A stretch of DNA of 39,156 bases from Flavobacteriales bacterium (GTDB lineage Bacteria; Bacteroidota; Bacteroidia; Flavobacteriales; BACL11): contig PBAP01000013.1 of the NCBI GenBank assembly GCA_002716345.1, positions 36,435 through 75,590 on the forward strand, in the 5' to 3' direction. The first letter of the stretch is position 1. Every line of letters begins with the position of its first letter. The position numbers were made by a program, and so were the translations under genes. Positions 1-39,156 of the stretch are shown piece after piece. The notes beneath the pieces were generated by a model that saw nothing but the letters and a program-made list of their open reading frames with translations, was not told the DNA's origin and ran no database searches.

Positions 1-278
1 TTTCTTACAAGAAATATGACTCTAGCTCTTTTATATCTTTTTCTTCTAATATGATTAAAAATAAGTTTAGTATCATTTCTTACACCATCTTCAGTAATAA
101 TTTCTGAATGGTCATGAGTAAAAGATACATCTAGCTTATAAGTTGACTTCTTTATCATTTCATCAATCATATATCTAAGCCATGTTCTACCAGTTTTTGG
201 AAATGAAATAACAAAATTCTTATCTAAATCATAATCATATGAAAGTATAAAATCTTTAAAGTCTCTGAAAAAAGACAT
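1..278 (-). CDS. Sulfotransferase, N-terminal part (runs off window start)
   Basis: The first 92 codons of a gene whose 3' end lies outside the window. Residues 25-34 read SFPKTGRTWL, which matches the 5'-phosphosulfate-binding loop of PAPS-dependent sulfotransferases (usually [ST][YF]PKSGTTWL). The visible part ends in RARVIFLVR, the start of the 3'-phosphate-binding strand (usually vifLvRdPrD). The expected reaction is transfer of sulfate from PAPS to a sugar or other acceptor; the acceptor cannot be read here. The ATG directly abuts the stop of neuA with no spacer, so the gene is probably translated as part of the wza-wzc-neuB-neuA operon. That context suggests sulfation of the exported polysaccharide or its precursor, which is inference. 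The family call is fairly safe; the substrate is unknown. Confidence 0.8.
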   Translation of the reverse strand, partial: MSFFRDFKDFILSYDYDLDKNFVISFPKTGRTWLRYMIDEMIKKSTYKLDVSFTHDHSEIITEDGVRNDTKLIFNHIRRKRYKRARVIFLVR

Positions 279-1415
279 TTATAAAAACAGCTTGGAAAAT
301 TCTCTAAATGCACCATCACCACCTTTTTTATCAACTTGTATAATTCCAGGAACTGATTTAATTTGATTTACAGAATTAGATGGGCATGCTGCTACACCTA
401 CTTTAGAAAGAAGGTCAAAACAATTAATATCATCGCCTATATATGCAATTTCACTTAAGTTATATGAATTTTCTTGACAAAATTTCTTTATGATTTTTAA
501 TTTGTCTTTAGCCCCATGAAAATCATAATCAAGCTTAAGTTTAGATGCTCTTCTTTTGTTTAATTTCATCTTTTCACTGGTAATTATTCCAACTTTAAAA
601 CCCTTTTCTTTTAAAATTTGAAAAGCCATTCCGTCATAAGCTGAAAACTTTTTTATTTCGTCTCCTTTTTCACTATAGTACATTCCCCCATCTGTTAAGA
701 CACCGTCAACATCTGAAAAAATAACTTTAATTTTTTCAATCATTGAAACATCTTTATCATAATTTTCAGTCATGATTTGTTCGCCAATAATCCAATCTGA
801 AGGTTCATCAAGTTCAAGCGCTGTATAATGAGGCATAACATATAAACCTATGTTTCCTGAAATTCTATTTTTTGATTCTAGAATTTTTTCAACACTACTA
901 ATATACATTGCTCCATTTTCAATCAAGTTTCCTTCAAAATCTTGCCTTCTTGGCCTATTCATGTAATCATAATTTAATGAAGCTCCTTCTTTATTCCATA
1001 TGAATTTTTTTTCAATAGTACAACTAAGCACAGAATCATATTTTTTGTGTAGATCTAATGCTTGATTAAAATGAAATGATTTTGTAAAAGGTGATGTAGC
1101 TTGAGCTAATAGAAAAGTAAATTTCTTATTAATCTTAAAATTCATAATATATTCAAGTATTACTGACTCAGTACTTGAACTATCCACTGCATTTTCTCTA
1201 CTTCTATCGAAAACTTCAAGTTTAGAAAACTCAAAAGAGGTAGCTATTTCTTTAATTAAGTTTGAATCAGTTGCTAAAACGACTTTATCAACATTGGATA
1301 AATGAAGTTCTTTTAATACCCAATAAATAAGTGGCTTTCCACAAAATAGCTTTATGTTTTTATTTTTAATAGACTTGCTATTTGCTCTTGCAGGTACGAA
1401 TGCTATTGTTTCCAA
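279..1415 (-). CDS. neuA: CMP-nonulosonate (sialic acid type) cytidylyltransferase fused to KdsC-like HAD phosphatase
   Basis: A 378-residue two-domain protein. Residues 1 to about 215 are a CMP-sialic acid synthetase-type domain: FVPARANSKSIKNKN at residues 6-20 is the CTP-binding start (usually IPARxGSKxIxxKN), followed by LAQATSPF near 103-110 and NGAMYIS near 167-173. Residues about 228-378 are a HAD phosphatase like KdsC: SDVDGVLTDGG with the catalytic Asp pair at 235 and 237, SAYDGM, and a late GDDINC motif. This order matches vertebrate CMAS and some bacterial fusions. The predicted job is activating a nonulosonic acid with CTP and dephosphorylating a 9-phosphate precursor or related sugar. 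The start is TTG; an in-frame TAA lies five codons upstream with no ATG between. The gene starts one base after the neuB stop, so the two are coupled. Exact sugar (Neu5Ac, legionaminic, Kdn) is undetermined. Confidence 0.9.
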   Translation of the reverse strand: METIAFVPARANSKSIKNKNIKLFCGKPLIYWVLKELHLSNVDKVVLATDSNLIKEIATSFEFSKLEVFDRSRENAVDSSSTESVILEYIMNFKINKKFTFLLAQATSPFTKSFHFNQALDLHKKYDSVLSCTIEKKFIWNKEGASLNYDYMNRPRRQDFEGNLIENGAMYISSVEKILESKNRISGNIGLYVMPHYTALELDEPSDWIIGEQIMTENYDKDVSMIEKIKVIFSDVDGVLTDGGMYYSEKGDEIKKFSAYDGMAFQILKEKGFKVGIITSEKMKLNKRRASKLKLDYDFHGAKDKLKIIKKFCQENSYNLSEIAYIGDDINCFDLLSKVGVAACPSNSVNQIKSVPGIIQVDKKGGDGAFREFSKLFL

Positions 1416-1416
1416 A

Positions 1417-2286
1417 CTAATTAAATTTTAATTTTTTTCTTTGAGAAACTTCACAATGTAAAATATCACTGTCCTTATATTTTAAACTTTGTTTTGTAGC
1501 ATGTAAGTCCCTGCAAAGCTTCCTTAATCCAGTTGGTTCAAGCGAAGCAATATGATCTGTACCTTTGAAAGTTCTATCTAAAGTAAAATGTCTCTCAATC
1601 CAATTAGCTCCTAATGCATATGATGCAATATCTACTGCAATTCCTAAGTGATGACCAGAAAATCCAATATCTTTAATATGGTTTTCATATTTTTCTTTAA
1701 TTCTATTGATTTCAAGCAACGAAACATCTTCAAATTTACAGGGATAAGATGAAGTGCATGAATACAATACTAGTCTGTTCAAAGAATTATATTTTCTAAA
1801 TGTTTCGAATAAAACATTTTCTTCTTGTTTATTAGTCATTCCCAAGGATACATGAATATCTCCAGAAAAATTTAAAATCAATTTTTCTAGTAATTTTAAA
1901 TTATTGTTACAGGCTGATGGTACTTTAATAAATTTTGGATTTAATGAAATGATTTCATTTACTGAAGTTACGTCCCAAACTGAACAGCTATATTCTATAT
2001 TTTTAGTTCTTGCAAACTTTTCTAGCTCTTTGTGTTGATTTATGTCAAACTCTAAAAATTTCCTATGCTCATAATAAGTAGATCCAAATGAATGCATTTT
2101 GTTAGGATGAGGATTTAGGTAGATTTCATCATTAATTTTTTCTTCAACACATCTCTTTTGAAATTTAACTGCATATGCACCACAATCAGATGCTTTTGTA
2201 ATCATTTTTTTAGCTAAATCAAAATCACCCATGTGATTACATCCTATCTCGGCTATAACTCTTGGAACACTATAACTACCTTTCAT
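1417..2286 (-). CDS. neuB: NeuB-type nonulosonic acid synthase, lacking the C-terminal SAF domain
   Basis: A 289-residue TIM-barrel synthase that condenses phosphoenolpyruvate with an N-acetylhexosamine (or its 6-phosphate) to make a nonulosonic acid. Visible family motifs are VIAEIGCNHMG near the N-terminus, KVPSACN, HVSLGM, GFSGHHLG and the ERHFTLDRTFKGTDHIASLEP block. The usual antifreeze-like SAF domain of NeuB (total about 340-350 aa) is absent; the protein stops about 45 residues after the GTDHIASLEP block. I choose ATG at 2286-2284 (MKGSYSVPRV). The frame stays open upstream through the repetitive wzc tail, but that part is low-complexity Met/Val/Ala and clearly not domain sequence. 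The chosen start overlaps the wzc stop by 11 bases, typical translational coupling. The product feeds the neighbouring NeuA fusion. Confidence 0.88.
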   Translation of the reverse strand: MKGSYSVPRVIAEIGCNHMGDFDLAKKMITKASDCGAYAVKFQKRCVEEKINDEIYLNPHPNKMHSFGSTYYEHRKFLEFDINQHKELEKFARTKNIEYSCSVWDVTSVNEIISLNPKFIKVPSACNNNLKLLEKLILNFSGDIHVSLGMTNKQEENVLFETFRKYNSLNRLVLYSCTSSYPCKFEDVSLLEINRIKEKYENHIKDIGFSGHHLGIAVDIASYALGANWIERHFTLDRTFKGTDHIASLEPTGLRKLCRDLHATKQSLKYKDSDILHCEVSQRKKLKFN

Positions 2287-4690
2287 CTTTTTCAAAATAT
2301 TCAGAGTTTTTTTCATTTGTGTATCCTGCGTAGCCGTAACCATAGCCATAACCTTTACCATATCCATAGCCGTAACCTCCATAGCCGTAACCTCCATAGC
2401 CATATCCTCCATAGCCATATGCATAACCATAAACACCACTACCCTCTTTCACATCATTAAAAATAATATATATTTCACCCAACCTACCTTTATTGTATAA
2501 ATCCTCTGAATATGTTAAAAGACTTTTGTTTGTATAGCCCTGTCTAACCATGTATAAATTGATATCCGTATAATTCATTAATGTTAAAGAATCTGCAACA
2601 AGCCCTAGCGGAGGAGTATCAAGAATTATAATATCATACTTCTTTTTTAAACTCGCAATTAATGACTTGAACTTATCACTTAGTAACGTGTCTGCAGGAT
2701 TGTTAGGAACAGGACCAGATAAAACAACATCTAAATTATCAATTCCAACATCTTTGACAATATCATTAAATTTGATATCACCATTAATATAATTAGATAA
2801 TCCTATATCATTTGTAAGCTCAAAATCTACCCATACTTTGGGTTTCCTCAAATCTGCTCCAATTAGAATTGTTTTCTTTGAAGCCTTTGCAAAAACAATA
2901 GCTAAATTTTCTGCAAAAAAAGTCTTTCCTTCTCCAGAGATAGATGAAGTGACCAAGAAAACTGTACTTTTATTGTTTTCTATTTTAAAATTCAGATTAG
3001 ATCTTATCGCTCTAAACCCTTCAAAAACTACAGATTTCGGGCTTTGCTTAGAAAGAAGGTTGAAACCACTTCTGTTTGTGCCAATTATTCCTAAAACAGG
3101 CATAGTTGAGTGTTTGTCAAGATCAAACCTTGAAAGAATTTTATCATTTAAAATATCTAGGATCAAAAAAAATAAAAGAGGGAGAACAAATCCAGCTAAT
3201 AATGCGAGAAGATAATTTCGGCTTCTATTTGGCAGGAATGGATTCTTATCGAAATATACAGCAGGTTCAAGAACTCTTGTATCTGCGACATTGGATGATG
3301 ATGTAATATCAGCCTCAGATTTTTTTCTTAAAAGAAATGTATAAATATTTTCATTAATTGTTTGAACCCTTTGAATTTTCAATAATTCTCTTTCAACTTC
3401 AGGCAATTTATTAATCTCTGAGTTTAATTCTTTTATTATTTTATTGTTTCTTTTGATTTCAATATCTAGTGTAGTATTTGATGTAAAAATTGCTTCATTT
3501 AAACTTGAAATTATTTGATTCGTAGTTCTATCATATAATTTAACAGCTGGATTTTTTAATTTTCCAGCTTCCACTAAAAGTGATCGATTAAACTGAACCT
3601 CAATCAAATCTTTGATTAAAGTTCTTATAGAGCTGTTTTCGTCTATAGTTGAAGGTGGAATTTTGATTTGTTCCAACTTACTTTCTGACTGAATATATTT
3701 TGAGAGATGACCCAAGTATTCTTTTTCTCTTTTCAAAATATTAACATTTGATTCAATCTCATTTAACTGATTATATATCCCCTGAGCTTTGACACTAACA
3801 TCAGTTAACCCATTCCTTTCCTTAAAAAGTTGAATTTTATTTTCAATTATTTCTAACGAATCTTGCATATCAAATAATTGTTTTTTAATGAACTCTACTG
3901 TTTTAATAGATGATAGATTTTTTGAGTTTACTTCGTTTTTAATAAAATTTTCAGTTAGTTTATTCAAAAAGTTTACTCCTTTTAGTTCATGAAAACATTT
4001 AAGATCAATTTTTACAATTGATGACTTTTTTTGCTCTTGAGTAAAATTTAAGTCTGACTGATATTTTTTTGTCAAGTTTTGTAATTCCTTGAACTTAACA
4101 ACACATGAAGGGAGTTCAGATTCTTTAGTGACAAATTTTATATTTCTAGAAATTTTAATAGTGGCTCCAAGAAAATTAATTTTTTGGTCATAGCTAAATT
4201 CACTATCAATGTCTAAAGATTTGTTGTAAAGTCTAAATTTTTTATCATTTATATGTGTGAGCTTAAAGGATCTGTTAAGAATTTTTTCTTTATTAGTATA
4301 AACTTTCACTATAAATGGGGATTGGTATGTTTCAGAGACTTTTATATTTCCAACTAAATAATACTCAATATCATATCTTAGATCTTTAAGTGTTTGATAA
4401 ATTAATGGGTATGAATTGATCTCATAAATTTTATTAGCAATAATATTTTTCGAACTTCTTTGGAATGGATCGTTTGAATAAATTGCTTCAGCAGCACTGA
4501 TAGAAGATATATTTGATTGATCTTCAAAAAGTATTGTTGAAGAAACTTTAAATATATTTTTGGTGTATCTATTAAAGCCAAAGGCTATAGCCAAACACAA
4601 CAATATTGACAATAAAAACAATAACCAATTGCTGGCTATTCTGTAAAAAAATTGTTTAATGTCTAAAAACTCTTCCTTCTTCTGTGTCAT
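2276..4690 (-). CDS. wzc: Wzc-type polysaccharide co-polymerase / BY tyrosine kinase with Gly-Tyr tail
   Basis: An 804-residue inner-membrane protein controlling export and chain length of surface polysaccharide. An N-terminal membrane segment lies near residues 20-38 (NWLLFLLSILLCLAIAF), then a Wzz/GumC-type periplasmic region with long coiled-coil stretches, then a second membrane segment near 500 (LLALLAGFVLPLLFFLI). The cytoplasmic kinase domain has Walker A SISGEGKT near 583-589, Walker A' ILIGADLRKPK and Walker B IIILDTPPLG, the bacterial tyrosine kinase signature. The last 55 or so residues are almost pure Gly/Tyr with about 17 tyrosines, the presumed autophosphorylation cluster. It directly follows wza (one base gap) and overlaps neuB, so kinase, channel and precursor synthesis are in one operon. 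Very secure family call. Confidence 0.93.
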   Translation of the reverse strand: MTQKKEEFLDIKQFFYRIASNWLLFLLSILLCLAIAFGFNRYTKNIFKVSSTILFEDQSNISSISAAEAIYSNDPFQRSSKNIIANKIYEINSYPLIYQTLKDLRYDIEYYLVGNIKVSETYQSPFIVKVYTNKEKILNRSFKLTHINDKKFRLYNKSLDIDSEFSYDQKINFLGATIKISRNIKFVTKESELPSCVVKFKELQNLTKKYQSDLNFTQEQKKSSIVKIDLKCFHELKGVNFLNKLTENFIKNEVNSKNLSSIKTVEFIKKQLFDMQDSLEIIENKIQLFKERNGLTDVSVKAQGIYNQLNEIESNVNILKREKEYLGHLSKYIQSESKLEQIKIPPSTIDENSSIRTLIKDLIEVQFNRSLLVEAGKLKNPAVKLYDRTTNQIISSLNEAIFTSNTTLDIEIKRNNKIIKELNSEINKLPEVERELLKIQRVQTINENIYTFLLRKKSEADITSSSNVADTRVLEPAVYFDKNPFLPNRSRNYLLALLAGFVLPLLFFLILDILNDKILSRFDLDKHSTMPVLGIIGTNRSGFNLLSKQSPKSVVFEGFRAIRSNLNFKIENNKSTVFLVTSSISGEGKTFFAENLAIVFAKASKKTILIGADLRKPKVWVDFELTNDIGLSNYINGDIKFNDIVKDVGIDNLDVVLSGPVPNNPADTLLSDKFKSLIASLKKKYDIIILDTPPLGLVADSLTLMNYTDINLYMVRQGYTNKSLLTYSEDLYNKGRLGEIYIIFNDVKEGSGVYGYAYGYGGYGYGGYGYGGYGYGYGKGYGYGYGYAGYTNEKNSEYFEKDER
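2321..2443 (-). repeat. Tandem repeat encoding the Gly-Tyr tail of Wzc
   Basis: The 3' end of wzc consists of short tandem units. The clearest part is 2364-2420, with a 15-bp unit read on the plus strand as CCATAGCCGTAACCT or CCATAGCCATATCCT, encoding GGYGY. Units begin at 2364, 2379, 2394 and 2409. The surrounding sequence is a looser mixture of GY and GYG. Such a repeat can change length by slippage, which would alter the number of phosphorylatable tyrosines without breaking the frame. Confidence 0.85.
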
Positions 4691-4691
4691 T

Positions 4692-5450
4692 TTAATTATT
4701 TGTTAATAAGAGGAATAAAGTTATACTAGAAATACCCACACTTATAAATTGTGGTAGGTTATTAAACGCATAAAATCTCTTTTTAAGTGGAGCGACATAA
4801 ATTACATCATTAGGCAAAATATAATAATCTTTGCTAGTAATAGATTTCGAATCTGAAAGGTTAAAAGTAAAAACATTTCTTCCTTCAGAATTGTTTCTAA
4901 TGATTTTAATGTTCTTTTTGTTCGCAACGTTAGTGAATCCAGACGCTAATCCTATACAATGCAAAATATCTGGATTTGATTTATTTATCTTTTTAAGGCC
5001 CGGGGAGTTTACTTCACCAATTACCTTTACTTCAAAATTAATTATGTTTACCTTGACAACAGGAGACTCAAAGAAATCAATAGCGATTTTCGAAATTATA
5101 TTTTCAAGTTCAGATTTTGTGAATCCTTCTGCTTTAACAAAACCAATAGCAGGTAAATTTAAGTTTCCGTCATTGTTCACCAGGTATCCATACAGATAAG
5201 GGTTTTGTAATAGTAACTGACTACTAGTGGTCTGTTCTTTATTAAAGAAGTCGTAGTTAAGTTCTGTTGTGGTACTAATTTGGACAGATAGAAGGTCACC
5301 TTTTTGAAAAGTATAATCATAGGATGATGGAGACAGGTTTATATTATCTTTTATGGTAATTACATCTAAGTCCTTGTTAGTTATACAAGAAGAAAAAAAT
5401 AGAAAAACAACTATTATGAAGTAGAAATTAATACTATAAATTTTAAACAC
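4692..5450 (-). CDS. wza: Wza-type polysaccharide export outer-membrane lipoprotein
   Basis: A 252-residue polysaccharide export (Poly_export/SLBB) protein forming the outer-membrane exit channel. The start codon is GTG (MFKIYSINF). A hydrophobic leader ends in FLFFSSC, a lipobox with the acylated cysteine near residue 22, so it is a lipoprotein. YTFQKGDLLSVQIST near 45-60 is the usual start of the export domain, followed by DGNLNLPAIGFVKAEGFT and an SLBB-like VKVIGEVNSPGLKKI. A C-terminal hydrophobic segment (FISVGISSITLFLLL) is typical of the short Bacteroidota Wza proteins. It is the first gene of the visible minus-strand cluster and is followed by wzc after one base. I see no clean TANNTTTG box upstream, only the weaker GATATTTG near 5470. 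Confidence 0.9.
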   Translation of the reverse strand: MFKIYSINFYFIIVVFLFFSSCITNKDLDVITIKDNINLSPSSYDYTFQKGDLLSVQISTTTELNYDFFNKEQTTSSQLLLQNPYLYGYLVNNDGNLNLPAIGFVKAEGFTKSELENIISKIAIDFFESPVVKVNIINFEVKVIGEVNSPGLKKINKSNPDILHCIGLASGFTNVANKKNIKIIRNNSEGRNVFTFNLSDSKSITSKDYYILPNDVIYVAPLKKRFYAFNNLPQFISVGISSITLFLLLTNN

Positions 5451-5520
5451 GATAAATACTTGTTAAAACAAATATCGGAAATTATATTTTTTTTATCATG
5501 TATTGAACAAAAAAGTCAGC

Positions 5521-7488
5521 TTAATATTCAATCAAATTCAATAGTTTATCTTCAAATCTTGATTTTGCAAGAAAATTATCCTCAAGATTCTTTGAAAATG
5601 GTACTGGTGTATCAATAGAAGAACATATAAAAATGGGAGCATCAAGAAGTTCAAAACATTTTTCGCTTATTAATGAAGAAATATGAGAGGCGAATCCACC
5701 TATGTGACAATCCTCTTGTAAAATAATTAACTTGCCTGTCTTTTTAAGAGATTTTTTAATGAGCTCAAAATCCAGAGGGACTAAAGTTCTCAAATCAATT
5801 AAGTCAGCATCTCTATAATTTAGCTTTTCAAGAGTGCTTATAGCCCAGTGCACACCCATTCCGTAACTAATAATAGAAACTTCATTACCAGATCTGATAA
5901 CATTTGCAACACCTAGCTCAATATTGGAATAATTTTCAGAAACATTTTCTTTAATTGATCTATACAGGGCCTTATGTTCAAAATACATAACTGGATTTGG
6001 GTCTTCTACAGATGCAATTAATAATCCTTTAGCATCATTTGGGAAAGCTGGATATACAACTTTTAATCCAGGGGTATGAGTAAACCATGCTTCATTAGAC
6101 TGAGAATGAAATGGTCCTGCACCCACACCCGCACCTGTTGGCATTCTAACAGTGACATCTGAATTTTGCCCCCAACGATAATACGATTTTGCAAGATTAT
6201 TAACAATTGCATTAAACCCCGTTGATACAAAGTCCGCAAATTGCATTTCTACTATTGATTTAAAACCGCAAACAGAAAGACCAAGTGCAGAGCTTAGAAT
6301 GACTGACTCACAAAGAGGTGTGTTTCTGACTCTATCTTTTCCATATTTATTTACTAAACCCTCAGTAACTTTAAAAACCCCCCCATATTCAGCAATATCT
6401 TGTCCCATAATAATTAAATTATTATATTTTGACATTGAAAAATCAATTGCTTCTGAAATAGCATCGATAAATCTTAACTCTTTAGTTTTATTATTATCTT
6501 TTTTAATAAAATCGTACTTTTGATATACATCACTAAGCTCATCTTTAACAGATGATTTACTAAATAATGAGTTTTCTGCAAGACTCCATGACTTATCGAT
6601 TTCTGATCTAATATCGTTCTCAATCTTTTCCAAATGAGAAGTATCAATTTTAGTATTTTCAAAAATAAAATTTCTGAAATTTTTAATTGGATCGTAACTT
6701 TTCCATTTTTTCATTTCACTTTCAGGCACATATTTTGTACCAGAGGATTCCTCATGGCCACGAACTCTGAAAGTTAAACATTCTAATAAGTGAGGTTTAC
6801 CTTCTTTTTGTATTTTTTCTTTTATTTTTTTTACTTTTTCGAATACATCAAAAAAATTATTTCCGTCAATTGAATGGGCTTTCATACCGTAACCAACTCC
6901 CTTATCTTTAAAAGACTTACAATTAAATTGTTCGTTACTTGGAGTTGACAAACCATAGCCATTATTTTCAACAACAAAAATGATTGGTAAAGTCCAAACT
7001 GAAGCTACATTTAGAGCCTCATGGAAATCCCCCTCACTAGCTCCACCATCACCTGAAAATACTACTGCTATTTTATTATTATTTTTTAGCTTGTTAGCTA
7101 AGGCAACTCCCAAAGCAACCCCCATTTGTGGACCCAAGTGAGATATCATGCCGATAATTGAATGCTGCTTTGAACCAAAATGAAAAGATCGATCTCTTCC
7201 TTTAGTGAAACCATCTAATTTTCCTTGAAACTGACAGAAAAGTCGGAACAAATCAATCTTTCTTGAAGTAAAAACACCTAAATTTCTGTGTAACGGCAAA
7301 ACATACTCATCATTATCTAGTGCTAGAGTAATTCCGACTGAGACAGCTTCTTGACCCATTCCAGAAAACCATTTTGATATTTTCCCTTGTCTTAAAAGAA
7401 TAAGCATTTTTTCTTCAATTAATCTTGGTAGAACTAAATAGTGATAAAAGTTCATCAGATCATCATTAGTATAATTAGGTTTTTTCAT
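5521..7488 (-). CDS. Fused alpha-beta E1 of a branched-chain-type 2-oxoacid dehydrogenase
   Basis: A 655-residue thiamine-diphosphate enzyme in which E1 alpha (about 1-315) and E1 beta (about 325-655) are one chain, an arrangement common in Bacteroidota. The ThDP motif is visible as GDGGASEGDFHEALN at 146-160 ending in ENN at 174-176. The beta half starts ELRFIDAISEAIDF and shows GQDIAEYGGVFKVTEGL, ADFVSTGFNAIVNNLAKSYYR and the C-terminal transketolase-type ILQEDCHIGGFASHI. It should decarboxylate a 2-oxoacid, probably branched-chain 2-oxoacids, and pass the acyl group to a lipoyl E2 encoded elsewhere; this supplies branched-chain acyl-CoA primers for iso-fatty acids. A strong promoter lies just upstream on the minus strand. 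Substrate assignment is by family and not certain. Confidence 0.88.
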   Translation of the reverse strand: MKKPNYTNDDLMNFYHYLVLPRLIEEKMLILLRQGKISKWFSGMGQEAVSVGITLALDNDEYVLPLHRNLGVFTSRKIDLFRLFCQFQGKLDGFTKGRDRSFHFGSKQHSIIGMISHLGPQMGVALGVALANKLKNNNKIAVVFSGDGGASEGDFHEALNVASVWTLPIIFVVENNGYGLSTPSNEQFNCKSFKDKGVGYGMKAHSIDGNNFFDVFEKVKKIKEKIQKEGKPHLLECLTFRVRGHEESSGTKYVPESEMKKWKSYDPIKNFRNFIFENTKIDTSHLEKIENDIRSEIDKSWSLAENSLFSKSSVKDELSDVYQKYDFIKKDNNKTKELRFIDAISEAIDFSMSKYNNLIIMGQDIAEYGGVFKVTEGLVNKYGKDRVRNTPLCESVILSSALGLSVCGFKSIVEMQFADFVSTGFNAIVNNLAKSYYRWGQNSDVTVRMPTGAGVGAGPFHSQSNEAWFTHTPGLKVVYPAFPNDAKGLLIASVEDPNPVMYFEHKALYRSIKENVSENYSNIELGVANVIRSGNEVSIISYGMGVHWAISTLEKLNYRDADLIDLRTLVPLDFELIKKSLKKTGKLIILQEDCHIGGFASHISSLISEKCFELLDAPIFICSSIDTPVPFSKNLEDNFLAKSRFEDKLLNLIEY

Positions 7489-7503
7489 TTAAATAGAATA
7501 AAT

Positions 7504-7536
7504 CAAAAATACCATAATAATTTACTAATTTGCAAA
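7504..7536 (-). promoter_or_regulatory. Bacteroidota-type promoter of the E1 gene
   Basis: Read on the minus strand, TTTG (7536-7533) is followed after 21 bases by TATTTTTG (7511-7504), matching the Bacteroidota -33 TTTG and -7 TANNTTTG pair. The E1 start codon begins 15 bases beyond the box. This is one of two places in the window with both elements at a 21-base spacing. Confidence 0.75.
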
Positions 7537-7612
7537 TTATAGAATTCCATTTTTATGAAAACGATGATTTTATAACTCAAGATTAAAAGTAACATTTCAA
7601 TTAAAATTTTAA

Positions 7613-8476
7613 ATGAAAACTAAAATTATTGTTAACCCAATTTCAGGTACTCAAAATCATAGAAACATTCATAAAATCTTTGAAAAATATTTAAAAGATT
7701 ATGAAATCGTGTATACTGAATATCAAAATCATGCATTTGAAATTTCTAAAAATTTAAATAAAAAATTTGATAGAGTTATAGTAGCAGGCGGCGATGGAAC
7801 TGTTAATGAGTGTATAAGAGGTTTAATTGATAAAGACATTATTCTTGCAACATTACCATGTGGATCTGGAAATGGTTTCTCATTGCACAACAATATAGAT
7901 ACTAATCTTGACAACGCAATAAAAAATTTATCTAGTTACAAAGAAATAAAATCAGATGTTTGGACCATAAATGGTAATCCATTCATTAACGTTTCTGGAC
8001 TAGGATTTGATGCATTAATTGCAAATAGTTTTTCCAAACTTAAAAATAGAGGATTTAGTTCATATATAAAATTAGTTTTAAAAAATATAATTGCATACAA
8101 ACCACAAGAATATAATATTGAAATTGATAATGAAGAAATAAATACAGATGCGTTTTTTATTGCATTTGCTAACGCATCAGAGTATGGAAATGGTGCCATA
8201 ATTAGTCCTAAATCAAAAATAAATGATGGATTATTAGATATTGTAATAGTAAATAAATTCAACAAACTTTTAATTCCAAAATTGATTTTTTTTATCTTTA
8301 AAAAGAGGATACATAAATTTAAAAAAGTAATTATCAAGCAGGGTAAAATGATAAGAATAACTCCTAAATCAAAAGAAAGCTTTCTCGTACATTTAGATGG
8401 TGAACCAAAAAAAATTAGTGGATCCTTAGACATAAGAATTAGTAAAAGAAAAATGAAAGTTTTGATAAATGAATAA
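7613..8476 (+). CDS. Diacylglycerol kinase family lipid kinase (YegS/DgkB type)
   Basis: A 287-residue soluble lipid kinase. It opens with IIVNPISGTQNHRN, has the nucleotide-binding AGGDGTVNEC at 58-67 and LPCGSGNGFSLHN at 81-93, both diagnostic for the diacylglycerol kinase catalytic domain. The C-terminal half carries VSGLGFDALIAN, ISPKSKINDGLLDIVIV and VHLDGEP, typical of the beta-sandwich domain. The expected reaction is ATP-dependent phosphorylation of diacylglycerol or another lipid, probably recycling lipid at the inner membrane. Its last 8 bases overlap the start of the SUI1/YciH gene, so the two are co-translated. It is divergent from the E1 gene; its own promoter box is weak (TAAAATTTT just before the ATG). 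Confidence 0.88.
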   Translation: MKTKIIVNPISGTQNHRNIHKIFEKYLKDYEIVYTEYQNHAFEISKNLNKKFDRVIVAGGDGTVNECIRGLIDKDIILATLPCGSGNGFSLHNNIDTNLDNAIKNLSSYKEIKSDVWTINGNPFINVSGLGFDALIANSFSKLKNRGFSSYIKLVLKNIIAYKPQEYNIEIDNEEINTDAFFIAFANASEYGNGAIISPKSKINDGLLDIVIVNKFNKLLIPKLIFFIFKKRIHKFKKVIIKQGKMIRITPKSKESFLVHLDGEPKKISGSLDIRISKRKMKVLINE

Positions 8477-8783
8477 AACTAACAGTAAATTTATTTACTC
8501 AACCAACAAAAAAATTGAAACTGAAAATAATCAGGAGGATTTATTTGTAGATAAGACAACTGAAATACACTTTAGAAAAAAAAATGGAAAAAATATTGTA
8601 ATAATTAAATTTCTAAGTGACGATATTTTAAAATTGAAGAAATTAAGTAAAGAAATCAAAGGAACCCTTGCAATAGGTGGTTCAATTAAAAAAGGAGAAA
8701 TTATTCTTCAAGGAAATAAAAGGGAGGAAATTATTAAAATTCTTGAAAGGAAAGGTATTAAATGTAAAAGAGTAGGTGGTTAA
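8469..8783 (+). CDS. yciH: SUI1/eIF1-like translation factor (YciH family)
   Basis: A 104-residue protein with the SUI1 fold in its C-terminal two thirds: VIIKFLSDDILKLKKLSKEIK, GTLAIGGSIKKGEIILQGN and the terminal KREEIIKILERKGIKCKRVGG, which match the KGTxGxGGTxKdgxIxlQGdhR pattern of YciH/eIF1. The N-terminal 30 residues are a short, lysine-rich lead typical of the bacterial form. Bacterial YciH is thought to act on initiation fidelity or translation under stress; that is family knowledge. It overlaps the lipid kinase by 8 bases and ends one base before the tRNA-Leu gene on the opposite strand. Confidence 0.85.
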   Translation: MNKTNSKFIYSTNKKIETENNQEDLFVDKTTEIHFRKKNGKNIVIIKFLSDDILKLKKLSKEIKGTLAIGGSIKKGEIILQGNKREEIIKILERKGIKCKRVGG

Positions 8784-8784
8784 G

Positions 8785-8868
8785 TGCCCAGAGCGGGAGT
8801 CGAACCCGCACGTTCAAAAAAACACATGGCCCTCAACCATGCCTGTCTACCAATTTCAGCACCTGGGC
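8785..8868 (-). tRNA. tRNA-Leu, anticodon GAG
   Basis: On the minus strand the 84 nt fold into a full cloverleaf: acceptor GCCCAGG with TCTGGGC and discriminator A, D-arm with TTGGTAGAC, anticodon stem CATGG/CCATG with loop TTGAGGG (anticodon GAG), a short variable arm in the class II position, and T-arm GCGGG-TTCGACT-CCCGC. CCA is not encoded. It lies 20 bases downstream of tRNA-Lys and is probably co-transcribed with it. Its 3' end is one base from the stop of the convergent SUI1 gene. Confidence 0.95.
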
Positions 8869-8888
8869 TAGCTGTTAAAAGGTAATTG

Positions 8889-8961
8889 TGACCTGACTGG
8901 GGCTCGAACCCAGGACCCTCTCCTTAAAAGGGAGATGCTCTACCAACTGAGCTATCAGGTC
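8889..8961 (-). tRNA. tRNA-Lys, anticodon TTT
   Basis: A 73-nt cloverleaf on the minus strand: acceptor GACCTGA with TCAGGTC, D-arm AGCTCAGTTGGTAGAGC, anticodon stem TCTCC/GGAGA with loop CTTTTAA (anticodon TTT), and T-arm CTGGG-TTCGAGC-CCCAG. The discriminator is A and CCA is not encoded. It is the first tRNA of a two-tRNA transcript with tRNA-Leu. Confidence 0.96.
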
Positions 8962-8976
8962 TATTATTATTTTTTG

Positions 8977-8984
8977 CAAAGATA
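8977..8984 (-). promoter_or_regulatory. -7 box of the tRNA-Lys/tRNA-Leu transcript
   Basis: Minus-strand TATCTTTG matches TANNTTTG and ends 15 bases before the tRNA-Lys 5' end. No TTTG is found at the expected -33 distance, so only the -7 element is supported. Confidence 0.6.
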
Positions 8985-9045
8985 TTACTTTTTATAATTA
9001 TAGTTTATCTAATTTTTTATTTTAATTTGGAACAAAATATATCTT

Positions 9046-9552
9046 ATGAACAAGATTATATTGATAGGTTTTATGTCCTCAGGAAAAACTTCTGTAGCCA
9101 GAACATTGTCCATTAAAAAAAATATTATTCACATGGACACAGATCTAGCAATTGAAAAGAGATTTAATTTAAAAATTGGTGAAATTTTTGATAAATATGG
9201 TGAATCATTTTTTAGAGAACAAGAATCAATAGTTTTAAAAAAAATTGACAATTCAAATTTAAATATGATTATTTCAACAGGTGGAGGTACTCCAATACAC
9301 ACCTCTAACATGCAAAAATTAAATAAAATTGGTAAGACAATTTACTTAGAAAATAGTTTTGAGTTTTTATATAAAATTCTAAAAAGAGACAAAGAAAGTA
9401 GGCCTCTATTTAAAATGCATAATAAAAATGAGCTAAGTAAAATTTACAATGAAAGAGTTAAAATATATTCAAATGCTCATTTTAAAATTAATTGTAGAAA
9501 AAAATCGTTAAGTGATATTTCAGAAGAGATAAGCAACTTTATTAGCTTCTAA
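9046..9552 (+). CDS. aroK: Shikimate kinase
   Basis: A 168-residue P-loop kinase that phosphorylates shikimate at the 3-hydroxyl in chorismate synthesis. Walker A is GFMSSGKT at 8-15; DTD at 31-33 binds shikimate and magnesium; FFREQE and the STGGGTP loop near 78-84 are the substrate-binding and Walker B-like motifs; RDKESRPLF is the lid/adenine region. Length is normal for AroK. The last 33 bases overlap the end of the convergent phosphoribosyltransferase gene. The partner pathway gene aroC lies about 9 kb away on the other strand, so the pathway is scattered. Confidence 0.93.
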   Translation: MNKIILIGFMSSGKTSVARTLSIKKNIIHMDTDLAIEKRFNLKIGEIFDKYGESFFREQESIVLKKIDNSNLNMIISTGGGTPIHTSNMQKLNKIGKTIYLENSFEFLYKILKRDKESRPLFKMHNKNELSKIYNERVKIYSNAHFKINCRKKSLSDISEEISNFISF

Positions 9553-10017
9553 CTCGACTTCTATAAATTGTCTAAGTGTAGTCGACACCTCTATCCCAAC
9601 ATAATCAGTCTTAATTGGATAATTATGGTGCTTTCTATCTACCAAAACCAATGTTGAAATTTTATTTGTAAAATTAGAAATTAAGCTTGAAACAACATAT
9701 ATCATTGTTTTTCCTGAGCTGCAAACATCATCAATAACAATCGTAGATGTATTTCTGTGAGTTTCTATGCTATTATTGTAAATAACACATTCGTTAAAAG
9801 GTTTATGTTTGTCTACTAAGACTTGAGTTACATCAATTTTTATTTTGCAAATTTTGCTTAGCTCTTTCTTGATAAGCTTTGCTAGAATAAATCCATTTTT
9901 TTTTATGCCAACTAACAATAACTTTTTATTATTTAAATTTCTCTCTAAAATTTCATAAGAAAGTCTTTTTATCTTTCTATCAATTGAAATTTCATCTAGT
10001 ATAACTGCTTTTTTCAT
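9520..10017 (-). CDS. PyrR-like phosphoribosyltransferase
   Basis: A 165-residue type I phosphoribosyltransferase. The PRPP motif is VIDDVCSSGKTM; downstream LVDRKHHNYPIKTDYVGIEVSTT matches the PyrR LVDRGHRELPIRADYVGxNVPT block. PyrR proteins are uracil phosphoribosyltransferases and in some bacteria RNA-binding attenuators of pyrimidine operons. Bacteroidota copies next to shikimate kinase are usually annotated only as phosphoribosyltransferase. I take ATG at 10017-10015 (MKKAVILDE); the frame can be extended to a TTG at 10035, but that TTG lies inside the -7 box. It overlaps aroK tail to tail by 33 bases. Whether it acts on uracil or regulates RNA cannot be read from the sequence. Confidence 0.8.
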   Translation of the reverse strand: MKKAVILDEISIDRKIKRLSYEILERNLNNKKLLLVGIKKNGFILAKLIKKELSKICKIKIDVTQVLVDKHKPFNECVIYNNSIETHRNTSTIVIDDVCSSGKTMIYVVSSLISNFTNKISTLVLVDRKHHNYPIKTDYVGIEVSTTLRQFIEVELEANKVAYLF

Positions 10018-10032
10018 TTTGATGATGAAAGT

Positions 10033-10040
10033 CAAATTTA
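10033..10040 (-). promoter_or_regulatory. -7 box of the PyrR-like gene
   Basis: Minus-strand TAAATTTG, a match to TANNTTTG, ends 15 bases before the chosen ATG. It also argues against the longer reading frame that would start inside this box. No TTTG at -33. Confidence 0.6.
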
Positions 10041-10077
10041 GTAATTATAATATTATTTTAATATATTGTAGCATATT

Positions 10078-10863
10078 ATGAAAAAAGAATTGTCATTTTT
10101 CTTGGTTTTGTTAGTAATATTTATGTTTCATAATAATTCTACACTAAATAGTTATCCATTTGGCTCTCCAGGCAATAAGACTGGCTCAATTGGTGATGGC
10201 GGGCAAAATTGTATGGGATGTCATTATGGATCTAATATTGGTGTTGGTGGTAGCATAAGTTCAAATTTCCTTAACAACACTTACATTCCTGGAAATACTT
10301 ACACTTTAACTTTAAATGCACCAAGTAACTACCCTAACTACGGATTTGAGATAACAGCTGAGGACCCTGTTACAGGCTCTAATAAGGGCATATTTATAAT
10401 TACTGACAATTTAAATACAAAAAGCATTGAAAATTCAACTTCAGTTACACATACAATTGATGGCACCAGTCAAGAAAGTTGGACATTCGATTGGACTGCA
10501 CCTGGCTTTGCAAGTTCTTCTTCTAGCGTAAAATTCTATGCATCAATAATAAATGGAAATGGCAACGGATCAAATAGTGGTGATACTTATTGTGAAAATT
10601 CTTTAACTGTTTTTGAAAATACGTCTTCACTATCTAATGAAATTAATCGTGTTTATATTTACATTTCAGAAAACAAAATTTTTATCAATAATTTTATTGA
10701 TTGGATACAAATTTCAGATTTATCTGGCCGAGTAATTTATAGAGATAACAAGCTGATAAAAGGTGATAAAATTTTAATTCAAAGCGAAAAATTACACATT
10801 GTAGAGTTTTTCTCTGATGAAAAATACTTTTCAAATAAAATTTATATCCAGCCTACTTTATAA
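10078..10863 (+). CDS. Secreted choice-of-anchor V type protein with CxxCH motif and probable T9SS sorting domain
   Basis: A 261-residue secreted protein. Residues 1-26 are a signal peptide (KKELSFFLVLLVIFMF). Next comes PFGSPGNKTGSIGDGGQNC-MGCH, the pattern of Bacteroidota choice-of-anchor V proteins (GSPGxxTGSPGDGxxCxxCH). The CMGCH is a perfect c-type heme attachment motif, although these proteins are rarely described as cytochromes. The middle is a Reeler/beta-sandwich-like domain (YTLTLNAPS...GFEITAEDP, SWTFDWTAP, VKFYASIINGNGNGS). The last 70 or so residues (IYISENKIFINN...IQISDLSGRVIYRDNKL) resemble a T9SS type A sorting domain, so export to the cell surface is likely. It overlaps the convergent PorE-like gene by 11 bases. 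Confidence 0.75.
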   Translation: MKKELSFFLVLLVIFMFHNNSTLNSYPFGSPGNKTGSIGDGGQNCMGCHYGSNIGVGGSISSNFLNNTYIPGNTYTLTLNAPSNYPNYGFEITAEDPVTGSNKGIFIITDNLNTKSIENSTSVTHTIDGTSQESWTFDWTAPGFASSSSSVKFYASIINGNGNGSNSGDTYCENSLTVFENTSSLSNEINRVYIYISENKIFINNFIDWIQISDLSGRVIYRDNKLIKGDKILIQSEKLHIVEFFSDEKYFSNKIYIQPTL

Positions 10864-12934
10864 TCTTGAACTCCGTTCTTCTGTTTTGACTTCTACCCAA
10901 TTCATCTGAGTTAGAACTAACTGGCAAAGTTTGTCCATAGCCAATCGATATGATTCTTTGATTACTAATACCTTTATTAATCAGATATTTTTTTACAGCA
11001 TCAGCTCTTTTTTGTGATAAAAGTTCATTATAAACCTCAGAACCCAAATTGTCAGTATGACCGGAAATTTCAATTTTTAAATCTTTAAATTCAACTAATA
11101 AATTGAATAGCCTATCAAGTTCTGTAAAAGAAGATTTTTTAAGATTATATTTATCAAGATCAAAAAAAACATTCTTGAGTATGATATTATTTCCAACTGA
11201 TATACTCTTCAAATAAATTTCTTTTTCTACTATATTAAATTCACTATCCTTTGGAAGATCAAAATTCTCTGAGTGAAATAAATAATTTTTAGATTCGATT
11301 GATATACCATAATTCTTTCCAGAAGGAAGAGCAACCAAGAAAGAACCGTCTAATCTATTTGTTTTAAGTGTATTATAATTGTTTTCATTACTGTTGTCAA
11401 CTATTTTAATTTCTGATTCAACAGGCTTTAAAGAAACATTATCCAAAACCTTACCTCTAAAAATTGTAAGAAGTTTTAAACTTTCTTTTGGAGCATTTTT
11501 TTTCTTTAAAGAAGCAATTGGTTTAATTTCAGAGAATAACTTGTCCTCAGACTGCGATAACATAAGTTTCTTATCTCCTTTATATTTCATTTTATAAATA
11601 TCATATCCTCCATTACCAGAGGGTCTATTAGAAGAAAAATAAGCAGTTCTCCCATCAGCAGTCATTACAAAATAATTATCGTCATAGATTGTATTTATGG
11701 GGTAACCCAAATTAACAGGCTTTCCCCACTGTCCAAGATCATCAATTTCTGAAACAAAAATGTCATAACCACCCATACTATCATGACCTTTGGAGCTAAA
11801 ATACATTGTTTTGCCATCAGGATGAATATAAACTGAACCCTCATCATAATTTGTATTAATTTCAATACCAGCACTTTGAGCACCACCCCAGATATTTCGT
11901 TCTTTATTTTTTACTCCAGAGAAGTAAATATCTTTGTTTCCACTATAGCCACCATTAGTAACGAAATATACTTTTACCTCGAATGGATCATAGCTAGTAA
12001 AAAACTCATCATTTTCTGTGTTTGGTCCTCTTAACTCATCTCCCATTTTTCTTTTGCCTTCAGTCCAATTATTATCTTTTCTGAAAGATTCATAAATATC
12101 AAAATTGTCATTGTTGAACTTAGAATACATTAACTTACTTCCGTCATAATACAAAGAACCAGATATATCGTTATCCAATGAGGTCAAACTTGAAATTGAA
12201 ACTGCATTTTTTTTATTCTTTTTTAAATCTAAACTATAAATATCAAAATCATAACGATTAAACTCATCTGAGAGATTTTCATTTTGCATATTTGAAGAAA
12301 AAATCAGTTCATCCTCATACAAACTTACACAAGATGCTATTTCATCTGCTGCAGAGTTAATCCCCAAATTATCAACCCATACTTCTTGCTTATTTTTTTC
12401 TTTCTCAATTGCACTTTCACACTCTCTAATTGTTTTTTTAATGATTTTTTTTAATTTTTCATAATCTTTTTTCTTGAGTTTTGATTTTAAAGCCTTTAGT
12501 TTTTTAATGCAGTTATCATATTCATAATCTAGCTTTGATTTTAATGCATCAAGAAAAAACTCATAATCCTCAAACTCATTACTAGATTTTATAGCTTTTG
12601 TCAAATAAAAATTAGCATCATGCATTTTGGTTGTATAATACAATGCCTCTCCAATTTTAAAATTTAGTTCAACATTGTATTGATTAATTTTGTAAGCCAA
12701 AAAATAATGATATAATGCTTTTTCAAAAAAATCAAATGTATTCTCTAATTGATATAAAGCATTTCTGGCACTATAGAAAAATTCATCACCTTTTTTTATT
12801 TCATTTTTTGCAAATTTTAAATCTGATTTATTCTTAATATGACTTAACTTAAAAGAAATATTTTCTTGAGAGTAAACACTTAAAGAAGTATTTAAAAAAA
12901 TAAAGATTGAAATTAAAACTTTAGTAACAGTCAT
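10853..12934 (-). CDS. PorE-like OmpA-family protein (TPR + beta-propeller + OmpA)
   Basis: A 693-residue envelope protein with a signal peptide (ISIFIFLNTSLSVYSQ, no clear lipobox). Residues about 40-180 are lysine-rich TPR-like helices. Residues about 190-440 contain PD40/WD40-like blades such as TMYFSSKGHDSMGGYDIFVSE and TAYFSSNRPSGNGGYDIYKMK. About 490-580 is a carboxypeptidase-regulatory/CnaB-like domain, and 590-693 an OmpA C-terminal domain with ISGHTDNLGS and RSQNRRTEFKI, which binds peptidoglycan. This order matches PorE of the type IX secretion system, thought to tie the PorK/N/L/M complex to the cell wall. The gene overlaps the upstream TPR gene by 14 bases. A paralog with the same architecture lies at 15243-17147. 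PorE is the best guess; many Bacteroidota have several look-alikes. Confidence 0.78.
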   Translation of the reverse strand: MTVTKVLISIFIFLNTSLSVYSQENISFKLSHIKNKSDLKFAKNEIKKGDEFFYSARNALYQLENTFDFFEKALYHYFLAYKINQYNVELNFKIGEALYYTTKMHDANFYLTKAIKSSNEFEDYEFFLDALKSKLDYEYDNCIKKLKALKSKLKKKDYEKLKKIIKKTIRECESAIEKEKNKQEVWVDNLGINSAADEIASCVSLYEDELIFSSNMQNENLSDEFNRYDFDIYSLDLKKNKKNAVSISSLTSLDNDISGSLYYDGSKLMYSKFNNDNFDIYESFRKDNNWTEGKRKMGDELRGPNTENDEFFTSYDPFEVKVYFVTNGGYSGNKDIYFSGVKNKERNIWGGAQSAGIEINTNYDEGSVYIHPDGKTMYFSSKGHDSMGGYDIFVSEIDDLGQWGKPVNLGYPINTIYDDNYFVMTADGRTAYFSSNRPSGNGGYDIYKMKYKGDKKLMLSQSEDKLFSEIKPIASLKKKNAPKESLKLLTIFRGKVLDNVSLKPVESEIKIVDNSNENNYNTLKTNRLDGSFLVALPSGKNYGISIESKNYLFHSENFDLPKDSEFNIVEKEIYLKSISVGNNIILKNVFFDLDKYNLKKSSFTELDRLFNLLVEFKDLKIEISGHTDNLGSEVYNELLSQKRADAVKKYLINKGISNQRIISIGYGQTLPVSSNSDELGRSQNRRTEFKIIK

Positions 12935-14006
12935 TGTTAATGAATTTTTTCGCTAATTCGGAACCAAGTTTGCTTGCTCTGTTCCAATCTTCACAAGCTT
13001 TTCTTTCATTTCTCACTGTTTGATAATATATTCCTCGATTAATTAATGCAGTTACAAAATCTGGATGTATTTCAATGCATTTATTTAACAATTCAATGGT
13101 TTTAGCTAAATCATTACTATTGTAGAAGCAAACACTTAAATTATTTAAAGCTAATGTATAGCTAGAATCAATTTCTAAGCTTTTTTTAAAATCTTTTTTA
13201 GCATTATCTATATCTCCATTTTCAAGGAACACCTCACCTCTATTATTGAAACTTAATTTGTTTTGCTTATCTAGAGTAATTGATTTATTGTAAAAATAAA
13301 TTGAACTATCTAAAATTCCAATCGCTTTATATAAACTTGCAATATTATTGTAATATAATGAAGATTTATTATTCATTTTTATACAAATTTTGTAATCTGA
13401 AAGAGATTTATTAAAGTTTTTCTGTTTTCTATAAATACCCGCTCTTTCATGAAAAAAAAAGTCTTTTTCTTCAATATTTATCGCTTTGTTCATGTTATCA
13501 AGTGCATTGCTATAATCTTGATTTTTAATGTTAATTAAAGATTTCCAATAAAAGACATCAGAAAAATTTGGAAAATTTTCTATTATTATATTAAAATAAA
13601 AATTGGCCGAATCATTTTTACTGATTGATCTGTAATAATTTCCAATTTCAGAAATATAAAAAACATTTAAAGAATCGAAAAATAAAGCTTTTTTAATATT
13701 ATGTAAAAATTCAAATTTTAAATCAATGTCATAATAACATTTTGAAAGTAAAAAATAACTATTTGCACTTGTAGAATCTAAACTTACACATTCATCAAGT
13801 AATGAAATTGCATTATTAAGCTTTCCTAAATTAAACTTGTCAATTGCTTCGTTGTATTTATTTTCGAACAGAATTAATTTTTTATTGTTTAGATTTAGCT
13901 TATTTATTGAATCAATAAATAAAGAGTCATTCTTATTTATTAAATCTTGGCAATAAGAGTTGCTGCTTAAATAAAAAAATAAAAAAATAATTAAAGGTAA
14001 TCTCAT
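12921..14006 (-). CDS. Secreted tetratricopeptide-repeat protein
   Basis: A 361-residue protein made almost entirely of TPR units (for example NSYFLLSKCYYDI, SLYYNNIASLYKAIGILDSSIYFYNKSI, LSFNNRGEVFLENGDIDNAKKDFKKSLEID, LALNNLSVCFYNSNDLAKTIELLNKCIEI). I start at ATG 14006 (MRLPLIIFLFFYLSSNSYCQ), which gives a standard signal peptide; an upstream in-frame ATG at 14033 adds nine hydrophobic residues and is less likely. It ends in KKFINNDCY. It overlaps the PorE-like gene by 14 bases, so the two are probably made together and may interact in the periplasm. No specific function is visible. Confidence 0.8.
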   Translation of the reverse strand: MRLPLIIFLFFYLSSNSYCQDLINKNDSLFIDSINKLNLNNKKLILFENKYNEAIDKFNLGKLNNAISLLDECVSLDSTSANSYFLLSKCYYDIDLKFEFLHNIKKALFFDSLNVFYISEIGNYYRSISKNDSANFYFNIIIENFPNFSDVFYWKSLINIKNQDYSNALDNMNKAINIEEKDFFFHERAGIYRKQKNFNKSLSDYKICIKMNNKSSLYYNNIASLYKAIGILDSSIYFYNKSITLDKQNKLSFNNRGEVFLENGDIDNAKKDFKKSLEIDSSYTLALNNLSVCFYNSNDLAKTIELLNKCIEIHPDFVTALINRGIYYQTVRNERKACEDWNRASKLGSELAKKFINNDCY

Positions 14007-14130
14007 ACGTAAAAATAAAAATAAAAATTTCAAATCAAGATAAAAATATTTATTTTATAACTTAATAAATTAATTTATATATATTTATTTAAAATATTGA
14101 TTATCATTAACATATAACAGTATAGTGTCA

Positions 14131-14164
14131 TTTTGTCAGTAGTAGATTTTTATTGTTAAATTTG
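14131..14164 (+). promoter_or_regulatory. Promoter of trmD, placing transcription start at the ATG
   Basis: TTTTG at 14131-14135, a 21-base spacer, then TAAATTTG at 14157-14164. Only four bases (CTAA) separate the box from the trmD ATG at 14169. Since transcription in this promoter class starts a few bases after the -7 box, the mRNA should be leaderless or nearly so. Confidence 0.72.
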
Positions 14165-14168
14165 CTAA

Positions 14169-14840
14169 ATGAGAATTGATATAATTACACTTTTTCCTGA
14201 TTTTTTTAAAAATTCATTTTCATATTCTATTTTTCAAAGAGCAATTAAAAATAAGATTATAGATATCAAAATACATGATTTAAGAAAATTTACTAACAAC
14301 AAACAAAAAAGTGTTGATGACTATCAATATGGAGGTGGTGCTGGTATGGTTATATGTATTGAACCAATCTATAATTGTATTCAAAAACTAAAAAGTGAAA
14401 GACATTATGAGGAAATTATTTATCTAACTCCTGATGGTGAAAGACTTAAACAGTCAATATGCAATAAAATATCAACATTCAATAATATTATTTTACTTTG
14501 CGGACACTACAAAGGCATTGATCAAAGAGCCAGAGACACGCTTATAACTAAGGAAATTTCCATTGGAGATTATGTTTTGAGTGGAGGTGAAATACCTGCA
14601 CTTGTTATCACAGATTCAATTATGAGAATTATTCCTGGTGCAATTTCTGATGAGACATCAGCATTAACTGACTCTTTTCAAGATAACTTAATTGCACCTC
14701 CTGTCTATACAAGGCCATCTAACTTTTTGAACTTATGTGTTCCTAATGTATTACTTTCAGGTAATAAAAAACTAATTGATAAATGGAGAGAAAATAAGTC
14801 TATTGAAAACACAAAAAAAAGGAGACCTGATTTAATTTAA
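14169..14840 (+). CDS. trmD: tRNA (guanine-37-N1) methyltransferase
   Basis: A 223-residue SPOUT-class methyltransferase that makes m1G37 in tRNAs from S-adenosylmethionine and prevents frameshifting. Signature blocks are MRIDIITLFPDFF at the N-terminus, DDYQYGGGAGMV, the knot motifs IILLCGHYKGIDQR and IGDYVLSGGEIPALVI, and the C-terminal YTRPSNF. Length is normal. It is followed by rplS after 53 bases, the conserved trmD-rplS pair. The start codon sits four bases after a consensus -7 box, with no room for a ribosome-binding site. Confidence 0.96.
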   Translation: MRIDIITLFPDFFKNSFSYSIFQRAIKNKIIDIKIHDLRKFTNNKQKSVDDYQYGGGAGMVICIEPIYNCIQKLKSERHYEEIIYLTPDGERLKQSICNKISTFNNIILLCGHYKGIDQRARDTLITKEISIGDYVLSGGEIPALVITDSIMRIIPGAISDETSALTDSFQDNLIAPPVYTRPSNFLNLCVPNVLLSGNKKLIDKWRENKSIENTKKRRPDLI

Positions 14841-14868
14841 ATAAATAAATAAAAAAGAAAAAAAATGC

Positions 14869-14876
14869 TATTTTTG
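14869..14876 (+). promoter_or_regulatory. -7 box of rplS
   Basis: TATTTTTG, a perfect TANNTTTG, ends 17 bases before the rplS ATG. The preceding sequence is A-rich without TTTG at -33. It would allow rplS transcription independent of trmD. Confidence 0.55.
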
Positions 14877-14893
14877 CATGCCTTAAAGAAATA

Positions 14894-15241
14894 ATGAATT
14901 TAGCAGATAAAATATCAAACGAATTAACTGAAATTAAAAATCATCCTCATTTCAAAGCTGGTGATAACATAACAGTATACTACAAAATAAAGGAAGGAAA
15001 CAAGGAACGTATCCAGTTCTTTAAAGGTGATGTTTTACAAATCAAAGGAAAAAAAGCAACTCAAACTTTCACTATTAGAAAAATTTCCAATAATGTTGGT
15101 GTAGAGAGAGTATTTCCGATAAATTCTCCAATGATAGAAAAAATTGAAGTAAATAAAGTTGGAAAAGTTAGAAGAGCCAAAATATTCTATTTAAGAGGGC
15201 TCACTGGCAAAAAAGCAAGAATAAAAGAAGTCAAAAAATAG
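14894..15241 (+). CDS. rplS: 50S ribosomal protein L19
   Basis: 115 residues matching L19 along its whole length: HFKAGDNITVYYKIKEGNKERIQFFKGDVLQIKG, TFTIRKISNNVGVERVFPINSPMIEKIEV and RRAKIFYLRGLTGKKARIKE. L19 sits at the interface of the large and small ribosomal subunits. It follows trmD as in most bacteria. Its stop is one base from the stop of the convergent PorE-like gene, leaving no space for an ordinary terminator. Confidence 0.97.
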   Translation: MNLADKISNELTEIKNHPHFKAGDNITVYYKIKEGNKERIQFFKGDVLQIKGKKATQTFTIRKISNNVGVERVFPINSPMIEKIEVNKVGKVRRAKIFYLRGLTGKKARIKEVKK

Positions 15242-15242
15242 T

Positions 15243-17147
15243 TTATCTTCCAAGAATTTTAAATTCTGTTCTTCTGTTTAACGCTCTACCCTCTTCATTG
15301 TAATTGCTGACAATTGGTATTTCTTCGCCAAAACCCTCATAACTAAGTCTTTGCTTTTGTATTCCTGATTGAATTAAGAAATCATAAACACTTTTAGCTC
15401 TTTCTTGTGACAAATATAAATTTTCAATTTTATTACCCACATTATCCGTATGACCTTCAATTGCAACAACTAAATCTTGATTTTGTTTCAAATATTCGGA
15501 GAAAAGACTTAATACACTCATTGATATTTGATTTATTTTGAATGAATTAAATTCAAATAGAATATCATTAATTTTAAATGATTTTCCATTTTCTATTTTT
15601 TTTATTTCGAAGTTCTTTTTTTGAGGTGATTTATATGATTTGTCATTTGATGATATATAGTTTGAGTTAAAAGCATAACCATCTTTATTTAGAGTTATAA
15701 TAACATCTTCATCTTTTTCTAAAGTTAGTGCTAAAACATACTTACCAGATTCAGCTTTATGAACAGTTTTTGACTGTTTTTTTAAGTTAAAAATTTCAAT
15801 TTTAACATCCTCAACATATTTACCATTTTCATTTTTTAAATCTCCACTAAGAAATAAAACTCTTTTGGGCTTATGCTTATCAGGCATATGAAAAGAATAT
15901 AAATCCCAGCCTCCAATGCCTGACATTTCATTAGATGCAAAATATGCCTTCTCCCCGTCAGTACTTACAACTAAAGAAATTTCACTTTCTCTTGTATTAA
16001 TTGGATGTCCTAGGTTAATAGGTTTCTGCCAATTGCCAACTGAGTCTTTATTTGAAACAAATATGTCATATTTTCCAATTGAAGGATATCTGTCTGATGA
16101 AAAAAACAGTGTTTGATTATCACTGTGTAGAAAAGGAGACTTTTCATTTGAGGATGAATTAACTTCAGATCCTAAATTAACCGGTGCACTCCATTCACTA
16201 TTTATTTTTTCTGAGTAATAAATATCAATACCACCATACCCTCCTTTTCTATTACTTGCAAAAAATAACTTTTTCCCATCAATAGATATGCTTGGCTGTG
16301 ATTCCCAAGAATTTTCTAAATTTATCTTATTATTCATTTTAACAATATCTCCCCATTTTTCATTTTTCTTAATTGAATAAAAAATATCACAGTTATTATA
16401 GCTATTTACTCTACTACATTTTGTATAGTATATAACTGAATTATCAATATTTACAGATGCACCTCCTTCATTATCCTCTTGATTAAAAGGTAAAGGCATT
16501 TTGGCTCCAAATGAAAAAGTAGTATCATTTAATTTGTTAGAATAAGAGAATTCCTCCTCATATCTAGGGACAATCATATCAATACTATTATCTATAAATC
16601 TTCTAGTAAAGTATAAAGTACTTTGATCTGGTGAAAGAATTGGAAGATATTCATCTGCCTCAGATGATACTTTATTAACAATTATAGGATCATAATCTGA
16701 ATCATTATCAATTAACTTACTTATAACATAAGATTTTTCAAAATATTCTACTGATTTTGAATAATAAGGTTCTTGAATCTTAAGATCAATAGCTTTTTTT
16801 AAATATTTAGAACATTTTACATAATCCTCGTACCCATATGAAATCTCAGCCAAAATATAATAACAAATTGGAAATGATACAGGACACTCATCAATTACTT
16901 TTTCAGAAAGCTTTTGGGCATCGAAAAGCTTATTATTTTTCCATAATATGTGTGATTTCAAAGCATAAAATGATATATGATCTTGATTATATTTGTTTAA
17001 TTTTTGTTTTGCAGAAATTAAATCATCTTTTTCAATATGCTTTAATATTTTATTGTAAGTTCTTGATTCTTTTCCTTTTTCAGGTAAACATTCTACACAA
17101 TATACATTAGAACAAAAGTAAAGGAACAAAAAAAGAACTCTAATCAT
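15243..17147 (-). CDS. Second PorE-like OmpA-family protein
   Basis: A 634-residue paralog, in architecture, of the 10853-12934 protein. A short hydrophobic leader (MIRVLFLFLYFCSNVYC) is followed by TPR-like helices to about residue 150, PD40 blades (STLYFTRRF, KLFFASNRKGGYGGIDIYYSE, TLFFSSDRYPSIGKYDIFVSN, KAYFASNEMSGIGGWDLYSF) to about 420, a CnaB/carboxypeptidase-regulatory-like domain, and an OmpA domain with IEGHTDNVGNK and LNRRTEFKILGR. The leader has several cysteines, so a lipoprotein is possible but no lipobox is clear. Expected role is a periplasmic peptidoglycan anchor, possibly for T9SS or gliding machinery. The ATG overlaps the end of the symporter gene by 8 bases, making it third in an aroC-symporter-porE-like run. 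Confidence 0.76.
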   Translation of the reverse strand: MIRVLFLFLYFCSNVYCVECLPEKGKESRTYNKILKHIEKDDLISAKQKLNKYNQDHISFYALKSHILWKNNKLFDAQKLSEKVIDECPVSFPICYYILAEISYGYEDYVKCSKYLKKAIDLKIQEPYYSKSVEYFEKSYVISKLIDNDSDYDPIIVNKVSSEADEYLPILSPDQSTLYFTRRFIDNSIDMIVPRYEEEFSYSNKLNDTTFSFGAKMPLPFNQEDNEGGASVNIDNSVIYYTKCSRVNSYNNCDIFYSIKKNEKWGDIVKMNNKINLENSWESQPSISIDGKKLFFASNRKGGYGGIDIYYSEKINSEWSAPVNLGSEVNSSSNEKSPFLHSDNQTLFFSSDRYPSIGKYDIFVSNKDSVGNWQKPINLGHPINTRESEISLVVSTDGEKAYFASNEMSGIGGWDLYSFHMPDKHKPKRVLFLSGDLKNENGKYVEDVKIEIFNLKKQSKTVHKAESGKYVLALTLEKDEDVIITLNKDGYAFNSNYISSNDKSYKSPQKKNFEIKKIENGKSFKINDILFEFNSFKINQISMSVLSLFSEYLKQNQDLVVAIEGHTDNVGNKIENLYLSQERAKSVYDFLIQSGIQKQRLSYEGFGEEIPIVSNYNEEGRALNRRTEFKILGR

Positions 17148-18408
17148 GGATTGATCTTCTTGAATTTATTATTGTAGCAATTGTAGCATCTCCAGTTACA
17201 TTAACAACAGTTCTAAACATATCTAAAATTCTATCTACAGCAAAAATTAAAGCTATACCTGCAGGGTCAATACCTACAGATGACAATACAATTACCAACA
17301 TTACCATTCCAGCACCAGGAACAGCTGCAGCTCCAATTGAGGCTAAAGTCGCCGTTAGTACAATTGTTAACTGTGATGATAAATCTAAATCATAGCCAAA
17401 AGCTTGAGCAATAAAAACAGCTGCAACAGCTTGGTATAGTGATGTTCCGTCCATGTTAATAGTAGCACCAAGAGGTAATACAAAAGAGGAAACTTCTTTG
17501 GAAATGCCCAATTTCTCCTCACATCTTTCCATTGTTACTGGTAACGTAGCGGCTGATGAAGATGTTGAAAAAGCTAACATCTGAGCAGGTGAAATTGAAG
17601 AAAAGAATTTGCTGTAATTTACTTTTGTAAATAGTTTAAGCAGAAATGGATAAAACATAAATATCATTAACAACAGTCCAAGAACAACTGTAAAACAATA
17701 CATACCAAGAGCAACAAAAAGATCACTGCTTGCTCCAAAATCTGAGATCAAAGAGGCCAACAAAGCAAAAACACCATAGGGGGAAAAAAGCATAATAATA
17801 TCAACAATTTTTAAAATAATATCGTTTAAACCTTCAATGAAACCTTTAACGTACTGAGTTTTTTTAGAATCAATTAAAACCATTGAAATCCCAAAAATTA
17901 GTGCAAAAAATATGATCTGAAGCATATTTTTGTTTTCAGAAGCAGAATCAATAATATTTGATGGAACAATGTCAATAATAAACTGTAATGGTCCGCTATC
18001 TTCAACTTTATTAGCATCATTAATTTTAATATTAGCACTTATTTTGTAGGTTTGTTTTAACTCAGAACTTTTTTCCTGCGAAATGGAATTACCTGGAGAA
18101 ATAAGATTAACAAGTACCAGTCCTATTGTAACAGAAAATGCAGTTGATATAAGGTATAACCCAATAGTTTTTGAACCAATGCTTGATAATTTAGATATAT
18201 CTTTTAAACTTGAAACTCCCTTAACAATAGAAACAAAAACTAATGGAATAGCTATTAACTTGAGTAAATTAACAAATATTGTTCCCCAAGGTTTTATCCA
18301 ATAATTTGTGAATTCTATTAATCCAAAATTACTAGCTGTGATTCCAAAAATGGTACCTAAAACCATACCAATTATTATTTTCCAGTGAAGCGCTAAATTC
18401 ATTTTCAT
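17140..18408 (-). CDS. Dicarboxylate/amino acid:cation symporter (DAACS/SDF family)
   Basis: A 422-residue inner-membrane carrier with the glutamate transporter fold. Diagnostic parts are hairpin 1 SSSAATLPVTMERCEEKLG, the TM7 motif LPLGATINMDGTSLY (NMDGT binds sodium) and hairpin 2 ASIGAAAVPGAGMVML. About eight hydrophobic segments surround these. It imports C4-dicarboxylates or acidic/neutral amino acids with sodium or protons; the substrate cannot be told apart by eye. A hydrophilic loop near residues 100-140 (GNSISQEKSSELKQTYKIS) is longer than in GltP. Its start overlaps the aroC stop by 4 bases. Confidence 0.9.
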   Translation of the reverse strand: MKMNLALHWKIIIGMVLGTIFGITASNFGLIEFTNYWIKPWGTIFVNLLKLIAIPLVFVSIVKGVSSLKDISKLSSIGSKTIGLYLISTAFSVTIGLVLVNLISPGNSISQEKSSELKQTYKISANIKINDANKVEDSGPLQFIIDIVPSNIIDSASENKNMLQIIFFALIFGISMVLIDSKKTQYVKGFIEGLNDIILKIVDIIMLFSPYGVFALLASLISDFGASSDLFVALGMYCFTVVLGLLLMIFMFYPFLLKLFTKVNYSKFFSSISPAQMLAFSTSSSAATLPVTMERCEEKLGISKEVSSFVLPLGATINMDGTSLYQAVAAVFIAQAFGYDLDLSSQLTIVLTATLASIGAAAVPGAGMVMLVIVLSSVGIDPAGIALIFAVDRILDMFRTVVNVTGDATIATIINSRRSIHD

Positions 18409-19478
18409 ATTGTTTTTGAATTATTAATAAAAATATAATCTAAAATTACCATTGAGGTCATGCTTTCTACAATGGGTACTGCTCTTGGCACAACACAAGG
18501 GTCATGTTTTCCATCAATTTTAACTTCCTTTCTAATTCCTTCACTGTTTATCATATTTTGTTTGATTTTGATTGAAGATACAGGCTTAAATCCAATAGTA
18601 AAAATTAAATCATTTCCATTGGATATCCCACCTTGAATTCCTCCAGAGTAATTTGTTTTAGTTGTTCCATCAGTTGAAATTATCTCATCATTAACTTCAC
18701 TTCCTAATGAAGCTGAAATATCTTTATCTTGAAATCCTAGTTTAAAAAATTTAGCAGCATTTATTGACATTAATGCATTGGCAAGTTTTGCATTTAGCTT
18801 ATCAAAGACAGGCTCACCTATACCAGGCTTTAATCCTTTAACTACAGTAGTAATCTCACCTCCTACAGAATCACCTTTACTCTTGACCTTCTTTAAAAAA
18901 GAAATAATTTCATCTACTTTACTATTGTCTGGAAATCTTAAAATATTTTTTTCAATAGATTCTTTATCAATGTTGCAGCAGTTCAAATCCAAAGAAAAAT
19001 CATATATTTTAGAAACATAAGAAAAGATTTCAATATTATATTTTCTTAAAATTATTTCTGCGATTGAACCTGCTACAACTCTTGAAATTGTTTCCCTGGC
19101 TGAAGACCTTCCACCTCCTCTGTAATCACGAATATTATATTTCTTTTGGTATGTAAAGTCAGCGTGTGAAGGTCTATAAAAATCTTTATATTTCTTATAA
19201 GTAGAACTATCATATGATTTGTTTTTAACTATGAACGCTAATGGAGTCCCTAGAGTTTTATTTTCAAAAACTCCTGATAATATTTCAAGTTTATCATCTT
19301 CTTTTCTGTCTGTTGTTATATCAGACTGACCCGGCTTTCTTCTATCTAATTTATCTTGGATATAGTCAAAATCAATTTCAATATTTGATGGACATCCATC
19401 AATTACACCTCCAATAACTTTTCCATGTGACTCTCCAAATGACATCAATTTATACAACTTTCCAAAAGAATTTCCCAT
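18405..19478 (-). CDS. aroC: Chorismate synthase
   Basis: A 357-residue flavoenzyme that converts 5-enolpyruvylshikimate-3-phosphate to chorismate using reduced FMN. Motifs seen: FGESHGKVIGGVIDGCP near the N-terminus, LDRRKPGQS, YRPSHADFTYQKKY, RDYRGGGRSSARET and the C-terminal KHDPCVVPRAVPIVESM. All three family signatures are intact and length is typical. It is the first gene of an operon with the symporter and a PorE-like gene. A TATATTTG box ends four bases before the ATG, so the transcript is probably leaderless. Confidence 0.96.
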   Translation of the reverse strand: MGNSFGKLYKLMSFGESHGKVIGGVIDGCPSNIEIDFDYIQDKLDRRKPGQSDITTDRKEDDKLEILSGVFENKTLGTPLAFIVKNKSYDSSTYKKYKDFYRPSHADFTYQKKYNIRDYRGGGRSSARETISRVVAGSIAEIILRKYNIEIFSYVSKIYDFSLDLNCCNIDKESIEKNILRFPDNSKVDEIISFLKKVKSKGDSVGGEITTVVKGLKPGIGEPVFDKLNAKLANALMSINAAKFFKLGFQDKDISASLGSEVNDEIISTDGTTKTNYSGGIQGGISNGNDLIFTIGFKPVSSIKIKQNMINSEGIRKEVKIDGKHDPCVVPRAVPIVESMTSMVILDYIFINNSKTI

Positions 19479-19482
19479 TTAA

Positions 19483-19490
19483 CAAATATA
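19483..19490 (-). promoter_or_regulatory. -7 box of aroC, four bases from the start codon
   Basis: Minus-strand TATATTTG is a perfect TANNTTTG. It is separated from the aroC ATG (19478) by only TTAA. No TTTG at the expected -33 position. The geometry is the same as for trmD and mnmE. Confidence 0.6.
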
Positions 19491-19528
19491 TGAATTATGA
19501 GAATCGTTTTTGTATTTTAGCAAATTCC

Positions 19529-20779
19529 ATGAAAATGATTATTAAAAACATATCAAAAATTGTTCAAGTATGCAGAGGCAATCAAAAATTTATCCAATCT
19601 AAACACTTAGATAGTGTTAACACTATTGATGACGGTTATATTGAAATCGAAGACAGTAAAATTAAAGATTTTGGCAGTATGAAAGATTGGAGAGGTATAG
19701 ATGACTGGAACAACACTGAAATAATTGATGCTGAGGGTGGATGTGTATATCCATCTTTTTGTGATAGTCATACTCATCTTGTATTTTCTGAACCAAGACA
19801 AAATGAGTTTATATTAAGGATTAAAGGGCACAGCTATGAAGAAATTGCAAAAAAAGGAGGGGGTATTCTTAACTCTGCTGAATCTTTGGCAAAAATTAGT
19901 GAAGATGAACTTTATGAAATTAGCTTGCAAAGATTGAACAATGCTGTGAAATTTGGTACTGGAGCAATTGAAATAAAAAGTGGATATGGCTTGAGTTTAA
20001 GTTCAGAAATGAAAATTTTAAGAGTCATTAGAAGGTTAAAAGAAAACACTGAAGTTAAGATAAAATCAACTCTACTTGCTGCTCACGCTGTTCCCAAAAA
20101 ATTCTTGGGCAAAAAAGAAGATTATATCAAATTAATTATTGAAAAAATAATCCCAGCAATATCATATGAAAAGCTCGCTGATTATATCGATGTTTTTTGT
20201 GAGAAAAACTATTTTGACATACATGACACTGATAAGATTCTTAAATGTGGTATTAAATATGGTCTAAAGCCAAAAATTCATGTAAATCAGTTTAATTCTT
20301 TTGGAGGTATTAAAACCGCAATTAAAAATAATGCTATTTCTGTTGATCATTTAGAAGTAACTAATGATCAAGATATTGAATATCTTAAAAAAAGTAATAC
20401 AATAGCAACTCTTCTGCCTAGTTGCTCTTTCTTCTTAAATATTCCCTACGCAAAAGCTAAAAAATTTATTTCTAATAATATAAACATCAATTTAGCATCA
20501 GATTACAATCCAGGGTCAAGCCCCTCTAGTAATATGAATTTTGTTTCTTCTCTTGGATGTATCAAACTTAATCTTACACCAAATCAAGTTATTAATGCAA
20601 CAACTTTAAATGGAGCTTATGCAATGGAAATAAGTGATAGTTTTGGCAGTATTGATATTGGAAAAAAAGCAAACTTTTTCATAACAAAAAAAATACCGTC
20701 TTATGATTATATGCAATATTCTTTTGGAGAAAATTGTATTAAGACGGTAATTTTAAATGGTAAAGTTGTAAAGCAATAG
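19529..20779 (+). CDS. hutI: Imidazolonepropionase
   Basis: A 416-residue amidohydrolase that opens 4-imidazolone-5-propionate to N-formimino-glutamate in histidine degradation. Metal and substrate motifs are CDSHTHLVF (the HxH pair), GAIEIKSGYGLS, AAHAVP, HVNQFNSFGG, SVDHLE and LASDYNPGSSPSSNM. I use ATG 19529 (MKMIIKNISK); the frame is open further upstream, but that part runs over the aroC start and promoter on the other strand and has no family similarity. No other hut genes are in the window. Its stop is one base from the stop of the convergent gene at 20781. Confidence 0.92.
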   Translation: MKMIIKNISKIVQVCRGNQKFIQSKHLDSVNTIDDGYIEIEDSKIKDFGSMKDWRGIDDWNNTEIIDAEGGCVYPSFCDSHTHLVFSEPRQNEFILRIKGHSYEEIAKKGGGILNSAESLAKISEDELYEISLQRLNNAVKFGTGAIEIKSGYGLSLSSEMKILRVIRRLKENTEVKIKSTLLAAHAVPKKFLGKKEDYIKLIIEKIIPAISYEKLADYIDVFCEKNYFDIHDTDKILKCGIKYGLKPKIHVNQFNSFGGIKTAIKNNAISVDHLEVTNDQDIEYLKKSNTIATLLPSCSFFLNIPYAKAKKFISNNININLASDYNPGSSPSSNMNFVSSLGCIKLNLTPNQVINATTLNGAYAMEISDSFGSIDIGKKANFFITKKIPSYDYMQYSFGENCIKTVILNGKVVKQ

Positions 20780-20780
20780 C

Positions 20781-21212
20781 TTATTTGCTCATATAAATAT
20801 AGTGAAGTCTATTGTCATTTTTTAAAGCAACAGTATTTGTGGAAACTATTTGCCATCCAAATTGAGAAGCTCCATAAACTGCTTGAGCTATAGTTTGAGA
20901 CTCTTGCTGAAATTGCTGCATTTTTTCGTATTCATCTTTGGTGTAATTTTGTCCAAATTCGTACTTAACTTTAATATTTGACTCTCTGTAGAGTAATTCT
21001 TTAGTTAACATTTCGTTTAGTGCTTCTCTATTCATGACATCAGAACCCAAATTACTCATCTCATAAAACTCTTCGTCAGAAAAAGAAATTTTTTCAAAAA
21101 TTTTTACAACTAGGTAGTTTTTGTTCGTTGATTTAGTTTTCTTGGATTTTCTTTGGGAATAAGAAGAAAATGAAACAGTTATCAATAAAATTGCAATTAA
21201 TATTTTTTTCAT
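20781..21212 (-). CDS. Small secreted protein of unknown function
   Basis: 143 residues with a clear signal peptide (MKKILIAILLITVSFSSYSQ), then a lysine/threonine-rich linker (RKSKKTKSTNKN) and a compact mixed alpha/beta body (YLVVKIFEKISFSDEEFYEMSN, GQNYTKDEYEKMQQFQQESQ, GWQIVSTNTVALKNDNRLHYIYMSK). The end resembles small DUF4177-like proteins in which a strand GWxIVS is followed by a hydrophobic strand; this is a weak impression. It lies 35 bases downstream of the prohibitin-like gene on the same strand, so probably belongs to the same run of envelope genes. No function is assigned. Confidence 0.6.
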   Translation of the reverse strand: MKKILIAILLITVSFSSYSQRKSKKTKSTNKNYLVVKIFEKISFSDEEFYEMSNLGSDVMNREALNEMLTKELLYRESNIKVKYEFGQNYTKDEYEKMQQFQQESQTIAQAVYGASQFGWQIVSTNTVALKNDNRLHYIYMSK

Positions 21213-21247
21213 ATTTATTATTTTAAGTTTAACGTAATTATTTTAAT

Positions 21248-22069
21248 TTATTGTCCGCTTCCTAAAATAATAGGAAGATCTCCATCACCATTTCCGATAA
21301 CAATAACTTTTGCATTTTGAGATTTTGAGATTTCTTGAGTAGCTTCAACACCTTTCCATCTCAAAAGTTGTGGTGTTATTGTTCTATTTACTATTTTTTG
21401 AAATTCAGCAATACCGTTAGCTTCAATCTTTTTTCTTTCAGCTTCTTTCTGTTCCTTCTGTATTTTAAAGTCATACTCTAATGCTTCCTGCTCTTGCTTT
21501 AACTTTTGCTCAATAGCAGTTCTAAGAGTAAGTGGTAAAGTAACATCTCTAATAAGAATTGCATCAAGTCTTAAATATTTAGTTTCAACCTTAGCTCTAG
21601 TTAAGCTTTCAATTTCATCCTCAATTGCCTCTCTTTTTGTAGAATATAATTCTTCTGGCAAATAATTTCCAATTACCTCTCTTGTTACAGATCTTATTTC
21701 AGGCTTTATGATGCTTTCTAAGTAGTCTTTTCCAATATTATCATGTAAAAATCCAATTTCATTTGGAACAGGGTTATATCTAAATGATAAGTCAATCTTA
21801 ATAGAAAGACCATTTTTTGATAAAACCTCCATTTTTTCAAATGTTTCTTGAATTTTTACGTTGTATATATGCATATCATTCCAAGGAGCAATGATATGAA
21901 AGCCTTGATCTTTTACATTTTCTTTATCAAGACCTCCTGCAAATCTTTTAAATATGACGCCTTTCTCACCTGGTTCAATTGTTACAAACATACTTGAACC
22001 AAACATTACTATAAAGACTAATGAAAAGATTGCAATTACAAATATTTTGGGTAGTTTAGGATTTTCCAT
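21248..22069 (-). CDS. Prohibitin/SPFH-domain membrane protein
   Basis: A 273-residue member of the SPFH (band 7) family, close to prohibitins. One N-terminal membrane segment (FVIAIFSLVFIVMFGSSMF) is followed by VTIEPGEKGVIFKRFAGG, the typical band 7 entry, then DLSFRYNPVPNEIGFLHDNIG, KPEIRSVTREVIGNYLPEELYSTKR and a coiled-coil rich in Glu and Lys (KLKQEQEALEYDFKIQKEQKEAERKK). Such proteins form large ring assemblies in the inner membrane and act as scaffolds or regulators of proteases. It sits 15 bases downstream of the DUF6340-like lipoprotein gene. Confidence 0.9.
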   Translation of the reverse strand: MENPKLPKIFVIAIFSLVFIVMFGSSMFVTIEPGEKGVIFKRFAGGLDKENVKDQGFHIIAPWNDMHIYNVKIQETFEKMEVLSKNGLSIKIDLSFRYNPVPNEIGFLHDNIGKDYLESIIKPEIRSVTREVIGNYLPEELYSTKREAIEDEIESLTRAKVETKYLRLDAILIRDVTLPLTLRTAIEQKLKQEQEALEYDFKIQKEQKEAERKKIEANGIAEFQKIVNRTITPQLLRWKGVEATQEISKSQNAKVIVIGNGDGDLPIILGSGQ

Positions 22070-22084
22070 GTTAATTATTTTTGT

Positions 22085-23113
22085 TTAGTTATTTAATTGA
22101 TTATTTAATTTAATTTGATCTATTTTTCTTCTTTTTAAGGTATTAATATATGATGATGCCCTTTTATCACTTTTTGACAATGCTTTTCTTGCCCAACTTA
22201 GAGCAGTTTCAATACTTCCATTCACTTCTGATGCAAGTGCCATATTAAAGCATGCTTGAGAAGACAGCTTTTGATCGTTACTTTGAGAAAGGTTTTTCCA
22301 AATTTGAATTGCTTGTTCCCACTCATTGATCTTTACATATTCCTTAGCTTTTTTTAAAGATTCATCTTTTCCAGAATAGTATGTTCTGTTCACTGTAATC
22401 CAAATTGGTGAAATTCTCTGAGCATATTGCTCACCAGCGAAAAATCCAGCCTCCTTTATAGCAACATTTTTACTTGGTAACTTCATTTTTGCTGCTTTAG
22501 GGCTTGAACCCCAAACTTTAAATTCTTTTATTTCTTTGTACTTATTTTCATCAACAATAAGTTCGTTTTCTACATCATATATTCTCCAACCAGATTCAAT
22601 TTCAATAATTAAAGTTGCAGGATAAGAAAGTTCCTTAATTTTTACACCTTTTACTTTCTTTACTTTTTCAATTGGTTTCCCTTCAAAAACTCTGCTATCA
22701 GAGTCAAAAGTCTCTAAAACAACTATTGCATCAGCATTGTAAGGTTTAGATATTTTTTTTATTTTTTTTGGGCTTAAGGGTAAAGGGAATTGAGATGTGC
22801 CGGTTCCCTTCAGTTCTAACTCAACATTACTTGAAAGATTATATCTTTCATTTTGAGAAAGTAGATTTATTATTCCCTTTATACAGTAATTAGCCCCATT
22901 TCTATCAGCACCAATATTTTCACCTGATGTGATTCCTTCTAAAATATTATTAGCAAGATTACTTTTTGATGGGGTTGTCCTGTTTGCCAAAACAATATTT
23001 TTAATATTGTTTGAAACTGTTATATCTGCAGGCTTCTGAACATTCACCATTATTGTAGATGTTCCACAAGATGATAAAATTAAAAGCAATAAAAAATAAG
23101 TTAGTTTTTTCAA
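22085..23113 (-). CDS. DUF6340-like lipoprotein
   Basis: A 342-residue lipoprotein with leader MKKLTYFLLLLILSSC (lipobox LSSC, cysteine 16). The start of the mature part, MVNVQKPADITVSNNIKNIVLANRT, and the middle NADAIVVLETFDSDSRV followed by ESGWRIYDVENELIVDE fit the DUF6340 family of Bacteroidota lipoproteins, recalled by pattern. The C-terminus has TPR-like helices (AKEYVKINEWEQAIQIWKNLSQS, ACFNMALASEVNGSIETALSWARKAL). The function of this family is unknown. It starts one base after the stop of the vWA-like membrane protein gene and precedes the prohibitin-like gene. Confidence 0.72.
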   Translation of the reverse strand: MKKLTYFLLLLILSSCGTSTIMVNVQKPADITVSNNIKNIVLANRTTPSKSNLANNILEGITSGENIGADRNGANYCIKGIINLLSQNERYNLSSNVELELKGTGTSQFPLPLSPKKIKKISKPYNADAIVVLETFDSDSRVFEGKPIEKVKKVKGVKIKELSYPATLIIEIESGWRIYDVENELIVDENKYKEIKEFKVWGSSPKAAKMKLPSKNVAIKEAGFFAGEQYAQRISPIWITVNRTYYSGKDESLKKAKEYVKINEWEQAIQIWKNLSQSNDQKLSSQACFNMALASEVNGSIETALSWARKALSKSDKRASSYINTLKRRKIDQIKLNNQLNN

Positions 23114-23114
23114 T

Positions 23115-25145
23115 TTATTTTTTTCCTGAACTTCTTCTAATAAGAATTTCTGTTATGATAAGCATTAACAAAATTAATAAAATCCATTCATTTTTTTTAA
23201 TATCTACCGTATTTACTGATTCAATTTCTGATTCTGATACAAATTTCTTTTTACTAATAAATTCATTGAAGAGTTTAAATTCAGTGTAGTTAAGAAATGT
23301 TCCGTCTGATTTTTCAGATATTTGTTTGAGAAGTCTGTGATTTGCTTGAGCAAATTTATTTTCATAGTCAATATCTTCAACAATAAATGATGAGTTATGA
23401 TAAGAGGAAGTATCTTCACTAAAAACTTTGAATTTGTATTTTCCAATAGATTCTAACTTTAAATTAAGTTGATAATAGTCTTTATTTTTTGTTATCTTTT
23501 TCTTTATTGTGTCTCCAAAGTTGTTAGTACACTCAAAATATAAATCCTCATTATTATCTAACTCAAAATTTTTATTGAATTTTTTTACTCTAAGATTAAA
23601 TTTTGAGTTGATACCTACTATCTTATCATAATCAACAGATATTTTATTTTTTCTGCTTGAAAGAATTAATGATTTACATACATCTAAGATGAATCTATCA
23701 AATTTTAAATAATTTTCATTCGATTTATAATCATACATTCTTTGTCTCCAAAAGTTCTGGGCTAAAATTATACCTTTACTCACACCATCTCTTTCTATTA
23801 AAATTAGAGGATTATCATTTGTGATACCATTTACATTCTGCCTGAAGATTATATCTGGCCTTTTGATACCAGAAATTTTGAGATAATTTGTACTTAGTGA
23901 TGGACCATTTTTAAATTGATTAATTAAATTTCTATCAATTTTAAATGATGAAAAATTAGTATCTAAACTGGGGCTAACCTCAAAAAAATTGTTACCAAAA
24001 TTTAAACTGATGTTATCAAAGAAGTTTTTAAATAAATTTTCTCCGTTATTTGATAAAAAAAGAAGAGGAATCTCTGACTTTTTAATTTTTTCAGAAATTA
24101 ATTTTTCTAAAACTTGAATACCTGAAAACAAAATCAAGTCAGATCCGCTAAATTGAATATTTTCATCAGAGACAGAAAGTATCTTAAAGTCAACATTAAT
24201 ATCAGATTCTAATGATTTTCTAATTGTAATAGCGTCAGGGTGAACATGATCATAGAGCATTAAAATTTTGTACTCGGACTCAATTACATCAATAGTGATA
24301 TCAAAGCTATTGTTTGAAATAATTTTTTCATTTTGAAATGAATCTACTTTAAATTTAAATTGGTTTAAACCTGATGAATCTACCTCAACTTTGTAAATAA
24401 TTTTTTTATAGAAATCATTTTCATTTACCAAAAAGTTAAAAGATTGAATATTTTTACCATTAGAAATAAGTTTTGCATCAAAATTATTTCCCAATAGGTT
24501 ATCTGCACTAACTATTAGCTCTAGTGTAACAATAGAATTTTGAAAAGATACTGGATTATAATTTACATTTTCTATTCTTATATCAGTAATTTGACTCGTA
24601 TCTCCAACTCCAATGCAATGAACTGGAAACATATTTATAGATTCATTATAAATTGGATTCTTTCCTAGATTGATTATGCCATCTGAGATTAAAAGTAAGC
24701 CCTCAACATTTTTTCTTAGATACTTTTTTTTTACAAATTCAAATACTGAATTTATATTGGTCTCTTTACCATTGTAATTTTTAGGAAGTCCATCGTAAAC
24801 CTTATCTGAGAAATGAAAAGTTTTTATATCTACGTTTTTGTTGTGATTTGAAATTAATCCTTTTAATTGATTTCTCAAATCATAATTATTAACAGACTCT
24901 GATGCATCAACAAAAACTAAAAAAATTGGCTTATTTTTTTTGTAAACAAAAGATTTTGAGATTGGCTCTAAAAAAAGTAGTGAAATAAAAAAAAGACTAA
25001 ATAATCTTAACAAAAAGGAAACTAAGTTCTTTTTTAAAATTTTTTTACTATTCTTATCACAATAAAGAAAGTATGAAAGTAAAATTGATAAATTTAAGCA
25101 TAAAATAATCCAATATGATGGATATGATAGTTGAAAAAGAATCAT
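23115..25145 (-). CDS. Membrane protein with vWA-like domain (BatA/aerotolerance-like)
   Basis: A 676-residue protein with N-terminal hydrophobic segments (YWIILCLNLSILLSYFLY and LVSFLLRLFSLFFISLLFL) and one at the very C-terminus (EWILLILLMLIITEILI). Between them, PIFLVFVDASESV carries a DxSxS MIDAS-type motif of a von Willebrand factor A domain, and GLLLISDGIINLG is its second strand. The rest is a long beta-rich periplasmic region. The layout matches Bacteroidota vWA membrane proteins related to BatA and to a glutamine-amidotransferase-like membrane family. It overlaps fabG by one base. The role is unknown; involvement in envelope or metal/chaperone functions is only a guess. Confidence 0.72.
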   Translation of the reverse strand: MILFQLSYPSYWIILCLNLSILLSYFLYCDKNSKKILKKNLVSFLLRLFSLFFISLLFLEPISKSFVYKKNKPIFLVFVDASESVNNYDLRNQLKGLISNHNKNVDIKTFHFSDKVYDGLPKNYNGKETNINSVFEFVKKKYLRKNVEGLLLISDGIINLGKNPIYNESINMFPVHCIGVGDTSQITDIRIENVNYNPVSFQNSIVTLELIVSADNLLGNNFDAKLISNGKNIQSFNFLVNENDFYKKIIYKVEVDSSGLNQFKFKVDSFQNEKIISNNSFDITIDVIESEYKILMLYDHVHPDAITIRKSLESDINVDFKILSVSDENIQFSGSDLILFSGIQVLEKLISEKIKKSEIPLLFLSNNGENLFKNFFDNISLNFGNNFFEVSPSLDTNFSSFKIDRNLINQFKNGPSLSTNYLKISGIKRPDIIFRQNVNGITNDNPLILIERDGVSKGIILAQNFWRQRMYDYKSNENYLKFDRFILDVCKSLILSSRKNKISVDYDKIVGINSKFNLRVKKFNKNFELDNNEDLYFECTNNFGDTIKKKITKNKDYYQLNLKLESIGKYKFKVFSEDTSSYHNSSFIVEDIDYENKFAQANHRLLKQISEKSDGTFLNYTEFKLFNEFISKKKFVSESEIESVNTVDIKKNEWILLILLMLIITEILIRRSSGKK

Positions 25146-25891
25146 TATGTCAACATTCCACCACAGACATTTATTACTTGACCAGTGACATAAGATGATA
25201 AATCTGATGCAAGAAATAATGTAACGTTAGCTACATCATTGGTATTTCCACCTCTTTTAAGCGGTATTGAATCTCTCCATGATTGAACTACATCATCATT
25301 GAGTTGTTCAGTCATTTCGGTCTCAATGAATCCAGGTGCAATACAGTTACATCTAATATTTCTAGAACCCAGCTCTAATGCCATGGATTTTGTAAAACCA
25401 ATCATACCAGCTTTAGATGCTGAATAATTTGATTGACCAGCATTTCCTTTAACACCTACTACAGAACTCATATTTATTATAGATCCTGATCTTTGTTTTA
25501 ACATTGTTCTTAATATAGCTTTTGTGGTGTTGAAAACAGACTTTAAATTGACATCAATTACCCTTTCAAAATCTTCTTCGCTCATTCTCATTAATAAGTT
25601 ATCTATTGTGATACCAGCATTATTAACCAAGACATCAACAGAACCAAAATCATTGACTACATCATCAATTAGCTTTTGAGATTGTTCAAAGCTAGATGCA
25701 TCTGACATGTAAGAAATAACTTTTTGTTTGTGATTTGAGAAGTCTGACTCAATAGATTTTGCTTCTTTAGACTCTCCTATGTAAGAAAATGCAACATTAG
25801 CTCCATTTTCAATAAAAAGTTCAAGTATACTCCTACCGATGCCTCTGCTTGCTCCAGTAATTATGACATTTTTATCTTTTAACAATTTCAT
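25145..25891 (-). CDS. fabG: 3-oxoacyl-[acyl-carrier-protein] reductase
   Basis: A 248-residue short-chain dehydrogenase that reduces 3-oxoacyl-ACP with NADPH in fatty acid elongation. It shows ITGASRGIG (cofactor loop), DVLVNNAGIT, the catalytic Ser in NMSSVVG, the YSASKAG Tyr-Lys pair, and the FabG-type RCNCIAPGFIETEMTE and SYVTGQVINVCGGM ends. Length is exactly typical. It follows sucD after three bases; its stop overlaps the start of the vWA-like gene. Confidence 0.94.
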   Translation of the reverse strand: MKLLKDKNVIITGASRGIGRSILELFIENGANVAFSYIGESKEAKSIESDFSNHKQKVISYMSDASSFEQSQKLIDDVVNDFGSVDVLVNNAGITIDNLLMRMSEEDFERVIDVNLKSVFNTTKAILRTMLKQRSGSIINMSSVVGVKGNAGQSNYSASKAGMIGFTKSMALELGSRNIRCNCIAPGFIETEMTEQLNDDVVQSWRDSIPLKRGGNTNDVANVTLFLASDLSSYVTGQVINVCGGMLT

Positions 25892-25894
25892 ATT

Positions 25895-26773
25895 TTAAGA
25901 ATTTAAATTCATTATTTCAGCAATTTTCTTTCCAATCATTGCAGGAGATTTAACAACATGTATACCACAGTCACTCATAATTTTCATTTTTGCTTGAGCT
26001 GTATCGTCTTTACCTCCGACTATTGCGCCAGCATGCCCCATCGTTCTACCCTTAGGAGCAGTTTGCCCTGCAATAAAGCCTACAACGGGTTTTATATTAT
26101 TTTTTTTAATCCATTTTGCAGCATCAGCTTCTAATTGACCACCAATTTCACCAATCATTACTATTCCACTTGTTTGATCATCATTCATTAGCATTTTTAT
26201 TGCATCAAGAGTAGTTGTCCCAATTATTGGATCGCCTCCTATTCCAATAGCAGTTGAAATACCAAGCCCTGCCATTACAACCTGATCAGCAGCTTCATAT
26301 GTTAATGTACCTGATTTTGATACTATACCAATATTTCCTTTTTTAAATACAAAACCAGGCATGATTCCACATTTTGCTTCATCTGGAGTGATAACTCCAG
26401 GACAATTTGGGCCCACTAAAACTACATTTTTATCTTTAATGTAGTCTTTTACGATGATCATATCTTTAGTTGGAATACCTTCAGTGATACAAATAATCAC
26501 ACAAATATCAGAGTCAGCGGCTTCCATGATAGCATCGGCAGCAAATGCCGGTGGTACAAAAATTATTGATGTATTGGCTCCAGTAATTGAAACAGCTTCA
26601 GAAACAGTATTAAACACAGGCAAATCTAAATGAGTCTGCCCTCCTTTACCTGGCGTGACTCCTCCAACAATATTTGTACCATATTCAATCATTTGAGATG
26701 AATGGAAAGTACCCTCACTTCCAGTAAACCCTTGAACAATAACTTTTGAATCTTTATTTACTAATACACTCAT
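25895..26773 (-). CDS. sucD: Succinyl-CoA synthetase, alpha subunit
   Basis: A 292-residue subunit that binds CoA and carries the phosphohistidine in the TCA cycle enzyme making succinate and ATP/GTP. CoA-binding residues lie in VQGFTGSEGTFHS and GGVTPGKGG; GPNCPGVITPDEAKCGIMPG and KSGTLTYEA are family signatures; GHAGAIVGG contains the active-site His. The beta subunit (sucC) is not adjacent. Transcription begins from a good promoter just upstream, divergent from mnmE. Confidence 0.96.
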   Translation of the reverse strand: MSVLVNKDSKVIVQGFTGSEGTFHSSQMIEYGTNIVGGVTPGKGGQTHLDLPVFNTVSEAVSITGANTSIIFVPPAFAADAIMEAADSDICVIICITEGIPTKDMIIVKDYIKDKNVVLVGPNCPGVITPDEAKCGIMPGFVFKKGNIGIVSKSGTLTYEAADQVVMAGLGISTAIGIGGDPIIGTTTLDAIKMLMNDDQTSGIVMIGEIGGQLEADAAKWIKKNNIKPVVGFIAGQTAPKGRTMGHAGAIVGGKDDTAQAKMKIMSDCGIHVVKSPAMIGKKIAEIMNLNS

Positions 26774-26789
26774 ATTCTAATTTCTATCG

Positions 26790-26819
26790 CAAAATTAGAA
26801 CAATAAAGCTATTAGCAAA
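26790..26819 (-). promoter_or_regulatory. Promoter of sucD
   Basis: Minus strand TTTG (26819-26816), 18 bases, then TAATTTTG (26797-26790), matching -33 and -7. The sucD ATG follows after 16 bases. The whole divergent region to mnmE is only 68 bases, so the two promoters lie back to back. Confidence 0.65.
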
Positions 26820-26829
26820 GTAATTTCAA

Positions 26830-26837
26830 TATTTTTG
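26830..26837 (+). promoter_or_regulatory. -7 box of mnmE, four bases from the GTG start
   Basis: TATTTTTG, a perfect TANNTTTG, is followed by TGTT and then the GTG start of mnmE at 26842. No TTTG at -33. Same four-base geometry as trmD and aroC. Confidence 0.58.
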
Positions 26838-26841
26838 TGTT

Positions 26842-28185
26842 GTGAAGGATTTTAATTATCAAGATACAATTTGTGCGATTGCAACTGGAGGCGGCACAAG
26901 TGCAATAGCTATCATAAGAATTTCAGGAAAAAAATCATTTGACACCATAAAACAAATTTTTGATAAAAAAATCAATAGCATAAAATCACACACAGTAATT
27001 TTTGGTAACTTAAAGGAAAAAAATAAAATTGTTGATGAGGTTTTAATTTCATTTTTTGTTGGACCAAATTCGTATACGGGAGAAGACACTGTTGAAATCT
27101 CTTGCCACGGATCAAAATTTATTCAAAATAAAATTATACAACTTTTAACAGCTCATGGAATTCGTCCAGCTGAGCCTGGCGAGTTTACTATGAGAGCATT
27201 TTTAAATAAAAAATTAGATCTCTCACAAGCAGAATCAGTTGCAGATTTAATTAGCAGTGAAAATAAAATTGCGCATCAAACTTATATCAATCAACTAAAG
27301 GGGGGGTTCTCAAAAAAAATTAACAAACTTAAAGAGGAGTTAGTGAATTTTGCATCATTAATTGAACTAGAGCTAGATTTTAGTGAAGAAGATGTTGAAT
27401 TTGCTAGTAGAAAAAAATTAATAACATTACTTAAAAATTTAAAAGACGAAATTAGTTTCTTAATATCTTCATATATTGATGGTAACATTTTTAAAGAAGG
27501 TATAGTTGTTACAATATTAGGGCAACCTAATTCAGGAAAATCAACGTTATTAAATTGCATACTAAATGAAGAAAAAGCAATAACTTCAGATATCGCCGGT
27601 ACAACAAGAGATTTAATTGAGGATTCTATATATATTGATGGATTAACTTTTAGATTTACTGATACTGCAGGTCTTAGAGAAACTAAAAATGAAGTTGAAA
27701 ATCAAGGAATAAATAAAGCTATCGAAAAATCTAAAAAATCTAATATAATTATCAATTTGATTGATGCAACTAAGGATGTTACTCAACAAATAAATTATTT
27801 AAAAAACATTACGAAAAACAAGGATAGCATTTTTGTTTTAAATAAAACTGATTTAAAGAGAGTTGACAATAAAGATTGCATGGTTTTTATATCTGCAAAA
27901 AATAATATTGGAATTGATTTATTAAAAGAAGAATTATTAAATATCTGTGAAAAGTACAGATACAGTGACTCAAATGTTGTTTTAACTAATTCAAGACACT
28001 TAAATGAACTAAATGAATGCCTCAAAGAAGTTAATATTGTAATCGAAAACATTAATAAGCTGAGTTCAGATTTAATATCTGTAAATATCAGAAAAGCATT
28101 GGATCATTTAGGAAATATTACTGGTGAGATAACTACAGATAATTTACTTGGTAATATTTTTAGTAATTTTTGTATCGGAAAGTAA
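26842..28185 (+). CDS. mnmE: tRNA uridine-5-carboxymethylaminomethyl modification GTPase
   Basis: A 447-residue GTPase (also called trmE/thdF) that with MnmG modifies U34 of tRNAs. The N-terminal folate-binding domain has DTICAIATGGGTSAIAIIRISG and PGEFTMRAFLNKKLDLSQAESVADLI. The G domain shows GQPNSGKST (G1), DIAGTTRD (G2), DTAG (G3) and NKTD (G4). The C-terminus is the invariant FCIGK, whose Cys is essential for modification. The start codon is GTG. The DNA encoding FCIGK recurs 3.6 kb downstream, and the 3' end of this gene is a known integration site of SGI1-type islands; the gene itself is intact. Confidence 0.96.
   Translation: MKDFNYQDTICAIATGGGTSAIAIIRISGKKSFDTIKQIFDKKINSIKSHTVIFGNLKEKNKIVDEVLISFFVGPNSYTGEDTVEISCHGSKFIQNKIIQLLTAHGIRPAEPGEFTMRAFLNKKLDLSQAESVADLISSENKIAHQTYINQLKGGFSKKINKLKEELVNFASLIELELDFSEEDVEFASRKKLITLLKNLKDEISFLISSYIDGNIFKEGIVVTILGQPNSGKSTLLNCILNEEKAITSDIAGTTRDLIEDSIYIDGLTFRFTDTAGLRETKNEVENQGINKAIEKSKKSNIIINLIDATKDVTQQINYLKNITKNKDSIFVLNKTDLKRVDNKDCMVFISAKNNIGIDLLKEELLNICEKYRYSDSNVVLTNSRHLNELNECLKEVNIVIENINKLSSDLISVNIRKALDHLGNITGEITTDNLLGNIFSNFCIGK
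28167..28183 (+). repeat. Proximal attachment-site-like direct repeat inside the mnmE 3' end
   Basis: TTTTTGTATCGGAAAGT, coding for the last residues of MnmE. It matches 31779-31795 at 16 of 17 positions, with 13 consecutive identical bases (TGTATCGGAAAGT). The SGI1 attB as I recall it, TTCTGTATTGGTAAGTAA, occupies the same place in trmE of enterobacteria. Confidence 0.7.
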
Positions 28186-28295
28186 AGTTCTTTGCTTTTA
28201 TTATTCAAACTACTACTTATAATCTAGAGTAAATTAAAATAGTTTTCAACTAATTAATAAATAGTTGCTTTTGTTTGATGTTTTTTTGTTGCTAA

Positions 28296-28502
28296 TTTTT
28301 AGTTTTAAATCAATTTAGCACTCATAATCACTTTCTTATAAAGGGAAAAGGGGTTGAGAAGAAGATAGAGTATCACTTAAAGGAAAAAGGTCTAATTACT
28401 AATAATTTCAAACACTTAGATTATGAAAAGGGAGCAAGTATGTATGTGAGTAAATACATATGTAATGAAAACATAAACTACAACTATATAGATTCAAAGT
28501 AA
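28296..28502 (+). pseudogene. C-terminal fragment of an HUH rolling-circle Rep protein
   Basis: After a TAA at 28293, 68 codons without a start read through to TAA at 28500. The translation contains HNHFLIKG (an HxH-hydrophobic HUH metal motif), then about 35 residues later DYEKGASMYVSKYICNE, the YxxKY pattern of the catalytic tyrosine motif in rolling-circle replication initiators of plasmids and ssDNA phages. Order and spacing fit motifs 2 and 3 of that superfamily; motif 1 and everything upstream are missing. No ATG opens the frame except an internal Met inside the tyrosine motif. I treat it as a broken gene, probably a trace of an integrated ssDNA phage or small plasmid. Confidence 0.55.
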
Positions 28503-28518
28503 AAATTGTTAAGTTTGA
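28474..28518 (+). repeat. 45-bp direct repeat, copy 1 (Rep tail plus promoter box)
   Basis: Begins TAAACTACAACTATATAGA and ends TTGTTAAGTTTGA. Identical to 29703-29747 except one base (T versus G at the 20th position). It contains the last codons and stop of the Rep fragment and a TAAGTTTG box. Confidence 0.85.
28510..28517 (+). promoter_or_regulatory. -7 box upstream of the DUF2939-like gene
   Basis: TAAGTTTG, a TANNTTTG match at the 3' end of repeat copy 1; the next ATG is 27 bases downstream. No TTTG at -33. Confidence 0.5.
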
Positions 28519-28544
28519 TATAACTATTTATTAAAACAAAAATT

Positions 28545-29165
28545 ATGAAAAAATATATAGTTTTAATTTTATTAACTTCTTTTGGCTTTCTTGCTCATAA
28601 ATATTGGAAATCAACTCCACAATATAGTGCCAAAAGAGTTTTAGATTCTATTGAAAACAATGACATTTACTTATTTGAAAAACATTTTGATGTAGAGAGG
28701 GTAGCTGATAACATGAGTAACGAAATTGTTGCTTTAATGACAAAAGAAAATATTGACAATACAGACGATGATGATTGGGGTTTAATTGGTAAAGAGTTTG
28801 CATCAGGTTTAATGGAATTAATGAAACCTATTTTGTCAAAACAAATTTCTAATGAAATTAGAAAGTCGGTTTCAAAAAAAGAGACCAATTCATTAACCTC
28901 TGATTCACTATCATTTGCATTATTTGAAACCTCTGATTTAAGCTTAATAAATAAAGATAAAATAAGTGTTACAATAGGGTTATTATTTGATTCAGAAAAT
29001 ATAAAGTTTAAAAAAGAAGGTTCAACAACAACTTTAGAGGTATCAATAGACCCCACAAGTGAAAATGATTTAATTAAAATTGTCTTAAACAAATATGAGA
29101 ATTATTGGAAAGTAACTGAAATTAATAATTTAATTTCATTCATTTCAGAAAATGAAGATTTTTAA
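28545..29165 (+). CDS. DUF2939-like membrane-anchored or secreted protein
   Basis: 206 residues. A hydrophobic leader (MKKYIVLILLTSFGFLAH) is followed by STPQYSAKRVLDSIENNDIYLFEKHFDVERVADNMSNEI, which resembles the DUF2939 opening (SPYYAxxxlxxAixxxDxxxlxxyVDfxxvxxxl). The rest is helical with an acidic stretch (NTDDDDW) and ends in beta strands (TLEVSIDPTSENDLIKIVLNKYENYWKVTEINNLI) like a lipid-facing NTF2/START-type end. The family has no established function. It is the first intact gene inside the putative island and follows repeat copy 1, which offers its promoter box. Confidence 0.62.
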   Translation: MKKYIVLILLTSFGFLAHKYWKSTPQYSAKRVLDSIENNDIYLFEKHFDVERVADNMSNEIVALMTKENIDNTDDDDWGLIGKEFASGLMELMKPILSKQISNEIRKSVSKKETNSLTSDSLSFALFETSDLSLINKDKISVTIGLLFDSENIKFKKEGSTTTLEVSIDPTSENDLIKIVLNKYENYWKVTEINNLISFISENEDF

Positions 29166-29176
29166 CAAAACCCAAA

Positions 29177-29195
29177 GACTAACAATGAAAAAACT
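29177..29195 (+). repeat. 19-bp leader-and-start repeat with an aborted reading frame
   Basis: GACTAACAATGAAAAAACT here equals 30722-30740 with one change (GATTAACAATGAAAAAACT), where it is the start of a real gene. Here the ATG at 29185 leads only to MKKLVL and a stop. It looks like a truncated copy of a gene start. A third GATTAACAAT lies at 29208-29217, just before the ATG at 29221. Confidence 0.5.
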
Positions 29196-29220
29196 TGTAT
29201 TATAAAAGATTAACAATTAT

Positions 29221-29433
29221 ATGCAGAAATTAGAAAATTTCATTTACTCGGTTAAGTATTTACCTCCAATATTATATTTTGGATCTGTAGCATTGCTTGG
29301 TTATGACATTTATTATGATTTAACTAATGAAATAGAATTTTTAAATGTTTATACTGAAACACCATTAATTATCATCTTTTTTTTAATGACTTATTTGGGT
29401 GCAAAAAATATCAAAAGAAATAATAGTAAATGA
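29221..29433 (+). CDS. Small two-helix membrane protein
   Basis: 70 residues with two hydrophobic segments (YLPPILYFGSVALLGYDIYY and TPLIIIFFLMTYLGA) and a positively charged end (KNIKRNNSK). No family recognised. Its last four bases overlap the next gene (ATGA), so the two are translationally coupled and perhaps interact. Confidence 0.5.
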   Translation: MQKLENFIYSVKYLPPILYFGSVALLGYDIYYDLTNEIEFLNVYTETPLIIIFFLMTYLGAKNIKRNNSK

Positions 29434-29693
29434 AAAATTTTCTTGAAATTATTTTTACAATTTTTGCTTTAATATGTAGTGTGGATTTAATTTATGAAAA
29501 GTTAAATCATAATTGGTTTTTTGATTTTGAGAATAATTATATTTTCATTGCACTTTTACTTTACCAAGGTTTAAACTTTAGCAAAAGAAAATATACTAAC
29601 TTCAAAAGTTATTTCACTAAACTTTCTTTGTTTGAAATTATTTTTCTTGTGTACGTTTTTTTGTTCTGTATCTTCGAACTTTTCCTGTCCTAA
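29430..29693 (+). CDS. Small membrane protein
   Basis: 87 residues with three hydrophobic segments (FLEIIFTIFALICSVDLIY, NYIFIALLLYQGL, LFEIIFLVYVFLFCIFELFL). No family recognised. It is coupled to the preceding 70-residue gene through an ATGA overlap, and repeat copy 2 begins nine bases after its stop. Confidence 0.48.
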   Translation: MKNFLEIIFTIFALICSVDLIYEKLNHNWFFDFENNYIFIALLLYQGLNFSKRKYTNFKSYFTKLSLFEIIFLVYVFLFCIFELFLS

Positions 29694-29702
29694 CTTTTAA
29701 TC

Positions 29703-29747
29703 TAAACTACAACTATATAGAGTCAAAGTAAAAATTGTTAAGTTTGA
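29703..29747 (+). repeat. 45-bp direct repeat, copy 2
   Basis: 44 of 45 bases match copy 1 at 28474-28518, including the NYNYI[DE]SK-stop codons of the Rep tail, although no Rep gene precedes it here. It ends with the same TAAGTTTG box. Confidence 0.85.
29739..29746 (+). promoter_or_regulatory. -7 box upstream of the NTF2-like lipoprotein gene
   Basis: TAAGTTTG at the end of repeat copy 2, 18 bases before the ATG at 29765. That distance is within the range seen for other genes in the window. Confidence 0.5.
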
Positions 29748-29764
29748 AAAGAAAATAGTGTAAA

Positions 29765-30259
29765 ATGAAAAAATTATTAGTGATACTCATTTTATCTAAT
29801 TTATTACTGATTTCATGTACCAATAAAGTTCTCTATAATAAAAACTTAAATACTTGTGAAAATTTAGTTCTGGATATCAATAGGTTTTTTTATGATTCAA
29901 TAGATTCTAATTTCCTTTTAGAAAAATATTTTACTGATGACTTTATTTTCCATTACTTTCCAGCTGGTGATAGAAAGGGTGTAAAGATTTCAAAACAAGA
30001 ACTTCTTTATTTATTTTCAGACAAGAAAAAAAATAATATTGATTTTAATATTGTACACACAATTTTTTTACCTGGCTTAAATGAAATCACTCATAAAATT
30101 AATGGAAGTGTAAGAGTTTATTATGGTGCTGATATTTTTTTCAAAAACGATACTATTGAATTTTCTGGATATCAAACAATTAATTTAAAAAATCAAAAAA
30201 TATCAGCAATTTGGGAATGGGCAGACTACGGTGGAATAAGTAACTTATTGATTAACTGA
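29765..30259 (+). CDS. Lipoprotein with SnoaL/NTF2-like fold
   Basis: 164 residues; leader MKKLLVILILSNLLLISC with lipobox LISC (Cys 18). The mature part reads like a small NTF2/SnoaL-type cone: LEKYFTDDFIFHYFPAGDRKGVKISKQELLYLF, IVHTIFLPGLNEITHKINGSVRVYYGADIFFKNDTIEFSGYQTINLKNQKISAIWEWADYGG, where the last strand pair with a W is typical of NTF2-like proteins. No catalytic residues can be assigned. It stands behind repeat copy 2. Confidence 0.6.
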   Translation: MKKLLVILILSNLLLISCTNKVLYNKNLNTCENLVLDINRFFYDSIDSNFLLEKYFTDDFIFHYFPAGDRKGVKISKQELLYLFSDKKKNNIDFNIVHTIFLPGLNEITHKINGSVRVYYGADIFFKNDTIEFSGYQTINLKNQKISAIWEWADYGGISNLLIN

Positions 30260-30290
30260 AAATCGTTATAAATAAACAAATAGAAAAAAA

Positions 30291-30707
30291 ATGAAAAATT
30301 TACCATACTTAAATTCTGCTATAATAATTGGCATAATATTATTCCAATCAATTTTTATTGCTCCTGCAATAAATCAATTAATCAGCACTAATGAAGCAGC
30401 TGTTTTTCTGAGATACATATGGCCTATATTTTTTATAATAATTGGTTTGTTATCATTAATATCCTTCATATCTATTTTAAAAAATAAAAATCAAAATTCA
30501 GCACTAAAAATTTATATAATTATAAGTTTAACTTTAATGTCAAGCTGTTTTTTTTCTGTTCCATTTATTAATAATGCAAAAGACTTAGAAAATGAACTAC
30601 TTTGGTCAATTTTACATATGAAAACAGTTTTTTTCACATTAATTAGTCTCATATTAAACATATTAATAATCTTCAAATGGAATTTTTTCTTAAATGCAAC
30701 ACGGTAA
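30291..30707 (+). CDS. Four-helix membrane protein (DUF4149/TMEM205-like?)
   Basis: 138 residues with four hydrophobic helices (AIIIGIILFQSIFIAPAINQL, YIWPIFFIIIGLLSLISFISIL, IYIIISLTLMSSCFFSVPFI, TVFFTLISLILNILIIFKW). The first helix ending in IAPAI and the second with a WPIFF match the general look of DUF4149/TMEM205-type proteins; this is a weak resemblance. No function is assigned. Confidence 0.5.
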   Translation: MKNLPYLNSAIIIGIILFQSIFIAPAINQLISTNEAAVFLRYIWPIFFIIIGLLSLISFISILKNKNQNSALKIYIIISLTLMSSCFFSVPFINNAKDLENELLWSILHMKTVFFTLISLILNILIIFKWNFFLNATR

Positions 30708-30729
30708 AAATTAAAACAATAGATTAACA

Positions 30730-31137
30730 ATGAAAAAACTACTACAGCTTTTATTCTCTATTGCTATACTTTCAAATACAAGCTATGCTTCCTTCCCTAT
30801 CACTGAAAAAGCTGAAGTTGAATCGGCTCAAATATCAAAATTTGGGGATAATGATAATCGAAATATTTTACTGCTAGCCTTAGCTCCAATCCCTCTTGCA
30901 ATAATTGCTGCTATTGCATTTTTTGCTGGCTCTGTTGGATTTGTTGGATTTGTTTTTGGTTCTATTTTTGGATTTACAGCAGTTATTTCAGCTATCTATT
31001 CCATTTATTTAAATCTTAGAACTAATATTTCGTTTTGGGATTGGAGAAATTATTTTTCTATCCTCAGTGCTGTTGTATTAGGTGCCCTTGCACTATTTTG
31101 GACTCTCATTGTAATGGCTTATGGTGGAATAGGATAA
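30730..31137 (+). CDS. Small membrane protein with signal peptide
   Basis: 135 residues. Signal peptide MKKLLQLLFSIAILSNTSYA, then a polar stretch (SFPITEKAEVESAQISKFGDNDNRN) and three hydrophobic segments (ILLLALAPIPLAIIAAIAFFAG, VGFVGFVFGSIFGFTAVISAIYSIYL, FSILSAVVLGALALFWTLIVM). This arrangement resembles short Bacteroidota envelope proteins of unknown role. The leader and first codons (30722-30740) are duplicated at 29177-29195. Confidence 0.55.
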   Translation: MKKLLQLLFSIAILSNTSYASFPITEKAEVESAQISKFGDNDNRNILLLALAPIPLAIIAAIAFFAGSVGFVGFVFGSIFGFTAVISAIYSIYLNLRTNISFWDWRNYFSILSAVVLGALALFWTLIVMAYGGIG

Positions 31138-31159
31138 AACACAAGGCACTACCCTATGA

Positions 31160-31285
31160 GATTGGAGTTCTACTGAGGTCGATAACACCGGTGCGTGGAT
31201 TTACAAATTCGGCTATGGAGGCCCGCCCAGCTCCAAAGCTAAGAGCCTCAACCTCAGTGTTAGGGCTGTTCGGGCTTTTTAACCA
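31160..31285. other. GC-rich structured block, possible ncRNA or mobile-element end
   Basis: About half G+C in a region otherwise near 28 %. ACTGAGGT (31172-31179) and ACCTCAGT (31251-31258) are perfect inverted repeats. Inside, GGCTATGGAG (31211-31220) can pair with CTCCAAAGCT (31231-31240) apart from one A-A mismatch, around a GCCCGCCCAG loop, and CACCGGTG is a palindrome. On the minus strand a frame without ATG stays open for about 40 codons (SPNSPNTEVEALSFGAGRAS...NPRTGVIDLSRTPIS) and looks protein-like. I cannot decide between RNA, a recombination site and a gene fragment. Confidence 0.4.
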
Positions 31286-31340
31286 TTTAACTATTTAAAA
31301 TTTATTAGCATATTTTCTATTATATACTAAACGATATAAT

Positions 31341-31619
31341 ATGCCATTTAAGAAAGGAACAAGCGGAAACCCATTAGGAAGGCCTGTAGGCTCTATAAGT
31401 AGCTCTACAAAGCTTTTAAGAGAACAAATAGGCTTGGCTGTAGATGGAAACAAACTAAGCAATATGCTTAATCAAATAACTAATCCAACCGAATACATTA
31501 ATGCTGTAAGTAAGCTCCTTCCCTATGCTATTGGGAAAAAGAAAGCATATGAAGAAATAGAAGAAATGGAGCCTTTAGAAGTAACAATCAATTTTACAGG
31601 AACGGACGAAAACAATTAG
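31341..31619 (+). CDS. DUF5681-type phage-like small protein
   Basis: 92 residues opening with FKKGTSGNPLGRPVGS, the hallmark FKxGxSGNPxGRPxGS of DUF5681 proteins found in phages and gene transfer agents, often next to terminase genes. The rest is helical (STKLLREQIGLAVDGNKLSNMLNQI, INAVSKLLPYAIGKKKAYEEIEEME) and ends in a strand-like LEVTINFTG. No terminase or other phage gene follows, so it is an orphan or the last trace of a phage. Codons are somewhat less AT-rich than in the neighbouring island genes. Confidence 0.62.
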   Translation: MPFKKGTSGNPLGRPVGSISSSTKLLREQIGLAVDGNKLSNMLNQITNPTEYINAVSKLLPYAIGKKKAYEEIEEMEPLEVTINFTGTDENN

Positions 31620-31641
31620 TCAATTCGACTAAAAAAGAGTA

Positions 31642-31668
31642 AAAAGTATATTAATAATCTATACTTTT
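31642..31668 (+). terminator. Hairpin downstream of the DUF5681 gene
   Basis: AAAAGTATA (31642-31650) and TATACTTTT (31660-31668) form a perfect 9-bp stem around TTAATAATC. The stem is weak (AT-rich) but lies 22 bases after the stop and ends in a T run, so it may act as a terminator on either strand. Confidence 0.4.
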
Positions 31669-31778
31669 ATTAACATTTACAAAATTTTAAATGAAAGTTA
31701 TTGTGGTTAATTTGTTGTTTAAAAAAATAAAAAAAGTGTTAATCATTAAAAATCAATAAATTAGATTAGTTTCGGTAC

Positions 31779-31795
31779 TTTCTGTATCGGAAAGT
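31779..31795 (+). repeat. Distal attachment-site-like copy of the mnmE 3' end
   Basis: TTTCTGTATCGGAAAGT; 16 of 17 match 28167-28183, and it would still encode FCIGK. With the bases before it, TTTCGGTAC-TTTCT-GTATCGGAAA forms an imperfect dyad of the kind bound by tyrosine recombinases. No gene is associated with it. Confidence 0.65.
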
Positions 31796-32003
31796 TAGAA
31801 GATTACTCAAATTAGTTATTTGTTTTGTCTAATAACTTATGAAACTTTTTATACATTCTAAAAATTTTATCTAAAATTTAAAAATTATTTTTTATTTTTT
31901 TTTATTTTAGGCGGCTGATGGTTTTAAAGACTTAATATCATCACAACCAAAACAAGTTTAAAAATTTATTATTAAGGAAGAAAAACTTCAAAAAAAAAAC
32001 AAT
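31796..32003 (+). other. Intergenic leader of the giant surface-protein gene
   Basis: Very AT-rich sequence between the distal repeat and the giant gene. I see no TANNTTTG box, no open frame of interest and no hairpin with GC content. A small GC patch, GGCGGCTGATGG, stands at about 31911-31922. TTTGTTTTG near 31822 could be part of a promoter but is not convincing. An A-rich stretch precedes the ATG, as is common for Bacteroidota start sites. Confidence 0.4.
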
Positions 32004-35000
32004 ATGGAATCAAATTTTACTATTGGAAAAATATTAAAAAACAATATTTTACTATCTTTTATTTTTTCATTTGCATTTATCTATAATGCTAATGCACAAT
32101 GTACAGGAAATGCTATGCAATATCCCTCAGGGGCTATCACCGTTCCAAGTACCTGTAACACAATTACTAATATTTCTACATGTCAATATCTTAATGAACA
32201 CACACAGCTTACTGGAATTACAAGTGGTTATTCGTATACAGTAGAACACACTGGTGCAGGTAGCTGGATTGTTGTTTATGAAGGAGGAACTGGTCTGCCA
32301 GGATCAAATGGTGTTTTTGTTACTGATGGGTATAGTCCTCTAACATTTACAGCTTCATCATCATCAGACTATTGGGTGCACTGGGTAGCTGACAGTAATT
32401 GTACACAAGTCGGTTCGCCATGCAATACAACTACGATAAGCATTGCATCTGGTGGAAATTTAACATATGGTTGTACTGATCCTTTGGCACTTAATTTTGA
32501 TTCAACTGCAATTTGTGATTCTGGTTGTGTATACCAATATGGGTGTATGGACACAAATGCAAATAACTATGATTCAACAGCTGTATTTGAAAGTGGTCTT
32601 TGTAACTATGCCTGTGTCAGTGGTTCTCAATCTGAGAGTTTTGAAAGTAATCCTAATGGTTTAGATGGCACTCTTTGGTACAATGATCGTACAGGACCAG
32701 CTAACGCTTGGGTAAGAGGAAATAATACATCTACTGTAAATACAGGTCCAGCATTCGCTTACGACAGTACTTACTTTATGTATGTTGAAGGTAATTTATC
32801 AAATTCCAATACAAGCTATAAGCTAGTATCAAAGTGTGTTGATTTGAGTAGTTTCACCAACCCTTCTTTACTATTTGCTTATAATATGAACGGATCCGGT
32901 ATTGGTACTCTTGAAGTTGAAATTTCATTAGACTCTGGACAGACATGGACAAATCTTTGGGCATCCTCAGGAAACAAAGGACCAAATTGGTATGAAGCTC
33001 TAGTTCCGCTAAATCAATATACAGGTCCTTCAAAAGTAAGATTCAACTATGTACCCGGATCTAATATATTTTCAGATTGTGCAATTGATTTTGTAAGATT
33101 CTCAGAAGCTCCTCAATCAGGTTGTACCGATCCTTTTGCAGCCAACTATGATTCAACTGCAACTTATGATGACGGTTCTTGTTTATTTCCAGGTTGTTTA
33201 GATGTATATGCATCAAATTATTGTTCATCATGTAACCAAAATGATTCCTTATCTTGTATTTATCCAAACTGTGCTTCTCTTCCCATAATAGAAACATTTG
33301 AAGACACAAGTTTTAGTGTAAACAATTGGTTGACTACTGCTGGAGTAAATTCATCAGTTAATTTTTCTACCACATCACCACCTTCTATTGCTGGTAATGT
33401 ATCAGTTGAAATGGTTTCAAGCGGATCATTTAATGTTACTCCTTTTAACGAAATTGCAGCATTTGATTCAACTCAATATTTAGCTAATTTTTCTTCGTTA
33501 AATATTTGTTTAGACCTTTCTAATAATCAAAATGCTAGAATGTCAGCACTTGTTCATATGCCTGGAGTATCATTTACTCCAACACATTGGTTACGTGTTC
33601 TTGTTAATGGTAATGTTGTTTTTGATACTGATTCCTTCTCTTGTATGACGAATTCTAATTCAACATTAATTACAGGACCAGTCAGAACAAATATGGTAGT
33701 TTCAGACTCAATCATTTGGGATCTTTCAGCTTATGTTGGAAATTCAAATGTAAACGTTACTTTCCAAGTTGTAAGCTCTGCTGGAAATGAAACGTATATT
33801 GATAATATAAATATTTTTGAAATTTTGCCATGCACTTATTTTAGTTCATCAATTTCTTCTACTCCTGTAAGTTGTAACGGAGGAAATGATGGTTCTGCTT
33901 CTGCATCGCAAAGTAATTACTTACCAAGTTCATCTCAATCATACATCTGGTCTAATGGAGATACAAATTCAACTGCAAACAATCTAACAGCTGGATCATA
34001 CACTTGTGTGGTAAGTGACTTAACAAATGGGTGCTCAAATACATTATCAGTAACTGTAACTGAGCCCAGTAATGTTGTATTTAGTAGTATTATTGTTGAT
34101 GCTACTGATTCTATCTCCTCAAATGGTTCCATTGATGTTACACTTTCTGGTGGAAATGCATGTGCAACAGACTTCCAAATTGGATTTGGAACAACAGCAA
34201 CCAGTGGTAATTTTTCTACAGGTGCTCCCGGAGCAAATCTTTTTTATACTTACTATGAAGACAATAAAAGTGAAATTACATTCTTAGCGTCTGAACTAAC
34301 TGCAAATGGAATGCAAATTGGATCTCAGTTAGATGAAATTGGATGGGAAATTTCCTCTGCGAGCGGTCAAGACATGAACAACTTAACAATTGATATTGAG
34401 GAAAATGGTGTAGTAACAAATGTTTACTCATCGACCTACACTGCAGTTGTTGGTTGGAACATGATGAGTTTCACAAATCCATTTACTTGGAACGGAGGTG
34501 ATATTAAAGTTATCACATGCTTTGACAATGGGAATTGGACAAATGCAAACAATTTTTATTACACAACAACATCGTTTGTTAGTGTTCAAAGAAACTATGC
34601 TGACTTAGGAACTACAAGTCTTTGTAATGATCCTACTACAAGTAGCTCATCTGACAGACCAAATACAAGATTTGGAACTAACTCTAGTTCATATATATAT
34701 GCTTGGTCTAATGGGGATAGTACTGAGGATATAACTAATCTTTCAGCAGGCAACTATTCTGTCAATGTAACTGATTGTAAGAGTTGTACTTACTCTTCTT
34801 CATTTACTGTAGCTGTTAATACAATTTTAGGATGTACAAATCCAACTTCATGGAACTATAATCCTATTGCAAACGTCGATGACAGTTCATGTATTTCAGT
34901 TGCAACTGCATGTCTTGATTCAACAGCTTTCAACTATACACCTTTTGATTCATTAACAGCTAACACTAATGATTCCTCACTTTGTATTGCTAGAGTTTTT

Positions 35001-38000
35001 GGGTGTACAGATAGTACATTTATAAATTATGATCCTCTTGCTAATACGGATGATGGTAGTTGTGCCCTTTGTGTTGGTAATTCAGTTGCCCCTATAACAG
35101 AAAGTTTTGATAGCTTAGGATATCTTGGTATATTTTCTCAGTATACATCTGATGATATTGATTGGACACAAGATAACTTTGGAACACCTTCTATTGGAAC
35201 TGGTCCAAGTGATGATGTCACCGGCGGTGGATATTATTTATATTTAGAAGCCAGCGGAAATTCCAACAGTAGAGCTATGCTTTATTCAACTTGTGTTGAT
35301 ATCACGGCATTGGCTTCCCCTGCTCTAATATTCTCATATCATATGCTTGGGGGAGCAATGGGAACTCTTCATGTTGTGATTAACAATGATACTGCATGGA
35401 CACGATCAGGTCAGCAAGGAACTCAGTGGTATAGAGATCAAATTGACTTATCACCATATTCGAGTCCTGTAAGAATTGATTTTGTTGGTACTACTGGAAT
35501 TAGCTTCACATCAGATATGGCAATTGATCAGGTTAGTATTGATGAATTGTTATTAAGTGGCTGTACAAATCCTTCTGCTAATAACTATGACTCTACTGCA
35601 GTTATCGATGATGGTTCTTGTATTTATGCATGTACTGCAGCAATTCTTCAACTTTCAGAGTTAGCTAATGAAGGGTCTCCAAACGACTTTATTGAAATAA
35701 GAAATACTTCAGGATCAAGTTGTGATATTACTGGATGGCAAGTTGATGACAGTTTAGCAATGAACGATTGGACATTTAGCTCAGGTGTTATACCAGCAGG
35801 CGGTTTTTGGTATGCTTACAAAGATTCTTCTTATTCATACATAAACGACGTTAATGGTTTACTTGTTGATTCTGTAATAGGATCATTCACTTCAGATCTT
35901 AGTTCTCAAGGTGGAAATATATATCTAGTTAAAGGAACAGATACTGTGAACTTTGTGGTTGACTCCTCTTTAGCTGATGTAAATGGAGTTGAGTTTTCTC
36001 AAAGCATAACGCCATTTGGTTACTGTTATACATATCCAACAGCAGGTTATGCTAATAACTTATGTGAAGTATTTGGATGTAATGACACAACATCACTAAA
36101 TTATAATCCTTTAGCAACTCAAAATGATGGTTCATGTATAGCTACAATTTTAGGCTGTACAGATACATCTGCTATAAACTATGATTCATTAGCAAATGTT
36201 GACAATGGATTATGTCAATACCCTGTTTGTAATGTATATGCACCTTATCATCAACAATTTAGTACTGGTTCATTACCAATATCACAATGTCCTCAGAATG
36301 GATGGTTGACATCAGTAGTTACTGGAGGTGGCTGGTTATTTACAGGTACACCTGGTTATAATGCAGCTAATAATGGTAGACCTTCTGGAAGTTATGCCTG
36401 GGTTGATTTCTCAGGAACTGATATCGGAGCAATTTTACAGGTTGAAGATGTTAACATAACTCAGCTATCAGGTGCTCCTTATTTAATATTTGATTATTAC
36501 AGCGACCAGGGATCTAACACATTAACAGGCCAAAATAATATCTTACATGTTGAAGCTTTTGACTCAACTGGATGGGATTCAGTAATGACTTTACAAATAC
36601 AAACTGCAGGATGGCAAACTTTCACTATGGATTTATCTAATCACACTCTAGGCACTGACATTGTAAGAATTAGATTTAGAGCTGAGAGTGGTTTAGCTGG
36701 AAATGATTACAACAACGACTTACTTCTAGACGATGTAAAAGTTGAAAATCAGCCTTATCTAGGTTGTACAGATCCTTTATCTTGTAATTTTGATTCTTTA
36801 GCAAACGTTGATGACGGAAGTTGTTATGTACTAACTACAAGCACCTCAAGTTCCGATGTTACTTGTAATGGTGGAAATGATGGTGCGGTTTCTGTGTCAA
36901 CAAACATAACAGCTCAATCAATCCTTTGGTCAAATGGATCAACATCTGCGCAAGTGAATGGACTAACAGGAGGTATTTACTATGTCACTGTTCAAGATTC
37001 ACTTGGATGTACAGCTAGCGATTCAGCAGTTGTTAATGTTCCATCAGGAGCCTTAGTTACGTTAACTTCAGTTGGGGAATCATCAGCTGGAGCATCAGAT
37101 GGTCAAGTAATTGCCAATGTCTCTGGAGGGAATGCATGCCCAACAGATCTACAGTTTGGATTTAGTACTACAGCTAGTACCGGAAACAGTTCATTGCCAG
37201 GAGCAAATCTTTTCTATACATACTATGAAGATAATAAAAGTGAAATTACATTTTTAGCATCTGAGATTTCTGCATTAGGATTTACTGCAGGTCAGGAATT
37301 AACCTCTGTAGCATGGGAAATTTCTACTGCAAGTGGTTCACCTATGAACAACTTAACAATTGATATTGAAGAAAATGGTGTAGTAACCAATGTTCACTCT
37401 GGAACTTACACCGCTGTTACGGGATGGAATACGTTTACATTTTCTAATCCTATCACTTGGAACGGTAATGATATTAAGGTAATAACATGCTTTGACAATG
37501 GTGCTTGGACAAGTGCTAACAATTTTTATTACACAACAACATCATTTGCAAGTGTTCAAAGAAATTATGCAGACTTAGGTACTGCAAGTCTTTGTAATGA
37601 TCCTACAACAAGTAGCTCATTTGACAGACCAAACACGAGATTTGGAACCAACAATTCATCTTACACTTACAGTTGGTCAAACGGAAGCACAACACAAAAT
37701 ATTTCTGGATTATCAGCTGGACAATATTGTTTAACTGTCACTGATTGCAATGGCTGCGCAACAGCAGCAGTTTGTGAAACAGTTACTATTTCAGCAACAC
37801 TAGGTTGTACAGATCCTACTGCATCAAACTATAATCAGTTTGCAAACCAAGACGATGGAAGTTGTACATATGATTGTTCAATATTTGCATTATCTTTAGA
37901 CTCAATTAGTAATGTAGCACCGTGTAATGGAAATAACAATGGTTACATTCAAATAAGTACTAATCTTTGCTCCTTTGTGATCTGGAGTGATAATCAAAGT

Positions 38001-39156
38001 AACTCACTAATTAGATCAAACTTGTCTGCTGGTACATATAGCGTAACCGCGTACACATGTGACTCAGTTTGTGTTGATTCACTCACATTTGTGATATCTG
38101 AACCAAGTTCAATATCTGCAAATGGAACAGTCACCAACAGTACAACTGGATCAGATGGAGCAATTAGTTTAGTTGTCTCTGGAGGAAGTCCATGTCCTAA
38201 TATTGTGACTGGGTATTGTACATCAGTTGGCCCATCTTCTTCTATTGATTCTGAAGTAGAATCATTAAAACTAGTTGGTGATAATGACTCTATTGATTAC
38301 ATTGGTTGCCCTGGAGTAACAGGATTGAATGATCAAACAAATATAGAAGTAAGTCTATCTAATGGAAATACATACTCTATAAGTATTGATTTTGGAACAT
38401 GTGGAGGAGTATATTCTGGTGTTGGACAAGCTTGGATTGACTATAATATGGATGGAAACTTCAGTCAAAATGAGGCTATTGTAACTGCATATGGAGTAAA
38501 CGTTGGAACTCAAACTTATAACTTTACTGTACCTTCAAATTTAGGGTCAGGTAAAACAAGAATGAGAGTAATTCAATGGGAAGGTGGAGCAATACCTGTT
38601 AATGCATGTGGTCAGTTTACATACGGCTCACTAATTGACTTTACAGTATCTCTTAACGGAGGAGGATTTGGTTATGATTTCTTATGGTCAAACGGTGATA
38701 CAACTAAAGACTTGACGAACTTATCTACAGGAACCTATACAGTAAATATTACTGACTGTAACGGATGTAATATTTCTGAAACATTTAATGTAACAGGTGG
38801 TCTTGTATATGGATGTACGAATCCAAATGCATTGAACTATGATCCATTAGCTACTGTTGATGATGGTTCTTGTATAGCAATTCTTTATGGTTGTACTGAC
38901 TCTACAGCTACAAACTACTTCCCAGGCGCTAACGTAGATGATGGTTCATGTATATATTCAACATGTTCAGGTTCACTGATCACGAACTTAGGTGTTACGA
39001 ATGTTATTCATAACAGAGCTACGTTCACGTTTGATGACATGAATAGTTCAACATGTAGAGTAGACCAATTACGTATTAAGTATCGTGAAGTGGGTACAAG
39101 TGCTTGGAGCCAGAAGAACATGGGCTCACCAACAGGCTATGACCCAGTTACAGGAA
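32004..39156 (+). CDS. Giant secreted multidomain adhesin-like protein, probable T9SS cargo (3' end outside window)
   Basis: One open frame of 2,384 codons to the window end. Signal peptide MESNFTIGKILKNN...FAFIYNANA, cleavage before QC. Then in order: a beta-sandwich head; GCTD modules 1-2 (from 32469); MAM-like domain (about 32620-33110); modules 3-4; beta-sandwich (33280-33830); SprB repeat (33850-34070); second SprB repeat split by a 172-residue insert; modules 5-7; MAM-like domain (35090-35550); module 8; lamin-tail domain (LSELANEGSPNDFIEIRNTSG, 35640-36060); modules 9-10; MAM-like domain (36230-36760); module 11; two SprB repeats, the second split by a copy of the same insert; module 12; two more SprB repeats, the second split by a GEVED domain (CTSVGPSSSIDS...); modules 13-14; fibronectin III-like start. 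SprB-like proteins are surface adhesins in gliding Bacteroidota. GC content and cysteine content are well above the neighbours. Confidence 0.85.
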   Translation, partial: MESNFTIGKILKNNILLSFIFSFAFIYNANAQCTGNAMQYPSGAITVPSTCNTITNISTCQYLNEHTQLTGITSGYSYTVEHTGAGSWIVVYEGGTGLPGSNGVFVTDGYSPLTFTASSSSDYWVHWVADSNCTQVGSPCNTTTISIASGGNLTYGCTDPLALNFDSTAICDSGCVYQYGCMDTNANNYDSTAVFESGLCNYACVSGSQSESFESNPNGLDGTLWYNDRTGPANAWVRGNNTSTVNTGPAFAYDSTYFMYVEGNLSNSNTSYKLVSKCVDLSSFTNPSLLFAYNMNGSGIGTLEVEISLDSGQTWTNLWASSGNKGPNWYEALVPLNQYTGPSKVRFNYVPGSNIFSDCAIDFVRFSEAPQSGCTDPFAANYDSTATYDDGSCLFPGCLDVYASNYCSSCNQNDSLSCIYPNCASLPIIETFEDTSFSVNNWLTTAGVNSSVNFSTTSPPSIAGNVSVEMVSSGSFNVTPFNEIAAFDSTQYLANFSSLNICLDLSNNQNARMSALVHMPGVSFTPTHWLRVLVNGNVVFDTDSFSCMTNSNSTLITGPVRTNMVVSDSIIWDLSAYVGNSNVNVTFQVVSSAGNETYIDNINIFEILPCTYFSSSISSTPVSCNGGNDGSASASQSNYLPSSSQSYIWSNGDTNSTANNLTAGSYTCVVSDLTNGCSNTLSVTVTEPSNVVFSSIIVDATDSISSNGSIDVTLSGGNACATDFQIGFGTTATSGNFSTGAPGANLFYTYYEDNKSEITFLASELTANGMQIGSQLDEIGWEISSASGQDMNNLTIDIEENGVVTNVYSSTYTAVVGWNMMSFTNPFTWNGGDIKVITCFDNGNWTNANNFYYTTTSFVSVQRNYADLGTTSLCNDPTTSSSSDRPNTRFGTNSSSYIYAWSNGDSTEDITNLSAGNYSVNVTDCKSCTYSSSFTVAVNTILGCTNPTSWNYNPIANVDDSSCISVATACLDSTAFNYTPFDSLTANTNDSSLCIARVFGCTDSTFINYDPLANTDDGSCALCVGNSVAPITESFDSLGYLGIFSQYTSDDIDWTQDNFGTPSIGTGPSDDVTGGGYYLYLEASGNSNSRAMLYSTCVDITALASPALIFSYHMLGGAMGTLHVVINNDTAWTRSGQQGTQWYRDQIDLSPYSSPVRIDFVGTTGISFTSDMAIDQVSIDELLLSGCTNPSANNYDSTAVIDDGSCIYACTAAILQLSELANEGSPNDFIEIRNTSGSSCDITGWQVDDSLAMNDWTFSSGVIPAGGFWYAYKDSSYSYINDVNGLLVDSVIGSFTSDLSSQGGNIYLVKGTDTVNFVVDSSLADVNGVEFSQSITPFGYCYTYPTAGYANNLCEVFGCNDTTSLNYNPLATQNDGSCIATILGCTDTSAINYDSLANVDNGLCQYPVCNVYAPYHQQFSTGSLPISQCPQNGWLTSVVTGGGWLFTGTPGYNAANNGRPSGSYAWVDFSGTDIGAILQVEDVNITQLSGAPYLIFDYYSDQGSNTLTGQNNILHVEAFDSTGWDSVMTLQIQTAGWQTFTMDLSNHTLGTDIVRIRFRAESGLAGNDYNNDLLLDDVKVENQPYLGCTDPLSCNFDSLANVDDGSCYVLTTSTSSSDVTCNGGNDGAVSVSTNITAQSILWSNGSTSAQVNGLTGGIYYVTVQDSLGCTASDSAVVNVPSGALVTLTSVGESSAGASDGQVIANVSGGNACPTDLQFGFSTTASTGNSSLPGANLFYTYYEDNKSEITFLASEISALGFTAGQELTSVAWEISTASGSPMNNLTIDIEENGVVTNVHSGTYTAVTGWNTFTFSNPITWNGNDIKVITCFDNGAWTSANNFYYTTTSFASVQRNYADLGTASLCNDPTTSSSFDRPNTRFGTNNSSYTYSWSNGSTTQNISGLSAGQYCLTVTDCNGCATAAVCETVTISATLGCTDPTASNYNQFANQDDGSCTYDCSIFALSLDSISNVAPCNGNNNGYIQISTNLCSFVIWSDNQSNSLIRSNLSAGTYSVTAYTCDSVCVDSLTFVISEPSSISANGTVTNSTTGSDGAISLVVSGGSPCPNIVTGYCTSVGPSSSIDSEVESLKLVGDNDSIDYIGCPGVTGLNDQTNIEVSLSNGNTYSISIDFGTCGGVYSGVGQAWIDYNMDGNFSQNEAIVTAYGVNVGTQTYNFTVPSNLGSGKTRMRVIQWEGGAIPVNACGQFTYGSLIDFTVSLNGGGFGYDFLWSNGDTTKDLTNLSTGTYTVNITDCNGCNISETFNVTGGLVYGCTNPNALNYDPLATVDDGSCIAILYGCTDSTATNYFPGANVDDGSCIYSTCSGSLITNLGVTNVIHNRATFTFDDMNSSTCRVDQLRIKYREVGTSAWSQKNMGSPTGYDPVTG
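34164..34679 (+). repeat. Inserted domain, copy 1, inside the second SprB repeat
   Basis: About 172 residues between SGGNAC and SSYIYAWSNGDST. Highly similar to 37140-37649; both contain PGANLFYTYYEDNKSEITF, MNNLTIDIEENGVVTNV, DIKVITCFDNG and NNFYYTTTSF and end RPNTRFGTN. Many stretches are identical at DNA level, so the duplication is fairly recent or homogenised. Confidence 0.8.
37140..37649 (+). repeat. Inserted domain, copy 2, inside a later SprB repeat
   Basis: About 170 residues between SGGNAC and SSYTYSWSNGSTT; the partner of 34164-34679. The flanking SprB halves are also related, so the duplicated unit may be larger than the insert. Confidence 0.8.
38196..38657 (+). other. GEVED domain inserted in an SprB repeat
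   Basis: Part of the giant protein. Between SGGSPC and FGYDFLWSNGDTT lies a GEVED-type domain, recognised by YCTSVGPSSSIDSEVESL near its start, GYIGCPGV-like IDYIGCPGVTGLNDQT, then AWIDYNMDGNFSQNEAIV and RMRVIQWEGG. It occupies the same position in its host repeat as the other two inserts but is a different fold family. Confidence 0.75.

Follow-up and report, generated by a model that had tools for sequence, protein, structure and literature searches.

A marine Flavobacteriales genome with an apparently truncated member of a seemingly undescribed group of small integrative elements at the end of mnmE

The island at the end of mnmE

The window (the whole stretch of 39,156 nucleotides analyzed here) contains a foreign block of 3.6 kb with a G+C content of 26%, located at the extreme end of the tRNA-modification gene mnmE of a marine Flavobacteriales genome (Table 1). 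Direct repeats (attL/attR) are present at both island ends. The left copy, TTTTTGTATCGGAAAGT, reappears at 31779–31795 with one mismatch in 17 bp, as given in the preliminary description together with the run of 13 identical bases. The 13-mer TGTATCGGAAAGT has exactly two copies in the 1.50-Mb assembly, both at the island ends, the expectation by base composition being about 0.05 for the assembly and 7e-5 for a 4-kb stretch; the 18-mer pattern with at most two mismatches is found twice in the window, versus 0.01 expected. The right copy lies inside a perfect inverted repeat, as expected of a tyrosine-recombinase core. The right-hand site is conserved among relatives, and the window copy of attR has drifted (AAGTTAG versus AAGTAA in intact elements).

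The window copy retains both att cores, the cargo, and the DUF5681 gene, and lacks the integrase, the HTH gene, and half of rep. In relatives, the integrase, AlpA/xis-like HTH, and replication genes follow each other in that order; the window contains the rep remnant alone. Positions 28153–28317 show 88% identity over 165 bp to the mnmE end and left arm of the integrase-bearing element of genome G011, and G062 and G020 have the arm motif in their right arms as well. The left-arm similarity jumps directly into rep, which marks a deletion; this deletion accounts for the lack of a visible integrase remarked on earlier. The rep remnant keeps the HUH motif THNH and the YVSKYIC tyrosine, and matches its profile (positions 59–129; E = 6e-19) over 28278–28496.

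Among the cargo ORFs, the 206-aa one has a homologue at the same position downstream of mnmE in G005; the 164-aa one, a 50% identical homologue within the element array of G064; and the 138-aa DUF4149 one, a relative with 80% amino acid and 85% DNA identity in G113 (another family), where it adjoins a Rep gene. The region 31140–31290, around the Lcl_C/DUF1566 gene end, has a G+C content of 50%, versus 26% for the island. The block had been characterized as ORFan-rich with phage or plasmid traces, and the rep fragment, the DUF5681 gene, and the truncated Lcl_C/DUF1566 gene end agree with this.

Table 1. Features of the mnmE locus (window coordinates)
Feature	Position	Strand	Basis
mnmE, host gene of 447 aa with undisturbed reading frame; attachment site at its 3' end	26842..28185	+	homologues in relatives
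attL core	28167..28183	+	13 bp identical to right copy (28171-28183)
Left arm (attP arm), arm-type motif TTTGTTGCTAATTTT at ~28285-28299	28184..28317	+	similarity to G011 left arm
Deletion junction; integrase, HTH, and first ~70 rep codons removed	28310..28320	.	left-arm similarity stops, rep similarity starts
rep remnant, C-terminal 61 codons, no start codon	28317..28502	+	profile match, translation
Direct repeat copy 1 (family D1), rep end and cargo leader	28474..28521	+	repeat analysis
Cargo ORF, 206 aa	28545..29165	+	weakly matches PDC-S55, a candidate phage-defence family
Cargo membrane ORF, 70 aa	29221..29433	+	homologue with 74% identity in G024, downstream of mnmE
Cargo membrane ORF, 87 aa	29430..29693	+	no match found
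Direct repeat copy 2 (family D1), rep end and leader; marks second cargo block	29703..29750	+	repeat analysis
Cargo lipoprotein-like ORF, 164 aa	29765..30259	+	weak SnoaL match
Cargo membrane ORF, 138 aa (DUF4149)	30291..30707	+	relative in G113
Shared cargo leader	30711..30745	+	identity over 26-35 bp with three G000:C10 cargo leaders
Cargo secreted/membrane ORF, 135 aa	30730..31137	+	ORF translation
Truncated 3' end of Lcl_C/DUF1566 surface-protein gene	31163..31282	+	homology
DUF5681 gene (92 aa), always last in the family; product a candidate small terminase-like protein	31341..31619	+	homology, position
Right arm of element	31620..31776	.	alignment to right arms in G020 and G062
attR core with inverted repeat ACTTTC-TGTATCG-GAAAGT	31777..31795	+	repeat; matching site in relatives
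Native flank	31796..32010	.	collinearity with G001 and G004 sets in at about 31816-31830

Empty and occupied sites in relatives

Empty sites with one repeat copy, which the preliminary description had anticipated in close relatives, are found in two congeners, G001 and G004: both show the same gene order with the 3.6 kb missing, a single site copy, and collinear DNA. The empty site of G004 has a 43-bp stretch in common with the left arm of the G012 element, hence, judging by sequence, it may be a scar left by another element and not a virgin site; no such trace is seen at the empty site of G001. One MAG, G020, has both an empty and an occupied mnmE site, with the same flank of about 65 bp at the empty site and at the occupied right end, the latter followed by TetR–HlyD, the family's native mnmE neighbours. 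As these genes lie behind it, the flank is native, and its interpretation as the left arm of a second element (as in G062) was rejected.

Integrases adjoining the same site, likewise anticipated, are seen in G062, G011, and G012, and the island genes are not conserved in synteny downstream of mnmE across the family. G062 carries an intact element at the mnmE 3' end, between two core copies, in the order tyrosine integrase, excisionase-like HTH, small HUH-type Rep, secreted/membrane cargo, DUF5681, and right site. G011 has the left half of this layout (integrase, HTH, and Rep) directly after mnmE, and G012 has the integrase after mnmE. Integrases, excisionases, and Reps were assigned using Pfam/NCBIfam models above curated cut-offs. 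In each of the ten elements measured, DUF5681 comes last, with 97–180 bp between it and the att site; cargo genes are exchangeable across the family, have a common leader, and encode secreted or membrane products. The int–HTH–rep segment is 92% identical over 1187 bp of DNA between genera with only ~69% identical mnmE, which indicates horizontal transfer. Relatives of Int and HTH occur in gut contigs.

The empty sites and the same-site integrases support the earlier suggestion of a Bacteroidota element using the mnmE end; the wider family is also found at tRNA-Ser, tRNA-Asp, and tRNA-Val genes and near tmRNA. We consider integration at mnmE almost certain. The window island looks like a truncated representative of a family of integrative elements 6.8–7 kb long that is seemingly undescribed, and is best explained, with a probability of about 0.9, as a decayed copy of such an element that would have entered the mnmE 3' end by site-specific recombination. 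As the integrase gene is absent from the window copy and present at the same site in the three relatives named above, we call this copy a decayed member and not an autonomous element. Counting against this explanation, the second element of the same genome (contig C10) has an mnmE-type integrase, yet ends at tRNA-Ser, and so departs from a simple rule of one integrase, one site.

Proposed mechanism and alternatives

As suggested by the protein families, the integrase would recombine attP with the mnmE end, keeping the mnmE coding sequence; the HTH protein would direct excision; and Rep would perform rolling-circle replication of the putative excised circle. DUF5681, with less certainty, could be a small-terminase-like DNA-recognition protein by which element DNA would be packaged by a helper phage. 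The window copy would be immobile alone and move only with an integrase from a sibling, e.g., that on contig C10.

In two phages (an IMG/VR phage and Acetobacter phage phiAX1), a DUF5681 homologue immediately precedes the large terminase gene, and the gene order of the elements is PICI-like. We therefore tentatively prefer phage packaging as the putative mode of transfer, in which case the family would act as a phage satellite in the manner of PICI or PICMI; we rate the chances of this at somewhat under even.

The DUF5681 protein of the element matches no terS profile, and a DNA search of phage records gave no match. All six Rep proteins tested match the replication family REP_ORF2-G2P, and none matches a mobilisation family. 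Sequence searches against solved structures yielded no convincing relative; a single fold search with AlphaFold models was uninformative, the models of both DUF5681 (pLDDT 59) and Rep (pLDDT 48) being too poor for use, and the strand–helix–strand–strand order in the latter is at most compatible with the HUH fold. Some observations speak against a satellite: in IMG/VR contigs searched with the Rep tail, Rep, and DUF5681, the sole relative is one phage and no element was seen; Ounavirinae phages also carry DUF5681, away from the terminase genes; and the DUF5681 structure prediction is of low confidence.

HUH proteins act both as Rep and as relaxase, and the same integrative element might be spread by conjugation or natural transformation. 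It would then be an IME comparable to NBU1 or SGI1, with the HUH protein acting as the relaxase used by a conjugative helper system and DUF5681 as an accessory DNA-binding protein. Indeed, IMEs with tyrosine integrases and RDFs are known in Bacteroidetes (PMC5704250), and SGI1 targets the same gene end (PMC8409611). However, canonical Bacteroidetes IMEs bring their own canonical relaxases (PMC5704250), whereas no relaxase or mobilisation gene was found in the present elements, the sole HUH protein matching a replication family; given also the DUF5681 homologues adjoining the large terminase, we regard this mode as unlikely, if still a serious candidate.

Compatible with, and not exclusive of, the decayed-copy explanation is a minimal non-autonomous island, moved in trans by siblings via intact att sites, for which integrase loss is a stable lifestyle. 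The copy still has its two cores and its left arm, a related integrase is encoded on contig C10, and the mnmE elements of G009, G063, and probably G005 show similar int–HTH–rep losses with differing end points; however, the drifted attR, the truncated cargo gene, and the rep without a start codon indicate decay, and we find a stable island of this kind rather improbable.

The remnant of an integrated ssDNA phage (inovirus or microvirus) could account for the match of Rep to REP_ORF2-G2P, whose members are small replication proteins, but complete relatives have no recognised coat, morphogenesis, or pilot protein, and carry an integrase–excisionase pair and DUF5681 instead; this very improbable reading was rejected. 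So was a prophage, as intact relatives lack structural genes (none was recognised in L071, L072, and L041). A chance repeat flanking ordinary species-specific sequence, for which one could invoke the 70% A+T content and the partly differing four bases preceding the core, is a negligible prospect and was rejected in view of the core counts, the empty sites, and the intact elements of other genera, which this core also flanks.

If the family indeed acts as a phage satellite, it would let streamlined marine Flavobacteriales pass surface and secreted proteins from one genus to another, and such elements could be searched for by means of their constant DUF5681 gene. Phage satellites are known mainly from Pseudomonadota and Bacillota (PMC10690885); a literature text search, judged by titles and opening abstracts naming both, revealed no described satellite family of Bacteroidota. 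Even if the satellite reading is wrong, the locus is a clear case of mnmE serving as an attachment site in Bacteroidota, for which the empty, the occupied, and the decayed state can all be compared.

Comparison with known systems

The SGI1 family (PMC8409611), to which the preliminary description had drawn a parallel, has the same target, the mnmE (trmE) 3' end, and a tyrosine integrase with an RDF. The parallel holds for the target and no further: SGI1 is a 43-kb gammaproteobacterial element with mpsAB, mobilised for conjugation by IncC plasmids, and none of its backbone (mpsAB, tra genes, ~43 kb) was found in the present elements of 3.6–7 kb. Kinship was hence rejected; these are different families in the same niche. 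NBU-type IMEs (PMC5704250) also have Bacteroidetes hosts, a tyrosine integrase, and an excisionase-type HTH, whereas the present family has Rep and DUF5681 instead of a canonical relaxase.

VEIMEs and tycheposons, compared by description only, are likewise small mobile elements of marine bacteria; VEIMEs are described as assembled from virion DNA, some without an integrase (PMC11389934, PMC10690885).

PICIs (PMC6092414) are similar in gene order (int, excisionase/AlpA-like HTH, replication gene, accessory genes, sometimes terS), in specific att sites, and in size (on average 9.5 kb; PMC10803314). Unlike PICIs, the present family has a small HUH Rep rather than a Pri-Rep, DUF5681 in place of a recognised terS, mostly secreted/membrane cargo, and Bacteroidota hosts. 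The PICMI of Vibrionaceae (PMC10803314) is similar as a 6-kb minimalist marine element at a housekeeping-gene end, with three core excision/replication proteins and reported plasmid-like rolling-circle concatemers; it differs in adjoining fis and in its gammaproteobacterial hosts, and no packaging-redirecting gene was found in it, whereas DUF5681 is constant in the present family.

The mnmE end, occupied and empty

The preliminary description had a repeat of the mnmE end bounding the island, and this holds: the last mnmE codons are present again at its right end, and the 1.50-Mb assembly contains TGTATCGGAAAGT at just two places, both at the island (0.05 expected from base composition). A longer core pattern has two matches within the window against 0.01 expected, and a perfect inverted repeat, ACTTTC-TGTATCG-GAAAGT, includes the right copy. 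The arm motif TTTGTTGCTRATTTT, found in left and right arms of elements, would fit an integrase with an arm-binding domain.

The empty single-copy site sought in close relatives is present in two congeners, G001 and G004 (mnmE protein 96% and, over the available part, 95% identical to the window's). Both lack the 3.6 kb and have one core site; mnmE is followed, after ~90–130 bp, by the window's large secreted-protein region from 31816-31830. At the mnmE end of G004 (L034), however empty, 43 bp match the left arm of the G012 element, so this site may be the scar of another element. Nor does the family-wide comparison show conserved synteny downstream of mnmE: an element left arm lies there in the window's genome (G000), G005, G009, G011, G012, and G062, and none in G001, G008, G013–G017, G021, and G023. 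Apparently native efflux genes, named by sequence and order, directly follow mnmE in G014 (TetR-HlyD-RND) and G016 (HlyD-RND). In G020, one contig (C17) reads mnmE-core-flank, the empty state, and another (C109) reads DUF5681-core, the same ~65-bp flank, and TetR-HlyD, the occupied state; together they form an attB/attR pair inside one MAG.

Decay of the window copy

The window island is a decayed member of an element family. Integrases beside the same site elsewhere are found in an uncultured Flavobacteriales MAG (G062, contig C97, CAJQLK010000097.1), with a 7.1-kb element between two core copies, and in G011, where mnmE-integrase-HTH-Rep runs to the contig end. From their protein families, the integrase and HTH would carry out recombination, and Rep would drive rolling-circle replication. 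At ~28310-28320 the window jumps from the left arm to rep codon ~70; together with the startless rep remnant, this indicates deletion of the integrase, the HTH, and half of rep, which accounts for the lack of a visible integrase noted earlier. Losses of integrase, HTH, and rep with other end points are seen at mnmE in G009, G063, and probably G005. Comparison shows that the element inserted at mnmE without disrupting the reading frame and that its mobility genes were lost.

Features of the window island and of the intact G062 element
Feature	Position	Observation
mnmE end and left arm	28153-28317	88% identity to G011
Left core copy	28167-28183	last mnmE codons
rep remnant	28317-28502	HUH motif kept, no start; Rep profile E=6e-19
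rep-end repeats (~48 bp)	28474, 29703	each opens one of two cargo blocks
First cargo gene	28545-29165	weak matches to PDC-S55, candidate phage-defence family (PADLOC, E=3.8e-8), and DUF2939
Cargo gene	30291	85% DNA identity to gene beside Rep gene in G113, another family
Leader and signal-peptide start	30711-30745	
Right core copy	31779-31795	
Downstream region	32003-39018	codes very large, internally repetitive secreted proteins; also present in G001 and G004 (conserved); 532 bp match a second place at 75%
G062 integrase		397 aa; Arm-DNA-bind_5, SAM_5, Phage_integrase
G062 HTH_17 protein		NCBIfam 'excise' above cut-off
G062 Rep		131 aa; REP_ORF2-G2P
G062 cargo		proteins mostly start MKKLL; DUF5681 follows

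The two rep-end repeats suggest that the window island arose by collapse of two tandem elements; in G062 another left arm follows the right core, and at tRNA-Ser in G061 two elements stand in tandem. In G005 the corresponding position after mnmE is taken by a 36% homologue of the first cargo protein. A 120-bp Lcl_C surface-protein gene end sits in a 50% G+C patch (island, 26%); its intact counterpart, collagen repeats plus Lcl_C, adjoins DUF5681 in G064. A near-identical leader and signal-peptide start precedes unrelated secreted cargo genes in the window and on contig C10 of the same genome (L041 1811, 2399, 3297), and could allow cargo exchange by homologous recombination.

Spread of the family and its target sites

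Of 52 genomes in the family, 22 carry DUF5681 relatives, in up to seven copies; across the order, 26 of 398 genomes have Rep relatives, most of them within the window's family. In 10/10 measured elements DUF5681 is the last gene, and 97–180 bp separate it from the att core or the end of the tRNA; the sites are mnmE, tRNA-Ser(GGA), tRNA-Asp(GTC), and tRNA-Val(TAC). At tRNA-Ser in G061 the tRNA's last 14 nt are repeated behind the integrase, the complete element being ~6.8 kb. DUF5681 genes adjoin tmRNA in G015 and lie near it in G132, from another family (L070, L146), so the tmRNA gene may also serve for attachment.

The window's genome has a second element (C10, L041, 1-6059), known from part of the integrase rightwards, since the contig begins within that gene: HTH, Rep, cargo, and DUF5681 follow. 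Its integrase is 86% identical to the mnmE-type integrase of G011, yet the DUF5681 end abuts tRNA-Ser(GGA); the element has either recombined or switched its target. Over 1187 bp of integrase-HTH-rep DNA it shares 92% identity with G011, which belongs to another genus and whose mnmE is only ~69% identical, a mark of recent horizontal transfer.

Some elements at tRNA-Asp (L121, L123) begin next to the tRNA with HTH and Rep and lack an integrase at that end. Isolated C-terminal rep fragments (~last 20–40 codons) occur in many genomes, several before cargo genes (L125, L126, L129–L131, L133); perhaps the persisting end carries a cargo promoter or origin. Arrays of several full and truncated DUF5681 genes with secreted cargo genes between them (G064 C1; L063, L064) resemble the outcome of repeated insertion at a single locus followed by loss of the mobility genes.

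Mode of transfer and known systems

Packaging by a helper phage, as a phage satellite, is the leading reading, at slightly under even odds (about 0.45). It is favored by DUF5681 homologues lying immediately before the large terminase in two phages: one from IMG/VR (36% identity, 84 aa; large terminase E=2e-39) and Acetobacter phage phiAX1 (37%, 82 aa; large terminase E=8e-23, followed by portal); the latter homologue itself matches a small-terminase family (E=6e-4). The PDC-S55-like cargo would suit a satellite and proves nothing. Counted against are the lack of any element found in IMG/VR, the occurrence of DUF5681 elsewhere in Ounavirinae, and the lack of a usable DUF5681 structure. Conjugative or other mobilization is judged somewhat less probable: no relaxase was found in the elements, which counts for the satellite mode, while the Bacteroidetes IMEs known to a review carry canonical relaxases (PMC5704250).

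Also favoring satellite transfer, the genes are arranged as in PICIs (PMC6092414), an arrangement that recalls PICMIs (PMC10803314) too. The island does use the target of SGI1, as proposed, and has nothing else of SGI1 in common (PMC8409611). VEIMEs are further small mobile elements of marine bacteria (cited in PMC11389934 and PMC10690885). The family is best described as an integrative, satellite-like element.
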